Assembly (NCBI RefSeq): GCF_000011345.1
Contig: NC_004113.1
Coordinates: 1,674,001 to 1,738,000, forward strand
Direction of reading: 5' to 3'
Length of the DNA stretch: 64,000 bases
From: Thermosynechococcus vestitus BP-1
GTDB lineage: Bacteria; Cyanobacteriota; Cyanobacteriia; Thermosynechococcales; Thermosynechococcaceae
Shown: positions 1-64,000 of the stretch, one piece after another
Numbering within the stretch: the stretch's first letter is position 1
Layout: every line of letters begins with the position of its first letter
The notes under the pieces: generated by a model
Database searches by the model: none
The model's input: only the letters and a program-made list of their open reading frames with translations
What the model was told of the DNA's origin: nothing
Translations under genes and position numbers: made by a program

Positions 1-1
1 C

Positions 2-1063
2 GGTGTGATCTTTTTTGGCACGCTGACCTTTTTTTTCACCCTGGGGGTGGTGGGCTTTAGTGCCACGGTTTTCTTTGCCCTCCTCGGCATCCTGTTGGCG
101 CCCGCCAGTGAAACAAGTCCCTATGAGCATATCAGCGGCAAGGAGAGCAGTCGCGATCGCATTCTTCAAATTGACATTGCTGGTCCAATTCTAGGCAGCC
201 CCCAAAGTGAAGAGGATATCTTCTTTGCCCCTCTTGTGGGCGTCACCTACGGCTATGAAGTGCAGCGGCAGTTGGCAGAAGCCGCTAAGGATAAAACTAT
301 TCAGGCCGTCTTTGTCAATATCAAGACTCCCGGTGGCACGATCTTTGGCTCCCAGGCGATCGCCGAGGGCATTAGGCGCTACCGCAAAGCAACCCAAAAA
401 CCCGTCTATGCCTTTATTGAGGGCATTGCTGCCTCCGGTGGGGTTTGGGCAATGGTGACAGCGGATCAGATCTACGCTGATCATGGCAGCATGGTTGGCA
501 GTATTGGCATTCTCGGTCCCAGTGTTTTCTACTACGATCGCCCCACCAGCCTCGATAACGGCCTACTGAGGGGAGGTGTCACCGCCAATAGCATCGAAGA
601 ACGGACCCTGAGCGCTGGCCGCAGCAAAGATATTGGCAATCCCTTCCGTCGCCTCACCCCCCAAGAAATTCAGGTCTTGCAAGCGGGCCTTGAGCAGGAA
701 TACACCAAGTTTATTAATCATGTGGCCCAGGCCCGGGGCATTGATCCCAGCGTTATTCGCAACGAAATGGGAGCGATGATCTTCAGTAACGATCAGGCGC
801 AGCGCTACCGTCTCATCGATGGGACCCGCAGCCGCTCAGAAACCCTCAACGCCCTCGCCAGGGCCGCCAATCTCAAGGAGGGAGAATATGCCATTGTCCG
901 TTTTCGGCGCGATCGCTCCCCCTTGATCAATCAACTCTTTGGCGTTCAGTCACCTCCCCCGCCCCTAGAAACCCAACGGGCGTGGAAACAGGAGCAACTT
1001 TGCGCCCTTAGTCAATTGCGTGCCCTTGCCTACTATGGTTCCCTCTCTTGCCACCGTCAGTAA
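2..1063 (+). CDS. sppA: Signal peptide peptidase SppA (S49 family), 5' end beyond the window
   Basis: Membrane-bound serine protease that degrades cleaved signal peptides and misinserted membrane proteins. The frame is open to the left edge, so the true start lies upstream; the GTG at 5 is only the first start-like codon. Residues counted from that codon: a hydrophobic N-terminal anchor covers about 1-35. The S49 nucleophile is Ser144 in the segment GIAASGGVWAM, and the general-base Lys208 lies in the segment SKDIGNPF, the same order as in short Bacillus-type SppA. The short one-domain length (about 350 residues) fits that class and not the double-length E. coli enzyme. The stop codon overlaps the trmD start by one base (TAATG), so the two genes are probably co-transcribed. 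Family assignment is firm. Confidence 0.92.
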   Translation, partial: GVIFFGTLTFFFTLGVVGFSATVFFALLGILLAPASETSPYEHISGKESSRDRILQIDIAGPILGSPQSEEDIFFAPLVGVTYGYEVQRQLAEAAKDKTIQAVFVNIKTPGGTIFGSQAIAEGIRRYRKATQKPVYAFIEGIAASGGVWAMVTADQIYADHGSMVGSIGILGPSVFYYDRPTSLDNGLLRGGVTANSIEERTLSAGRSKDIGNPFRRLTPQEIQVLQAGLEQEYTKFINHVAQARGIDPSVIRNEMGAMIFSNDQAQRYRLIDGTRSRSETLNALARAANLKEGEYAIVRFRRDRSPLINQLFGVQSPPPPLETQRAWKQEQLCALSQLRALAYYGSLSCHRQ

Positions 1064-1776
1064 TGCGTTTTGACATTATTACCCTCTTTCCAGAGTTTTT
1101 CGCTTCTCCCCTGAGCAGCGGTTTAATGGCCAAAGCCTTGGCACGGGGGATTGCCGAGGTTGTCCTGACCAATCCGCGTCACTTTAGTACCGATAAGCAC
1201 CAGCGGGTGGATGATGAACCCTACGGCGGTGGTGTGGGCATGGTGATGAAGCCGGAACCCCTCTTTGCTGCGGTGGAATCACTGCCCGCTTTGCCTCGCC
1301 GTGAAGTGATCTATGTTACCCCCCAAGGGCAACCCCTCACCCAACAGCACCTTTGGCATTGGTCACGGGAGCGGGATCAACTGGTGATTCTCTGTGGTCA
1401 CTATGAGGGGGTAGATGAGCGGGTTGTTGAACACTTAGTCACCCAAGAAATCTCCATTGGCGATTTTGTCCTCACCTGTGGTGAAATTCCAGCCCTTGTG
1501 ATTCTCAATGGTGTGCTGCGACTTCTGCCGGGCACTGTAGGTAAAGCTGCCTCCCTCCATCAAGATAGCTTTGAAGATGGCTTGCTGGATTATCCCCACT
1601 ACACCCGACCCGCAGAATTTCGGGGTTGGACGGTACCCCCTGTCTTGCTCTCAGGTCACCATGGAGAAATCGCTGCTTGGCGACGGGCACAGCAAATTGA
1701 GCGCACACGACAACGCCGCCCTGACCTCTATGCCCGATGGCTAGCTCGAACTCAGGGGCAAGCTAAAACCCATTGA
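1063..1776 (+). CDS. trmD: tRNA (guanine-N1)-methyltransferase TrmD
   Basis: SPOUT-class enzyme that methylates N1 of G37 next to the anticodon using S-adenosylmethionine, which prevents +1 frameshifting. The 237-residue protein opens with the characteristic segment MRFDIITLFPEFF and contains the knot-region motifs HYEGVDERV and SIGDFVLTCGE. The frame could start earlier at TTG 1048, but the ATG at 1063 matches the family N-terminus exactly and couples by TAATG to the preceding sppA stop. Length is normal for the family. The next gene begins 94 bases downstream. Confidence 0.97.
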   Translation: MRFDIITLFPEFFASPLSSGLMAKALARGIAEVVLTNPRHFSTDKHQRVDDEPYGGGVGMVMKPEPLFAAVESLPALPRREVIYVTPQGQPLTQQHLWHWSRERDQLVILCGHYEGVDERVVEHLVTQEISIGDFVLTCGEIPALVILNGVLRLLPGTVGKAASLHQDSFEDGLLDYPHYTRPAEFRGWTVPPVLLSGHHGEIAAWRRAQQIERTRQRRPDLYARWLARTQGQAKTH

Positions 1777-1870
1777 AACCCCTTAATTAAACCATCGGCC
1801 ACAAGTGGGAAAAACTGTGCTAACCTCAAGGCAAATTCTCCCCCCTTAGAAGCTTTACAAGCGGCTTTCC

Positions 1871-4800
1871 ATGGATGGTTCCTCACCACGCTCCTTGGCT
1901 GTTGATTCATGGCGTTTGGCAGTCTCTACCCAAGGACTGCTTCAGCTCCTCCAAGGGCGGGTTGGCTACGATCTCGAACACTACCTAGCGGCGGTTCTGT
2001 CCGTTTTGCCCGTTGGTGTTGCTCTTTATGATGTTACCGGCGAGATTGTTTACATGAACCCCGCTGGACGCGCCCTGTTGGGTGTTGAGGACCCCGCGAC
2101 AACGGCTAGCCAAATTTGTGCGGATCTAAGGATTTTCTACTGCGGTAGCGATCGCCCCTATCCCAAGGATGAGTTGCCCGGGATTCAAGCCCTGCAAGGA
2201 CTCACGGTACCGCCAATGGAGCTAGAGGTGCAGTATGGCGATCGCCAGCTCACGGTGGAAGTGCAGGCTAGTCCGATCTTGAACCCCGCAGGTCAGGTGG
2301 AATTTAGCATCAGTACGTTTTGGGAGATTACTGCCCGCAAGCGCAGTGAACTCGAACAACAAATACTAAAAAACTATTGGCAAGCCCAGGCCAACCGTTA
2401 CTATGAGATTCTGCAAAGTCAGTCAGACTTGGTCTTGTGCTCCCGGGCTGATACCACCATTACGTTTGCCAATGATGCCTTTTGTCAGTTCTTTAGCCGC
2501 CCTGCTTCGGTAGTCATTGGTTGCCCTTGGTCGGAATTTGTCCTAGCGGAAGATTTACCTCCGCTTCTAGAAAAAGTGGCTCAACTGCGTCCCGATGCCC
2601 CTACCTTTGTCAATGAAAACCGGGTGTATCATCCCCAGTATGGATTGCGGTGGACGCAATGGATGAACACTGCCATTTTTGATGCTGAGGGCAACCTCAG
2701 GGAAATCCAATCCGTTGGTCGTGATATCACAGCTCTCAAGGAACAGTTACTGCGGGAGCAGGCCCTCAACCACGTCATTCAAGCCATTCGCAACTCCCTT
2801 GATCTCGCCACGATTTTTGAGACGGCGGTGCGGGAAATTGCCCAAGTAGGGCTAGGCGTTGATGCTGCGGTGGTGCAGTACTTACCGGAGCAGGGGGTGT
2901 GGCGGCATATTGCCGAGTATCACCACGATCCTCACTTTCCCTGTGGCGAGGGTTTGGAAATTCCCGATCGCGATAACCCCTTTGCCGCTGATCTCAAAGC
3001 AGGGAACATTGTCATTATTGCCGATAGCCGTGAAATTACTGATCCCGTTAACCAAGCAATTGCACCTGCTTTTCCGGGAGCATGGTTATTGATTCCCTTG
3101 ATAGTGGCGGATCGCGTTTGGGGCAGCTTGACCCTCTTCAATTACCCGGAACCCCATGAGTGGTCAAGGACAGAAATTGACCTGGCCCGTGCTGTTGCCA
3201 CCCAACTGGAGGTGGCCATTTACCAAGCCACCCTCTACCAGCAGGCACAACAGGAACTGGCTGAGCGCCGTCGTATTGAAGCTACCCTGCGGCAAAGTGA
3301 AGAATGCTTTCGCCTTACGGCGACGAATGTTCCTGGGGCTATTTTCCGCTACATCCAATATCCCGATGGCCGCAATCGTGTCTTTTATCTCAACCCCATG
3401 TGCGAACGTCTCTGGGGAGTACCCGCGGAGGCCGCTGCTGAAGATGGTGAGCATTTGTGGCAGCTGGTGCATCCGGAGGATCGAGAAGCAACATGGCAAT
3501 CCGTCCTTCGTTCAGCTGAAACCTTGACCCCTTGGTTTGCCCAATGGCGCATTATTCATCCCACCACAGGAGAAATCCGCTGGCTGGAGGGCGCTGGTCA
3601 ACCCACACGGGATGCCGATGGCGCTGTTGTCTGGCACACCGTGATTTTGGATGTTACGGATCGACACCTAGCGGAGGCGCGTCTCAAGGAACAACAGGCG
3701 CAGTTAGAGCTGGCGGCACGGGTCTCTAATATCGGTTTCTATTTTTGTGATTTGCATACAGGGACCTTCTACGTGTCCCCCAGCTACAAAGCGCAATTGG
3801 GGTATCCTGCCACCACTCAGGAAGTCAATCTTGAGGATTGGGAGGAGCGACTCCACCCAGAGGATCGCGATCGCGCCCTTGCCGCCTACCGCCAGTTCCT
3901 ACGCGGCGAGGCACACTACAGTATTGATCTGCGGCTGCGCCATTGCAATGGCACCTATCGTTGGTTCCACAGCGAAGCTGTATTGATTCATGACGAGCAG
4001 GGTCAGCCCTCTAAAGTAGTGGGTACCAACGTTGATATTACAGAGCGCAAAGCCACTGAACTGGCGCTGCGCGAAAGTGAGGAACGCTACCGGCTCCTAG
4101 CGGAAAATACCAGCGATATTATTTGCCTTTTGGATTGCCAGGGTAGTTGTTTGTACGTCAGTCCCTCCTATGAAACGCTCTTGGGCTGGCCTACAGAGAC
4201 CCTGATCGGTGAGCATTTTACGCAACTATGTCATCCCGAAGAGCGATCGCGGGTGAAGCAGGAACTGCAACAGATGATAGAGCAGCGGCAGTTTTGGCCT
4301 ATCACCTATCAGGTTTGCACCGCTAGGGGGGATGTCCTCTGGCTAGAAACCTTGGTCAAACCTCGCTACGACAGTCAGGGACACGTGCAACAGTTACAGA
4401 CCACTTCCCGCGATGTCACCAGCCGCGTACAGGTGCAAATGCAGCTCCACCACGATGCTTACCATGATTCATTGACAGGGTTGCCCAACCGCCTCTACTT
4501 CATGGAGCAATTGGCAGCAGCAATTAGCCAAGCGCAGACAAATCCTCAGTTTCACTATGCCGTGCTGTTTTTCGATCTAGATCGCTTTAAGGTGATTAAT
4601 GACAGTCTCGGCCATGGGGTGGGGGATCAGGTTCTAATTGCTTTTGCAACTTGGCTGCGGCGTCTTGTTGGCAATCAGTACACGGTGGCTCGCTTCGGCG
4701 GGGATGAGTTTGTCATTCTGCTGACCCATGTGCCCCACCCACAGCGCGCGATCGCCCTTTGCGAAGAGCTGATCCATTCCCTACAGCAACCCCTCAGGGT

Positions 4801-5749
4801 GGGGGAGCGGCAGATCTTCCTCAGTACGAGTATTGGCGTTGTCTTTGCCCAAAACGAGTATGAAACGGGTATGGCTGTCCTGAGGGATGCCGATACTGCT
4901 ATGTATGCGGCTAAAAGGCAGTCAGGAAGGCGCTATGCCGTCTTTGATACCCAGATGTACGAACAGGTTCTAGAGCGCCTCCACCTTGAACATGATCTGC
5001 GCCAAGCTCTGAATCAGGGGGGACTGCAACTCCTTTATCAGCCCGTTGTTCATTTGCAGAGCCAGCGATTGGTTGGCATGGAGGCCTTGGTGCGCTGGCA
5101 ACATCCTGAGCGGGGGCTCGTCTCACCGGCACACTTTATTCCCATTGCGGAGGATACAGGGTTGATTGTGGCCCTAGATCAGTGGGCGTTGGCGCAGGCC
5201 TGTTGGCAGCTTTGGACTTGGCGACAGCAGTATAGCACTGCAGCGAATTTAGTGCTTAGTGTCAATGTCTCTGCTAAGACACTCCAGGATCCTACTTTCC
5301 TCCAGCACCTTGACACGATTCGCCAGAGGTACCCCCTGCCCAAAGGACAGTTGCTCCTAGAACTCACCGAAAGAATTGGGATTGAACTGGGGAGTGAAAT
5401 GCTGAGTCTGCTGGAATCCCTCAGGCATCGCCACGTTGAAATTAGCATTGATGACTTTGGCACAGGGTATTCCTGCCTCAGCTATCTCCATAGCCTCCCA
5501 ATTCAACACCTCAAAGTTGATCGTTCCTTTGTCAGCCAACTGGAGGAAAACGAACGCAACTTGCAAATTATCCGCATGATCTTACTGCTGAGCAAGCAGC
5601 TAGGCTACCGTGTCATTGCCGAGGGCATTGAAACGCCAAAACAACTGCAAATCCTTCAGGAACTGGGATGTGATGAGGGTCAAGGCTATCTCTTTGCCCG
5701 CCCCCTGCCGCCTGAAACATTTGCATCCCTCTTCTTAAAACCCCATTAA
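1871..5749 (+). CDS. Multi-PAS/GAF diguanylate cyclase-phosphodiesterase (GGDEF + EAL)
   Basis: Large cytoplasmic signalling protein of 1292 residues for cyclic di-GMP turnover. No transmembrane segment is visible. Domain order, approximate: PAS 37-155, PAS 175-290, GAF 295-455, PAS 468-600, PAS 610-735, PAS 738-860, GGDEF 865-1030, EAL 1040-1285. The cyclase signature RFGGDEF is intact at 941-947, preceded by FFDLDRFKVINDSLGH. No RxxD inhibitory site is seen just before it. The EAL domain keeps EAL at 1071-1073, the LELTE and DDFGTGYS loops and AEGIET, so both activities look possible. The GAF domain lacks the Cys-His pair expected of a bilin-binding cyanobacteriochrome. Which activity dominates and which ligands the PAS domains sense cannot be read from sequence. 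Confidence 0.93.
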   Translation: MDGSSPRSLAVDSWRLAVSTQGLLQLLQGRVGYDLEHYLAAVLSVLPVGVALYDVTGEIVYMNPAGRALLGVEDPATTASQICADLRIFYCGSDRPYPKDELPGIQALQGLTVPPMELEVQYGDRQLTVEVQASPILNPAGQVEFSISTFWEITARKRSELEQQILKNYWQAQANRYYEILQSQSDLVLCSRADTTITFANDAFCQFFSRPASVVIGCPWSEFVLAEDLPPLLEKVAQLRPDAPTFVNENRVYHPQYGLRWTQWMNTAIFDAEGNLREIQSVGRDITALKEQLLREQALNHVIQAIRNSLDLATIFETAVREIAQVGLGVDAAVVQYLPEQGVWRHIAEYHHDPHFPCGEGLEIPDRDNPFAADLKAGNIVIIADSREITDPVNQAIAPAFPGAWLLIPLIVADRVWGSLTLFNYPEPHEWSRTEIDLARAVATQLEVAIYQATLYQQAQQELAERRRIEATLRQSEECFRLTATNVPGAIFRYIQYPDGRNRVFYLNPMCERLWGVPAEAAAEDGEHLWQLVHPEDREATWQSVLRSAETLTPWFAQWRIIHPTTGEIRWLEGAGQPTRDADGAVVWHTVILDVTDRHLAEARLKEQQAQLELAARVSNIGFYFCDLHTGTFYVSPSYKAQLGYPATTQEVNLEDWEERLHPEDRDRALAAYRQFLRGEAHYSIDLRLRHCNGTYRWFHSEAVLIHDEQGQPSKVVGTNVDITERKATELALRESEERYRLLAENTSDIICLLDCQGSCLYVSPSYETLLGWPTETLIGEHFTQLCHPEERSRVKQELQQMIEQRQFWPITYQVCTARGDVLWLETLVKPRYDSQGHVQQLQTTSRDVTSRVQVQMQLHHDAYHDSLTGLPNRLYFMEQLAAAISQAQTNPQFHYAVLFFDLDRFKVINDSLGHGVGDQVLIAFATWLRRLVGNQYTVARFGGDEFVILLTHVPHPQRAIALCEELIHSLQQPLRVGERQIFLSTSIGVVFAQNEYETGMAVLRDADTAMYAAKRQSGRRYAVFDTQMYEQVLERLHLEHDLRQALNQGGLQLLYQPVVHLQSQRLVGMEALVRWQHPERGLVSPAHFIPIAEDTGLIVALDQWALAQACWQLWTWRQQYSTAANLVLSVNVSAKTLQDPTFLQHLDTIRQRYPLPKGQLLLELTERIGIELGSEMLSLLESLRHRHVEISIDDFGTGYSCLSYLHSLPIQHLKVDRSFVSQLEENERNLQIIRMILLLSKQLGYRVIAEGIETPKQLQILQELGCDEGQGYLFARPLPPETFASLFLKPH

Positions 5750-5758
5750 AATATTCCC

Positions 5759-8758
5759 ATGGCTATTTTCCATGGCACATGGCTCCCAGAGCCGGCGCCA
5801 CAGTTTTTCATTTGGGCGGAAGAATGGCGATCGCTGGCTCAGGCAATCACGCCTTGGGCTCCCCCGGCGATTCCGGTTTATCCCTACGCCACCCAGAGAA
5901 AAACACCTCTTAGGAAGACAGCCCGCCCAAGTGCCACCTACGTTGCTTTACCGGCCCAGATTCAGGGGCATCAACTGTTACCACCACCGCTGGCGGAAGT
6001 GCAGGGGGAACTCCTATTTTTGTGGCAGGTGCCCGGCTGGTCAATTCCCGCTTCAGAAGTTTTAGAACAACTGCATCAACTGAGTCTTCACGGCCAAGAC
6101 AGTGGCAGTATTGGCGATGATTTGCGCTATTGGCTGCACGTGAGTCGCTGGTTGCTGGATTTAATTGTGCGTGGCCAATACCTGCCAACACCAGAGGGCT
6201 GGCGGATTCTGCTGACCCACGGGGGCGATCGCGATCGCCTGCGCCACTTCAGCCAATTGATGCCGGATCTGTGTCGCTGTTATCAAGCCGATGGCACAGC
6301 GTTGCAGTTGCCACCCCATGCTGCAGATCTCCTGGCGGATTTTCTACAGCACACCCTACAGGGTTATCTCCACACTGCCCTTGCTGACCTCGAATTGCCC
6401 AAAGTAGGCTTAGCCAAAGAACATGGCCACTGGCTAGCCTTCCTGAAAACGGGTCAAACCCCGGAACTGCCACCTCCCCTCATTGAACGCCTGCACCGCT
6501 GGCAAGAACCCTACCGCGAGCAGTTGCATCTGCGTCCCCAATGGCGACTGGCTCTGCAATTGGTTCCCCCAGATACTGCCGATGGTGACTGGCACTTGGC
6601 CTTTGGGCTGCAAACGGAAGGGGAAACGGACACCATGCTAAGGGCCGCCGAGATTTGGCAATGCACCCAAGAGGCCCTCCTCTATCAAGGGCAGGTGCTC
6701 TGGCAGCCCCAAGAAACCCTGTTGCGGGGACTGGGCTTGGCCTCCCGCATCTATCGTCCCCTCGATCGCAGTCTTCAAGAACGCTCCCCCGTGGCTCTGA
6801 CTTTGCACACCACGGAAGTTTATGCCTTCTTGCAAAGTGCAATTGCGCCCCTTGAGCAGCAGGGGGTTGCGATCATTTTGCCACCGAGTCTGCGCCGCAA
6901 TAGCGCCCAACATCGCTTGGGTCTGAAAATAATTGCCACATTGCCGCCGCCGGCCACTAACGGCTTGACGATTGACAGCTTGATGCAGTTTCAGTGGCAG
7001 TTGCAGTTGGGGCAGCATCCCCTCTCGGAGGCGGATTTTGATCAACTGCGCCGCCAAGGGACGCCCCTGGTTTATCTCAATGGTGAGTGGGTCTTGCTGC
7101 GCCCCCAAGAGGTCAAGGCCGCTCAAGAGTTTCTCCAGTCTCCCCCAAAGACCCAACTCTCCCTTGCAGAGACACTGCGCATTGCTACGGGGGATACGGT
7201 AACGGTGGCCAAGTTGCCGATTCTTGGCTTAGACACCAATGATGCACTCCAGACCCTCTTGGATGGCCTCACGGGCAAACAAAGCCTTGATCCAGTGCCA
7301 ACACCGCAGGAGTTTTGCGGTGAACTGCGCCCCTACCAGGCACGGGGGGTGGCGTGGCTGAGTTTCTTGGAACGCTGGCGGCTGGGGGCTTGCTTGGCGG
7401 ACGATATGGGCTTGGGGAAAACCATTCAACTGTTGGCCTTTTTGCTCCACCTCAAGGAAACGGGACGGGCCTACCGACCGACACTGTTGATCTGTCCTAC
7501 CTCGGTGCTGGGGAACTGGCTGCGGGAGTGCCAAAAGTTTGCCCCAACCTTGCGGGCCTATGTCCACCATGGGAGCGATCGCCCCAAGGGCAAGGCATTT
7601 CTGAAAAAGGTTGAAACTCACGATCTAATTTTGACCAGTTATGCCCTCCTCCAGCGCGATCGCACCACCTTGCAGCAGGTTCTGTGGCAGCATTTGGTAC
7701 TGGATGAAGCCCAAAACATCAAGAATGCCAACACCCAGCAGTCCCAAGCAGCGCGGGAACTTTCCGCCCAGTTTCGCATTGCCCTGACGGGAACCCCCCT
7801 AGAAAACCGCCTCCTCGAACTTTGGTCCATTATGGACTTCCTCCATCCGGGGTACTTGGGCCATCGCACCTACTTTCAACACCGCTATGTCCGTCCCATT
7901 GAACGCTATGGCGACACCACCTCCCTCAATGCTCTGCGCACCTATGTCCAGCCCTTTATTCTGCGGCGCCTGAAAACCGACCGCAGTATTATTCAAGACC
8001 TGCCGGAAAAACAGGAGATGCTGGTGTATTGTGGCCTCACCCTAGAGCAGATGCAGCTTTACACTGCTGTGGTGGAAGACTCCCTTGCTGCTATCGAAAA
8101 TAGTCAAGGCATTCAGCGGCGGGGCAATATCTTGGCCACCCTGACCAAGTTGAAGCAAATCTGTAACCATCCCGCCCAGTATCTCAAGCAAGAAGACTAT
8201 GCCCCCGATCGCTCAGGTAAATTGCAACGGCTTATAGAAATGCTGCAAGCGCTTCAGGAAGTGGGCGATCGCGCCCTTGTCTTTACCCAATTTGCCGAGT
8301 TTGGCACCCACCTGAAAACCTATCTGGAAAAGGCGCTCCAGCAGGAGGTGTTTTTCCTCTCAGGACGCACCCCCAAAGCCCAGCGGGAACTCATGGTGGA
8401 ACGCTTTCAACACGATCCCGAGGCCCCCAGGGTCTTTATTCTTTCCCTCAAGGCAGGGGGCGTCGGTCTCAATTTGACTCGCGCTAACCATGTCTTTCAC
8501 TACGATCGCTGGTGGAACCCAGCGGTAGAAAATCAGGCCAGCGATCGCGTCTTCCGCATTGGTCAGGCCCGCAATGTCCAAATCCATAAATTTATCTGCA
8601 CGGGTACCCTCGAAGAAAAGATCCACGAGCAAATCGAACAGAAAAAAGCCCTTGCGGAAATGATTGTGGGTAGTGGCGAACACTGGCTGACTGAACTCAA
8701 CCTCGACCAGTTGCGGCAACTGCTCACCTTAGACAAAGAGCGGCTGATCACCCTCTAG
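5759..8758 (+). CDS. SNF2-family DEAD/DEAH-box helicase (bacterial HepA/RapA-like)
   Basis: A 999-residue superfamily 2 ATPase of the bacterial SNF2 class. The N-terminal half (about 1-500) is the poorly conserved bacterial SNF2 accessory region. The helicase core follows: Walker A DDMGLGKTIQ near 548-557, the DEAQ box at 649-652, TGTPLENRLLELW, then a C-terminal helicase lobe ending with the motif VI stretch QASDRVFRIGQ. Such proteins remodel nucleic acid-protein complexes; the exact client is unknown. The start is nine bases after the stop of the GGDEF/EAL gene, so co-transcription is likely. Its TAG stop shares the tetranucleotide CTAG with the stop of the convergent YaaW-like gene. Confidence 0.94.
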   Translation: MAIFHGTWLPEPAPQFFIWAEEWRSLAQAITPWAPPAIPVYPYATQRKTPLRKTARPSATYVALPAQIQGHQLLPPPLAEVQGELLFLWQVPGWSIPASEVLEQLHQLSLHGQDSGSIGDDLRYWLHVSRWLLDLIVRGQYLPTPEGWRILLTHGGDRDRLRHFSQLMPDLCRCYQADGTALQLPPHAADLLADFLQHTLQGYLHTALADLELPKVGLAKEHGHWLAFLKTGQTPELPPPLIERLHRWQEPYREQLHLRPQWRLALQLVPPDTADGDWHLAFGLQTEGETDTMLRAAEIWQCTQEALLYQGQVLWQPQETLLRGLGLASRIYRPLDRSLQERSPVALTLHTTEVYAFLQSAIAPLEQQGVAIILPPSLRRNSAQHRLGLKIIATLPPPATNGLTIDSLMQFQWQLQLGQHPLSEADFDQLRRQGTPLVYLNGEWVLLRPQEVKAAQEFLQSPPKTQLSLAETLRIATGDTVTVAKLPILGLDTNDALQTLLDGLTGKQSLDPVPTPQEFCGELRPYQARGVAWLSFLERWRLGACLADDMGLGKTIQLLAFLLHLKETGRAYRPTLLICPTSVLGNWLRECQKFAPTLRAYVHHGSDRPKGKAFLKKVETHDLILTSYALLQRDRTTLQQVLWQHLVLDEAQNIKNANTQQSQAARELSAQFRIALTGTPLENRLLELWSIMDFLHPGYLGHRTYFQHRYVRPIERYGDTTSLNALRTYVQPFILRRLKTDRSIIQDLPEKQEMLVYCGLTLEQMQLYTAVVEDSLAAIENSQGIQRRGNILATLTKLKQICNHPAQYLKQEDYAPDRSGKLQRLIEMLQALQEVGDRALVFTQFAEFGTHLKTYLEKALQQEVFFLSGRTPKAQRELMVERFQHDPEAPRVFILSLKAGGVGLNLTRANHVFHYDRWWNPAVENQASDRVFRIGQARNVQIHKFICTGTLEEKIHEQIEQKKALAEMIVGSGEHWLTELNLDQLRQLLTLDKERLITL

Positions 8759-9537
8759 GCCATGGCCCACTGGGCGGCCTGTTCACCCCGCAGAAGGCGA
8801 ATTTGGGCGATCGCAAAAATGGTGGGAATAATGCGGGCATAGTTAGTGGAAATGGCTTGCCAACCCAAATCGGCAATAAACCATACCCAGAGGGCCGTAC
8901 TGACAAAGGCCAAGATACTGCGCCCCACTGCCAATCGGGCGACTCCCATGGCCGCTCCCCGTGACACCAAGGGGGCAATTGAGAGTTTGGAGCCGGCAAA
9001 ACGAATCGCAAACTGCCGTGCCACCTGCTGCACCACCATCGAGCGCACAACAGAACTGATGGCGATCGCGGCACCCCCCTCGAGGACTAAGCGCACCATT
9101 TCCATGGAAATGGGGTGGCCATGGTGCAATTCGGGCAAGCTCTCTTGAATTTGGGCAGCCAAGACCCGCCGATCCTGATCCCCCAGCTTTTTCCACATCC
9201 GCTGCAACACATTCAAGAAGATCTCCATTTCCAGTTCAGGCACGGTCCAACTGGGGGAAAACTTAATTTTTAAGTAACGACAGACCCGCATCAATGTTTG
9301 CCGATAGCTGATTTGCTGGGCTTTGCCCTTAAGCACCGTCAAACCATCGGCTGCCAAAAAGCGAAACCGCTCTTCAATGTCATCTAACCAGGCTTGACGA
9401 TCTTGGGCTTGTACCGCAATCGGATCCGGCGTGGTTAGATAGTCCAAGGGATTGAGCCGACGACGAAACAGAATTTCTGTTAGGTCTTGCAACTCCTCCT
9501 CTGTCGCCAATTCCAGCGCAGCCCGTAGCTCGTTCAT
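8755..9537 (-). CDS. YaaW-like (UPF0174/DUF3944-type) protein
   Basis: About 260 residues, starting at the second ATG of the frame (segment MNELRAALELATEEEL), where the family resemblance begins; an upstream ATG would add 16 unlikely Cys-rich residues. The N-terminal helix with repeated Glu/Leu, the central region with FLNVLQRMWKK, and the Ala/Ile-rich C-terminal half with likely membrane-associating helices resemble E. coli YaaW (UPF0174). Biochemical function of that family is not established. The gene reads away from the group II intron upstream and is convergent with the SNF2 gene, sharing CTAG at the stops. The family call is by recalled similarity only. Confidence 0.65.
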   Translation of the reverse strand: MNELRAALELATEEELQDLTEILFRRRLNPLDYLTTPDPIAVQAQDRQAWLDDIEERFRFLAADGLTVLKGKAQQISYRQTLMRVCRYLKIKFSPSWTVPELEMEIFLNVLQRMWKKLGDQDRRVLAAQIQESLPELHHGHPISMEMVRLVLEGGAAIAISSVVRSMVVQQVARQFAIRFAGSKLSIAPLVSRGAAMGVARLAVGRSILAFVSTALWVWFIADLGWQAISTNYARIIPTIFAIAQIRLLRGEQAAQWAMA

Positions 9538-9645
9538 GGGGTTCTTGCTCCAGCAGCAGCACAATAGAATAGGATGATTCTTCACCCCTGATTATAGAGA
9601 TTCAGGCTAAATTGTGGTACAGCCCTTCTGACTAAGAATGGAACA

Positions 9646-10491
9646 GTGCGACACGAAGTCGTTTAGATGATTGTCCCACTAGCCCAACAAGCTAGAACGG
9701 GACCGGTTGTGCCCCCAACCGTAGCCTAGGGAGGCATGCGTGACTGGTAACGGTCAGGTATGAAGCCCTCCCGACAACGGAGCCCGAACCGAAAGGTTGG
9801 AGCTGAATCCGCGAGGAGGAAGCAACTTTGCCAGCGTCAGGCGATAGGGAGCTAGGCTTGAGGGTATGGTGAGCACATGCGAAGTGATGCCAGAAGCCTC
9901 GTGATCTTAGACAGGCCAAAGACGCTGATAGGCCTGGGCCAAAATGGCAAACGGACAGGACTCACTGTTTGTTCTTCAGTGAGCGGGGACGATAGCTCCG
10001 TCGGGGCAGAGTCACCACCTAACCCCTCATATGTCATCTAAACGGAACGTGGTAAGCCCGTACTTTCGCCTTGATAGGCTAAGAACAAGGCAAGTGGACT
10101 GCGAGGAACAACCATGGAAGTGCGGGTAAAGGAGGTGGGAAAAAGCGAATGCCAATCTGTAATGGGTTGGATAGGGATTGAGGATGGTGGCAGGACATCC
10201 AACATCATCCCACTCGAAAGAGGGCAGACTTCCCACTGGTCCCCCGTTACGAGAAAACTCACAGAACCTCCCTAATGGTGACAAAGCAAATGGCGGTGAT
10301 CTTGAGTCACTGGTGCGGTCACCAACCTTCCACCAAAGGTAGAGAGGCTGTAGATGAGTATCGTAAAGGTTGCATGCACAACCAGTTCCTCTTAAATGAG
10401 GGGTCCTGGGGGGCTCGAGCCGGATGCAGGGAAACTTGCACGTCCGGTTCCTAGGGGGCTAGGGGGCAGCAATCCCCCCCTGCTACCCGAC
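9646..10491 (+). mobile_element. ORF-less group II intron (846 nt, apparently full-length ribozyme)
   Basis: Begins with the group II 5' consensus GTGCG and ends in a domain VI hairpin followed by CTACCCGAC (AY end). Domain V is recognisable at about 10418-10451: GAGCCGGATGC, a GGAAAC-type loop and the closing strand GCACGTCCGGTTC, with the AGC catalytic triad near its 5' end and good pairing throughout. Domain I-like segments such as GGAACGTGGTAAGCCCG are present near 10040. No reverse transcriptase or maturase ORF is present in domain IV, so any mobility would need a protein supplied in trans. It lies between the divergent YaaW-like gene and ccsA, in ccsA orientation. Two shortened relatives are at 41500 and 43072. 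Antisense open frames here are not genes. Confidence 0.85.
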
Positions 10492-10566
10492 CACTCCCCC
10501 ATTCCAGAAAAGCGGGGTTCGGACAGTACAATACAAAAGAGTAGCAGGCTGGCAATAGGAAAACCT

Positions 10567-11526
10567 ATGGATTTATTGACCCTAGAAGGTTGGCTGGATA
10601 ATACCGCCTTTGCCGTACTTTTTCTCACCATGTTGCTCTACTGGTGTGGGGCAGCATTTCCCCAGTGGCCGCTGCTGACCGCCGCCGGTCGCACGGGGAT
10701 GGCGATCGCCAACCTCTGTATTACTGGCTTGCTGGCGGCGCGCTGGATTGAGGGGGGCTACTTTCCCATCAGTAATCTCTATGAATCCCTCTTTTTCCTG
10801 TGTTGGGGACTGACGGCCATGCACTTTGTCGCCGAGTCCATCAGTGGCCAGCCCCTTGTGGGAGTTGTCACCGCACCCGTGGCAATGGGAATTACGGCCT
10901 TTGCTGCCCTCTCTCTGCCCCCTGAGATGCAACAGTCAGCCCCTTTGGTGCCAGCTCTCAAGTCCAACTGGTTAATGATGCATGTCAGTGTGATGATGCT
11001 TAGCTATGCCACCTTGATGGTGGGCTCCCTGCTGGCGATCGCCTTGCTTGTCGTCACCTGGGGCCAGCCCGTCAACCTCAAGGGCAGTTCTGTGGGAACA
11101 GGCAGCTTCCGCAGTCGCAGGCCAGAACCTTCCCTGGAAGCCTCGACGGGGAACGGTGGCACAACGGTACTGACCCCACCAGCTCTGCAATTGAGTTTGC
11201 AACGCCTGACTTTAGCTGAAACCCTCGATAACCTCAGCTACCGCATGATTGGTCTGGGCTTTCCCCTGTTGACAATTGGCATTATCTCCGGTGCTGTATG
11301 GGCCAACGAGGCTTGGGGGGCACCTTGGAGTTGGGATCCAAAAGAAACTTGGGCATTGATTGTTTGGCTGGTGTATGCTGCCTATCTCCATGCCCGCATG
11401 ACCCGCGATTGGCAGGGACGTAAACCTGCGATTCTCGCTACGGTTGGCTTTGGGGTGGTCTGGGTCTGCTACCTGGGGGTGAATCTGCTGGGGAAGGGTC
11501 TCCACTCCTACGGTTGGTTCTTCTAG
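10567..11526 (+). CDS. ccsA: Cytochrome c biogenesis protein CcsA (System II)
   Basis: Multi-pass thylakoid/plasma membrane protein of System II cytochrome c maturation, working with CcsB (not in this window) to deliver and attach heme to apocytochromes such as c6 and f. The 319-residue protein has about eight hydrophobic segments, and the heme-handling WWD-type motif appears as [13 protein letters not shown] at about 250-262. The open frame reaches back to 10396 inside the intron, but the ATG at 10567 begins the recognisable protein; the intron end is 75 bases upstream. A loop of about 60 residues before the WWD region ([11 protein letters not shown] and following) is polar. If transcription starts before the intron, splicing would shorten the leader. 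Confidence 0.93.
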
Positions 11527-11539
11527 TGGGGGTTTGCCC

Positions 11540-12574
11540 GTGTGGGGCATTCACCACGCCCGTTTGCATACCACCTTAAAAACCCAGCAATGGCTTCCTT
11601 TGGGGTCACGGATTCTCATTGCTCTATCGGGGGGGCAAGACTCCGTTTGTTTGACGCGCCTGTTGCTGGATCTACAGCCCCACTGGCAGTGGTCTTTGGT
11701 GGCTGTCCACTGTGATCACCGCTGGCGTGCAGATAGCACCGCCAATGCAAATTTTGTCCAACAGCTAGCGCAGAAATGGCATCTACCCTGTGAGGTGGTG
11801 AGTGCCCCTGATCTGCCGAAAACTGAGGCCGCCGCCCGTTCATGGCGCTACCAAGTCTTTGAGAGCGTGGCCAAGGCGTTGGATTGCACCCATGTGGTGA
11901 CCGCCCACACCCAGAGCGATCGCGCTGAAAGTCTATTACTGCATCTGTTGCGTGGCACTAGCCCCGATGGCCTCGCCACCCTCTTGCCCAGCCGTTCCTT
12001 GGGCGCTATTCAGTTGGTGCGTCCGCTCCTAGGCATGACCCGCGCTCAAACCGCTGCTTTTTGCCAAGCCTACGGATTGCCCATCTGGCAGGATGAAACC
12101 AACCACAATTTGGAGTATCGCCGCAATCGGCTGCGTTTGGAGTTAATCCCCTATCTACAACAGCACTTCAATCCGAATGTGGAAGAAGCGCTTGCCCAAA
12201 CCGCTGAACTGCTCGCTAGCGATCGCGCCTATTTCGAGGCTGAGGTGGAGCGTCTTGCCCCCACCGTGCTCCGCGAGCATCCTCCGGCCTTAGATCGGTT
12301 GCGCCTACGGGAATTCCCCCTTGCCCTGCAACGCCGCTTAATCCAGTGCTTTCTGCGGCAGCACCTGAAACGGGGTCTCAACTTCAGGGTGATTGAAGCA
12401 GTGCGAGCTCTGATGACGACCGGCAATGGTAGCCAAACCGCAAGCCTGCCGGGAGGCCAGCACCTGCGGGTCTGTGGTCGCTGGATTGAATTAGTTAGGC
12501 CAATGCCACCACCGCCTGCACCTGTTCCCCCGGATCCAGGGGAGCGATCGCCCCCCCCATCACCTCTCTATTGA
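11540..12574 (+). CDS. tilS: tRNA(Ile)-lysidine synthase TilS
   Basis: ATP-dependent enzyme that converts C34 of the minor tRNA-Ile to lysidine, switching its decoding to AUA. The PP-loop SGGQDS is at 30-35 and HCDHRWR follows. I prefer the GTG at 11540 (segment [10 protein letters not shown]), which resembles other cyanobacterial TilS N-termini; TTG 11534 is an alternative. The last 26 residues are a proline-rich tail that overlaps the 3' end of the convergent topoisomerase gene by 80 bases, which suggests read-through extension of the reading frame. It starts 13 bases after ccsA and is probably co-transcribed with it. Confidence 0.94.
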
Positions 12575-14894
12575 GAATGGGGATCTCTTCCCCATGGGTG
12601 ATCCAGGCCCGTTCTTGGGTGGTCACCAGTGCGAGGGGGCGACTGCCACGGCCAATGCCCGCCAAGCGATCCAATTTTTGTCCCAGGGGTATTGCCAATT
12701 GACCTAAATGACCGAGGGGCACAACTTCAATCAGGGACAGCGGCACTTGTTTACCAAGGCCTGAAGCAGTAACGAGGATAACATTCTCGTGCTCCGAAAG
12801 GGCGATCGCCCCCACCAAGATCTCCTGCCGACTGAGGCGCACCGCCGCTTGACCTTGATGCAGCCGTCCCAATACGGGAATGTCGGGGAGGAAAAAGTGA
12901 AAAACCCGCCCCCGTGAGGTGGCCAACACCAAATGATCCCCCTGCGCAGGTAGTACCCAGCCGAGGGTATCCCCCGCCTTCAGTTTGGTGAGTTGGAGAC
13001 CGCGCCCCCTTAGGTTTTGCAGGCTTGAGCTGGGAATGACTTTGATGCGACCTTGGCGCGTCAGCAGAATGAGCTTGTCCGCTGTGGCTTGACTGGGAAT
13101 AACGCTAAGGAGGGTTTCCCCTTGAGCCGACTCCGGTAGGAGGGTAAGCAGCGGTTGGTCGCGATCGCCCTCACGGTGGCTGGTGACGGGTAGTCGCTCC
13201 ACAGACAGCGGATAGACCTTGCCACTTTCCGTAAACACCCACAGGCGATCGCTGGTCTGTGCCGAGAAACCCAAGGGCAATGGCTCCGACCACGGTCGCC
13301 ACGTTTGCAACGGCAGATCGCCGCGATAACTCATTTCTAGCCACAGGGAATCACCCCCACAATCCGGGACTGCCTCAGGAGCAGGGGTTTCCCTCAGAAT
13401 TTGGGTAAGGCGAGGGTCACCAAATTCTTTTTTCAACTGCCGCAATTCTTTCTTTAGTGCCTTGAGGCGCTCAGGCCGCTGGTGAATCAGGGTTTGTAAG
13501 TGGGCAATCCGCCCTTGCAGCACCGCCTGTTCCCGTTCCAGTTCTTGGCGTTCCTGTTGGGTGAGACGGCGTAGGGGCATGGCAATCAGGGCACTCGCTT
13601 GGCGATCGCTCAAGCCCAAGCGGATCATCAATTCCGACTGGGCAGCCCTGGCATCGGCCGCCGATCGCACAATCTCAATCACCTGCTCCACGGCATTGAG
13701 GCTGATTAAAAGTCCCGTCACCACATGTTGGCGGGCTTGAGCGGTTGCGAGATCATGGCGATATTGCCGCAGCAGCGTCTGTTCGCGGAACTGCAAAAAC
13801 TCACTGAGGATCTCCTTGAGGGAGAGTTGGCGGGGTTGATTGCCCACCAGTGCCATCAAGTTGATGCCATAGGTCACTTGCAATGCTGTTAGGTGATAGA
13901 GCTGCTCCAAGAGTTGCGCCGCTGGGGCATCCCGCTTTAGTTCAATCACCACCCGCAGCCCCTCGCGATCGCTCTCATCCCGCAGATCGGCAATGCCCTC
14001 AAGGCGACCTTGATTCACCAAATCCGCCACCTTTTCAATCCATGCCGCCTTATTCACCTGATAGGGCAACTCCGTCACCACAATCCCTTGGCGGCGGTGG
14101 CGGCCGCGTCCGGGCGCCATATCCTCAAGGGTCGCCACCCCCCGCAGTGTAATCGTTCCTCGACCCGTCCGGTAGGCCCGTAGCAATCCTGCCCCCTCCA
14201 CAATCACGCCCCCCGTGGGAAAGTCTGGTCCCGGCAGATAGGTGAGGAGCTCCCCTAGGGAGAGATGGGGGCGATCAATGAGGGCAATCAGTGCATCCAC
14301 CACTTCCCCCAGATTGTGGGGTGGAATGTTTGTAGCCATCCCCACCGCAATTCCCGTTGAGCCATTCAGCAGCAAAATCGGCAGTTGCGCCGGCAAGACC
14401 AATGGTTCTTCTTGGGAACTGTCAAAGTTGGGAGCAAAATCCACAATGGCCTCGCTGATATTCTGCAGTAGCATGCGGTGGGCGATCGCTGCCAAGCGCG
14501 TTTCCGTATAGCGCATTGCCGCCGGTGGATCACCATCAATGGAGCCAAAATTGCCATGCCCCGCCAACAGCGGATAGCGACTACTAAAGGGCTGCACCAA
14601 GCGCACCAGTGCCTCATAGACCGCTTGATCCCCGTGGGGGTGATATTTCCCCAGCACATCCCCTACGACCCGTGCACACTTGCGAAAGGGGCGATCGGGC
14701 GTCAGCCCCAACTCGTACATTGCATAGAGAATCCGGCGCTGTACGGGTTTTAGCCCATCCCGTACATCTGGTAGGGCCCGCCCCACAATCACACTCATGG
14801 CGTACTCCAGGTAGGAGCGTTGCATTTCACTGTGCAGTGGTGTAGGAATCACCTGTCCAGAGGTCAGCAAATCCAGTTGTTTGGGCACGATCAC
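12495..14894 (-). CDS. Type IIA topoisomerase subunit A (GyrA/ParC family, ParC-like)
   Basis: DNA-cleaving subunit of a type IIA topoisomerase, 799 residues. The N-terminal winged-helix and tower region is intact: [37 protein letters not shown] and the catalytic tyrosine Tyr129 in [11 protein letters not shown] coiled coil (about 430-500) and a beta-pinwheel C-terminal domain follow. I cannot find the QRRGGKG-type GyrA box in the first blade, which is needed for negative supercoiling by wrapping, so this copy looks ParC-like or is a GyrA paralogue. The gene is monocistronic here; its 3' end overlaps tilS by 80 bases. Subunit naming is therefore left open. Confidence 0.88.
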
Positions 14895-14951
14895 GAACGA
14901 GCCAAAGGATCATTCCCCACGATACAAGAGTTTTGCGAATTGTAAACTCAG

Positions 14952-17900
14952 TTAAGACGCCGTTGGTGTTGCGTCCTCGGGCTTCTCCTTGGTCAGCCGT
15001 GCCACCACTTCCTTAATGAGGATGTAAATGATCGGCACCACAAAGAAACTGAGGAATGTGGCCGCAATCATGCCACCCGTGACACTGGTTCCCAAGGAGT
15101 GACGGGATTTTGCGCCAGACCCCGTGGCAATTACCAGCGGGAAGATACCCAAAATAAAGGAGATTGCCGTCATCAAAATAGGGCGCAGTCGTTCTTCGGC
15201 AGCATTAATCACCGACTTGACAATGGCAGTGCCCTTGCTTTCACGAATTTGGTTGGCAAACTCCACAATCAAGATTGCATTCTTACTGGCGAGGCCAATC
15301 AGCATCACCAAGCCAATTTGGCAAAATACATCATTATTCAGCCCCCGCAACCACTGTGCCAGCAAAGCGCCCATGATTGCCAAAGGCACCGAAAGGATGA
15401 TGATCAAGGGGTCAATATAGCTTTCGTACTGCGCTGAGAGCACAAGGAACACAAACACAAGACCAAGGCCAAAAATCAACGGTGCTTGGCCTGCGGACCG
15501 GAGCGACTCTAGGGATAACCCCGTCCAGCTGTAGCCGATGCCATTGGGGAGAACCTCCTCAGCCAAGGATGCCATTGTCATCATTGCTTGACGATCACTG
15601 AGGGGCGGCACATTTTGGCCGGTCACCTCTGCTGAACGGAACAAGTTATGGTGATAAATAATGGGCGGTGCCGAGACCTCTTCAATTTTTACGAGATTAC
15701 TGAGGGGAATGAGGGCATTTTGCTCTGAACGCACATAGATGCGGTTGATGTCATCGGGATTCGAGCGAAACTGCTTATCCGCCTGCACAATCACTTGGTA
15801 ACTGCGGGCAAAGATTGTGAATTGGTTAACGTATAACGACCCCAAGTAAATCTGCATAGCATTAAAAATGTCCTTGAGGGAAATCCCCAAGGCAAGGGCG
15901 CGGGTGCGATCGACCGTCACATTTAACTGGGGGGCATTAATGGCAAAGGGGGTATTAACAGCAACAAAACCGGGCGTGCTATTTGCTTTCAGGATCAGCT
16001 CGTTCACCGAACTGGCAAGGGTTTCAAGACCTAGACCCTGCTGATCCATCACCTGCATATCAAAGCCGCCAAGGCCACTGCCACCAAGGTCAATGGTCGG
16101 CACATTGGACGAAAACACCACTGCTCCGAGTTCACCCGCTACCACCTTCTGAAACTGGGGTAGCAACTGATCAAGGGCTGGCCGCTGTGACCAAGGCTTG
16201 AGGCTCGTAAAGATAATTCCTTTATCTGAACCTATGCCGAAGAAGCTAAAGCCGCCAATGGCAAAGGTATGTTCAACCGCTGGATTTCGGGCGATCGCGT
16301 CCGCTATTTTGAAGACAATATTACTCGTGTATTCTAGGGAGACCCCTTGGGGGGATTGTACGAGGGTGACAAAATAACCCTGATCCTCTTCGGGGACAAA
16401 GCCACCGGGAACGATCTGAAACAGCCAGTAGGTCACCCCCAGCAGGGCGACAAAGCCCGCCAGTACCCAGTATTTTAATCGCACAATCACATTTAGGCTT
16501 CCTGCGTAGCCCCGCCGCGTTCTTTCAATCAAGCGGTTGATCCAGCGAAACAAGATAAAGTTCGCCATCGGGGGGCGTTCCCGCCGTAGGAGCAGGGCGC
16601 ACAAAGGGGGAGAAAGGGTTAAGGCATTAAAAGTAGAAAGGGCGATCGCAAAGACAATCGTCAAAGCAAACTGCTGATACAGCCGCCCAGTAACCCCCGG
16701 AAAAAAGGCCACAGGGATGAAGACCGCCATCATCACCAATGAGGTGGCAATCAACGCTCCCGTTACTTCCTCCATTGAGCGACTGGCTGCTTCTTGGGGA
16801 GTCATGCCCTCCTCTTCTATGAGACGGGTGACATTTTCCACGACCACAATCGCATCATCCACCACCAGCCCCGTCGCCAGCACCAGACCAAACATGGTCA
16901 AACTGTTAATCGAGAACCCAAAAGCCTTCATAAAGGCAAAAGTGCCGATCAACGAGACGGGGATTGTCACCGATGGAATAATTGTGGCACGCCAATCTTG
17001 AAGAAATAAAAAGATCACCGCAATCACAAGGATGATGGCCACAATCAGGGTAATGACTACCTCTTTGATCGACTCCTGCACCGCATCGGTGGTGCTAAAT
17101 CCCACACTCCATTTGAGGCCGGGGGGAAATTTCTCGGCTAAAATAGCCATCTCTGCTTCCACAGCACGGGCAATGTCGAGGGCATTGGCACTACTGAGTT
17201 GATAGATACCAATCCCAACTGCGTTACGGCCATCAAACTGAAAGTTGGTGTTGTAGTTTTGTGCTCCTAGCTCGGTGCGACCGACATCGCGAATACGAAC
17301 CACGGAACCATCTTCACCGCGCTGAATAATAATGTCGGCAAACTCTTCTTCTGAAGCTAAGCGACTTTGGGCTTGAATGGAAATTTGAAACTCCTGTCCC
17401 TCTGGTGCTGGGGGGGCACCAATAATTCCGGCCCCCACTTGGACGTTCTGATCGGAGAGAGCGCCCACCACATCCTGAGCCGTGAGACCGCGACTGGCTA
17501 AGCGATTGGGATCAAGCCAAATCCGCATGGCATAGGTGCGTTGACCAAAGATCTGAACCTTCCCTACACCCTTCAGACGTTGCAGAGGTTGCACCACATA
17601 AAGTGTCGCGTAGTTGCTGATGAAGGTGGCGTCGTAGTCGTACCCCTCCTCTGGGTACAGGGCTAAGGCCAAAACAATCTGATTCGTGGATTTGCTAACA
17701 TTGACCCCAGTGTTAATGACCTCTGGTGGCAGTTGTGAGGTAACAGAGGCAACTAAGTTATTCACATCCACCGCAGCAATGTTTTCGTCATAGCCCTCCG
17801 TGAAGGTAATCGTGATATTGCTGTTGCCAAAGCTGTTACTGGTGGAGTCAATGTAATCCATCCCTTCCACGCCATTAATTTGCGTTTCTAGGATCGTGGT

Positions 17901-18086
17901 GACATTCGTTTCGACCGTTTCGGCATTCGCACCTGCATAGTTGGCAGACACCTGAATTGTTGGTGGTCTGACGTTAGGGTAGTACTCAATGGGTAGGGTT
18001 GGCAGCGCGATCGCCCCCACTAGAATAATAAGTAGAGAACAAACCGTTGCAAAAACAGGGCGTTTAATAAAAAAATTGCTAATCAT
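14952..18086 (-). CDS. RND multidrug efflux transporter, HAE1 family (AcrB-like)
   Basis: Inner-membrane proton-driven pump of 1044 residues, with the family N-terminus MISNFFIKRPVFATV, twelve predicted membrane helices and two large periplasmic loops. The proton-relay residues are visible: the Asp-Asp pair in TGLVVDDAIVVVEN (TM4) and the Lys in LIGLASKNAILIVEFAN (TM10). The second half carries the matching AQWLRGL and IILSVPLAIMG segments. Length is typical. It starts 6 bases after the stop of the adaptor gene, so the two form an operon. No outer-membrane TolC gene is present in the window, and one elsewhere must complete the pump. Substrate cannot be predicted. Confidence 0.95.
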   Translation of the reverse strand: MISNFFIKRPVFATVCSLLIILVGAIALPTLPIEYYPNVRPPTIQVSANYAGANAETVETNVTTILETQINGVEGMDYIDSTSNSFGNSNITITFTEGYDENIAAVDVNNLVASVTSQLPPEVINTGVNVSKSTNQIVLALALYPEEGYDYDATFISNYATLYVVQPLQRLKGVGKVQIFGQRTYAMRIWLDPNRLASRGLTAQDVVGALSDQNVQVGAGIIGAPPAPEGQEFQISIQAQSRLASEEEFADIIIQRGEDGSVVRIRDVGRTELGAQNYNTNFQFDGRNAVGIGIYQLSSANALDIARAVEAEMAILAEKFPPGLKWSVGFSTTDAVQESIKEVVITLIVAIILVIAVIFLFLQDWRATIIPSVTIPVSLIGTFAFMKAFGFSINSLTMFGLVLATGLVVDDAIVVVENVTRLIEEEGMTPQEAASRSMEEVTGALIATSLVMMAVFIPVAFFPGVTGRLYQQFALTIVFAIALSTFNALTLSPPLCALLLRRERPPMANFILFRWINRLIERTRRGYAGSLNVIVRLKYWVLAGFVALLGVTYWLFQIVPGGFVPEEDQGYFVTLVQSPQGVSLEYTSNIVFKIADAIARNPAVEHTFAIGGFSFFGIGSDKGIIFTSLKPWSQRPALDQLLPQFQKVVAGELGAVVFSSNVPTIDLGGSGLGGFDMQVMDQQGLGLETLASSVNELILKANSTPGFVAVNTPFAINAPQLNVTVDRTRALALGISLKDIFNAMQIYLGSLYVNQFTIFARSYQVIVQADKQFRSNPDDINRIYVRSEQNALIPLSNLVKIEEVSAPPIIYHHNLFRSAEVTGQNVPPLSDRQAMMTMASLAEEVLPNGIGYSWTGLSLESLRSAGQAPLIFGLGLVFVFLVLSAQYESYIDPLIIILSVPLAIMGALLAQWLRGLNNDVFCQIGLVMLIGLASKNAILIVEFANQIRESKGTAIVKSVINAAEERLRPILMTAISFILGIFPLVIATGSGAKSRHSLGTSVTGGMIAATFLSFFVVPIIYILIKEVVARLTKEKPEDATPTAS

Positions 18087-18092
18087 GCTTTT

Positions 18093-19301
18093 TTAAGACT
18101 CAGGAGTAATGGGGACACCATCGCGCAGGCGCTGAATTCCCGAGACAACAATTTGCTCTCCCGGTTGGAGGCCTTGAAAAACTTGATATCTGTTCCCTTG
18201 GATCCCCCCCACTTGAATGGGCTTTTGTTTGGCAATCATTTTGCCCTCGGTGTCTTTTTCGGCAACAAAGACAAAGTTTTGGCCGGCAAGATTGGAGACA
18301 GCCGTCGTCGGCACCAGAATCCCCGGTTGCTGATCGAGAATAATACGGGCTTGAATTTGTTGATCGGCACGGAGATTATTGCGAGTATTGTTGTAGAGCG
18401 CTTTAACTAAAATGGTTTGGGTATTGTTGGTGGTGTTAGGGGCAATAAAAAAAACGGAACTCCTACCGACAACGCTGCCATTCATGTCTACTAACTCGAC
18501 CGGCGTTCCCACCCGAATGCGGGGGATCTGCTCAATGGGCACTTGGATATAGACCTCTAAAGGTTGATTGGAGGTCAGGGTGAGGAGGTTGGTTTGGGGG
18601 GTTACAAAATCGCCCACTTTGGGGGGAATATTGCCAACAACACCACTAAAGGGAGCGCGCACCTGAAACCAGTTCAGGACAACGGCCTGCTGCTGGGCAT
18701 TGGCTTGGGCAGCAAGGAGGGCTTTTTCTAAGCGAGCAATGGTGGCCTGTTGGGCACGAATATCGGCTTCGGTTTCTTGGAGTGCTGCTTGGGCGGTGCG
18801 AAAGCTGGTGATGAAGGATTGCGCTTGTTCTTTGGAAACCGCTCCTTCTGCCAAGAGCGCCGTATAGCGTTCCGCTTGCATCCGATTGAACTCTACGGTG
18901 GCGAGATTGGCACGTCGCTGGGCTTCAAGGGCGCGGAGGATGGAGCGGGCATTCTCCACATTCGCTTGAGCGGATTGAATCGCGGCTAAATTGCTGGCAA
19001 AAACAGCTTGCTGTTCTGAGGGATCAATGAGGATGAGGGGCTGACCTTGATTGACAAACTGACCATTTTGAACATTGATTTGAGCAATTCGACCCGAAAC
19101 TTGGGGTTGTAGGGTAATGGACTGACGCGATTGCAAAGAAGCGTTGTAAACAGCGGTTTGCGAAAGAGTTTCCGTTTGAACTGCAGCAAGTTTCACCCGT
19201 GCCGCTGGTGGGGGAGCCTTTGCCTTTGGTTGACCACAGGCGGTAGCAAGGAAGCAAAGACTTCCTAGGAGAGCTGATGTGAACAGTTGTCGTTGCACCA
19301 T
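18093..19301 (-). CDS. RND efflux periplasmic adaptor (membrane fusion protein), lipoprotein
   Basis: 402-residue AcrA/MexA-type adaptor that links the inner-membrane RND pump to an outer-membrane channel. A lipoprotein signal peptide ends in the lipobox LATAC, so the mature N-terminus is a lipid-modified Cys near residue 22. A barrel-sandwich half (QPQVSGRIAQINVQNGQFV), a long helical hairpin (about 100-205, rich in Ala, Gln and Glu) and the returning lipoyl half (VRAPFSGVVGNIPPKVGDFV) are in the usual order. It is first in the two-gene operon with the AcrB-like pump. Divergent from infC, with about 220 bases between the starts. Confidence 0.94.
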   Translation of the reverse strand: MVQRQLFTSALLGSLCFLATACGQPKAKAPPPAARVKLAAVQTETLSQTAVYNASLQSRQSITLQPQVSGRIAQINVQNGQFVNQGQPLILIDPSEQQAVFASNLAAIQSAQANVENARSILRALEAQRRANLATVEFNRMQAERYTALLAEGAVSKEQAQSFITSFRTAQAALQETEADIRAQQATIARLEKALLAAQANAQQQAVVLNWFQVRAPFSGVVGNIPPKVGDFVTPQTNLLTLTSNQPLEVYIQVPIEQIPRIRVGTPVELVDMNGSVVGRSSVFFIAPNTTNNTQTILVKALYNNTRNNLRADQQIQARIILDQQPGILVPTTAVSNLAGQNFVFVAEKDTEGKMIAKQKPIQVGGIQGNRYQVFQGLQPGEQIVVSGIQRLRDGVPITPES

Positions 19302-19522
19302 ACCTCAGAGCTTATGGGATCCAGAGCCGGCAATAAATACCCTCAGTCTAGCCTAAAGGCTCCTAAGGCGAGTGCTGGTTTAACAATTAGTTTCTGTATA
19401 TCTGGGATGGGTAGAGAATACCTCACTATTGGCAATCCTCCGCTAAGATGTAGAGCAGGGAGTAAGGGTTGATGTCTGGCTCACCTTAGGGCCTAGGACA
19501 GTCCTTGCACCAACCTTTATCA

Positions 19523-20071
19523 ATGACAGTACAGGTAGCAGTGGCTCTTACCAAGAAAACGCAGCAAGAACAACCGATGATTAATGAGCGCATCCATTTT
19601 CCGCGGGTGCGAGTGGTGGATACGGATGGTTCCCAATTGGGGATTATGTCGTCCCAAGAGGCGATCGCGATCGCCCGCGAAAAGGAACTTGACCTTGTTC
19701 TTGTCAGTGACAAGGCCGATCCACCCGTTTGCAAAATTATTGACTACGGCAAGTTTCGCTTTGAACAGGAAAAGAAGGCGCGTGAAGCTCGCAAAAAGCA
19801 GCATACCTCCGATGTCAAAGAGGTGAAGATGCGCTACAAAATTGAAGAACACGATTACAACGTTTGTATCAACCGCGCGGAGCGTTTCCTCAAAGCCGGG
19901 GACAAAGTGAAGGCTACTGTAACATTCCGAGGCCGAGAAATTCAGCACTCCCACTTAGCGGAAGAACTCCTCAACCGTATGGCCAACGACCTGCAAGCGG
20001 TGGCCGAAGTGCAGCAGGCACCGAAGCAAGAAGGGCGCAATATGATCATGTTTTTGGCACCGAAGCGGTAA
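19523..20071 (+). CDS. infC: Translation initiation factor IF-3
   Basis: Binds the 30S subunit, keeps it apart from 50S and checks start-codon pairing. Both halves are present in 182 residues: the N-terminal domain ([17 protein letters not shown]), a Lys/Arg-rich linker ([13 protein letters not shown]) and the C-terminal domain with [14 protein letters not shown] and [14 protein letters not shown] 19523 is chosen over TTG 19505. infC genes often have unusual starts, but no AUU or AUC start is needed here. No L35/L20 genes follow, unlike the E. coli infC-rpmI-rplT order; the next gene is a membrane protein 16 bases downstream. Confidence 0.95.
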
Positions 20072-20087
20072 TCAATGCTGGGGGCGT

Positions 20088-20831
20088 ATGTTTGGCTTTC
20101 CTCCAGACCCCAAATCCACCCGACTCGGTCTTTCGGCCAATGAGAAGCCCCCTTCGGCACTGCTGCTGGCGATCGCTGCCCTAGCCACAATCATTCTTTG
20201 GCAGATTCCCTTGGGGAACTACCTGCTCTACCCCTTCACAATCTTGGCCACATGGTTCCACGAGATGGGGCATGGCCTCACGGCGATTCTCTTGGGGGGC
20301 TACTTTCGGGAATTAGTTATCTATCCCAGTGGTTCAGGATTTGCGCGCTATGGGGGTGAGGTCTTCCTGGGAAATTTAGGACATGGCTTAGTTGCCATTG
20401 GTGGGCCACTGGGACCTGCGATCGCTGGCAGTCTCTTTATTTTGTCAAGCCGCTCCCATCGTGCCACAGACCTTTGTCTCAAAGCCCTGGGGATGATGAT
20501 TGTTGTCTCACTGCTGCTGTGGGTGCGATCCCTCTTCGGCATTGTCTTCATGACGTTGGTGGGGATTGCCACTCTGCTTGTGGCCTATCGCGGGAATTGC
20601 TGGCTCAAGGGGATTGCCATTCAGTTCCTTGGGGTGCAGGCCTGTATTAGCACATTTCAGCAGGTGGACTACCTTTTTACCGATGCTATTCCGGGGGGCC
20701 AGCTTTCCGATACGGGCCTTCTTCAACAGTACCTCTGGCTTCCCTATTGGCTGTGGGGAGCAATGATTTCTGTGATCACATTGTGGTTGCTGCTGTGGAG
20801 TCTCAAGGTGGCCTATACCCGCCCTAGGTAA
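20088..20831 (+). CDS. M50-like membrane metalloprotease family protein
   Basis: 247-residue membrane protein with several hydrophobic segments. The zinc-binding HExxH motif is present as HEMGHG near residue 58, inside a hydrophobic helix, and a second conserved stretch (GHGLVAIGGPLGPAIAG) follows, as in the M50B-like family. Such proteins are predicted intramembrane or membrane-embedded metallopeptidases, but the client is unknown. Probably co-transcribed with infC (16-base gap). Its 3' end overlaps the convergent MnmC-like gene by 8 bases. Confidence 0.8.
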   Translation: MFGFPPDPKSTRLGLSANEKPPSALLLAIAALATIILWQIPLGNYLLYPFTILATWFHEMGHGLTAILLGGYFRELVIYPSGSGFARYGGEVFLGNLGHGLVAIGGPLGPAIAGSLFILSSRSHRATDLCLKALGMMIVVSLLLWVRSLFGIVFMTLVGIATLLVAYRGNCWLKGIAIQFLGVQACISTFQQVDYLFTDAIPGGQLSDTGLLQQYLWLPYWLWGAMISVITLWLLLWSLKVAYTRPR

Positions 20832-21729
20832 TGCCCCAGCGCTGCCGCCAGCGACTCGTGGACTCACGGTTAGCGGTTTGCTGCTCCACTTGGCGGCGCC
20901 ATCGAATCGCCTGTGCAGTATCCCGCAGGTGGGGATCGCGGTAGGGAATACCCGCACGGGTTTGTAAATGTTCCTGCTCCATCAGCGACAGGGGAATGAG
21001 TTGATCCGGTTGCCAGCGAGCCACGGTTCCCTGTGCCCATTCATGGCGGTGCTGGGGGGCAACAATTGGCAGTGTCCCAAGGTGCAAACCCGCCTCCTGC
21101 AAAGCGCAACGAACCGCAGCTGCACGACAATAGGTAGCCAAATGCCCCTCCGGTGCCAAACACTGAGCCACTAAGCTGAGAAACTCCACCGTCCACAGTT
21201 GCGGACAGCGCTGGGGTGAAAAGGGATCGAGAAAAATCGCATCTGCTTGGAATCCTTGGCAAACAAGGTCTTGAATTGTTTGCCGGGCATCGCCAATTAA
21301 CAGTCGTGCCTCACACCGTGGGGTGCTCACCCGCTGCTGCCGAGCCAACCCCTCAAGAATCTCTTGAACCGATGCTGGCCAAGGGGGCATCACCCCTAAA
21401 GCGGCTTGGGCAACCCCCACATCTAGCTCTAGGCCAATGAGCGTGACCTGACAGGTGGGATTGTGCTGCCAAATGACCTCTAAGGCAGCGGCAGTGTTGT
21501 AGCCTAAACCATAGCAGATGTCTAAAAGCCGCAGATGAGAGGCTTGGGCTTTGCCGGGCAGATCGGTGGCGATCGCAAACTTTTCAAAGGCTTCTTGACG
21601 CGCTCCCCCAAGGCTATGGAATGTTTCGCCAAACTCTGGAGAAAAAAATGTAAAAGAGCCATCTGCTGTGGGTTGGGGTTGCCAGATTGAGTTCAAGGCA
21701 GGAGCTAAGTTTTTCGAAGAAGCCATCAC
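20824..21729 (-). CDS. MnmC-type (MnmD domain) SAM-dependent tRNA methyltransferase
   Basis: 301 residues resembling the methyltransferase half of MnmC (DUF752), which finishes the mnm5U34 wobble modification of certain tRNAs. The SAM-binding segment LDICYGLGYNTAAALE (about 68-83), the acidic LIGLELD turn and the family signature FLDPFSPQRCPQLW are clear. No FAD-dependent oxidase half is present, as expected of stand-alone MnmD proteins. The start ATG overlaps the stop of the upstream FHA gene (ATGA), implying translational coupling, although no functional link between the two is obvious. Confidence 0.85.
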   Translation of the reverse strand: MMASSKNLAPALNSIWQPQPTADGSFTFFSPEFGETFHSLGGARQEAFEKFAIATDLPGKAQASHLRLLDICYGLGYNTAAALEVIWQHNPTCQVTLIGLELDVGVAQAALGVMPPWPASVQEILEGLARQQRVSTPRCEARLLIGDARQTIQDLVCQGFQADAIFLDPFSPQRCPQLWTVEFLSLVAQCLAPEGHLATYCRAAAVRCALQEAGLHLGTLPIVAPQHRHEWAQGTVARWQPDQLIPLSLMEQEHLQTRAGIPYRDPHLRDTAQAIRWRRQVEQQTANRESTSRWRQRWGIT

Positions 21730-22379
21730 TGCGTTTGTGTGGGGGTCTGTGGTTGGGGGGCAGGGGGTCGGTTCATGATCAGAACGCCCATTGCCGCGAT
21801 CGCAAGAACAATGACCATCCCGGCAACAATCAGCAGCAAAGGGGAAGTGGATTTGGGTGTTGCAGCCGCCGCTGGGGGAGCATCAGATGGCAGCGAGGGG
21901 GGAGTGGCATTAAATTTGGTTTCTTCTTCTGATGGTTTATCCTCTGCACCTTCCTCTGCTTCGGTAATCGTTGCAGTCATGGGCACTGCCTTAATACTGT
22001 GATAGTTGACGCTCTTCAAATATTTAACAAACTCCCCATCCCCCATTGACAGGGTGACGTAGTGCGCCTTGACGGCTCCACCAAAGTTAATCTCATCTCC
22101 ATCTTTTAGCTCATGGCTTTGCACTCGCTGGCCATTCACTAGAACACCGTTGGCGCTGGGCTTACCATCGGCATTACCATCCACCACGCGATAGCGATAG
22201 CCATTTGGTGAGGGAATCCGCAGCAGCAGGGCATGTTGCCGTGAGACACCGTGACCATGAATGACAATTGCATTGGTGACATCGCGACCAATGGAGTAGG
22301 TTGCCGCATCCAAGGGGATTGTGCGCTTACCCGTTTCATCCTCAATTCGGAGTAGATGGTGCTCGCGGTTACCGCTCAT
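21726..22379 (-). CDS. FHA-domain membrane protein
   Basis: 217 residues. An N-terminal forkhead-associated domain (about 12-90) has the phosphothreonine-binding pattern YSIGRD, GVSRQHALL and NGVLVNGQRV. A Glu/Pro/Ala-rich linker follows, then one hydrophobic helix (LLLIVAGMVIVLAIAAMGVLIM region, about 178-200) and a short Pro/Gln/Thr tail. The FHA domain is presumably cytoplasmic and tethers a phosphorylated partner to the membrane. No kinase gene is adjacent; a PP2C phosphatase is far away at 46.5 kb. It precedes the MnmD-like gene with a four-base overlap. Confidence 0.85.
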   Translation of the reverse strand: MSGNREHHLLRIEDETGKRTIPLDAATYSIGRDVTNAIVIHGHGVSRQHALLLRIPSPNGYRYRVVDGNADGKPSANGVLVNGQRVQSHELKDGDEINFGGAVKAHYVTLSMGDGEFVKYLKSVNYHSIKAVPMTATITEAEEGAEDKPSEEETKFNATPPSLPSDAPPAAAATPKSTSPLLLIVAGMVIVLAIAAMGVLIMNRPPAPQPQTPTQTQ

Positions 22380-22507
22380 GGGAACAACCTACCATTGATG
22401 GATGATCGCTAATCACTATCTTAGCCTCAGGATTAGAATTCCCAAAGATACCCAAAAAGCGAGCCTCTAGCCGAGATCCCATCCCCTATAAAAACGAGAA
22501 CATCAAC

Positions 22508-22711
22508 GTGGAGCGCAAACCCCCAACCACTGGGGTTAGGTTATCCCTGTTGAACTCAGATCACTGGAAAAATATAGCGCAGTTTGTAGAGGCTGCAGTG
22601 GCGATCGCTAAGATCAGGGAACCAAATTGCACTGCTACCCAATCGTTGGCGCAGTTGGCGGTCAATGACCTCCTCAAGGCTAGCCGTCTCCCCCTAGCCA
22701 AAATGGGATAG
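22508..22711 (+). CDS. Possible small hypothetical protein (67 residues)
   Basis: A GTG-initiated frame in the 314-base gap between the FHA and CobW genes. The product is basic at its N-terminus and helical in character ([27 protein letters not shown]). I do not recognise a family and the ribosome-binding site is weak. It ends 18 bases inside the 3' end of the convergent CobW gene. It could be a chance frame; the rest of this gap shows no other feature. Confidence 0.3.
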
Positions 22712-23710
22712 CAACTCCCGTTGATCCAGCCGACGACCAATAACCACGAGGCGAGTTTGACGGGTCTCCGCCGCTTGCCACGGGCGATCGTAAAATGAGT
22801 CTAACCGCTGACCGACCCCCTGTACCACCAGACGCAGCGGCTTGTCCTCAATGGCTGCAAAACCCTTAATGCGATAAATGTCCGGTACGTGCAGCAATCG
22901 CTCAAGGGATTGACGTAGGCGTTGCAGATCCCAAACCCCCAACTCTAAACAAACTGCCTGAATCTCTTCGTCGTGATCATGTTCCTCCTCAAAGTCATGG
23001 TGGCTAGGTCGCTGTCCCAAGTTCTCCTCCACGGCTGCATTAAATCCCAGCAAAAGATCTGCGGGCACCTGTCCTTGCTGAGCCGCTAGGACCTTAATCC
23101 GGGTCGGCAGTTGCTGGCGGAGTTCCCTCAGGCATTGCTGTACCTGATCGGGGGTCAGTTGATCTGCCTTGTTGAGGATAACCAAGTCGGCACAGGCCAG
23201 TTGATCGTTAAAGAGTTCCTCAAGGGGCGTATCCTCATGCTGTAAATTGGCATCCGCCTCTTTCTGGGCAAAGAGCGCTTCTAAATCTGCACTCACTTGA
23301 CCCGCGGCCAAGGCCACACCGTCCACAACGGTCACCACGCCATCAACGGTGGCGGTATGGCGCACCTCCGGCCACCGGAAGGCCATGACTAAGGGCTTGG
23401 GCAATGCCAGTCCCGATGTTTCAATGACAATATGATCAATCTCCTGCCGCCGCGCCAAGAGGGTCTGCATCGTTGGCAAGAATTCATCCTGCACCGTACA
23501 ACATAGACAGCCATTGGTGAGTTCCCAGATGCCCACTGTGCGATCGCAACAGGCCTGTAGCAGCTCGCCATCAATACCGACATCGCCAAACTCATTCACA
23601 ATCACGGCAATGCGCCTGCCCGCTGCATTCTGAAGTAACTGCCGAATCAGAGTCGTCTTACCACTGCCGAGAAAGCCGGTAATAATCGTCACTGGAATTT
23701 TTGCACTCAT
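22694..23710 (-). CDS. CobW/COG0523-family GTPase (putative metallochaperone)
   Basis: 338-residue G3E-class P-loop GTPase. Motifs: Walker A GFLGSGKT at 12-19, the switch-region metal-binding CxCC motif as CLCC (about 68-71), the guanine-specificity NKAD motif, and a C-terminal CobW_C domain. A His/Glu/Asp-rich stretch ([13 protein letters not shown]) lies between the two domains, typical of members that handle zinc or other divalent metals. Metal identity is not determinable and no Zur box was identified. It is 14 bases downstream of glcD on the same strand, so probably co-transcribed with it. Confidence 0.9.
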
Positions 23711-23724
23711 TAAAATACCTCGAT

Positions 23725-25188
23725 TTAAAATGCCTCAATGTTGGGAAAGTCGTTAAGTTGATGAGCGGCTTCACCACAGGTTCGCGGTGTCGGAAAGATC
23801 TTTTCGGGGTTGGCCAGACGTTTTGGATCAAAGGCAGCACGCACCTGCTGCATCGTGTCTAGGTCTGCTGGACTGAACATTTCGCTCATAAAGCAGGCTT
23901 TATCACTGCCAATGCCGTGTTCTCCAGAAATACTGCCGCCCACGCGCACACAGAGCTTGAGGATTTCACCTCCTAGAGCCTCCACCTCCGCAAGCGCACC
24001 GGGTACCGCTTGATCGTAGAGAATCAAGGGATGCAGGTTGCCGTCGCCCGCGTGAAAGACATTGGCAATCCGATAACCACTGCGGCGGCTGAGCTGTTCA
24101 ATTTCCCTCAGGACAGCGGCCAGTTGACTGCGGGGAATGACCCCATCTTGGACAAAATAGTTGGGACTCAGGCGGCCCGCAGCAGCAAAGGCAGCTTTGC
24201 GCCCCTGCCAAAGGCGGAGGCGATCTTCCGCCTCGGTGGCAACCGTCACATGGCGTGCCCCCTGTTCATAGCAAATCCGCATCACGCGCTCCTGCAAAAT
24301 GGGCACTTCGACATCTAGGCCATCCACTTCCACAAGCAGCACAGCGCCAGCATCACGGGGGTAGCAATTGGTGGCCACCACATCTTCCACGGCGTTGATA
24401 CTGAGGTTGTCCATAATTTCCATGCCTGCAGGAAGGATCCCCGCCCGAATAATGGCAGAAACGGTTTCCCCCGCTGCTTCAATCGTGGTGAAGTCCGCCA
24501 GTAGCACAGCGATCGCTTCCGCCTGTTTAAGAATTCGCAGCCGAATTTCTGTGGCAATACCCAGCGTTCCCTCGGAACCCACAAAAACCCCCATGAGATC
24601 GTAGCCGGGCATTTCTGGGGCAGCCCCACCCAACTCGACAATTTCCCCATTCGGCAAAACCACTGTGAGTCCTAGGACATGGTTTGTGGTCACACCATAC
24701 TTCAGGCAGTGAACACCCCCAGAGTTTTCGGCCACGTTGCCACCAATGGAGCAAATAATTTGACTGGAGGGATCGGGGGCGTAGTAAAAGCCCTGATCGG
24801 CGACGGCTTGGGTCACCCATGCATTAATAACCCCCGGCTGCACCACCACCTGCTGATTGCTCAAATCAATCTCTAAAATCCGGTTCATGCGAGAAGTGAC
24901 GATAAGAATCCCCTCGCTGTGGGGCAAAGCACCGCCGGAGAGCCCCGTGCCTGAGCCACGGGCAACAAAGGGAATCCGATAGCGATCGCACACTTTGAGG
25001 ATGGCAGAGACTTGGGCAGTGGTTTCAGGCAATACCACCAGCTTTGGCCGCTGCCGATACATGGAGAGGCCATCGCATTCATACACAAGGGCTTCCGCGG
25101 CATCACTGATGACGCTCCCCTTGCCGACAATGGCTCTTAGCTCCTCCGTTACCCGCCGCCAGGGGGTAATTTGCTGTAGTGCGAACAT
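23725..25188 (-). CDS. glcD: Glycolate dehydrogenase subunit GlcD (FAD-linked oxidase)
   Basis: 487-residue FAD-dependent enzyme that oxidises photorespiratory glycolate to glyoxylate. The FAD_binding_4 domain (about 50-190) has the PP-loop-like segment [16 protein letters not shown], and the C-terminal FAD-oxidase domain ends with the conserved [10 protein letters not shown]-lactate dehydrogenases share this fold, so the substrate is inferred from the strong resemblance to cyanobacterial GlcD. glcE and glcF are not next to it, as is common in cyanobacteria. The 200-base region upstream also carries the promoter of the divergent sulfur operon. Confidence 0.92.
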
Positions 25189-25260
25189 TCCCGGTGCTCT
25201 GAAACTACCTTCTTTTATCGTAAATGGGTTCCTCCTTAGAAAAATGGGGACAGGGGGGAT

Positions 25261-25289
25261 TTGACATTTATCTACTAAATGGTTATAAA
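25261..25289 (+). promoter_or_regulatory. Near-consensus sigma-70 promoter of the persulfide operon
   Basis: TTGACA at 25261-25266, a 17-base spacer, and TATAAA at 25284-25289. It is followed by an AT-rich stretch with the imperfect palindrome TTTAGATTAACTAGA (25296-25310), a possible operator overlapping the predicted transcription start. The predicted leader is about 90 bases and holds two copies of AGRCTGAAGGAGT (25308-25320 and 25343-25355). Strong promoters with an operator at the start site are typical of repressor-controlled sulfide-responsive genes, but no ArsR-type regulator gene is in the window. Confidence 0.7.
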
Positions 25290-25388
25290 ATTATATTTAG
25301 ATTAACTAGACTGAAGGAGTTACTGTTTTAAGTCTGGTTTTTAGGCTGAAGGAGTCCCCTTACGCTTTACCCCATAAAGGAGGCCGCT

Positions 25389-26087
25389 ATGCTGTTTCGC
25401 CAACTTTTTGACTACGACACTTGGACCTATTCTTACCTAATTGCCGATGAAGCCACGGGTGAGGCCGCCTTGGTGGATAGCGTCCTTGAGCAGGTGGATC
25501 GCGATGTGCAGTTAATTGAGCAATTGGGATTGAAACTGCGCTACTGCCTAGAAACCCATGTCCACGCTGACCACATTACTGGTGCAGGTAAGGTCCGCGA
25601 ACGCACGGGCTGCAAAACCCTGGTACCTGAAAATGCCCATGTGGATTGTGCCGATGGCTCTATTAAAGACGGTGAAGTGATTCACGTCGGCAGCCTCCCG
25701 ATTCAGGCGATCGCCACCTTGGGGCATACCGATAGCCACATGGCCTTTTTAGTGAATGGCACCCACCTGCTGACGGGGGATTCTCTCTTTATCCGTGGCT
25801 GTGGGCGCACTGACTTCCAAAGTGGCGATGCCGGTGCAATGTATGATGCGGTAACCCAGCGGCTGTTTACACTCCCAGACACCACCTTGGTCTATCCCGG
25901 CCATGACTATCGCGGTCACACTGTTTCCACCATTGGTGAGGAAAAACGCTTTAATCCCCGCTTTGTCGGTCGCGATCGCCAGCAGTTCATTGAATTCATG
26001 GCCAACCTGAACCTGCCCGATCCCAAGAAAATCATGGAAGCGGTGCCCGCTAACCAACAGTGTGGCATGGTTGCCGCTGTTGTCTAG
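25389..26087 (+). CDS. ETHE1-like persulfide dioxygenase (metallo-beta-lactamase fold)
   Basis: 232 residues. The metal-binding motif HVHADH at 57-62, the later GHTDSH and the GHDY near 177 match the ETHE1/blh group, a mononuclear iron enzyme that oxidises glutathione persulfide to sulfite. The segment LETHVHADHITG is characteristic of this group and distinguishes it from glyoxalase II. It is the first gene of an operon with a rhodanese (62-base gap) and TauE, which supports a role in sulfide or persulfide detoxification: persulfide to sulfite, sulfur transfer, then sulfite or sulfonate export. A separate glyoxalase II is encoded at 40229. Confidence 0.9.
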   Translation: MLFRQLFDYDTWTYSYLIADEATGEAALVDSVLEQVDRDVQLIEQLGLKLRYCLETHVHADHITGAGKVRERTGCKTLVPENAHVDCADGSIKDGEVIHVGSLPIQAIATLGHTDSHMAFLVNGTHLLTGDSLFIRGCGRTDFQSGDAGAMYDAVTQRLFTLPDTTLVYPGHDYRGHTVSTIGEEKRFNPRFVGRDRQQFIEFMANLNLPDPKKIMEAVPANQQCGMVAAVV

Positions 26088-26148
26088 TCCTTTGACCCCT
26101 GATCGCCCCTGTCTTCTGAGCTAACCCTGAGTCACTACTTGAGAACCA

Positions 26149-26697
26149 ATGACAATGACGACAATAACAATGGAGTCTCCCCTCATTTCTGCGGCTGAAC
26201 TGCACGATGCCCTGCAACGACAACAAGTGCTGCTCATTGATGTGCGTGAGCCAAGCGAATACAACAGTGCCCATATTCCCGGTGCACTCCTTTGCCCCTT
26301 GGCCAATGTCAAGGAACTTGAACCCCCCTGTCGCTCTGACACCCCTGTGGTGCTCTACTGTGAATCTGGCCGCCGATCAGGCATGGCCTATGAAACCCTT
26401 GCCAGTCGAGGCTGGAAAAATCTGAAAGGCCTTGAAGGGGGCATTCAGCGCTGGAAACAGCGGGGCTATCCGGTTAAGGGTGCGGCTAGGGCCCCCATTA
26501 GCCTGATGCGGCAGGTGCAAATTGTGGCTGGCAGCCTGATTCTCACCGGTGTGATCTTAGGCTTTACCGTCAATCCGGCATTCTTCCTTCTGTCGGGCTT
26601 TGTCGGTGCTGGTTTGCTGTTTGCCGGTATCACCGGTATCTGTGCCCTAGGGCGGGTGTTGGCATTGCTGCCCTTCAATCGCCCACAGGTGAAATAG
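26149..26697 (+). CDS. Rhodanese-domain sulfurtransferase with DUF2892-type membrane anchor
   Basis: 182 residues. The rhodanese domain (about 10-110) carries the active-site Cys71 in the loop CESGRRS, whose substrate-binding Arg residues are in place. The C-terminal 60 residues contain two hydrophobic helices (VAGSLILTGVILG and FFLLSGFVGAGLLFAGITG), the DUF2892 arrangement that anchors such enzymes to the membrane. An internal ATG at 26170 is an alternative start. It is the second gene of the persulfide operon and ends 3 bases before the TauE start. Confidence 0.9.
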   Translation: MTMTTITMESPLISAAELHDALQRQQVLLIDVREPSEYNSAHIPGALLCPLANVKELEPPCRSDTPVVLYCESGRRSGMAYETLASRGWKNLKGLEGGIQRWKQRGYPVKGAARAPISLMRQVQIVAGSLILTGVILGFTVNPAFFLLSGFVGAGLLFAGITGICALGRVLALLPFNRPQVK

Positions 26698-26700
26698 CCC

Positions 26701-27588
26701 ATGCTGAGCTACTGGATAGGGCATGGTCTGGCGATCGCCATCGGCTTGAGTCTGGGTCTATTGGGGGGCGGTGGTTCTGTCCTTGCCCTGCCAGTATTGG
26801 TCTATGTCATGGGCATTGAAACCAAAGTCGCGATCCCAATGACGCTTGTGATTGTCGGCAGCGTCAGTTTATTGGCGGTGATCCCCCAGTGGCGGCGCGG
26901 CTACGTCAACCTGCGTCTAGCTCTGATTTTTGGCTCGGCAACCATGGTGGGTGCCTACCTGGGAGCACGCCTGGCAGCCTTGCCTTGGATTACCGATACA
27001 GTGCAACTTCTACTCTTTGCCATTGCCATGCTGGTAGCGGCTATCTTAATGATTCGGCGGCAACAGCGTCCCCCTGCCCCTGAACTAACCCCGCCGGAAA
27101 GTTCCCTTGAAAGCCAGCTTTATGCCCCCCCAATATGTAAGTACTGTTGGCTGTGGCTCCCCACTGAAGGTCTAGGTGTCGGTGTTTTAACGGGGTTGGT
27201 GGGGGTTGGTGGGGGGTTTGCCATTGTGCCCGCCCTTGTTTTATTGGGAAAAATTCCGATGCGGCAGGCGATCGGTACCTCACTGCTGATTATCACTATT
27301 AATTCAGTGGCTGCGGTTTGGGGCTATCTGGGCACGGTTACCCTAGATGCGCGCCTCACCCTGACGCTAACCTTAGCAGCCGCTGGTGGGTCTGTTGTCG
27401 GGAGTTATCTCAGCCATCGCCTTTCTGCCAAGCGACTTCAGCAGGGCTTTGGCTACTTCTTAATTGGCATTGCGGCCTTCGTGATCCTGAAAACCCTACT
27501 GGCACCCCCCCAGCGCAGCAAAAGTCCCTCCCTGCTGCCGAGGCACTACCTTAGTGCATCCATTCCCACAAGAGCAAGCCGCACTTAA
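26701..27588 (+). CDS. TauE/SafE-family sulfite/sulfonate exporter
   Basis: 295-residue multi-pass membrane protein with the two Gly-rich repeats expected of TauE/Saf[22 protein letters not shown] near the start and [21 protein letters not shown] in the second half. It is the third gene of the ETHE1-rhodanese operon, so export of sulfite (the ETHE1 product) is the natural inference. Its stop shares TTAA with the stop of the convergent rbfA gene. Confidence 0.9.
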
Positions 27589-27965
27589 GACTCTAGGACT
27601 TCTGAGGTACTTTGCTGTTGCCCAATTTGATTGAGCAGCGCAAGAACGCGACTGCCCCGTTCCAGCGATCGATCCTCAATAAACACAACCTCAGGTGTCC
27701 GCCGCAGGCGAATGCGCTGCCCCAATTCCCGCCGCACAAAGCCCGAAGCGGCCTTCAATCCCGCCATCGTTGAGCGCCGTACTTCCTCAGTGCTGTAGAT
27801 ACTGACGAAAATCTTGGCGTGCTGCAAATCACCGGAAACTTCCACATCGGTGACACTGACCATGCCCGCCCCCACGCGCTCGTCGCGGATTTCATACATT
27901 AACAACTGGCTGACTTCCCGTTTGATTAATTCTGCTACCCGTGCCACCCGTCGTTCGGTTGCCAT
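27585..27965 (-). CDS. rbfA: Ribosome-binding factor A
   Basis: 126-residue KH-fold factor that binds immature 30S subunits and aids 16S rRNA 5' end maturation, also important for cold adaptation. Family features: [14 protein letters not shown] at the N-terminus, [18 protein letters not shown] and [18 protein letters not shown]. The ATG at 27965 fits the family; the frame extends upstream to 27995 with ten untypical residues. A short hairpin, CTATCTT-ATC-AAGATAG (28015-28031), lies about 50 bases upstream of the start. Confidence 0.95.
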
Positions 27966-28254
27966 GGCGGGCCTCCTTTTCTCGCTTGTTGGCAAAGACT
28001 ATCCTGCACCTCTCCTATCTTATCAAGATAGCTATTCCTCTGTTTCTGGCTGGGAGGCGATCGCTCAAGACCTCTGTCGCAGTAACCGCCGCCAGTAGTG
28101 TTACAATGCTTAACATTTCTTGCTGGCGTTTTGTTCAGGCTGAAGCCTCAATTTACTGCTGTCTTGCTCAGTTGTGCCCCTTGCTCAAAAATGAGAAACC
28201 TGAGAAGCTAGGCAACAATCACCTTGATATTTCGTAAGAATTCCGCTATCACGT

Positions 28255-28499
28255 TAATATAGTTCTCCCGCAGCAAATGCTGATGGGAAGCTTAACCTAC
28301 CCTTGGTGAGTGCCAACAGCAACTAGGTAAAACCACCTACTAGCCCAAGCCTTAGCAAGGGAAGGGTTTCTTATTTATGAAGCCAAATTAACAGGATGCT
28401 GGAGCGATCGCTCCTGAGTTTTTAAGGAGCTGATAACGCCCTACCAGCAACTGTAAGGTTCTAAATCTGGCATCTATATCTGCAAGAGGATTTAATTCC
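28255..28499 (+). promoter_or_regulatory. psbD promoter region and long leader with two mutually exclusive hairpins
   Basis: A -10-like TAATAT lies at 28255-28260 with no good -35, so this is the likely promoter area and gives a leader of about 230 bases. Near its 3' end, GGAGC (28401-28405) can pair with GCTCC (28410-28414) as the perfect palindrome GGAGCGATCGCTCC, which contains a HIP1 octamer. The same GCTCC can alternatively pair with GGAGC at 28426-28430. The ribosome-binding site AGAGGA is at 28485-28490. The remaining gap 27966-28254 holds the rbfA leader hairpin and nothing else I can identify. Confidence 0.45.
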
Positions 28500-29558
28500 A
28501 TGACGATCGCGATTGGACGAGCGCCAGCGGAACGGGGATGGTTTGACATCCTCGACGACTGGCTCAAACGGGACAGATTTGTCTTTGTCGGCTGGTCAGG
28601 CATCCTGCTTTTCCCCTGCGCCTACCTGGCGCTGGGGGGCTGGCTGACCGGTACCACCTTTGTGACCTCCTGGTACACCCACGGCCTGGCCTCCAGCTAC
28701 CTAGAAGGGTGCAACTTCCTCACCGTTGCCGTTTCCACCCCCGCCAACAGCATGGGGCACTCCCTGCTCCTCCTGTGGGGACCTGAAGCCCAAGGGGACT
28801 TTACCCGCTGGTGCCAACTGGGTGGTCTGTGGACCTTTATCGCCCTCCACGGCGCCTTCGGTCTCATTGGGTTCATGCTGCGGCAGTTTGAAATTGCCCG
28901 CTTGGTGGGCGTCCGTCCCTACAACGCCATTGCCTTCAGCGCCCCCATTGCCGTCTTTGTCAGCGTCTTCTTGATCTATCCCTTGGGGCAATCCAGCTGG
29001 TTCTTTGCCCCCAGCTTTGGCGTCGCCGCCATCTTCCGTTTCCTGCTCTTTTTCCAAGGGTTCCACAACTGGACCTTGAACCCCTTCCACATGATGGGGG
29101 TAGCCGGTGTGCTAGGGGGTGCCCTGTTGTGTGCCATCCACGGCGCCACGGTGGAAAATACCCTCTTCCAAGATGGAGAAGGGGCGAGCACCTTCCGTGC
29201 CTTCAATCCCACCCAAGCGGAAGAGACCTACTCGATGGTGACGGCGAACCGTTTTTGGAGCCAAATTTTTGGGATTGCCTTCTCGAACAAGCGCTGGTTG
29301 CACTTTTTCATGTTGTTTGTGCCGGTGACGGGGCTGTGGATGAGTGCGATTGGCGTGGTGGGTCTAGCGTTGAACCTGCGGTCCTATGACTTCATTTCGC
29401 AGGAGATTCGGGCTGCGGAAGACCCTGAATTTGAGACGTTCTACACGAAGAACCTGCTGTTGAACGAGGGTATCCGCGCTTGGATGGCGCCCCAAGACCA
29501 ACCCCATGAAAACTTTGTCTTCCCAGAAGAGGTACTCCCCCGTGGTAACGCTCTCTAG
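28500..29558 (+). CDS. psbD: Photosystem II reaction-center protein D2
   Basis: 352 residues, exactly the usual D2 length. D2 pairs with D1 to bind the P680 chlorophylls, a pheophytin, the non-heme iron and plastoquinone QA in the thylakoid membrane. The N-terminus [20 protein letters not shown], the helix B/C segments and the C-terminus ending LPRGNAL are all standard; five membrane helices are expected. The ATG is preceded by AGAGGA nine bases upstream. The last 17 bases overlap the psbC start, as in other cyanobacteria and chloroplasts. Cyanobacteria usually hold a second psbD elsewhere; this is the psbC-linked copy. Confidence 0.99.
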
Positions 29559-30927
29559 TAACTCCATTTTTGCCACCAATCGCGACCAAGAATCCTCCGG
29601 TTTCGCGTGGTGGGCCGGTAATGCTCGTCTGATTAATCTCTCCGGCAAACTCTTGGGTGCCCACGTCGCCCACGCTGGCCTCATCGTTTTCTGGGCCGGT
29701 GCCATGACCCTGTTCGAGTTGGCTCACTTTATTCCCGAGAAGCCAATGTACGAGCAAGGGCTCATTCTCATTCCCCACATTGCCACCCTTGGTTGGGGTG
29801 TTGGTCCCGGTGGTGAAGTCGTGGACACCTTCCCCTTCTTTGTGGTTGGGGTGGTGCACCTAATTTCCTCCGCCGTCCTTGGCTTTGGTGGGGTTTACCA
29901 TGCAATTCGTGGCCCGGAAACCCTTGAGGAATACTCCTCTTTCTTTGGCTACGACTGGAAAGATAAAAACAAAATGACGACGATCCTCGGTTTCCACCTG
30001 ATCGTCCTCGGTATTGGTGCTTTACTTTTGGTGGCCAAAGCAATGTTCTTTGGTGGCCTCTACGACACTTGGGCACCCGGTGGCGGCGATGTCCGCGTCA
30101 TTACCAACCCCACCCTTGACCCAAGGGTAATTTTTGGCTATCTGCTGAAGTCTCCCTTTGGTGGTGAGGGCTGGATCGTTAGCGTCAACAACCTTGAGGA
30201 CGTTGTCGGTGGTCACATTTGGATCGGCCTGATCTGCATTGCCGGTGGTATCTGGCACATTCTGACGACCCCCTTTGGTTGGGCACGCCGTGCCTTCATC
30301 TGGTCTGGGGAAGCCTATCTTTCCTACAGCTTGGGCGCCCTGTCCATGATGGGCTTCATTGCCACCTGCTTTGTCTGGTTCAACAACACGGTCTATCCCA
30401 GTGAATTCTATGGTCCTACGGGTCCAGAGGCTTCTCAGGCTCAGGCCATGACCTTCTTGATCCGCGACCAAAAACTGGGTGCCAATGTCGGTTCTGCTCA
30501 AGGTCCTACCGGCCTTGGTAAATACCTGATGCGCTCTCCCACAGGTGAAATCATCTTTGGTGGTGAAACAATGCGCTTCTGGGATTTCCGTGGTCCTTGG
30601 TTGGAGCCGTTGCGCGGCCCCAATGGTCTTGACCTCAACAAGATCAAAAATGATATTCAGCCTTGGCAAGAGCGACGTGCGGCTGAGTACATGACCCATG
30701 CACCTCTGGGTTCCTTGAACTCCGTGGGGGGTGTGGCCACCGAAATTAACTCGGTGAACTTTGTCTCACCCCGCTCTTGGCTGGCTACGTCCCACTTTGT
30801 CTTGGCTTTCTTCTTCCTAGTGGGTCACCTGTGGCATGCTGGTCGTGCCCGTGCAGCGGCAGCGGGTTTTGAGAAGGGAATTGACCGCGAGTCTGAACCT
30901 GTCCTCTCGATGCCCAGCCTTGATTAG
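29542..30927 (+). CDS. psbC: Photosystem II CP43 chlorophyll apoprotein
   Basis: Inner antenna protein with six membrane helices that passes excitation to the reaction center and supplies a ligand to the Mn4CaO5 cluster. The GTG at 29542 is chosen: it gives the known 461-residue protein, has AGAAGAGG nine bases upstream inside psbD, and produces the 17-base psbD overlap typical of this operon. An upstream ATG at 29506 is in frame but lacks these features. The large lumenal loop E includes [14 protein letters not shown], which holds the cluster-ligand Glu and nearby Arg. A strong terminator follows 40 bases after the stop. Confidence 0.98.
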
Positions 30928-30966
30928 GGTTACTGAGTCAACTTAACTCAACTCTGTACTTCTTGG

Positions 30967-30997
30967 CTCCCATCGACGGATGGGAGTCTTTTTTTAG
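30967..30997 (+). terminator. Rho-independent terminator of psbD-psbC
   Basis: Stem CTCCCATC (30967-30974), loop GACG, stem GATGGGAG (30979-30986), then TCTTTTTTT. An 8-bp perfect GC-rich stem with a U-tract is the clearest factor-independent terminator in the window. Its reverse strand would not have a U-tract for the convergent gene. Confidence 0.93.
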
Positions 30998-31003
30998 CAG
31001 GAC

Positions 31004-32194
31004 TCAATTGCTAAGTATTTTTAACAGTTCCTCAGCAATGCGATCGCTCGCTCCTGGATGCCCCATGCGCTCAACGCCGTTAGCGGCAATTCGAGCCAGT
31101 AACTCCGCATCTTGCCAAATCCTCCAGAGGGTAGGCAGGGCTTCCAGGGGATCATCCAGCAAAAAAATCGACTCCCCCAGTAGGCGTTTTTGACGGCGGG
31201 CAAAATGGCGGGTAAATTGAGGGCCTTCACCAGCGAATGTAACGACTGGTTTCCCAAGGCCAACACACTGCTCGGTTGCGGTTCCGGCGAGGGCAATGCC
31301 CCCTGCTGCCCAGTGCAAAAATTCACGAAAGTGGTGTGAACTTAAGATCAGTTGTTGCTGACCCAACTGCCATGCGCTAGTCTGGGGTAATGGACTGGCT
31401 ATGGGTTGCCAACCCTCAAGACGCTGCTCAAGAATCTCTAAGTTAAGGCCGGGACTCACAGCGGCCAGAAATATCAGGGGCTGATCCTGATAGGGCGTTA
31501 GTGCCTGTAGGATCCGCTGCCAATTGCGGTAGGCTTCGGGGGCACGAGACCCCGGCAGCAGCACAATAGTTTTGGTGCTCAAGGGCGATCGCTCAGGGGG
31601 GGGCATCACTAAGTCCATCATTGGATTGCCACAGTAGTGAACCGTGTAACCCAATTGCTGCAGCCCCTTGGCAGTTAACCTATCGCGGACAAAAATGCCT
31701 CGACAGCGGGGCGATCGCCACAACCACCGTTCCCAGGGAAGATAGTCACTGCCTGCCCAACCCCTCCCCCAACCATAGGGGCGCCCCGTCCTATCGTAAA
31801 GGTAATAGTCAGACTTGGCAGTGCCAATAAAACTGTAGGTGCTGCCACTGCTATAGGCCAGCAACAATGGCACAATATCCCCCACCGCCAAAAGATGCCC
31901 TCCCGACTGCTGCCAAGCTTGGATGGTGCGAATCTGCGATCCTAAAAGTCCCAGCAAACCAGCCTTCAGATCCCGCCATAAATGCCGCAAATCCATGTAG
32001 ATAAACCCACCGGAGGGCAGGACTTTTCCTGGGTGCAACAGCGGAATACCGAGCCGAGTATAGGCAGACCCTAAGCCCACCAAGGGCAAGGCCATTAGAT
32101 CGATATCTGGGCAACGCTGTTTCAGGGCTTGTAAAGTGACACTGGCGATCGCGTCCTCACCGTGACCATTACTGAGGCAAAGGAGTCGCTTCAT
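31004..32194 (-). CDS. Lipid-A-disaccharide synthase-related glycosyltransferase (TIGR03492-type)
   Basis: 396 residues related to LpxB (GT19) but belonging to the separate cyanobacterial/plastid family of unknown substrate. The N-terminal Rossmann fold begins with [14 protein letters not shown], and the nucleotide-sugar side has a Gly-rich [20 protein letters not shown] segment near 295-320. True LpxB enzymes lack the SNGHGED opening. The start overlaps the stop of the SelO gene by four bases, implying coupled translation. No other lipid A genes are near, and cyanobacteria of this group generally make simplified LPS, so I do not name it lpxB. Confidence 0.85.
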
Positions 32195-33618
32195 ACCTGC
32201 ATTAGTTCAAGAGTTGCCCTAAATCGCGACCAATCATCCTCCTGATCAATGGCTTGCCAAATCTGTTCGATGTGGGGACGAGTGACGATGACAAGGGGGT
32301 TGGCTGCCCGTAGGGTCTGGGGAATGGCTACCCGCTGGGGAGGAGTTGCCTGCTGCAATCGCTCAAAGTAGCATCTTTTCCAAGCCTCTAGCAATTTCTG
32401 ATCTGCTGGTGTCAGGGTTGGGCTTCCCGAAAAGAGATGACCCACATCGGCAGCCCACTCTGGGGAAAATTCCTGCCGCAAGCTGATAAAGAATTGAGGA
32501 TAACTGATGAGGCTGCGACTGAGGAAAGCTTGGGTCTCCACTACGAGGGAACGGCCAAGCTCTAGGGGAAGATCTGCCCAGCCAAGGCGTTTGAGCATCA
32601 GTTTCAAGTAAGTGGTTTGACAGCGATCGCCAAAGGTTTTCAGGGCCGCTGCCATTTCCTCAAGGGGAATGACCCAAGACAACGGAATTTGCAGTTTCTC
32701 CAGATTCCAAGCACAAATTGCCGGTTGATTGCCATAGGCATATCGGCCATAGTAGTCAAAGGAGGCCGCCGTAAATCCTAAATCATACCGTTCCAAAAAA
32801 GCATAGGGACCATAGTCAAAACTCTCACCCGTGATGGCCATATTATCGGTGTTCAAAACACCATGGCAAAATCCCGCCACCAACCACTGTGCCGCCAGAT
32901 CCGCTGTGCGTGCCACCAGTTCACGATAGAAGGCACAATTTCGTTCCTTGGGGTCTGGGATCTCTAGTAAATGGGGATAGTAGTAGGCAATGACGTGGTC
33001 GAGCAACCGTTGAATCAAGTCCGGTCGCCGCAGATAGTGGAGCCGCTCAAAGGTACCAAAGCGAATATGGGAGCGGCCAAGGCGCACCAAGACACTCGAT
33101 CTCGTTGGCGATGGCTCATCCCCTCGCCACAGGGATTCCCCCGTTTCCACTAAACTGAGACTGCGAAAGGTGCGCACCCCCAAACGATGCAGCAGTTCAC
33201 TGGCCAAAACTTCGCGGACACCCCCTTTTAATGTCAGGCGACCATCTCCCCCTCGCGAATAGGGGGTGGTGCCAGAACCCTTTGTGCCAAGGTCATACAG
33301 TTGACCATCCACACCGCGGAACTGGCCATAGAGAAACCCGCGACCATCTCCTAAGTGGGGGTTATATTCCCCAAACTGATAGCCGTGGTAACGCATCGCC
33401 AAAAAGGGTTCTCGCCCCTGAAACTGGCCGAAGGCTGCAATAAAATCGGCATCTGTGACTTCAGCAGGATCTAAGCCCATCAAGGGTAAGAGAGCATCAT
33501 TGCGAAAACGCAGAATATGCTGCGGAAATGTTGCTGCCTGTACCTTGTCCCAGTACTGTTCCCCTAGGGAGAGAAACGCGGGTTCGTACTCAAGGGCTTG
33601 AAAACGGTGTCCAGACAT
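32191..33618 (-). CDS. SelO/YdiU-family protein adenylyltransferase
   Basis: 475-residue pseudokinase-fold enzyme. Family segments are well conserved: [21 protein letters not shown] (inverted-orientation ATP pocket), [22 protein letters not shown] (catalytic loop with the metal-binding Asn and Asp), and [15 protein letters not shown]. SelO transfers AMP to Ser/Thr/Tyr residues of redox proteins. Escherichia and eukaryotic SelO carry a C-terminal redox cysteine or selenocysteine; this protein ends ATLELMQV with no such residue. The stop overlaps the LpxB-related start (ATGA). Confidence 0.93.
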
Positions 33619-33652
33619 TCAAAACATATTCAAAACTTCAGGGCGGACTGAG

Positions 33653-35398
33653 CTATTGGGGTGTCTTGGCAGTTTCCCGTTTGGATTTTGGGGCATTGGG
33701 GGGATCCACAAGGGTACGCAAGTGTGCTTGAATGCGTTGATGCCGTTCGAGCCCCTCAAAGGCAAAGGGGGTGTACCCGCGATCGCGCATCAAGCCACGG
33801 ATATAGCGAATGCGTTCATTAGTCGGCGGGTGCGTGGAAAACCACGGTAGCGGTGGCTCCTGATTGCGGTATTCCTTTTTGAGGGTGTGCATTAGGTTAA
33901 GTAGGCCATCTGCCGCATAGCCTGCCCTTGCGAGAATCTGCGTGCCCAAAATATCCGCCTCTCGCTCCATTTCTCGACTATAACTAGTCACGACAATCCC
34001 TGTCACATAGCCACCAGCGGGTAATAACCGCGTCAAGTTGGCAGTGGCCGTGCCTTGGGTCATCAAGCGAAAACCGTGGGAGAGGACTGTGTGGGCAATT
34101 TCGTGGGCCAGTAATCCTGCAAGTTCCGCTTCGGTACTAGCTTTGAGAATTGCACCAGAGTTGACAAAGATCTTGCCGCCGGGAAGGGCAAAGGCGTTGA
34201 GATCATTATCTTTTATCACAAAAAATTCATACGCAAATTCATTGCGACCGGCCACTTTGGCGAGGCGCTGCCCGACTTCATTGACATAGGTCTGGACTGC
34301 CGCATCCTCAAGGAGCTTGACTTGGCGGCTAATGTTCCGCGCTGCTGAGCGGCCTAGGGCAGACTCCCCTTGCATCATTAAGGTCATCATTTGAATCGAG
34401 TCCAAAGACAGCAGGGGATTGCCCGTGAGGGCGACACCGACTAGGCCGGTGAGGGCACCCACAACCATGCCTTCGCGCAATTGTCCTTGAAGACGGCGCC
34501 GGAACCGTTGCATGCGCTCTGCGGCCAGTTGCTCAAATTCCGGTGTGGCAGGATGATCAGGATTGAGGAGGGCAAACCGCTGGGCGGCAAGGGCCGCTTC
34601 CAGCCACTGCTGCTGGCGATCGTAGAGTGTGATCAAACCACGTTGAATGTCCGGCTGATCTGGGTAGAGACTGGCGGCCTTCTCTAGATGGGCACAGGCC
34701 TCTTTGAGGGAACCCTGCTGAGCTAGAAACTCGCCAAACCGCACTTGAGCGGGAATAAACTCTGGAAATTGCTCCACCAAGAGCTGGAGCGGCACCGCTT
34801 GGGCAGTGTAAAGTTGGGAGCCAGACTGAACTTCTCGCCAATAGACTTGGGCCGCCGGGGGCAGCTGACTAATTTCCAGTACAGCGGGAGGTATGACATG
34901 GGGTGGTGGGACATTCAGGTCAGCTTTGGCCTTCTGATAGTAGGTTCGGGCGGTGGTCAGGTCGCCTAATTGCCAGTAGCGATCGCCCTCCCGTAGAAGT
35001 GCTAAACGCGCCTCCTGTACTGCTTGCTCTGCTGCTAATTGCGGTGTTGTTGGGACCCCTGGAGAATTGTCAGTCGTTGGCGGTGAAGGTTCCACAGGAG
35101 GAGCTGGCGAATCACCCTTGACCTCAATGGTGGTCGGTAGGGAAGCGGGAGCTTCTCTAGGGGGATCAACTGCTGCGGTGGGCTGGGGTGGCAGCGGCAA
35201 TAGATCAATAGCAGAGCCTTCAGATTGTGGCAGGCGAGCTTGGGCAAGGGAGTCTACTTCAGTGAGGGCAATTAACTCCTCTTGTGCTAGACCAGTTGGA
35301 GGTAGGAACATCTCCGCTGCTCTGACGGGTTGAAGACCCACCCCTAAAAGAAAAGCCATACCCAGCGGCCAGTAGCGTAACCCGTCTTTCACCATCAC
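33653..35398 (-). CDS. M48-family zinc metalloprotease with N-terminal repeat region (BepA-like)
   Basis: 581 residues. A signal peptide (hydrophobic segment followed by VRAAEM near 25-30) points to export. A Pro-rich linker (30-110) precedes TPR-like helices (about 120-280, e.g. AARTYYQKAKADL-type and HLEKAASLYPDQPDIQRGL). The M48 domain follows with HEIAH at 432-436, the downstream Glu in EREADILGTQIL, and STHPPTNERI at the end. The combination suggests a periplasmic quality-control protease for outer-membrane proteins. The IS481 element sits 31 bases upstream, within or near its promoter. Confidence 0.9.
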   Translation of the reverse strand: MMVKDGLRYWPLGMAFLLGVGLQPVRAAEMFLPPTGLAQEELIALTEVDSLAQARLPQSEGSAIDLLPLPPQPTAAVDPPREAPASLPTTIEVKGDSPAPPVEPSPPTTDNSPGVPTTPQLAAEQAVQEARLALLREGDRYWQLGDLTTARTYYQKAKADLNVPPPHVIPPAVLEISQLPPAAQVYWREVQSGSQLYTAQAVPLQLLVEQFPEFIPAQVRFGEFLAQQGSLKEACAHLEKAASLYPDQPDIQRGLITLYDRQQQWLEAALAAQRFALLNPDHPATPEFEQLAAERMQRFRRRLQGQLREGMVVGALTGLVGVALTGNPLLSLDSIQMMTLMMQGESALGRSAARNISRQVKLLEDAAVQTYVNEVGQRLAKVAGRNEFAYEFFVIKDNDLNAFALPGGKIFVNSGAILKASTEAELAGLLAHEIAHTVLSHGFRLMTQGTATANLTRLLPAGGYVTGIVVTSYSREMEREADILGTQILARAGYAADGLLNLMHTLKKEYRNQEPPLPWFSTHPPTNERIRYIRGLMRDRGYTPFAFEGLERHQRIQAHLRTLVDPPNAPKSKRETAKTPQ

Positions 35399-35429
35399 AC
35401 CGTCCTCGAGCCACCTGATTGTTTATAGT

Positions 35430-36422
35430 TTAATTGTCAAGACCCGTGACATTATCTACCCTTGAAACGAAGAGGTCTGGTCGCTCAGTTTGCCACCATC
35501 GCAGTTTCTCAATGGGAGTCATGTGGCCCAAAACGCGTTGGGGAATGCGGTGATTGTACGCCCAAAGGTATCGCGTGAGCGTCTCTTGCAAGTCGGCTGC
35601 CGAGACAAAGCGTTCAGCGCGCAGAATCTCCGCAATGCGGCCGTTGAAGCGTTCCACCATCCCGTTGGTTTGCGGATGGCGGGGTTGGATGAGCCGATGG
35701 GTGATGCGCTTTTCACGACAGAGCTGATCAAACGGATGGTGTCCCGTGGGTTGGCGTTCGCCTGCGGAGGAGAAACGGTCGGTAAACTCCTTGCCGTTAT
35801 CAGTCAGCACCGTACGCACCACGAAAGGAGCGTTGGCAAGGACATTTGCAAGAAAGCGCGTTGCCGATTCTGCGCTCTTCTCCTCGTGGATTGCCAAATA
35901 GACCCAGCGCGTTGCCCGATCAATCGCGACAAAGAGGTAGCGGCGCTGCTCCTCATCCGGCATTTGTGGCAGGTATTTGACGTCGATGTGGATGAACCCA
36001 GGTGCGTACGCTTTGAACTGCCGCGTGGTGCTTTTGGGACTGCCTTCGAGGCTTTCGCGTTCCTTTTGCAGTATCCTGAGGTTCGAGACTCCGTGGCGAC
36101 GCAGGCAGCGATCCAGCGCTGAGCGGCTCAGATTGGGGTTGAGGAACGTCCGGGCAAGAACGAGAAGGTCATCAAGAGGCAGCAAAAGGAGCTTACGCAC
36201 CTCAACGATCACAAGCTCTTGCGCTTCCGTAAGCGTCGTTTGCAGGCGGTGCGGGCGGGTGCTTTTGTCTTCAACGGTTGCGCGCTTACGCCATTTCGCT
36301 ACCGTGTGCCGGTGGATCCCGTAACGTCTGGCAAGCTCGCGATGACTGATCGAAGCCGGTGCTTGTTGGATTTCACGGCGAATTCGGGGTGTCGTTCGGG
36401 CGTTGGCATGAATACGTGGCAT
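35430..36422 (-). CDS. IS481-family transposase
   Basis: About 330 residues. An N-terminal helix-turn-helix (SHRELARRYGIHRHTVAKWRKR) precedes the rve/DDE catalytic core: first Asp in FIHIDVKYL, second Asp in LTDNGKEF, and the Glu in NGMVERFNGR. The start at 36422 (segment MPRIHANARTT) fits the family; a frame extension to 36467 is unlikely. The coding sequence runs through the left inverted repeat and its TAA stop lies at the very edge of the element, so the stop may be formed with flanking DNA. It appears intact. Confidence 0.92.
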   Translation of the reverse strand: MPRIHANARTTPRIRREIQQAPASISHRELARRYGIHRHTVAKWRKRATVEDKSTRPHRLQTTLTEAQELVIVEVRKLLLLPLDDLLVLARTFLNPNLSRSALDRCLRRHGVSNLRILQKERESLEGSPKSTTRQFKAYAPGFIHIDVKYLPQMPDEEQRRYLFVAIDRATRWVYLAIHEEKSAESATRFLANVLANAPFVVRTVLTDNGKEFTDRFSSAGERQPTGHHPFDQLCREKRITHRLIQPRHPQTNGMVERFNGRIAEILRAERFVSAADLQETLTRYLWAYNHRIPQRVLGHMTPIEKLRWWQTERPDLFVSRVDNVTGLDN

Positions 36423-36539
36423 GGTGATACTCCATCGTTGAACGCTTTCCGACCTTGGAACAAGCACTCAAGGAGCCGGTACGCTTCGAAGAGTTTAGCA
36501 CGACTTCTGGGAATATAATGATGCGGGACCTGACAATTA
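35431..36539 (-). mobile_element. IS481-family insertion sequence with terminal inverted repeats
   Basis: Imperfect inverted repeats bound the transposase: left TAATTGTCAAGACCCG (35431-35446, continuing TGACATTAT), right end read inward TAATTGTCAGGTCCCG (36539-36524, continuing CATCATTAT). The 5' TGTCA core is typical. No convincing target-site duplication is seen on either side. The right end abuts, in frame, the middle of an inositol-monophosphatase-family gene whose 5' part is missing on the left, so an adjacent deletion probably accompanied or followed insertion. Confidence 0.9.
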
Positions 36540-37210
36540 GCGAAGAAAATGCCGACTCCCCAGCAGTTTTTCAGGAACCGAAAAATCGCTACTGGCTGAT
36601 TGATCCCCTTGATGGTACCGATGATCTGATTCACCATCGCCAAGGCTATGCCCTAATGGTGGGTTTACTGGAGCACTACAGTCCAGTGGCGGGCTGGATC
36701 TATGCCCCCAATCTGGACCATCTTTACTACGGCGGTAAAGACTGGGGACTCTTTCAAATGAGCAGCGGTGGTCCACCTGTTCCCCTATTACCCGTTTGTC
36801 CACCTTCCCCTAGTGCAGACCATTGCCCGATGATGATTGGCTATCGCGACTACCGTACCTACGGCGATGCAATTCATCGGGTGTTGCCCCAAGTGGAATT
36901 TCGCTTTCTGGGCAGTTTTGGCCTCAAGGTGATCGAAGTCATTTTAGGACGGGCAGGACTCTACCTCTACTTAAATCAACGGGTTAAGCTCTGGGATACC
37001 ACAGGCCCCTTGGCTTTGGCAACAGCGGCAGGCTTGGTGTGCACTGACTTGCAGGGAAATCCCTTGCGTTTTGATGCCACCGGTTTACAGGAACACACCC
37101 TGGCCCATCAGCAACCCATTCTCATTGGCTGGCCAGAGTATATCGCTGCGTTGCGATCGCCCTTGGTGGAGGCAATCACGGCGGTTCAACTGTCCTTTGG
37201 CTCTGCCTAG
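36540..37210 (+). pseudogene. Inositol monophosphatase/CysQ-family gene, 5' part lost at the IS481 element
   Basis: What remains begins at the first metal-binding loop (SEENADS) and continues with the second, WLIDPLDGTDD, then VAGWIYAPNLDHLYYG and the third, KLWDTTGPLALATAAG. Roughly the first 60-70 residues of a typical family member are missing. The open frame continues back into the IS right end (to 36455), which would give a hybrid N-terminus, so some protein could still be made, but the fold would lack its first helices and strands. An intact relative begins at 63872, which may explain why loss was tolerated. It lies 53 bases before the protease-TPR gene. Confidence 0.82.
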
Positions 37211-37263
37211 AATTCCTTAGAAATAGGCTATCGTGGGGCTAGAGTCTGCTTGGAGGTATCCCA

Positions 37264-38832
37264 ATGGGGCGCTGGCACAGGTGGTTATTGGTGGGAATGG
37301 CGATCGCCACCTTCCCCATTGCTCAGCCTTTTCCAAGTCAAGCAGTCAGCGTTACAGAAGTTGCCCGCATCGCCAAAGAGATCACCGTGCTGATTGAAGG
37401 TGCCAACAGCCATGGCTCAGGCATCCTATTGCAGCGTCATGGCAATACCTACGTCATCCTCACCGCTTACCATGTGATTGAAAAGGGCGGCCAGTACACT
37501 GTGAAAACGGTTGATGGCCAGCGCTATGCCGTGCGACCCAGCTCAATTCGTCGCTTGCCCAGTGTTGATCTAGCCACGCTAGAAATTGAAAGCAACCGTG
37601 ATTACACCCTTGCCACACTGGGAAACTCTGGGGAAGCCGTGGAGGGTATGCCTGTTTTTGTCGCTGGTTTTCCTGCGCAGGAGGCCTCGGTTCTGGGTGG
37701 CATTTATCAATTTACAGAGGGGCGACTGACGGCCAATGCCTCACGTCCGATTCAAGATGGTTATGCCCTCGTCTACAGTAACCCCACGCTGCCAGGGATG
37801 AGTGGGGGGCCTGTCCTCGATGAAAATGGCCGTTTAATTGGGATTCATGGCAGTGCCGATATAGCTTCTACCCTTGTCCAGGAAGGTAGTGGCGCTAGTA
37901 CCGTCTTTGTTAAACGCGGCTTTAATCTCGGCATTCCCATTCATACCTACCTGGGTTTGGCAACACCGTCGCGGCAAACCACGGTTCTACCGGCTCTGGC
38001 CTCCATGAAGGCGGCAGACTATTTCCTTGCCGCTGAGGTGGCTTTCCGGCGCAAAAATTTTGCCGCCGCCATTGAAAACTACAGCCAAGCGATCGCCCGC
38101 AATCCCAACTACAGTGAAGCCTATCTGGGACGGGCCGTAGCGCAAATTTTTGCCCTTGTGCCGAACCAAGACTTTGATCAGCTCGGTGAAGAACTGGGTA
38201 CCAAGTACTTGAGCCGTCTCACCCAGGGCAACCCGCTCCTCAAGGATGCCTTTCCTCCCAACCCACCCACCCCTTTGCTGGAGACATTTATGCGCACTAT
38301 GGCTGAACGACCGGGCACAATTCAGCCGGACATTGCCAAGGCGATCGCCCTCAATCCTCAGTACACCGAAGCCTATGGCGTGAGTAGCTTTTTGAATTTG
38401 CTCCTCGGCAACTTTGGCAATGCAATTGCAGAGAGTGAACGCGCCCTTGCCCTCAGGCCCAACAACAGTGATCTGCAAATGATTCACTCTTTGGCGCTGT
38501 TTCTCAGTGGAGATTTTCGCCGTAGTATCGCCGTATTTGACCGCCTCATTACCGCCAATCCCCAGAATACTGACTATCATTTGCTGCGGGGAGTGGCCGC
38601 TTTTATGATGGGGGACTATGCCCTCAGTCGCCCCAGTTGGACGGCCTTGACCCAGCTGACCCCGCGAAATCCAATGCCCTTTGCTCTGCGGGGGGTGACA
38701 TATCTTTTAGAAGAGAATTTCAAGGCCAGCCTACCTGATCTGCGGCAAGCCGCTGAACTCTACCGCCAGCAGGGGGATATGCAATCCTACAACCAAATGA
38801 TGCAGGCAATTCGCCAAATCGAGAGCCGTTAG
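37264..38832 (+). CDS. Trypsin-like serine protease with C-terminal TPR repeats
   Basis: 522 residues, exported: a signal peptide ends near SQAVS (residue 28). The chymotrypsin-fold domain (30-220) has a complete triad: His70 in LTAYHVIE, Asp102 in VDLATLEI and Ser180 in GMSGGPV. From about 250 onward at least five TPR units follow (for example AIENYSQAIARNPNYSEAYLGRA-type and AIAESERALALRPNNSDLQ-type). The protease-TPR pairing is common in cyanobacteria, where the repeats probably select substrates in the periplasm. Substrate unknown. The TAG stop shares TTAG with the stop of the convergent gene. Confidence 0.92.
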   Translation: MGRWHRWLLVGMAIATFPIAQPFPSQAVSVTEVARIAKEITVLIEGANSHGSGILLQRHGNTYVILTAYHVIEKGGQYTVKTVDGQRYAVRPSSIRRLPSVDLATLEIESNRDYTLATLGNSGEAVEGMPVFVAGFPAQEASVLGGIYQFTEGRLTANASRPIQDGYALVYSNPTLPGMSGGPVLDENGRLIGIHGSADIASTLVQEGSGASTVFVKRGFNLGIPIHTYLGLATPSRQTTVLPALASMKAADYFLAAEVAFRRKNFAAAIENYSQAIARNPNYSEAYLGRAVAQIFALVPNQDFDQLGEELGTKYLSRLTQGNPLLKDAFPPNPPTPLLETFMRTMAERPGTIQPDIAKAIALNPQYTEAYGVSSFLNLLLGNFGNAIAESERALALRPNNSDLQMIHSLALFLSGDFRRSIAVFDRLITANPQNTDYHLLRGVAAFMMGDYALSRPSWTALTQLTPRNPMPFALRGVTYLLEENFKASLPDLRQAAELYRQQGDMQSYNQMMQAIRQIESR

Positions 38833-40154
38833 AACTGCCACCAGCGCTGCCACTGCTGCAAGAGCCAACGCCCCAAGCGCATCAGGTGTTCCTCTATCCA
38901 CAGAAACAGGCGATCGCACCACAGCAGTAGCCGTTCAAACCAGTGGAGTTCATAGCCAATGAGGGCAGCATCCACATCAAGAATCAACTGCTCTGGATTC
39001 GGATGGATACGGGTGGCCGCAGTTTCCGATGGCGCTGAATGAGCTACTGGCGCCGAGGTGCTCCCTAAACTGAGCAGGGTGTCCACGGGAGAAAAGACTG
39101 GCAAAGCATCCGTAGCTGCCAATAGGGGCGAATTCACAGCTGCTACCGCAGGGGGTTGGAATCCTCCTAACCAGTAGGAGAGTTGACTCAGCCAGTCTTG
39201 GAAGGGCAGCTTGAAGGGATGAAGATGGCGTTCAATCCAAGCTAGCGCCTGCGCCTGTTGGGCAGGGCTGAGGGTGTACAGGATAGTGTTATCGGTGCCA
39301 ATGAGCACCATCTGTTGCGTTTCTAAGAGGGTAGCAATCCCCTGTACCTGCACTTGGGAAAGCGTTTTTTTGCAACCAGAGGGGAGATGCGATCGCAACC
39401 AGCGGACAGCAGCGGCCAAGGGGGACGCCGAGGGTAGGACTAAATCCCCTGCATGGGTACCTGTGAACTGAAGTTGCCCCAGAAAGGTTGCCACTAAACA
39501 GGACGGTGGGTTAGGGCCTGCTTTTAGCGATCGCTCCCACCAACCCCAGAGCCAGTGATGTCGTCGCCGATACCACTGCCGAACATGCTGATAGTACACT
39601 GCCAAGGCATAGGCAATGTGTTCCTCAATTTGCTGCTGTTCTGTGGGGGTGAAGCGTTTCAAGGGGCGGGCAGCCTCATCCACAAGCAATAGGGATTTTG
39701 CGGCGCGATCGCAGGCCAGGTAAAAAGGTGGCCGCTGTGCCAAGGGCGCGTCCGCTGCGGGTAATGTCTTCGACGGGGATTGAAACCAGCGTTGCCAAGG
39801 GGCGATCCAGCGCTGCCACCAAGTTAATGGACGAGCAATCGGGGCAATCGCCACTAGCCAAGATTGATCCTCTCCTGCTGTGGGGGAGAGAGCAGCCATT
39901 ACAGTTAACAGGGCTTCATCGGCAGGGGGTGCCGCTGTGGGTTTCGGCAGGAGGCGTTGACCCATTTGGGAGACCGTACCCAGCAGTTGCAGAACTCGCC
40001 GCTGCCAAAATTGTGCCAGAATTGAGCCGATGACCTGAAGTGTGCCACTGAGGGTGCTTTCAACCTGCCATTGTTGGCGCTGCCACCGTTGCTGCCAACG
40101 TTGCCATTGCTGTCGCCAAAAGGTGAAGAAGCGACTCTGATAGGAAACTGCCAT
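38829..40154 (-). CDS. Conserved hypothetical, Trp/Gln-rich protein
   Basis: About 441 residues, no recognised domain. Its two ends are unusual: an N-terminal stretch of repeated WRQQWQRWQQRW type and a C-terminal WLLQQWQRWWQF, both strongly amphipathic and aromatic, and a central WWQRWIAPWQRW block. These look like membrane-surface binding helices rather than transmembrane ones. The middle (about 190-350) appears globular, including FTPTEQQQIEEHIAYALAVYYQHVR and an LIGTDNTILYTLSPAQQAQALAWIERHL segment. The ATG at 40154 is chosen; the frame reaches 40232. It is convergent with the protease-TPR gene and 74 bases downstream of gloB. Confidence 0.75.
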   Translation of the reverse strand: MAVSYQSRFFTFWRQQWQRWQQRWQRQQWQVESTLSGTLQVIGSILAQFWQRRVLQLLGTVSQMGQRLLPKPTAAPPADEALLTVMAALSPTAGEDQSWLVAIAPIARPLTWWQRWIAPWQRWFQSPSKTLPAADAPLAQRPPFYLACDRAAKSLLLVDEAARPLKRFTPTEQQQIEEHIAYALAVYYQHVRQWYRRRHHWLWGWWERSLKAGPNPPSCLVATFLGQLQFTGTHAGDLVLPSASPLAAAVRWLRSHLPSGCKKTLSQVQVQGIATLLETQQMVLIGTDNTILYTLSPAQQAQALAWIERHLHPFKLPFQDWLSQLSYWLGGFQPPAVAAVNSPLLAATDALPVFSPVDTLLSLGSTSAPVAHSAPSETAATRIHPNPEQLILDVDAALIGYELHWFERLLLWCDRLFLWIEEHLMRLGRWLLQQWQRWWQF

Positions 40155-40228
40155 AGCGGCTTTGTCGGTAGAGAAATCTAAAACTAGATTACCGTTCTGG
40201 TAGGGTAAATGATTACTGCATGACCACG

Positions 40229-40987
40229 TCAATACTGATCCCGTTTACCCCGCAACCGTGTAAAAGTCTGTAGAGGTGTGGTTGCCCCCACCGCTATCTG
40301 AATGCTCCTGACTTCGCAGCGCAAAAAGGGATTTGTTGCCTTTTCAAGGCCAATCGTACTGGGAATCGTGGCTTTCCCTTGGGCGCGATCGCGACAAACT
40401 TGGGCGTAGCGCTCTTGCAGGGTAGGGTTATCCGCTTCGACGGTGAGGGCAAAGCTAAGGTTCTTTTGGGTATATTCGTGGGCACACCAGACCCGCGTCT
40501 CCTCCGGTAGCTGCCGCAGTTGATTCAATGAGTCTAACATTTGGGCCGGGCTTCCCTCAAAAAGACGCCCACAGCCGCCGCCAAAGAGGGTATCACCGCA
40601 AAATAGATCGCCCGTTGTCGGCGCATAGTAGGCAATGTGACCGCGGGTATGGCCGGGAACAAAGAGGACATCAAAATAAGTTTGGCCAAAGGGAACGCGA
40701 TCGCCCGCCTTCAGGAAGACGGTTTGCTCTGGAATGCGGCCTTGATCTTCGCTGCTGCCGTAGACTGCAATATCGGGGAAGCGCGATCGCAGGGCACAAT
40801 TGGCACCCACATGATCCCAGTGGTGGTGGGTATTGAAAATTGCCCTTAGGGTGGCTCCTAATTCCGCTAATTTGGCAAGGACAGGCTCTGGCTCTGCCGG
40901 ATCTACTACTGCCGCTGTCCCCGTTTGCGGATCATGGAGCAAAAAAATGTAGTTATCCGTAAGGGCATTGAGGCGATAAATCATCAT
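40229..40987 (-). CDS. gloB: Hydroxyacylglutathione hydrolase (glyoxalase II)
   Basis: 252-residue metallo-beta-lactamase-fold hydrolase that splits S-lactoylglutathione to D-lactate and glutathione, ending methylglyoxal detoxification. The dinuclear site [11 protein letters not shown] has its HxHxDH at 54-59, followed by [28 protein letters not shown] and HEYTQKN, all specific to glyoxalase II. The C-terminal HAGH domain ends in a TNPFLRCE segment and a basic tail. The tandem ATGs at 40987/40984 give the expected N-terminus ([12 protein letters not shown]). Confidence 0.95.
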
Positions 40988-41029
40988 GGCTGTTGTTCCT
41001 GCATCCAGCGTCGCCAATTGTTGCGTCCC

Positions 41030-41200
41030 TCTAACTTATCCGTTTTGGCCCCTGCCAAGAGGCAATAAAGACACTCCTTGGACACCCATAGAAATCAATG
41101 GAGAGGGATCGATTCCATCCCACAACTGGAATATTTGCCATCCCCCACCATTGTACCGCCATAACTCTGGTACCCCCAAGGCTGCCTACAGTCGGTTTTT
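41030..41200 (-). pseudogene. Probable decayed Uma2-family (DUF820) nuclease-like fragment
   Basis: On the minus strand this stretch reads AALGVPELWRYNGGGWQIF followed by QLWDGIDPSPL, closely resembling the hallmark C-terminal segment of Uma2-type PD-(D/E)XK proteins (usually YAALGVPEVWRYDG). An in-frame stop lies just before it and upstream frames are broken, so this is at best a remnant. The surrounding gap 40988-41499 contains no intact gene on either strand; the 124-residue plus-strand frame at 40986-41360 is antisense to this remnant and looks like a shadow. The link to Uma2 is by eye only. Confidence 0.5.
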
Positions 41201-41499
41201 ATCAATTCAATATCACCGTGGGTCATGTTACCGCAATGCCCAAATCGGGGCCTGGTTCAATACTCAGATCCATCCTGCGGCCAGCCACCCATGGTTGATG
41301 GTGGATCTAACAGTACTGTCTGGCTCTGCGATCGCCACCGCAGTCCCTTTCCACAATTAGAATGCGCCACAATAGGCCAATCAGCTCACCGGCAAACTCT
41401 TGGGAGGGGTTTCAAGGGTGCTAAACTGTTTGCCGGTGGTTGCGGTCAGAGTTGTCGTTGGGCTAGATCACAAAGATTTTATTTTATCTAATTATCTGA

Positions 41500-41659
41500 G
41501 TGCGATGTGAAAGAGGCTGTAGGTGGGTATCGTGAAGGCCGTTCATACAGCCGGCTTCTCCTAATAGAGGGGCTTTGGGAAGCTTGAGCCGGATACTGGG
41601 AAACTGGAACGTCCAGTTCTTAGGGGGCTAGGGGTCAGTAATGCCCCCTGCTACCCGAC
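41500..41659 (+). mobile_element. Severely reduced group II intron (160 nt): 5' end plus domains V/VI
   Basis: Starts with GTGCGATGTGAAAG, similar to the 5' end of the full intron, then passes directly into sequence equivalent to the region before domain V (AGAGGCTGTAGG). Domain V (about 41586-41619) has GAGCCGGATAC, loop GGGAAAC and the return strand GGAACGTCCAGTTC; domain VI ends CTACCCGAC. Domains I-IV are absent, corresponding to about 690 bases missing relative to the copy at 9646. It is nearly identical to the last 150 bases of the copy at 43072, and both share a C-A mismatch in domain V. Confidence 0.75.
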
Positions 41660-41765
41660 AATCAGGTGTTAGGTGGCGCTTTCTCCTAATTGATGATCGA
41701 TGCTGACTGACATAGGACATTTGAGTGAGAAAATAAAGGGGAAATCTTTCGGTTAGGAGTATCAC

Positions 41766-42155
41766 ATGCCAGGAAAAGGAACCGCTCCGAAAAGCGGCGA
41801 TGAATTGAAACAACGAGTTGTTGCTCTTGCTCAACGTCTTGGATTACGAGTACAAACTGAGGTGAGAGCAGCGAGAAGGTTGTGGGGACAACAACGATAC
41901 ATTGATGTAGTCATCACCGATGACAAGAGTGGCAAACGGTTGGGTGTTGAGTGCAAATTCCAAGCTACGCCTGGTACGGCGGAAGAAAAAGTTCCCGCTA
42001 CCATTCAAGACATAGCCCATTGGCCTATCCCAGGCATAGTAGTTATTGATGGCGAAGGTTTTTCTACTAATATGCGGGGTTATTTGATGTCCACTGGCAA
42101 AGTGGTCTGGTTTGACGAACTGGAAGACTGGTTGCGCCTCTATTTTGGACTGTAA
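41766..42155 (+). CDS. Small PD-(D/E)XK nuclease, likely type II restriction endonuclease
   Basis: 129 residues. The catalytic core pattern is visible: Glu32, Asp47 in RYIDVVI, and Glu62-Cys-Lys64 in GVECKFQ, that is D-X14-ExK. The remainder ([18 protein letters not shown]) resembles the end of small nuclease domains. ATG 41766 has a good AGGAG site eight bases upstream. The stop is one base before the start of a D12-class adenine methyltransferase, so the two are a tight operon. That pairing is the main reason for calling it a restriction enzyme; its sequence alone shows only a nuclease. The region is visibly more AT-rich than its neighbours and lacks HIP1 octamers. Confidence 0.75.
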
Positions 42156-42156
42156 A

Positions 42157-43071
42157 ATGGGCGACTTATCTGTTCCACGACCTTTTTTGAAATGGGCTGG
42201 CGGTAAGACTCAACTGGCAGATGCACTGTTAGAACACAAGCCGGTTTACTTCAATACGTATCACGAGCCATTCGTAGGAAGTGGAGCAATCTTCTTTCGT
42301 CTCTATAGGGAAAATCAGGTTCGGCGCGCAATACTATCAGACATCAATGCTGAACTCATAGACACTTATCTGGCGATTCGTGATCGTGTTGCAGAAGTGA
42401 TCGTTCTTTTATCAGAATTTCCACACAGCGAAGATTTCTACTACGAAATTCGCGCAAAAGATCCCTGGAAATTGAGCCTGTCTGAACGAGCAGCAAGGAT
42501 GATTTATCTGAATAAAACAGGCTACAATGGTTTATATCGAGTCAATCGGCAGGGAAAGTTTAATGTGCCGTTTGGACGGTATAAAGCACCGAAATATCTA
42601 GACAAAGACAATCTTCTAGCAGTGTCACACGCCTTGCGAAACGTTGAAATCCTCTGCGCGCCATTTGATACCGTGACAGAGAGAGCCAAACCAGGCGATT
42701 GGGTGTATTTTGATCCACCTTATGTTCCAATTTCGCAAACCTCGAACTTTACATCCTATTATGCCGATGGCTTTGGGTTACAAGACCAGGAACGCTTGCG
42801 GGATATTTGTATTACATTAAGCCAAAATAATGTTTACATCACGGTTTCCAATTCCGATACTGCTATTGTGCGCTCTCTGTATAAGTTTCCCCATTTCGCT
42901 ATTGATGAAGTTCTAGCTAATCGTACCATTAATTGCAATGGGGCAAGGCGTGGCAAGATTACAGAATTGGTGATCACAAATTATCCTGTCAATCAAGCAG
43001 TCCAATTGCATTTAACGCAATCACGGCTACTTTCTGGAGCAGTCAAGGAGATACTCAAGAACGGAGGTTAA
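42157..43071 (+). CDS. D12-class N6-adenine DNA methyltransferase (Dam-like)
   Basis: 304 residues. The alpha-class order is clear: SAM-binding motif [11 protein letters not shown] at 9-19, [11 protein letters not shown], then the catalytic DPPY at 186-189, with [20 protein letters not shown] between as in Dam/DpnM enzymes. The most familiar members methylate GATC, but this family includes other targets, so specificity is open. Start ATG 42157 is one base after the nuclease stop; a frame extension to 42112 overlaps the nuclease and is unlikely. The TAA stop directly abuts the 5' end of a group II intron. Presumed to protect host DNA from the partner nuclease. Confidence 0.92.
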
Positions 43072-43480
43072 TTGCAACGCGAAAGCTAGCCAGATGATTG
43101 TCCCACCGGTACAACCTACTGGGATGGAACCAGCTGTTCCCCCAACTGTAGCCTAGGGAGGCATGCGTGGTTGGCAACGACCAGGTATGAACCCCTCCCG
43201 ACAATGTAGCCCGAACCGCAAGGTTAAAGCTGAATCCGTCAGGAGGAAGCAACTTCACCAGTGTCAGGTGATAGGGAGCTAGGCTTAAGGGTATACCCAC
43301 TGGTGCGGTCACCAGCCTTACATGCAAGGTAGAGAGGCTGTAGATGAGTATCGTAAAGGCTGTTCATACAGCCGGCTTCTCCTAATAGAGGGGCTTTGGG
43401 AAGCTTGAGCCGGATACTGGGAAACTGGAACGTCCAGTTCTTAGGGGGCTAGGGGTCAGTAATGCCCACTGCTACCCGAC
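43072..43480 (+). mobile_element. Internally deleted group II intron (409 nt)
   Basis: Begins immediately after the methyltransferase stop with TTGCAACGCGAAAG, a degenerate version of the GTGCGACACGAAG start, and follows the 846-nt intron closely to about GGCTTAAGGGTAT. It then skips roughly 440 bases and resumes at CACTGGTGCGGTCACC through domain V (near 43407-43440) and domain VI, ending CTACCCGAC. The 5' base of the intron consensus is changed (G to T), which may block splicing. Its end lies six bases before the stop of the convergent nth gene. Confidence 0.83.
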
Positions 43481-43486
43481 AACTCC

Positions 43487-44155
43487 CTATGGCTTTGGTA
43501 TTAGCTTCCTGCCCGTAGCACACAAATCAATCAGCTCACAGCTTTCGCACTGGGGTTGACGGGCTTGGCACACTGCACGGCCATGGTAAATCAAGCGAAT
43601 TGACCAGTTTTCCCAATCGGGCTGGGGGATCAGGCGCATTAAGTCCCGCTCAATTTTTACGGGATCGGTTTCTTGGGTAAGCCCCAGCCGCCGACTCAAG
43701 CGCTTGACATGGGTATCCACAGTGACGCCGCCTAAAATGCCATAACCGTGGGCAAGAACCACATTGGCCGTTTTGCGAGCGACTCCCGGTAGGGAAAGCA
43801 AATCTTCCATTACCTTGGGCACTTGACCCCCATAGACCTCGACAATGCGGCGACAGGCGCCTTGAATATGGCGAGCTTTGTTGCGATAGAAACCAGTGGA
43901 CTTGATGTATTGTTCCAACTCTGCCAGGTCGGCTGCCGCAAAGTCTTCGGCATCGCGATAGCGGGCAAACAGCGCCGGCGTAACTTGATTTACCCGCTCA
44001 TCGGTGCACTGGGCAGAGAGAATGGTGGCCACCAGCAATTGCAGCGGATTTTCAAAGTTAAGGCTACAGGTAGCATGGGGATAGAGGCGCTTGAGGCGGG
44101 TGAGAATTTCCAATGCCCGTTGTTGCTTGGCGCAGAGGCGACGGGTAATAGCCAT
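43487..44155 (-). CDS. nth: Endonuclease III (DNA glycosylase/AP lyase)
   Basis: 222-residue base-excision repair enzyme that removes oxidised pyrimidines and nicks abasic sites. The helix-hairpin-helix LPGVARKTANVVL carries the catalytic Lys, VDTHVKRLSRRLG the catalytic Asp, and the C-terminal iron-sulfur loop is complete as C-x6-C-x2-C-x5-C (CQARQPQCESCELIDLC). The ATG at 44155 is preferred over 44185, which would overlap rseP. It lies eight bases after rseP on the same strand, so they are probably co-transcribed. Confidence 0.96.
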   Translation of the reverse strand: MAITRRLCAKQQRALEILTRLKRLYPHATCSLNFENPLQLLVATILSAQCTDERVNQVTPALFARYRDAEDFAAADLAELEQYIKSTGFYRNKARHIQGACRRIVEVYGGQVPKVMEDLLSLPGVARKTANVVLAHGYGILGGVTVDTHVKRLSRRLGLTQETDPVKIERDLMRLIPQPDWENWSIRLIYHGRAVCQARQPQCESCELIDLCATGRKLIPKP

Positions 44156-44163
44156 AGGTGGAC

Positions 44164-45270
44164 TTAAAAGAGTTGCTGCACCCAACCCAAGCCCGTGAGG
44201 TTCACGGTGTCGCGAACAATCAGGAACATTCCCAATCCGAGGAGGAGAACCAGCCCTGTTTGCATCACGCCCTCTTGGATGCGATTAGGTAAGGGACGAC
44301 CCTGCAGCGCTTCTACCACCAAGAACAGCAGTTGACCACCATCAAGGGCTGGAAAGGGCAGAATGTTGATAATCGCAAGGTTAACACTGATCAAAGCGGT
44401 AAAGGTAAAGAGCTGTTCAGCATTTGAACGGGCAATATCTGCGCCCATTGCAACGATCGCCACTGGCCCAGAGACTTGTTGAGCCGCTTGATCAAAATGC
44501 TGGAAAAGTTCCCGAAAGCCATCTAGGGTTAGGACAATCACCCGCTGAAACTCCGCCGCTGCTGCCGTGACTAATTTAATTGGGTTGAAGGTGTGTTCAC
44601 GGTGAATGTCCGCATGGGGCGCCAGTTGAACGCCAATCCGCGCTTGACCCTCCTCACTGACCTCTGGGGTGACGGTAATCTCTTGGATGTGCCCTTGACG
44701 TTGAATCGTCAGTGTCAGAGGTTGCTGCGGATGTTGCTGAATAGCTCGCATTAGGTTTGGCAAGCTATTGGCATCGGCACCCAAGGGTTGGCCATCCACC
44801 GCTAAAACCAAGTCCCCCGGCTGAATGCCCGCTTGGGTGGCCACAAGGCTACTTTCAGGAACAAGGGCAGGAATGAGCACCCCCTCGTGGTACGTGGGTT
44901 GACTAATGCCCATGACCCCCACCTGCACCAGCAGTAGCAAATAGGCAAAGACCAAATTGGCAATCACCCCAGCGCTAATGACAATGGCGCGATCCAAAAT
45001 TGGACGGTTGCTTAGGAGATTGGGATCGTTGGCGGGAACGCCGCTATTGGGGTCATCGTCTGGAAAACCCACATAGCCCCCCAAAGGAATCAGGCGCAGG
45101 GCGTACTCAGTCTCTTTGCCCTGAAATTTCCAGAGGATAGGGCCAAAACCAATGGAAAAGCGGTTGACATGAATGCCTTGGCTGCGGGCAGCGATGAAGT
45201 GCCCCCACTCATGGACAAAAATCAAGATTCCCAAGATGGCGATCGCCACCACGACTGCAACCATGGACAT
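44164..45270 (-). CDS. rseP: Site-2 protease RseP/RIP metalloprotease (M50)
   Basis: 368-residue intramembrane zinc protease that cuts membrane-bound anti-sigma factors and similar substrates. The first helix carries HEWGH at 20-24. A single PDZ domain lies in the middle (ATQAGIQPGDLVLAVDGQPLG). The last helices contain the conserved NILPFPALDGGQLLF motif, which supplies the third metal ligand. The ATG at 45270 (MSMVAVVV) is chosen; the frame reaches 45297. A different M50-like protein is at 20088. Confidence 0.95.
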   Translation of the reverse strand: MSMVAVVVAIAILGILIFVHEWGHFIAARSQGIHVNRFSIGFGPILWKFQGKETEYALRLIPLGGYVGFPDDDPNSGVPANDPNLLSNRPILDRAIVISAGVIANLVFAYLLLLVQVGVMGISQPTYHEGVLIPALVPESSLVATQAGIQPGDLVLAVDGQPLGADANSLPNLMRAIQQHPQQPLTLTIQRQGHIQEITVTPEVSEEGQARIGVQLAPHADIHREHTFNPIKLVTAAAAEFQRVIVLTLDGFRELFQHFDQAAQQVSGPVAIVAMGADIARSNAEQLFTFTALISVNLAIINILPFPALDGGQLLFLVVEALQGRPLPNRIQEGVMQTGLVLLLGLGMFLIVRDTVNLTGLGWVQQLF

Positions 45271-45392
45271 AAGATTCAACCCAGTGCTACGCTGCAAACT
45301 GCTAACTTCCTCTTATTGTGACACCGAACTTCCCCTTGGATCGGTGATCTCTCCCCAGACCCCTGCATCATTTCTCAAATCTGGGCGATATA

Positions 45393-45422
45393 TTGCAAAA
45401 ATGCAACAAAGTGGGATGATAA
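45393..45422 (+). promoter_or_regulatory. Candidate accD promoter with inverted repeat
   Basis: Inverted repeat TTGCA-AAAA-TGCAA (45393-45406) overlaps a possible -35 (TTGCAA); a possible -10, TGATAA, lies 18 bases downstream at 45417-45422. This would give an accD leader of about 80 bases. The repeat could be an operator, but I cannot name a regulator. Confidence 0.35.
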
Positions 45423-45506
45423 GTAATTATTCTTAGTGGATGCGCTTTGGAGAGACCCATACAAACGCGCTATTTGAGACCTCAACGTTAAAGGGAATTT
45501 TCTAGA

Positions 45507-46436
45507 ATGTCTTTATTTGATTGGTTTGCAAATCGCCGTAAAGAAACCGCCTTGACACCCATGCAGCCAGAGCGGGAGATCGCCGATGGCCTCTGGACAA
45601 AGTGCGAAGCCTGTGGCGTCATGATCTACAGCAAGGATCTACATAGCCATCAACTGGTATGTCCAGAGTGTGGCCATCACCATCGCGTCAGCAGCAGTGA
45701 GCGGATCCAACAGCTGATTGATCCCCACACATGGCGACCCCTAGATGAAAATTTGGTCAGTTGTGACCCCCTGCAATTTAAGGATCGCAAGCCCTATAGC
45801 GATCGCCTGCGGGAATATCAAGAGAAAACAGGACTTAAGGATGCCGTACAAACTGGGCTGGGCCAACTCGAAGGTCTGCCGGTTGCCTTGGGGGTGATGG
45901 ACTTTGCCTTCATGGGCGGTAGTATGGGCAGCGTCGTTGGTGAAAAAATCACCCGCCTAATTGAGCGAGCTACTTGGGAGCATATTCCCTTAGTGATTGT
46001 CTGTGCTTCTGGCGGTGCTCGCATGCAGGAAGGGATGCTCAGCTTGATGCAAATGGCCAAAACTGCTGCTGCCCTTGAGCGTCATCGCAGTGCTGGTCTG
46101 CTCTATATTCCCATCTTGACCCATCCCACTGCTGGGGGCGTGACCGCTAGCTTTGCTATGTTGGGGGATATTATTATTGCCGAGCCAAAAGCAACGATCG
46201 CCTTTGCCGGGCGGCGGGTCATTGAGCAAACGCTGCGGGAAAAACTCCCCGATGACTTCCAAACTGCCGAATTTGTCCAAAAGTGTGGCTTTGTTGATGT
46301 GATTGTGCCGCGCACTCAACTGAAGTCAACCTTGGCCCGATTAATCCGTTTGCATCAACCCGTGCCAAGTCGGATGTCCTCAGCCTTGTTGCCAAAATCA
46401 TTCCCTTTGATGGCAATGGCTGAAGAATCCTCATAA
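45507..46436 (+). CDS. accD: Acetyl-CoA carboxylase carboxyltransferase subunit beta
   Basis: 309-residue subunit that, with AccA, transfers carboxyl from biotin to acetyl-CoA to give malonyl-CoA for fatty acid synthesis. The N-terminal zinc ribbon has four cysteines at 33, 36, 52 and 55 (CEACG and CPECG). The crotonase-like core contains [35 protein letters not shown] and [15 protein letters not shown]. Length and motifs are normal. It stands alone, as is usual in cyanobacteria, with a 236-base region upstream shared with divergent rseP. Confidence 0.97.
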
Positions 46437-46538
46437 AAAACAGCAGCAAGACGTAGAAAAGGTCTGTCCCAGGGCGATGATTATACAATAGGGGATACCC
46501 GATCGTCGCTGTCCTGTCTTTGCTGGCTCAGTGCTCTA

Positions 46539-48392
46539 ATGCCTACCGCTCAAACTGATCAAAACCTCAAACTTTGGTGGGGCGTCCTCTATCCTGCCTA
46601 TCCTGACCATCCCATTTTGGCTGCCCCCAACCACACCTCTGAGGGAACTGTGTTTGAGCAGGACACCAATCCTCCCAATGCTGCCGCCTTTTTTGACCCA
46701 CAGCACCGCTACCAACGCTGGGATTACCGCTACGCCTGTGACTTGCCTCAATTGGTGCAGGATCTCCAGCCTGAGGAGCCGACGCTCTTAGAAAACCTTC
46801 GGGAAACGGCTCAGGACTGGGCACAGGGACTCAATATTCTTGACCCTACGGTGGTCATTCCCCATTTGCAAGCGCAATACCCTGACCTCAGCGCGGTGGC
46901 GATCGCCTACCTTGCCCTACACCTTGTTTACCCCGAAACCATTCCAGCCATTCACGATGCGTGGCTAGATACTGTTTCCACAAGCAACTTACCAGTCAAT
47001 TATTGCCATGGCATTATTCTCGACTACAATCACACTGCGCGCCCTTTGCAAGATGTTTGGCAAGATGACAACATTGCCGATGAGCAGATCTTCCAGTACC
47101 TAGAGGACATGATTGACCTCTGGAAAACTTTAGAACCGTGGCATTGCCATTATTCCTTGCTGACAGTCAGAAACTTAGCCGTCAAACCAGACGCTCAATT
47201 GTGGCTGCATCAACTGGACTTCACTTTGCCCTTAGGGGAAACTTTTGAGCGACCCACGCCGCCCCCTAGCCTCGTTAGCGTCTGGCAAGAGTTATTTGCC
47301 CATGCCTCTAGTCGCCGCCAAGCTGTTTTCATGCCCCTGTTGGTCTCCTTGAGTACGGCTCCTCTGGAGAAAATCTCAGACATTCAGATGTTGCTTGACT
47401 CCCTTGCCTCCACCTTGCGCAGTGAACCCCTGTCTGAGGAGGAAACAGGCGAAAGTACAGGCGATCTAACTGATGAACTGCCAGACATCAGCCTCTCACC
47501 AGAATCAGCAGAAGAGGACCACACCGCTATTGAGGATGCACCAACTGCCCTCCTACCACGACAACTGGTTCAAGTGGACGTTGCTGCTCACACTGATACT
47601 GGGCGCGATCGCCACCACAACGAGGATTTCTATCTCATCAATCATCGGCAGCAGGTGCGCATAACCCCCAACGGTCAACAACTAGAGGTTCAAGGGGTTT
47701 ATGTGCTTTGTGATGGCATGGGCGGCCACGCCGAAGGAGAAGTCGCTAGCTCCTTAGCCACTAAAACCGTTCATGAATACTTCGAGCAGACTTGGCCGTG
47801 GCAGGGAGAACTGCCCAGTGCTGAGGAGGTACGCAACGCCATTTACCGCGCCAACGAGGTCATTTTTGCCACCAATGATCAAAAAGCAAAAACGGGCAGT
47901 GGTCGCATGGGTACAACACTTGTCATGGCCCTGCTTCATAATTACCATCTTCGCCTTGCTCATGTCGGCGACAGTCGCATCTACCGCTTCACCAAACGCC
48001 AAGGACTGCAACAACTCACCACAGATCATGAAGTCGGTCAACGTCTGATTCAACAGGGACTTGAACCGCAAATTGCCTATGGCCGCCCCGACGCCTACCA
48101 ACTCACCCAAGCCCTTGGACCCCGCAACAATGAGGCGATTCACCCAGAAGTCACAGACCTAGAGATTGAAGAAGACACCCTTATTTTACTTTGCTCCGAT
48201 GGTCTATCCGATAATCGTTGCCTTGAAACCCATATTATTAGCCACTTATTCCCAATGCTCGACTTTAGCATTCCCCTCAGTCAGTCGCTCCATAAACTGA
48301 TTGATGTGGGAAACCAAGTCAATGGCCACGATAACTTGACGGCGATCGCGATCCGCTTCAAATTACGCTCCGTTCTCAGCGCTTTGTTTTAA
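46539..48392 (+). CDS. PP2C-type protein phosphatase with degenerate kinase-like N-terminal half
   Basis: 617 residues. The C-terminal PP2C domain (about 345-610) has all metal-binding signatures: RDRHHNEDF near 356, LCDGMGGHAEGE near 390, GDSRIYRF and CSDGLSDN. The N-terminal 300 residues resemble a decayed protein kinase: a helical stretch, then HYSLLTVRNLAVKPDAQLWL near 201 in the place of a HRDLKPEN catalytic loop, followed by LDF where DFG would be, without the catalytic Asp. An acidic linker (about 290-340) separates the halves. It presumably dephosphorylates Ser/Thr kinase targets in the cytoplasm. The kinase resemblance is inference. Confidence 0.85.
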   Translation: MPTAQTDQNLKLWWGVLYPAYPDHPILAAPNHTSEGTVFEQDTNPPNAAAFFDPQHRYQRWDYRYACDLPQLVQDLQPEEPTLLENLRETAQDWAQGLNILDPTVVIPHLQAQYPDLSAVAIAYLALHLVYPETIPAIHDAWLDTVSTSNLPVNYCHGIILDYNHTARPLQDVWQDDNIADEQIFQYLEDMIDLWKTLEPWHCHYSLLTVRNLAVKPDAQLWLHQLDFTLPLGETFERPTPPPSLVSVWQELFAHASSRRQAVFMPLLVSLSTAPLEKISDIQMLLDSLASTLRSEPLSEEETGESTGDLTDELPDISLSPESAEEDHTAIEDAPTALLPRQLVQVDVAAHTDTGRDRHHNEDFYLINHRQQVRITPNGQQLEVQGVYVLCDGMGGHAEGEVASSLATKTVHEYFEQTWPWQGELPSAEEVRNAIYRANEVIFATNDQKAKTGSGRMGTTLVMALLHNYHLRLAHVGDSRIYRFTKRQGLQQLTTDHEVGQRLIQQGLEPQIAYGRPDAYQLTQALGPRNNEAIHPEVTDLEIEEDTLILLCSDGLSDNRCLETHIISHLFPMLDFSIPLSQSLHKLIDVGNQVNGHDNLTAIAIRFKLRSVLSALF

Positions 48393-48526
48393 CTCTTAAG
48401 TCAACAGAAAGAAGTCACTTTGTTAAGTAGCACACCCCTTTGATCATTGCTAACATTGTTCTTGAGGATCAAACTATCCTCGGCATTCGATTTTTTTACA
48501 AAAATTTATCTTTTGTAAGAATTTAT

Positions 48527-51500
48527 ATGCTTCCTCAATTCTTAAGGACCGTAGCCCGCCACGGTTTCATCAGCGTTACGAGTGTACTTTCTCTGCTGGC
48601 CACGCCGGTACTTGGGCAAATCACACCTGCTCCCAATACCACCGGCACTACGGTAGAAACCGTCAACAATCAGTTCAACATTGGCGGCGGACAACTCTCT
48701 GGCGACGGTCAAAACCTTTTTCACCTGTTCCGCGACTTCAATGTCCAGCAGGGGCAAATTGCCAACTTTCTTTCTAGCCCCCAAATCCGCAATATTCTTG
48801 CTGGTGTCAATAGTGGTCACCCTAGCTATATCAATGGCTTACTGCAAGTGACAGGGGGCAACAGCAATCTCTATCTCCTCAATCCTGGGGGTATTGTCTT
48901 TGGTCCAAATGCGCAGTTGAATCTACCAGCCGCATTTCATGCCTCAACAGCGCAGCGCGTGCACTTTGGCAATGGTGTCTTTGATCTCAACGGTTCAAAC
49001 ACCTACAGCCAACTCAATGGCTTCCCGATCGGCTTTGAATTTGCCAATAAAGGCATCCTGATTAATGAAGGCAACCTTAGGGTTAATGCGGGTCATTCCC
49101 TGACCCTAATGGCACATCAGGTGATCAATAGCGGCACCTTAACAGCACCGGGGGGCAAGGTCAATGTTGTAGCCGTCCCTGAATCAGGACTGGTGCGTAT
49201 TTCCCAAGAGGGCATGCTCCTCAGCCTTGAAATTCCTCAGGAGCGATTACCCGCTGATAGGATCATTCAGCCAACCGACCTACCAACTTTACTCACAGGT
49301 GGAAATGGCTATCCCAGTGTCAATAGCGTGATTCGCAACCCTGATGGCACAATTCGTCTGGTACATGACAGCACCCACATTCCGCTGGTCACCAATACCG
49401 CCGTCATTGGCGGCACCATTGATGTGAGTAGCGACACCGGCTCAGGTGGCCAAATCACAATTGCTGGCCAAGGCAGTAATGTCGCTCTCCTCAATGCTCA
49501 ACTCACAGCCTCGGGACTGACAGGGGGTGGCACGATCCTAGTTGGTGGTGACTATTTAGGCGGAACAAGCGGCACCAACCGTCTCGATTCTAGCTTTAAC
49601 ACAGCAAATCTTTTCGTTAATAGCGGAACTTCTTTGAATGCTGATGCCCGCAGTCAAGGCAATGGCGGTACAGTTATCAACTGGGCAAATGAGAACACGC
49701 ACTTCTACGGCCAAATTAGCGCCCGCGGCGGTAGCCTCAGGGGAGATGGTGGTTTTGTGGAAGTGTCTGGCAAAGAGTACCTTAATTTCCAAGGGACGGT
49801 CAACACCACTGCCGCCAATGGTAACACAGGCACACTATTACTTGATCCAACAGATATCTATATCGACACCTCGCCTTCCAATTCGTATATTGGTACTGAT
49901 AGTAGCATTCCTGGTTTTTTGCGCTTTCAAGCATACCCTGACTCTTCATCATCCTCTTTCCTAAGTGTAGCAACACTTTTATCTGCCCTAAGCTCTACAA
50001 ACGTTATTGTCACAACAGCCAGTGGCGCAAGTAGCCCTGGGGACATTTATGTGCTAACTCCGGTTTCAAGTAGCTCGACAAACTCACTCACCCTAAGAGC
50101 TAATAATAACATTGTTATCGAAGCGCCTATCTCTCTTGCAGGAAGTCTGATTCTAGAAGCAGGGAACTTAATTACAAATTCCTCATCTCTAAATAATCCA
50201 ATTAATATCAGTGCAGCAAATATTAATGCTAATACTCCTATACAAACGAATGGCACAGATATTACTCTCCAAGCCAGTGGCAGTATCCTTCTTCCCTCTA
50301 GTGGCAATGTCCTGAGCACATCAGGAGGAAGTATCAGCTTACAGAGTAGTGGAGGTACGATTTCCCTTGGAGGAATAGCCAATGCATCTGCTGGCAACAT
50401 CGAATTCCGTGGTAACACCATCCTCTTGAACTCAACAAGTTTTTCAGGAGGAAATATTAGCTTCACTGGAAATATCAATGGTAATTATCCATTGAGTATC
50501 ACCTCCGGCGGGCAAACAACAGTTTCAGGAATAATTAACACTAAAAGTCTAAACATCAATACTACTGGAAATACTCAATTGAACAATGTGATCACTAGTT
50601 CAGGCATTAATTTACGCTCGACATCTAACATTATTGCTGGCAACTTACAAGTTACCCAAAGTGACGGGATCATTCGTGTGGTTTCTGGTAATAACATTAC
50701 TCTTGGTGACTTACTCAGTGCAGGGGGAGCGATCGCTATCTTTTCCTCGTCAGCAAGTATTTCAACTGGTAATATCAACAGTAATGGTGGTTTTGTTTAC
50801 CTTGACTCGATAACAGGTATTACAACGGGAATTGTTACAACTCGTGGCGGCAACTTCGACGCTGTGGCCTATCGGGGGCAATTGACAACTGGAAGCATTA
50901 ACACTGCTGGGAGTGGTGGTAGTGTCAGCCTCTTTGCTCCCAATATCACCACAGGTAATATTTTTACCAATGGTGGTAGTTTCTTGGCACAAACCGGTGA
51001 CTTTCCCATTCAAACCTTTGAAAGTACGATAGATTCAATTCTCAATGGCAGCTTAACACTGCGGGGGCTGTTGACTAATAGGGCCATACCTAGCGGCAAT
51101 TTAACCCTAGGCAGCTTAGCCACTAGTGGTGGAGACGTTAACCTCAGAGGGGGTAATATTAGTTTCAACTGGATTAACGCTGGAACGGGTGGGGTTGACA
51201 TCTATGCAGAAAACTCACTGCGTGGTTTAAGCACATTTAATCTCAATGGTGCTCCCACCAGCATATTTGGCCGCTCGGTCAATATCTTTATCAATAATGA
51301 CACACCCTTCTTAGTTGGGAATCCTGATCTCAATGGAACAGCAGGCGCTATTCAATCGGTCAATTCCATTATTTCACCACCAAGGACGTTATCAGGGCTA
51401 GTAGAAGTTGGGAATATCCGTTTTGAAAATAGAGGCTCAACTACTTCCCCGCTTTCTGAAGAGGAAGGGAGTCCACTCTTACAAGTGCTTTCTCCTGTTA

Positions 51501-52795
51501 CCAATGCACCGGTAGAAGTGCCCCCTGAGGCATCTCCAATTCTCTTAACACCAGAGATAGAAATTGCACTGGATAATAACGACCTCAGCTTTGCCCTTGC
51601 CCTTTTAGACCAGCGAGGCTGTGAACAGGTTACGAGTTACCTTGGTCGTACCTGCGGTGTGGGTGAATTATCCATTGAGGATCTGCAAAAAGCCCTGAAT
51701 GAAATTGCGAAGCAGACAGGGAAGAAACCAGCCGTCCTTTACACTTTGGCACGGCTAGATCAACTGGATTTGATGATGGTGACGCCCCAAGGAGAGCCAC
51801 TCTATACCCCAGTGAAGGGTGTGAGACGTGAGCAACTTCTAAAAACTGTGGAGCAGTTTACAAATAATGTGCGTGACCCACGCTTGGTGAATAGCCGCAC
51901 CTACCTCCCTGCTGCCCAGCAACTCTACCAATGGCTGATCGCGCCCTTGCGTCCTCAGTTAGATGCCCAAGGCATTGAAACCCTGGTCTTTGTCCTTGAC
52001 AGTGGTATGCGGGGAATTCCCGTGGCGGCGCTCCATGATGGCAAGGGCTTTTTAGTGGAGCGCTTTAGCATGGCTTTGGTGCCCAGTCTGAGACTGACGG
52101 ATACCCGTTACCGCAGTATTCAGCGGGAGCGCATCCTGGCTATGGGGGCATCGGAATTTCTGGATCAGTCCCCTTTGCCCGCTGTGCCCGTGGAGGTGAG
52201 CCAAATTGTCGAGAATTTAGGCGGCGGCCGGGCTTTTCTCAATGAGGCCTTCACGGTTGCCAATTTTGAACAGCAGCGCCGTCAAGGCATCTATCCTGTG
52301 ATACACTTGGCCACCCACGCTGAGTTTCAACCGGGGGCTCCCGAAAATTCCTACATTGCTTTTCGCGATGGGCGATTGAATCTTGTACAACTGCGGCAAC
52401 TACGACTTGACCGCCCGCTAGCGGAACTGTTGACCCTTAGTGCCTGCCGCACAGCAGTCGGAGATTTAGATGCGGAGTTGGGGTTTGCAGGCCTTGCCGT
52501 ACAGGCGGGGGTAAAGTCAGTTCTTGCCAGTCTATGGTATGTCAGTGATGAAGGGACACTGGCACTGATGAGTGGTTTCTACAATCAGTTGAACACCGCA
52601 CCGATTAAGGCAGAGGCTCTACGAGAAGCTCAGTTAGCGATGCTTCGGGGTGAAATCCGCCTCCAGGATAATGGGCTGCTAACGACTCGCGGCAAGATTC
52701 CATTACCAGAAGCGGTTAGTCAAGGAGCGGGCGATCGCCCCCTGAGTCATCCCTATTACTGGGCCGCCTTTACAATGGTTGGCAGTCCATGGTAG
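48527..52795 (+). CDS. Two-partner-secretion exoprotein with C-terminal CHAT protease domain
   Basis: 1422 residues. The ATG at 48527 begins a signal peptide (hydrophobic core, cleavage near VLGQ about residue 30). A filamentous-hemagglutinin-type TPS domain follows (about 35-290: NTTGTTVETVNNQFNIGGG, LYLLNPGGIVFGPNAQL), then a long beta-helix of short Asn/Ser/Gly-rich repeats (about 290-960) in visibly AT-richer DNA. After a Pro/Glu linker the C-terminal 400 residues form a CHAT caspase-like domain with the dyad His1264 (LATHAEF) and Cys1307 (LSACRTAVGD). The TPS domain implies export by a TpsB outer-membrane channel, which is not in the window. The role is unknown; secreted protease is the inference. 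Confidence 0.9.
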   Translation: MLPQFLRTVARHGFISVTSVLSLLATPVLGQITPAPNTTGTTVETVNNQFNIGGGQLSGDGQNLFHLFRDFNVQQGQIANFLSSPQIRNILAGVNSGHPSYINGLLQVTGGNSNLYLLNPGGIVFGPNAQLNLPAAFHASTAQRVHFGNGVFDLNGSNTYSQLNGFPIGFEFANKGILINEGNLRVNAGHSLTLMAHQVINSGTLTAPGGKVNVVAVPESGLVRISQEGMLLSLEIPQERLPADRIIQPTDLPTLLTGGNGYPSVNSVIRNPDGTIRLVHDSTHIPLVTNTAVIGGTIDVSSDTGSGGQITIAGQGSNVALLNAQLTASGLTGGGTILVGGDYLGGTSGTNRLDSSFNTANLFVNSGTSLNADARSQGNGGTVINWANENTHFYGQISARGGSLRGDGGFVEVSGKEYLNFQGTVNTTAANGNTGTLLLDPTDIYIDTSPSNSYIGTDSSIPGFLRFQAYPDSSSSSFLSVATLLSALSSTNVIVTTASGASSPGDIYVLTPVSSSSTNSLTLRANNNIVIEAPISLAGSLILEAGNLITNSSSLNNPINISAANINANTPIQTNGTDITLQASGSILLPSSGNVLSTSGGSISLQSSGGTISLGGIANASAGNIEFRGNTILLNSTSFSGGNISFTGNINGNYPLSITSGGQTTVSGIINTKSLNINTTGNTQLNNVITSSGINLRSTSNIIAGNLQVTQSDGIIRVVSGNNITLGDLLSAGGAIAIFSSSASISTGNINSNGGFVYLDSITGITTGIVTTRGGNFDAVAYRGQLTTGSINTAGSGGSVSLFAPNITTGNIFTNGGSFLAQTGDFPIQTFESTIDSILNGSLTLRGLLTNRAIPSGNLTLGSLATSGGDVNLRGGNISFNWINAGTGGVDIYAENSLRGLSTFNLNGAPTSIFGRSVNIFINNDTPFLVGNPDLNGTAGAIQSVNSIISPPRTLSGLVEVGNIRFENRGSTTSPLSEEEGSPLLQVLSPVTNAPVEVPPEASPILLTPEIEIALDNNDLSFALALLDQRGCEQVTSYLGRTCGVGELSIEDLQKALNEIAKQTGKKPAVLYTLARLDQLDLMMVTPQGEPLYTPVKGVRREQLLKTVEQFTNNVRDPRLVNSRTYLPAAQQLYQWLIAPLRPQLDAQGIETLVFVLDSGMRGIPVAALHDGKGFLVERFSMALVPSLRLTDTRYRSIQRERILAMGASEFLDQSPLPAVPVEVSQIVENLGGGRAFLNEAFTVANFEQQRRQGIYPVIHLATHAEFQPGAPENSYIAFRDGRLNLVQLRQLRLDRPLAELLTLSACRTAVGDLDAELGFAGLAVQAGVKSVLASLWYVSDEGTLALMSGFYNQLNTAPIKAEALREAQLAMLRGEIRLQDNGLLTTRGKIPLPEAVSQGAGDRPLSHPYYWAAFTMVGSPW

Positions 52796-52802
52796 GGCTA
52801 GC

Positions 52803-53765
52803 TTAGCGTTCAGGGCGGACTGTAGCGAAAATTTCTTCTAAAATCTCGGAAGCACCCTGTTCACGGAGTTTCAAGGCCAAGCGAGTGCCCAGTTCTTCCG
52901 CTGTGGCCACGTCTCCTGTGAGACTGTCTTTCACAAGGCGTTGGCCATCTAGACTTGCCACTAGCCCTGTTAAGGTCAGTTGACCATTTTCAATCACTGT
53001 GTGAACGCCAATGGGAACTTGGCAACCCCCCTCTAATTGCCGCAGGAAGGCGCGCTCCGCTAGGCAACGGGCTGTTGTCTCCGGATGTTCAAGGGTTTTC
53101 ACCAAAGCCAAAATGTCGGCATCCTCGGCGCGGCATTCAATACCCAAAGCGCCCTGACCAACGGCATAGAGGGATACCGTTGCTGGCAAGACTTGGCTGA
53201 TGCGATCGCCAAACCCCAAACGCCGCAGACCAGCTACCGCCAAAATCAGGGCATCGTATTCCCCCGCATCCAATTTGGCGAGGCGGGTATTTAGGTTGCC
53301 CCGTACATCCTTGAAAGTGAGATGGGGATAGTAGTGGCGTAGTTGGGCCAAGCGTCGCAATGACGAGGTACCAATGACTGTACCTTCGGGGAGGGTATCA
53401 ATGGTGTGTCCTGTCCACTTTGCACCTAAAACGAGGGCATCCGCGGGGTCTTCCCGTTCGGTAATCGCAGCCAAAACCAAGCCGTCAGGCAACTGAGTGG
53501 GTAAATCCTTCAGGGAATGGACAGCCAAATCAGTTTCGCCCCGCAGCATTGAAAGCTCTAGCTCTTTGGTAAAGAGTCCCTTATCGCCAATTTTTGCCAG
53601 GGCAACATCCAGGATATTGTCCCCTTGGGTTGTCATTGTCACCACTTCAAAGGCGCGATCGCGATGGTGGGTTTGCAGTTGCGCCTGTACCCATTCCGTT
53701 TGCACAAGAGCCAGTTGACTTTTGCGGGAACCAATGCGAACCGGACGGGATGAGGTGGCAATCAT
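52803..53765 (-). CDS. hemC: Porphobilinogen deaminase (hydroxymethylbilane synthase)
   Basis: 320 residues. Joins four porphobilinogens into hydroxymethylbilane for heme, chlorophyll and bilin synthesis. The cofactor-attachment Cys is in [12 protein letters not shown], and the substrate-binding Arg residues sit in [13 protein letters not shown] and [14 protein letters not shown]. Length is typical. Convergent with the CHAT gene, with only 7 bases between the stop codons. A radical SAM gene lies 73 bases upstream on the same strand. Confidence 0.97.
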
Positions 53766-53838
53766 AGCGTTGAGTGTGCAGCGGACAGCATCCAGCCATT
53801 ATAGGTCCCGTGGATCCCAAGGGGCAAGATCAGTGACT

Positions 53839-55173
53839 TTAAGGACAGGTACAAGCGGCAATAATTCCTGCTGCACCGCCAGAGACCACTTGAATGGGTA
53901 CCCCGAGAGCCTCCTCGACAGTGGCTAAAGGCACATCATCGAGAAAAACGGCTGCATCGTGCTTGAGCATGAGACTGGGCAGGAGCAGGCGATCGCCGAG
54001 GGGCTTGCCCTGCAGGTGATAAATCAAATCATGGCCGGTCAGTAGCCCTGTCACTGACAGCCGCTGTCCCCAATAGTCACTGGCCAAGGCATAAAGATCA
54101 AGGCGCAAGTTCTCAATCTGATTTAGGCGTGCCACTAACGGTTCAAAAGCCTGTTCCACCGTATTGCCGACCACCCAACTGAGATGCCGCGGCTGTGGTA
54201 GGCGTTGAGGGAGCTGTGGGGCGTGAAGGTCAAACTCTTCTAGGAACAGGCGAATTGTGCCCACTCCATTGCTTAGTTGTGGATAGTCCTGATAGTGGGC
54301 CGCTGGCGGTAACGGCCACCCAGCCATCAAGAACCATTCATCCGCCAGCCAAGCAAAGGGGGTTTGCCACTGCCGTTCAAATTGCTGCTGCAAAGCCTGT
54401 ACCCGTTGAATCACCGCTTGGGCATGATCGGGGGTGACGGGGGTGAGTTCATCCTCAGCAGGACGAAAGCGGGTCAGACCCACGGGCACGACCGCCACTG
54501 AGAGGACTGTGGGCCAATCAGGATCATAGAACTGGGCTAAATCTCGCAGTGTTTGCTCTAGGCACTCGCCATCATTAATGCCCGGACAAACAACAACTTG
54601 AGCATGGAGTTGCAGCCGCTGTTCCTGAAACCAGCGAATCTGTTGCAGAATCTCTCCGGCGCGGGGATTTTTCAGTAGGCGTTGGCGGATGCTGGGCACT
54701 GTAGCATGGACAGAAATGTAAAGGGGGGAAAGGCGCAAGCGGGCAATGCGCTGCCACTCTGAGGGGAGGAGGTTGGTGAGGGTAATATAACTGCCATAGA
54801 GAAAACTTAGGCGGTAGTCGTCGTCCTTAATATACAGGCTTTCCCGTTTGCCAGGCGGTTGTTGATCAATAAAACAAAAGGGGCAGCGATTGTTACACTG
54901 CATTAGGCCATCAAAGAGGGCAGTGGTAAATTCTAGGCCTAAATCTTCGTCAATCTCTTTTTCGATTTCGAGAATGTAGGTTTGGCCGTCCTTGCCCAGT
55001 ACTTCAAGAGTGAGGTATTCATCGGCACACAAAAAGCGGTAGTCAATTAGATCGCGGGGGCGATCGCCATTAATGGCCACCAAAGCATCACCGGGTTCAA
55101 ATCCCAACTCCGCAGCAATGGAGCCAGGCTTCACAGCAGCGACAAGGGCCGGTCGAAGGGCGCGATCGCTCAT
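53839..55173 (-). CDS. PDZ-radical SAM protein (DUF512, TIGR03279 family)
   Basis: 444-residue cyanobacterial iron-sulfur protein of unknown function. An N-terminal PDZ-like domain (about 8-65, VKPGSIAAELGFEPGDALVA) is followed by the radical SAM cluster motif CNNRCPFC at 93-100 (C-x3-C-x2-C) and a C-terminal DUF512 domain ending in a conserved Gly-rich tail (VVSGGAAGIIAACTCP). A radical mechanism using S-adenosylmethionine is expected; the substrate is unknown. The start is near the left side of a roughly 190-base region shared with the divergent small membrane protein gene. Confidence 0.9.
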   Translation of the reverse strand: MSDRALRPALVAAVKPGSIAAELGFEPGDALVAINGDRPRDLIDYRFLCADEYLTLEVLGKDGQTYILEIEKEIDEDLGLEFTTALFDGLMQCNNRCPFCFIDQQPPGKRESLYIKDDDYRLSFLYGSYITLTNLLPSEWQRIARLRLSPLYISVHATVPSIRQRLLKNPRAGEILQQIRWFQEQRLQLHAQVVVCPGINDGECLEQTLRDLAQFYDPDWPTVLSVAVVPVGLTRFRPAEDELTPVTPDHAQAVIQRVQALQQQFERQWQTPFAWLADEWFLMAGWPLPPAAHYQDYPQLSNGVGTIRLFLEEFDLHAPQLPQRLPQPRHLSWVVGNTVEQAFEPLVARLNQIENLRLDLYALASDYWGQRLSVTGLLTGHDLIYHLQGKPLGDRLLLPSLMLKHDAAVFLDDVPLATVEEALGVPIQVVSGGAAGIIAACTCP

Positions 55174-55361
55174 CGTTCAGAGGTGTTCACAGGTCTTCAA
55201 AGGTCAGGAGAAATTCTCTGTCCCAGGTGGAGTCACCCCCCATCATTTTAATTTTAATGTACCCTAGACCGCTTCGCCCCTCAGCATTCTCAAAGCAGCG
55301 CTAGGATTGTTATAGTGGTGTTCTATGTTCTAAATATTTCTCAATATTGACGAGGAAAATA

Positions 55362-55589
55362 ATGGGGTCATTGGCAATTGGCTTTACCGTCGGTGCAGGT
55401 AACTTCCTCCCCTTTTATGGGGTGTTGCTGCTGGGTTTAATTGCTGCCGTGAGCATTGGCCTCATTGCATGGTACAACTCCAAGCGTCCCCCCGGTTGGG
55501 AAAATGCCGATCGCCCCAGTTTTATTCCTAACTTGAATCTCGAAGAGCCTGCATCCGCCCCTAACCCTGATGAGACCACAGATTCGTGA
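55362..55589 (+). CDS. Small single-helix membrane protein, possibly Psb35-like
   Basis: 75 residues. One hydrophobic helix (about 12-38: LPFYGVLLLGLIAAVSIGLIAWY) is followed by NSKRPPGWENADRPSF and an acidic tail. The NSKRP-x-GWE block after the helix reminds me of the small thylakoid protein family called Psb35 in cyanobacteria, but I cannot verify that. ATG 55362 has GAGG at 55352-55355; a TTG at 55347 is less likely. The stop overlaps the GTG start of the ABC exporter (GTGA), implying coupled translation. Confidence 0.65.
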   Translation: MGSLAIGFTVGAGNFLPFYGVLLLGLIAAVSIGLIAWYNSKRPPGWENADRPSFIPNLNLEEPASAPNPDETTDS

Positions 55590-57214
55590 AGCTGTTTCAG
55601 ATTCTCCTGGAAGCCGCCTGGCCGACGATTGTTGCAGCAGCGATCGCCGGGCTGCTCAACGGTGGCAGCACAGCTGCGCTCATTGCCCTCATTAATGCCA
55701 CCCTGCAGAAAACCCCTGCCCTCCAACGCCTCTTGCCTTGGGGGTTTATTCTCCTTGGTACACTCCTGCTGTTGACCCACTTTAGCTCCCAAGTGCTGCT
55801 GGTGCGGGCTGCCCAACAGGCGGTTTATGAAATGCGCCTCCTCCTCAGTCGCCAGATTCTCGCTTCACCCCTACGCCAGTTAGAAACCATTGGTCATCCC
55901 CAGCTGCTGGCAACGCTGACAGAGGATGTGGATGCCGTCTCCCGTTCCTTTTCCGTGTTGCCCAATCTTTTTAATGCCATTGCCATTGTGATTGGCTGTC
56001 TTATTTACATGGGTTGGTTGTCGCCGCCCCTCTTTTTTGCCCTTGTCGCCTTAATTGTCATTGGTACTGGCAGCTACTTATTTCTAGCGGGCAGAGCAAA
56101 AAAATTCCTAGAGCAGGCGCGGCAGCAACAGGATCACCTTTTTCACCACTTTCGGACACTCACCGAGGGCAACAAAGAACTCAAGCTCAATCGGCAACGG
56201 CGGCTCGCCTTCTTCTATGGGGAATTGACACCCACAGCTCAAAAAACACGGCAGCAAAATGAACTAGGGTACATGGTCTTTGCCATTGCTGCCAGTTGGG
56301 GGCAGTTGCTATTGTTTGTGACGATTGGCTTTTTTCTCTTTACACTGCCCCATTTGCTGGGAGCCACACCCACGGTTCTCTCAGGCTATGTCCTCACAAT
56401 TATTTACCTCATGCTGCCAATGCAACAGGTGATTGATGCCATTCCCGTGTTTAGCCGTGCCAGCGTTGCCCTCAAGAAAGTGGAATCCCTGCAACTCAGC
56501 CTTGGGGATCCGCGCCAAGATATCAATAATAGGGGTGAGCTTCCTCCCTTGGGTTGGAAAACCCTCTCTCTACGGCAGATTTGCCATCAGTACCGCGGTA
56601 GCCATGAGGATGAACCCGCCACCTTTACCCTAGGCCCCTTAAGTTTGACCATTGAGGCCGGAGAACTGGTCTTTATTGTCGGTGGTAATGGCAGCGGCAA
56701 ATCGACCCTCGCCAAAATTATTACAGGACTCTACATTCCCGATCAGGGGGAAATTTGGGTGGATGATCACTGTTTGCAGCTTCAGGACTACGAATGGTAT
56801 CGGCAACACTTTGTCGCTGTCTTTAGTGACTTTTACCTCTTTGACTCCCTGTTGGGAATTGAATCTCCAGAGCGCCTAGCCCTCATCCCACATTACCTTG
56901 AAAAACTGCGCCTCAGTCACAAAGTTCGCCTAGAAGGTAATCGCTTTTCAACAACTTCCCTCTCTCAAGGGGAGCGCAAGCGTTTGGCGTTGTTGCTGGC
57001 CTATCTCGACGATCGCCCTGCCTACCTTTTTGATGAATGGGCAGCGGATCAAGATCCCATGTTTCGCGATATTTTCTACCGCCAACTCCTACCAGAACTC
57101 AAAGCCCAAGGCAAAACGGTGTTTGTTATTAGCCATGACGATCGCTATTTTGATGTTGCCGATCGCCTCATTAAACTGGACTATGGCCAACTGGTGCTGG
57201 CCTCTCACCCCTAG
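55586..57214 (+). CDS. Cyclic peptide-type ABC exporter (fused membrane and ATPase domains)
   Basis: 542 residues: six membrane helices (about 1-290) and a C-terminal ATP-binding domain. Walker A is GGNGSGKST near 366, the signature is [11 protein letters not shown] and Walker B is [12 protein letters not shown]. The DEWAADQDP version, with Trp after the catalytic Glu, is characteristic of the SyrD/YojI/PvdE-like cyclic peptide export group. It probably works as a homodimer. The GTG start overlaps the upstream small-protein stop by four bases. No peptide synthetase or precursor gene is nearby, so the substrate is unknown. Its TAG shares CTAG with the ntcA stop. Confidence 0.88.
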
Positions 57215-57876
57215 GTAAACTGCTGGCTCAACATCAGCGGATTATGCACCGTGATTTTCTTCTTGTGAATTGAGATCATTTTTTGATCGCGGAGTTCCCC
57301 CAATAGGCGAGTCACAGTTACCCGTGTCGAACCAATGGCCTCAGCGATCGCCTGATGGGAAAGCTTCAAATCGACAGTTACTCCCGCACTCGTGGGAATG
57401 CCAAAGTCACGGCAGAGAATCAGCAGAAAGCTCACCAAGCGGGATCCCATATCGCGGTGGGCAAGGGTTTCAATCATCATCTCCGTTTGTAGGATCCGCG
57501 ATGAGAGACCTTGAATCATAAACATTGGCAAATCGGGATCCTCGTGCATTGCCTTTTCCACCTGCTCGATGGGAACGGCCAATAGCTCCACATTCGTAAA
57601 TGCCACCGCATGGTAAAAGCGATCGGAGCGGGTGCCCGTAATGAGCGACAATACTCCAAATACCGTATTTTCCCGCAGCAGCGCCACCGTAATTTCCTCC
57701 CCTGCTTCATACACCCGTGAGAGCTTCACAGCCCCCTTGAGGAGAAAGTAGACCTTTTCCGCTGGGTCGCCCGGAAAGAAAATGGTTTTCCCGCGTTCGT
57801 AGGTTTCAGTTGTGGAGGGAAACAGGCCACTGGCCATGTGGCGAAAGACTGGTGCTAAGGGTCCGTCTTTGTTCAT
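57211..57876 (-). CDS. ntcA: Global nitrogen regulator NtcA (CRP family)
   Basis: About 221 residues, starting at [11 protein letters not shown], which aligns with other NtcA proteins; the frame extends upstream to 57942. The cAMP-receptor-like sensory domain ([23 protein letters not shown], which binds 2-oxoglutarate in this family) and the C-terminal helix-turn-helix ([22 protein letters not shown]) are highly conserved. NtcA activates ammonium-repressed genes by binding GTAN8TAC sites. I do not see a clean site in the 170-base upstream region. Confidence 0.97.
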
Positions 57877-58050
57877 GAGTCGTCTATCAATCCAAGGTGA
57901 TTCAATGGATAGTGTAGCGATCGCATAGGGTCCTGTCGGCACTAATATTCCCCCAACAATGCAACTCTCTCAACAGCAGCCAATCTCGCTCTGGGTTTAG
58001 AGTTCAGCATTGACAGATCAGTAAAACCAATTCAGGGGTATTTTTTTGTA

Positions 58051-58749
58051 TCATGCCACACTTTTTTTCGAGAGAATTAAGGGGGGACGCAAAAGTAAGT
58101 AACCCAATGCTCCTACAAAGGGGACAAGACTCCACCATCGCCACGGTGACTTTTCTAGCCCTCGCCGTTGCCAGTCATCCACAAGCAGCACGGGCAAGAG
58201 TAACGACAGTAGGCAAAAGTCAAGGGTCATCACATGAATAAAGCGGCTGCTGTGCCACTGCTGCCAAAAGTCTTGCCAGTCGCCGGCAAACAAGCCATAG
58301 CTCAGCAAGACGATCGCCAATAGAAAAATCCCAATTCCAGTGATCCGCGATTCCCAAAGACGTACCCCCCTATTGAGTTCTGCTGTGAAGAGGGGTGCAG
58401 GCTGTCGCAGGATCAAATAGGGCAACAGGGCAAAGGCACCCACGACAAAACTAAAAGCAGCAAATGGCCACGCCGGAAATCGCTGTCCTTGGCCATCCAC
58501 CACCAGTAATGCGGTATAAATCAGTGGCCACACACCCATCAAATTAAAGAGACTAACAATTAGGGGGTTAATGCCCTGCCAGTTGCCAGTAGCTAGCCGT
58601 TGAATGAGTGTCAGCGTTTGCGGTTGATCGGGGGGCGCAAAACCAAAACTATAGACAATCAACCCTACCCAGAGAACGGCCAAGAAAAGCCGCAGGACTG
58701 GGTATGCGTTGGCAAGGGGGCTGCGAATGGCTGTTTCTTCGACGGTCAT
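58051..58749 (-). CDS. Conserved cyanobacterial multi-pass membrane protein
   Basis: 232 residues with about six hydrophobic segments. I do not recognise a functional family with certainty; the last third (FIHVMTLDFCLLSLLLPVLLVDDWQRR) resembles DUF2834-type proteins found in cyanobacteria and plastids. The N-terminus is soluble and short. The start overlaps the stop of the upstream 226-residue gene by four bases (ATGA), so the two form an operon and may act together. Confidence 0.8.
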   Translation of the reverse strand: MTVEETAIRSPLANAYPVLRLFLAVLWVGLIVYSFGFAPPDQPQTLTLIQRLATGNWQGINPLIVSLFNLMGVWPLIYTALLVVDGQGQRFPAWPFAAFSFVVGAFALLPYLILRQPAPLFTAELNRGVRLWESRITGIGIFLLAIVLLSYGLFAGDWQDFWQQWHSSRFIHVMTLDFCLLSLLLPVLLVDDWQRRGLEKSPWRWWSLVPFVGALGYLLLRPPLILSKKSVA

Positions 58750-59426
58750 GGAGCGCTAGCAGCTAAGCTAATTTCGGCAATTCCTGCTTTTTGCAGTTGC
58801 TTGGTAAATTGGGGAAGGACTCGCTGACACTGCCGAACAAAAGCAGCCAACCAATTGTCTAAATGCTCAATTTGTTCCCTACTGGGGTAAATATCCCGGC
58901 TGGATTGGTACGACCGATAAACGACCCGACCCTCATTGGTCACTGTAAAGTCAGCAAACCAACTGCTGTAGGGACGAGTGCCTCGCCAATAGTTAGCCAC
59001 AATCATCTTGCCAAGGTATTTCTGGGCAATATCGCCAATTTTGTTAAAGTGTTCGAGAACTTCCGCTAGGGTGAGGACTTTAGCTGCTGGCTCTTCCACG
59101 CTGTCAAGCTGAGGTAGGGTGATGTCGCTGAGGTCTTCTTGAGGTTGTCCCCCCAGACCCATCAAAGCAAAGAGCTTCTGCTCCAGATTGGCGAGGTAGC
59201 TATTGTAGGTTTGGCCACTGCGGCTGAGGGTTTGGTGCATCCGCACAATCAGATCAATTTCCGCCGACCTAGTTGCAGCTAAGGATTCTAAGCGCGACAA
59301 CTGCTCGGCAAAGGCTTCGCTGTCGCTCCCACTCACGTTTAGGCCAAGGGATTCAGCGCGTTCTGCAAGCAGACGGCGAATGTAGTAGCGGGTCATGGGT
59401 GTGAGCAGCATACTCCTAAACCTCAA
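58746..59426 (-). CDS. Conserved hypothetical soluble protein
   Basis: 226 residues, no signal peptide or membrane helix. The N-terminal half is helical (LLAERAESLGLNVSGSD, RLESLAATRSAEIDLIVRMHQTL) and the C-terminal half contains NYWRGTRPYSSWFADFTVTNEGRVVY and a Tyr/Arg-rich RSYQSSRDIYPSREQ segment. I cannot assign a family. It is coupled to the membrane protein downstream by a four-base overlap. An internal ATG (MTRYYIRRLLAE, residue 11) is an alternative start. Confidence 0.75.
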   Translation of the reverse strand: MRFRSMLLTPMTRYYIRRLLAERAESLGLNVSGSDSEAFAEQLSRLESLAATRSAEIDLIVRMHQTLSRSGQTYNSYLANLEQKLFALMGLGGQPQEDLSDITLPQLDSVEEPAAKVLTLAEVLEHFNKIGDIAQKYLGKMIVANYWRGTRPYSSWFADFTVTNEGRVVYRSYQSSRDIYPSREQIEHLDNWLAAFVRQCQRVLPQFTKQLQKAGIAEISLAASAP

Positions 59427-59500
59427 ATGCAGTAAAAAAACACGGACAGTGTAAACTTTTGTAAATTAAACTAGCGTGTTGCTTCCTAGGTGTTGTAAAA

Positions 59501-59570
59501 TAAGAGGGGCTTATTCGAATAAGTTACCGAAGTAGTAAGAATTTACTCCAGACAAGCCTCTATTGATTTC
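59501..59570. repeat. Palindrome and nested inverted repeat upstream of desC
   Basis: CTTATTCGAATAAG (59510-59523) is a perfect 14-bp palindrome. It sits inside a wider pairing between AGAGGGGCTT on the left and AAGCCTCT about 40 bases to the right. This could be an operator or part of a structured transcript. The whole gap 59427-59933 contains no open frame I can support; apart from this element it is AT-rich and otherwise featureless. Confidence 0.45.
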
Positions 59571-59933
59571 TTCCACCTATGCATCAGTGTAGACCACGGG
59601 AGCTATTTCCTTCTCAGTGATTTCACGGAAATTTATAGCATATTGACAAATTTTAATACAACCAAAATCAGCTAGGACTAGTGGGTCTTGAGGCCAGTGG
59701 CCTCCTAGGGAGCTGCACCTCCAATTGTTCAGCCGATTTTTCACTTGACGTGCTCTGCAATCTCCGTCATGATGGAAAGAGTGGCTGGCTGTTTTGCTTG
59801 TTCAATATAGGCTATTCACGAAATCCTTTTCTTGAGGTCTAATTAAGAAAGCGTTTACAGCTGCTTCTGCCCTAGTAGAGTAGCCTGCAGGGCTTCCCCT
59901 TATCTAGGGCTTGTCAATGTGTTCGAGAGTTTT

Positions 59934-60767
59934 ATGACATCTGTTTCTTCATTGCCTTCGCGCCCCCTGCGTCCCAACTGGGGGGTGATTTTTTTTATGG
60001 CCATTGTCCATTTGGGAGCGTTGCTGGTGTTTGTGCCTGGAACGTTTTCATGGTCGGCAGTGCTCCTCTGTTTTGTCCTCTACTGGGTCTCTGGCGGTTT
60101 GGGGATTACCCTGGGATGGCATCGTCTTGTCACTCATCGTAGTTTCCAATGTCCGAAATGGCTGGAATACTTTTTTGTCTTTTGCGGTACCTTGGCCTGT
60201 GAGGGTGGCATCATTGAATGGGTGGGTCTCCACCGCAATCACCACCTCCACTCCGATCAAGAGCTGGATCAGCACAATTCCCAAAAGGGGTTTTGGTGGT
60301 CGCACATGGGTTGGATGCTCCAAGAAGTGCCTGCTAAGGCAGAGGTGGAACGCCTGACCAAGGACATTAACACTGACCCTGTTTATCGCTTTTTGAATCA
60401 GCAGTTTCTGCCCATTCAAGGGGTTCTAGGGGTCTTGCTGTATTTGTGGGGTGGATTGCCCTTTGTGGTCTGGGGCATCTTTGTCCGTCTTGTGCTGGTG
60501 TATCACCTGACTTGGTTTGTGAATAGTGCGACCCACAAGTTTGGCTACCGCACCTTTGAATCGGGCGATCGCTCCACAAATTGTTGGTGGGTTGCCCTGC
60601 TTACGTTTGGCGAAGGCTGGCACAACAATCACCACACCTATCCCCATTCGGCACGCCACGGTCTCCAATGGTGGGAATTTGATATTACGTGGATCACAAT
60701 TCGAGCACTGCAAGGGATTGGTCTGGCCCAAAAGGTGCGGCTCGTGGAAGCGCCCCCGAAGCAGTAA
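59934..60767 (+). CDS. desC: Acyl-lipid delta-9 desaturase
   Basis: About 277 residues. Introduces the first double bond at delta-9 of membrane lipid-bound fatty acids, using ferredoxin. The three iron-binding His boxes are present: HRLVTH at 63-68, HRNHH near 100 and HNNHH near 235. Four membrane helices surround them. The ATG at 59934 is preferred because GAGAG lies four bases before it; a GTG at 59919 would add five residues and has no ribosome-binding site. This is the only desaturase gene seen here. Convergent with the next gene, with a 6-base gap. Confidence 0.95.
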   Translation: MTSVSSLPSRPLRPNWGVIFFMAIVHLGALLVFVPGTFSWSAVLLCFVLYWVSGGLGITLGWHRLVTHRSFQCPKWLEYFFVFCGTLACEGGIIEWVGLHRNHHLHSDQELDQHNSQKGFWWSHMGWMLQEVPAKAEVERLTKDINTDPVYRFLNQQFLPIQGVLGVLLYLWGGLPFVVWGIFVRLVLVYHLTWFVNSATHKFGYRTFESGDRSTNCWWVALLTFGEGWHNNHHTYPHSARHGLQWWEFDITWITIRALQGIGLAQKVRLVEAPPKQ

Positions 60768-60773
60768 ACACTC

Positions 60774-62579
60774 TTAAAAGGGCTTCTGGGGTTCTACCTC
60801 TTGCCAAATACGGATTAATTCCCTTGCCTCCGGGTAGAGGGGGTGGGTGGGGGGGATGAGTTCGGCGGTGGCGATCGCCTGCTGGTTGTCCCGCCCCACC
60901 CAATAGCGTGCCTGCTCTAGGATGTTGTTGCCCCACTCCATGATCAACTGGTTGGCGGTGGCATAGACACTGGAGTTGGGGGAAATGGTTTGAGCAATGG
61001 CAATGGCAGCGGCAAAGTCGCGATCGCGACCCCCTTGGGCACGGCGCTGGGCTTCATTCAGGCGAGCCATCTCCGGATCAAGCTGCCAGCTCACTGCTTC
61101 AGTTGCAACGGGGAAAAAGAGTTCTTTGAGGCGATTCTGAGCCGTTTCATAGAGGGCACGCTGGGGACGAATTTGCTCCAGCAGTTGGCGAGCTTGCAAC
61201 AGGGCTTCAGGGGTACCTTGGCGGGCAAGGATATTGGCTCGGTCAATCAGGGGTTGATCCTCAGCAATCTCGATTTGACGTTGCCACAGCCGTCGCTGAT
61301 CGCGGATTTGGCTTTGGCGATAGGGACTCGCATCCGCCAGAGGAATGTTGAGTTTGTTAATCGCAAGGTAAAGGCGGTCCAGCGTGCCACCACGGGCAAT
61401 GGTTTGGGCTTCTGCTAAGGTTTGTAACACCGTTAGATCGGTTTGCCAGCGTCGAATGGCCTGTTGAGCTTCAAAGTAGAGGGGGCGTTCTGGGGTAATG
61501 GTCCGTGCTTGGGCGATCGCTCGATCAATATCTTCCCCCATGCCTGTTTGAGCAAACTCTTCTGCTGCTGCCAACTTCCCCACATCCTCGGCAGCGCGGG
61601 CATCCCTGACGTCTTGGGGAATCAAACCGGCAATTCGCCGCGCTTCTTGGGGCTCATAGCGATTTAAGGCAGCGATCGCCAATTCTAAGAGTCGCTCACC
61701 CAATTCATTAAGCAATCGCCGCGCACCGGGGTAAATATCACTGGTAGTGGGAATTCGCCGCACAATTGCAATAGCAGCGGCCAAGTTATCGGCTCCCCCC
61801 TGCGCCATGAGGGCACGGGCTTCATCTAACTGCCGATCTTCCCGTTGGGCACGGATAATCCGCTCATTAAAGGCACCAAACTGCTCCTGCGCCCAGTAAC
61901 GACACTCAACAAATTGCAACTGGAGCGAGATTTGAAAGGCTTCCCGCCATTGCAGGTTTTTCAACGCCGCTTCAGCACGGCGGTAGATTGCTTCTCCCTT
62001 TTGCCAAATTTCCTGCCAGCGCTGAATGCGTTCTTCCACCTTGGCGTAGGCTGTGACATCCCGGGGAATCCGCCGCGCAAAGGCGATCGCCCGACTTAAT
62101 TGCCCCCCATGAAAGGCTCCCTCTGCCAAGGCCAACACCTGATCGGACCACGCCTCTAAGCGGCGATTCATCTCAGGGGCAAGGGGATGATCACGGGGCA
62201 AATCGTCAATCAGATCAATGGCATGGAGCAAATCCTCAAGGGTGTGTCGCTCTGCCGCCTGTTGGGCGCAGTAGAGGCGAAAGGAGGCCGAGGCCAGAGG
62301 CCAAAGGACAAAATCACAATTGCCGGGGGTGGTGGGTTGCCGTAGCAGCAGCCCCAGGGATAGCCCCGAAATACCCACGGAGGTTAGCAGGGAGAGGCCA
62401 GCCGCCACTGGCCAGTGTTGCAACCAAGGTAAGCAAGTACGCCCCTGTTTTTTAACAAGGGGGGCTAGGCGATTGAGTTGGAGCGATCGCCCGCCAAGGC
62501 GCTTGAAGATCGCAATCACTGCGGTTGGTTTCGTTTGATCCTGCACTGTCTCCCACTCCCCAACACTCCCGATTGGCAT
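60774..62579 (-). CDS. Membrane-anchored helical-repeat protein, function unknown
   Basis: About 601 residues. One membrane helix lies near 55-80 (VAAGLSLLTSVGISGLSLGLLL), so the large C-terminal part is probably outside the cytoplasm. That part contains at least six degenerate repeats of the form AIAxAxxIxPxxxxYxxAxxxIxxW, for example AIAFARRIPRDVTAYAKVEE, AIAQARTITPERPLYFEAQQ and AIATAELIPPTHPLYPEARE. They are about 50-90 residues apart and look like an alpha-alpha solenoid related to but distinct from TPR. I do not know a named family. ATG 62579 is chosen over GTG 62597. The 180 bases upstream show nothing notable. Confidence 0.8.
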   Translation of the reverse strand: MPIGSVGEWETVQDQTKPTAVIAIFKRLGGRSLQLNRLAPLVKKQGRTCLPWLQHWPVAAGLSLLTSVGISGLSLGLLLRQPTTPGNCDFVLWPLASASFRLYCAQQAAERHTLEDLLHAIDLIDDLPRDHPLAPEMNRRLEAWSDQVLALAEGAFHGGQLSRAIAFARRIPRDVTAYAKVEERIQRWQEIWQKGEAIYRRAEAALKNLQWREAFQISLQLQFVECRYWAQEQFGAFNERIIRAQREDRQLDEARALMAQGGADNLAAAIAIVRRIPTTSDIYPGARRLLNELGERLLELAIAALNRYEPQEARRIAGLIPQDVRDARAAEDVGKLAAAEEFAQTGMGEDIDRAIAQARTITPERPLYFEAQQAIRRWQTDLTVLQTLAEAQTIARGGTLDRLYLAINKLNIPLADASPYRQSQIRDQRRLWQRQIEIAEDQPLIDRANILARQGTPEALLQARQLLEQIRPQRALYETAQNRLKELFFPVATEAVSWQLDPEMARLNEAQRRAQGGRDRDFAAAIAIAQTISPNSSVYATANQLIMEWGNNILEQARYWVGRDNQQAIATAELIPPTHPLYPEARELIRIWQEVEPQKPF

Positions 62580-62782
62580 CCCTAAGGGTGAGCACAATGC
62601 CCAGTGACAGCCCTTTTCTAAAATGGGGATGATGGAACTGTAATGTGGTCTGACACGAGTCTTCGCAGTGTTGAATGGATTCCATCCTTGGGAAAAAGGC
62701 TGTATCTAGGGCATGGCCGAACCTCTCAAAATTATCCTAATCAATTTAGAGCGAGAGCTAAACCAAAGACAAACTCAACAAA

Positions 62783-63331
62783 CTAACTGTTCGTCGTTTC
62801 ACTAGAGGTCGTTGCTTCGCTAGGGGCGGGTGCTTGGGATGCTGTATTGCCTCGGTTGAGGGCTTCCTGCAACTTTGCTTCATCCTCCTTTGACAGGGAG
62901 GTGCGCAGGACTTTACCGCCAAAGGGAGCAATTTCCTCGAGTACTTTGTCAGGTGTGGCTTGACGCACCAATGTAAAGATAGCCGAGCTACCAGGGGCAA
63001 TGGTTTGTCCCAACTCCTTAATGAAGTTATCATCAATGCCAATATCGGTAAACTTGCCGGAAATCGCTCCCGCCACAAGACCCGCCGCCCAGCCCAAGAG
63101 AGGATTGAAGAACAATAGACCAATTAATAGCCCCCAAAAGCTACCACCCAGGGCACCCTGGAGGGTTAAATCCTGAGTCTGGTTGATTTTAACCTTGCCC
63201 TCTTTAGTGCGCACGACAACAGCAGCATCCTCAAGGTCAATGAGATGCTCACGTTGGAGTTTTAGTAACTGGATTAATACTTCGTTCGCCTTGTACTCAT
63301 CATCAAATGCAATGACCACTAAGGTACTCAT
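62783..63331 (-). CDS. DUF1269 glycine-zipper protein
   Basis: 182 residues. The N-terminal half is a ferredoxin-like alpha/beta segment (LVVIAFDDEYKANEVLIQLLKLQRE), then a Gly-rich hydrophobic stretch (LGGSFWGLLIGLLFFNPLLGWAAGLVAGAISG, reported here in parts) typical of DUF1269 (TMEM-like glycine zippers). The family is linked to membrane stress but has no known activity. The C-terminal tail is Ala/Ser/Thr-rich. Divergent from the ferredoxin gene, with about 140 bases between starts. Confidence 0.9.
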   Translation of the reverse strand: MSTLVVIAFDDEYKANEVLIQLLKLQREHLIDLEDAAVVVRTKEGKVKINQTQDLTLQGALGGSFWGLLIGLLFFNPLLGWAAGLVAGAISGKFTDIGIDDNFIKELGQTIAPGSSAIFTLVRQATPDKVLEEIAPFGGKVLRTSLSKEDEAKLQEALNRGNTASQAPAPSEATTSSETTNS

Positions 63332-63472
63332 AACTTTAGCTCTCCCTAAGAAATGGGGCTCATAGAACCGCTCCTACCATAGCATTGTCATTAGCAGGTT
63401 GGGATTACGGTATTGTAGCTAAGGGACAAAGCTAGGTCTTTGACAGCCCCTTTCACGCGAAGAGAGCGAGTC

Positions 63473-63865
63473 ATGAGCACGCCACAAACCTATACTGTGA
63501 CCATTCATGTGCGTCCCCTGAAGTCAGAGGATCCACCCCCACGGACGTACACAATTACTGTTCCGAGCGATCGCTATATCCTGCAACATGCTGAAAGCCA
63601 AGGCCTTGAGTTGCCCTTTTCCTGTCGCAACGGTGCCTGTACCACCTGCGCTGTGCGCATTCTCTCTGGCCATGTCTATCAACCCGAAGCCATGGGACTC
63701 TCACCAGCCCTGCAAGCCCAAGGCTATGCTCTTTTGTGTGTGAGCTATGCCCGCTCTGACCTGGAGGTGGAAACCCAAGATGAGGATGAGGTCTATGAGC
63801 TGCAATTTGGCCGCTACTTTGGCAAAGGGCGAGTACAGTTGGGGCTGCCCCTCGATGAGGATTAA
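63473..63865 (+). CDS. Plant-type 2Fe-2S ferredoxin with C-terminal extension (FdC2-like)
   Basis: 130 residues. The cluster ligands are Cys51, Cys56, Cys59 and Cys89 (FSCRNGACTTC and LLCVSY), the plant-type spacing. Compared with the major photosynthetic ferredoxin (about 97 residues) it has an N-terminal extension and a C-terminal tail of about 25 residues (DEVYELQFGRYFGKG) seen in the FdC2 group. FdC2-type proteins are thought to have altered redox potential and specialised partners. ATG 63473 is chosen; the frame opens at 63440 without family similarity. Six bases separate its stop from the next gene. Confidence 0.9.
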   Translation: MSTPQTYTVTIHVRPLKSEDPPPRTYTITVPSDRYILQHAESQGLELPFSCRNGACTTCAVRILSGHVYQPEAMGLSPALQAQGYALLCVSYARSDLEVETQDEDEVYELQFGRYFGKGRVQLGLPLDED

Positions 63866-63871
63866 GCACCT

Positions 63872-64000
63872 ATGTTAGCCGTGAGTTGCCCGCTGCCGGA
63901 GAGTGAGCGACAGCGTTACTTAGAAATTGCTACGGAGGCGGCCCTAGCAGGGGGCGCTGTCCTTCAGCACTACTGGGGCAAATTAAGTGAAATTGAGGAA
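63872..64000 (+). CDS. Inositol monophosphatase family protein, N-terminal part only
   Basis: Runs off the right edge after 43 codons. The visible part (ESERQRYLEIATEAALAGGAVLQ and HYWGKLSEIEE) is the first helix and strand of an inositol-monophosphatase-type phosphatase, the segment missing from the truncated copy at 36540. Start ATG 63872 is six bases after the ferredoxin stop, suggesting co-transcription. Confidence 0.8.
   Translation, partial: MLAVSCPLPESERQRYLEIATEAALAGGAVLQHYWGKLSEIEE

Follow-up and report, generated by a model that had tools for sequence, protein, structure and literature searches.

A restriction-modification gene pair of integron-cassette ancestry between two group II intron remnants in Thermosynechococcus vestitus BP-1

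Among the closest described systems to the locus analyzed here are the group II introns of BP-1 itself and the introns that lie beside integron cassettes. A total of 28 introns were described in BP-1 in 2010, three of them fragments, and the T. elongatus TeI3 introns were classed as group IIB1 (Mohr, Ghanem and Lambowitz 2010, PMC2882425). In the available part of that account, TeI3m is missing all that precedes domain IVa(3'), and TeI3n has an internal deletion that runs from domain Id to IVa1. Within integrons, UHB.I2 is a IIB1/CL1 intron in cassette orientation with a UUGCG 5' end, and for the IIC-attC introns inter-intron recombination has been proposed as a route of cassette formation (PMC7923331). 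Each ingredient of the block described below is already known, from intron fragments and the two enzyme families to integron cassettes and the IIB introns that lie next to them (PMC7923331), and the block is a variation on these known kinds rather than an element of a new class. A search of the literature found no integron cassette that is flanked on both sides by group II intron remnants and has an exact outer empty site.

The window analyzed is a stretch of 64,000 nucleotides, bases 1674001-1738000 of the BP-1 genome (2,593,857 bases in one contig). All parts of the block at 41500-43480 lie on one strand, in the order 160-nt remnant, 8-nt spacer, nuclease, methyltransferase and 409-nt remnant (Table 1). 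The initial annotation, which was made from the letters of the sequence, had placed intron copies of these lengths in the same orientation around the gene pair, and its coordinates were reproduced to the base; the near-identical repeat that it saw about 1.8 kb apart is a direct repeat of 150 nt formed by the remnants, with 97% identity and a spacing of 1821 bp. Equally exact were its observations that the two genes are separated by one base and that the methyltransferase stop codon (43069-43071) abuts the right remnant, which begins at the next base. The island had also been described as AT-richer and free of HIP1, and the DNA between the remnants does have a GC content of 44.3%, compared with 53.2% for the window, which is among the lowest 4 of 313 same-size stretches, with 0 HIP1 sites observed in the block against ~2.7 expected.

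Table 1. Features of the intron-bounded block, in window coordinates.
Feature	Position	Strand	Remarks
Left intron remnant, 160 nt	41500-41659	+	RF00029 (Rfam, domain V/VI) at 41584-41659
True 5' end of left intron, GTGCGATGTGAAAG	41500-41513	+	GTGCGACGCGAAAG in intact copies; at empty-site junction
3' part of left intron: end of domain IV, domains V and VI	41512-41659	+	
8-base spacer AATCAGGT, intron to cassette	41660-41667	+	Missing from Anaerolineae copy
GTTAGGT, integron recombination core (GTTRRRY)	41668-41674	+	Start of foreign-cassette homology
Integron-cassette body	41668-43013	+	98.3% DNA identity to Anaerolineae MAG Nak19 (L113:181-1526)
PD-(D/E)XK nuclease (PDDEXK_11), 129 aa	41766-42155	+	PF20472, 3.9e-19
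D12/Dam-type (Dam/DpnM) adenine methyltransferase, 304 aa	42157-43071	+	PF02086, 2.2e-61; TIGR00571, 1.6e-81
58-nt stretch replacing methyltransferase C-terminal tail and cassette attC	43014-43071	+	
Right intron remnant, 409 nt	43072-43480	+	RF00029 (Rfam) at 43405-43480
Empty-site boundary: 41499 and 43481 adjacent in relatives	41499-43481	+	L062 (G002), L063 (G004)

When the nth flank was compared across ten congeneric Thermosynechococcus genomes, the left flank in two of them was found to run straight into the right one, with the junction sequence TCTGATTATCT[A/G]A^AACTCTCTATGGC, and no native base is left between the outer intron ends. As read from these alignments, the block entered as a single, precise insertion, with an intron 5' end on its left and an intron 3' end on its right, and the fusion of 41499 to 43481 in the relatives indicates that both inner flanks are foreign to the locus. 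The nuclease and the matching intron are absent from all ten congeneric genomes, as is the cassette methyltransferase, the only strong matches to which are to a Dam homologue of ~46% identity, the counterpart of a second Dam gene in BP-1. The intron-cassette-intron had been proposed to be present or absent as one unit, and this is what the exact empty site bears out; neither the pair at this locus without introns nor the introns singly was found in the ten genomes. An empty site with one intron had also been expected, but those of the relatives contain none. The unit has no second location, with one copy in BP-1 and none in the congeners. A single intron at ~9645-10491 of the same window, which served as a control, has an equally clean empty site in the same relatives; this second group II intron is near-complete and ORF-less.

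Over their last ~149 nt the two remnants show 5 mismatches, while the identity of this part to the other copies in the genome reaches no more than 87%. Their 97% mutual identity, compared with at most about 88% between either remnant and the other genomic intron copies over the parts compared, makes them each other's closest relatives. Domains V and VI and the intact 3' end CTACCCGAC are present, as is typical of TeI3-type IIB1 introns, but neither has a complete set of domains I-VI, and EBS1/EBS2 are deleted in both. In the left remnant, a large internal deletion joins the 14-nt 5' end, 12 bases of which match, directly to domain IV. The right remnant, the only one matched by RF02012, consists of the 5' 223 nt and the 3' 183 nt, with T and not G as its first base (5' end TTGCA). 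The ~430 internal nt now gone from it cover the places that EBS1 (near nt 325-332) and EBS2 (probably near 255-265) have in intact copies, so that the right remnant has neither, which rules it out as a complete ORF-less intron.

The left remnant is almost certainly TeI3m and the right TeI3n, as the same deletion patterns are described for them, the match being by description and not by coordinates (PMC2882425). In its available part, that description is silent on their flanking a cassette, on the empty site and on the origin of the genes, and the 14-nt 5' end of the left remnant (41500-41513) goes unmentioned there. The intron family has 52 matching stretches in BP-1 and none in the 28 other genomes of the family that were searched for relatives of it, which suggests that the introns probably invaded the BP-1 lineage recently. 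Both remnants resemble UHB.I2 in being IIB1 and in cassette orientation, and its UUGCG resembles the TTGCA of the right remnant (PMC7923331). With the group IIC-attC introns they share a position beside an integron cassette (PMC7923331), but whereas those are of class C and target the attC bottom strand in the opposite orientation, the BP-1 remnants show none of these features; they flank the pair outside any integron, and the left one ends 8 bp before the core.

Relatives of the nuclease, at 54-98% identity, occur in MAGs of Anaerolineae and other Chloroflexi, Desulfomicrobiaceae, Blastocatellia, Pirellulales and Hydrogenedentota, and at most of these loci the alignment extends through the methyltransferase. 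The closest is Nak19, a MAG from Nakabusa Onsen (PMC6013643), with 23 differences over 1346 bp. Homology with Nak19 begins at the G of GTTAGGT, upstream of which the sequence is unrelated, and a start at G^TTRRRY with unrelated upstream sequence in different hosts is what marks an integron cassette. In Nak19 itself, the pair lies between two RYYYAAC...GTTRRRY sites, both of which fold into long bottom-strand hairpins (z of -2.2 for the left and -1.4 for the right against shuffles). An attC is present at the 3' end of the pair there and in a second locus, L114 (z -2.7), while the sites of L116 and L117 fold no better than shuffles. In the attC arms, 93% of cells pair, compared with 29-49% when the arms are slid, and, as the arms are conserved, their covariation is uninformative. 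Copies of the left Nak19 site, 71-89% identical, occur elsewhere in these genomes, some on contigs shared with integron-integrase matches, and one genome (G391) has the gene for a full integron integrase (439.5 bits). The likeness to the integron cassettes of Chloroflexi and other phyla covers the two-gene cassette, its GTTAGGT start, the hairpins on both sides in Nak19 and, in related MAGs, homologues of attC close to genes for the integrase.

In BP-1, by contrast, there is no attC at the 3' end of the cassette, which lies between chromosomal introns, and searches of the genome for an integron integrase (IntI) and for an attC of the Nak19 type gave no match and no copy, respectively. Judged from its sequence, the pair is an integron gene cassette in origin, and the BP-1 version is descended from one and is no longer one. 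As the pair is spread among other phyla and absent from the congeners, BP-1 is probably the recipient, and probably not from Nak19 itself. The initial annotation had allowed that the genes could have been brought in, but it had not anticipated that they had mobility of their own beforehand, as an integron gene cassette. The nuclease was also sought in plasmids, phages and viral contigs, and none was found to carry it. The 8-base spacer is probably donor context upstream of the cassette. Neither these 8 nt nor the 58-nt stretch that precedes the right intron matched anything informative, and a search of 39 genomes gave no convincing match for the origin of the latter. An attC reconstituted across the intron junction (43008-43071 joined to 41660-41680) was also considered; it forms no hairpin, and the right flank by itself gives no better fold than shuffled sequence.

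The nuclease and the adenine methyltransferase occur together, with the domains of their families, and stay together at homologous loci, and they are predicted to form a type II restriction-modification (RM) system. The nearest solved structure to the methyltransferase is M.DpnII (2dpm), and by analogy this similarity suggests that its site may be GATC. Synonymous and nonsynonymous differences between BP-1 and Nak19 number 2 and 3 in the nuclease and 5 and 10 in the methyltransferase, which is too few to speak to selection. BP-1 has a second Dam-type methyltransferase (genome positions 1640499-1641329), 46% identical and conserved across the genus, and if both methylate GATC, that of the cassette would be redundant.

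We consider it fairly probable that the BP-1 lineage captured this hot-spring integron-cassette RM pair by homologous recombination between group II introns; recombination between intron copies had been put forward from the outset as a route of entry, and it is also the best mechanism here. Each of the four borders, two inner and two outer, coincides with the 5' or 3' end of an intron, and, the inner borders being exact intron ends, recombination of a resident intron with a cassette-linked intron is the simplest route. One intron from each partner would explain the direct orientation, the similarity of the remnants, and the native outer and foreign inner flanks. The resident intron would have been inserted at ATTATCTGA^AACTC, between a glyoxalase-II-like gene and nth, and the incoming DNA would have held the cassette adjoining a closely related intron, with the donor pictured as having GAACGGAGGTTAA and AATCAGGTGTTAGG on either side of one intron. 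If a circular donor underwent a RecA-type crossover within the intron sequence that both partners shared, or linear transforming DNA did the equivalent, the product would be intron-cassette-intron, with donor DNA inside and native DNA outside. The pair would then have been fixed in place by later deletions, which took away the greater part of the left intron, the EBS region from the right one and the attC of the cassette. We infer the crossover, the donor molecule and the succession of these deletions; no donor with an intron beside the RM cassette was found. BP-1 is naturally transformable and recombines DNA homologously (PMC7005997; PMC6567925), and intron-intron recombination with exon shuffling was inferred in its genome for TeI4f/TeI4g, according to the available text (PMC2882425). 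Excision by recombination between the 149-nt repeats is possible as well, and would leave a 160-nt intron scar.

It is less easily supposed that the cassette was end-joined, by illegitimate insertion, between tandem or duplicated resident introns, with no homologous exchange between an intron of the donor and a resident one. The foreign homology does end on its right side, at 43013, off any intron or attC border, with 58 nt of unexplained sequence beyond it, as such an event might leave, but exact intron ends at both inner borders are not expected from end joining, and the tandem duplicate is an extra assumption, which together make this reading unlikely.

More doubtful again is a composite retroelement, in which a lariat running from the left 5' to the right 3' splice site was reverse-spliced into ATTATCTGA^AACTC with an intron-encoded protein acting in trans. 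One such event would leave exactly the empty site seen, a lariat-based insertion being expected to give the same junctions as a crossover in intron homology, and the available text reports that BP-1 introns are mobilized in trans by the proteins of other copies (PMC2882425). However, the unit is found only once, a well-formed inner splice-site pair would have to be skipped, and both copies have lost most of domain I, which recognition of the target requires, so that any event of this kind must predate their decay. That two group II introns can move intervening DNA, here the RM cassette, as one lariat retroelement seems to us quite improbable. Like an IS-flanked composite transposon, the unit has cargo between direct repeats and is present or absent as a single insertion with a clean, exact empty site, but it has no transposase or target-site duplication, exists as a single copy and is defective at both flanks. 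The self-mobile composite transposon made of ribozymes that the initial annotation had likened it to is thus not upheld, as there is a single unit and both introns are without target-recognition elements; nothing requires a retrohoming composite transposon.

It is hardly credible that the RM locus was already there and acquired an intron on each side in two independent insertions. Other BP-1 introns do lie in intergenic regions, as the available text has it (PMC2882425), and an intron abutting a gene end is unremarkable in itself, but the nuclease is found in 0 of 10 congeners, which have only the Dam homologue and not the cassette methyltransferase, and the empty site at 41499/43481, which leaves nothing native between the outer ends of the introns, rules out such insertions. 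Least likely of all is direct insertion of the cassette by an integron integrase into a secondary site of the chromosome, as, despite the homology starting exactly at GTTAGGT, BP-1 has no integrase, the two introns and the intron-end outer borders would be left unexplained, and the empty site disfavors it.

Capture through intron homology would mean that foreign genes probably used the repeated introns of a cyanobacterium as landing pads. The locus links three layers of mobility in hot-spring communities, namely group II introns, integron cassettes and RM genes. Given the exact junctions, capture by intron homology and by a retromobile composite make different predictions for sister strains, such as T. 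vulcanus NIES-2134, whose ANI to BP-1 is 99.0% (PMC7005997).

Related elements were also seen in other cyanobacteria. One genome (L089 in G103) has a decayed nuclease-methyltransferase pair, in which the nuclease is 82% identical with stops and is followed by attC-like sequence. In another Thermosynechococcus species (L158, G010:C1:1346000-1360000), a small integron at ~6044-9860 has a broken integrase gene and a GTTAGGC site; its one cassette encodes an 834-aa fused Eco57I-type methylase/BsuBI-PstI endonuclease, and its attC is 77% identical to the attC of the Anaerolineae cassette. Elsewhere in the window, 29956-30142 on the minus strand corresponds to IsrR, the antisense RNA of isiA.
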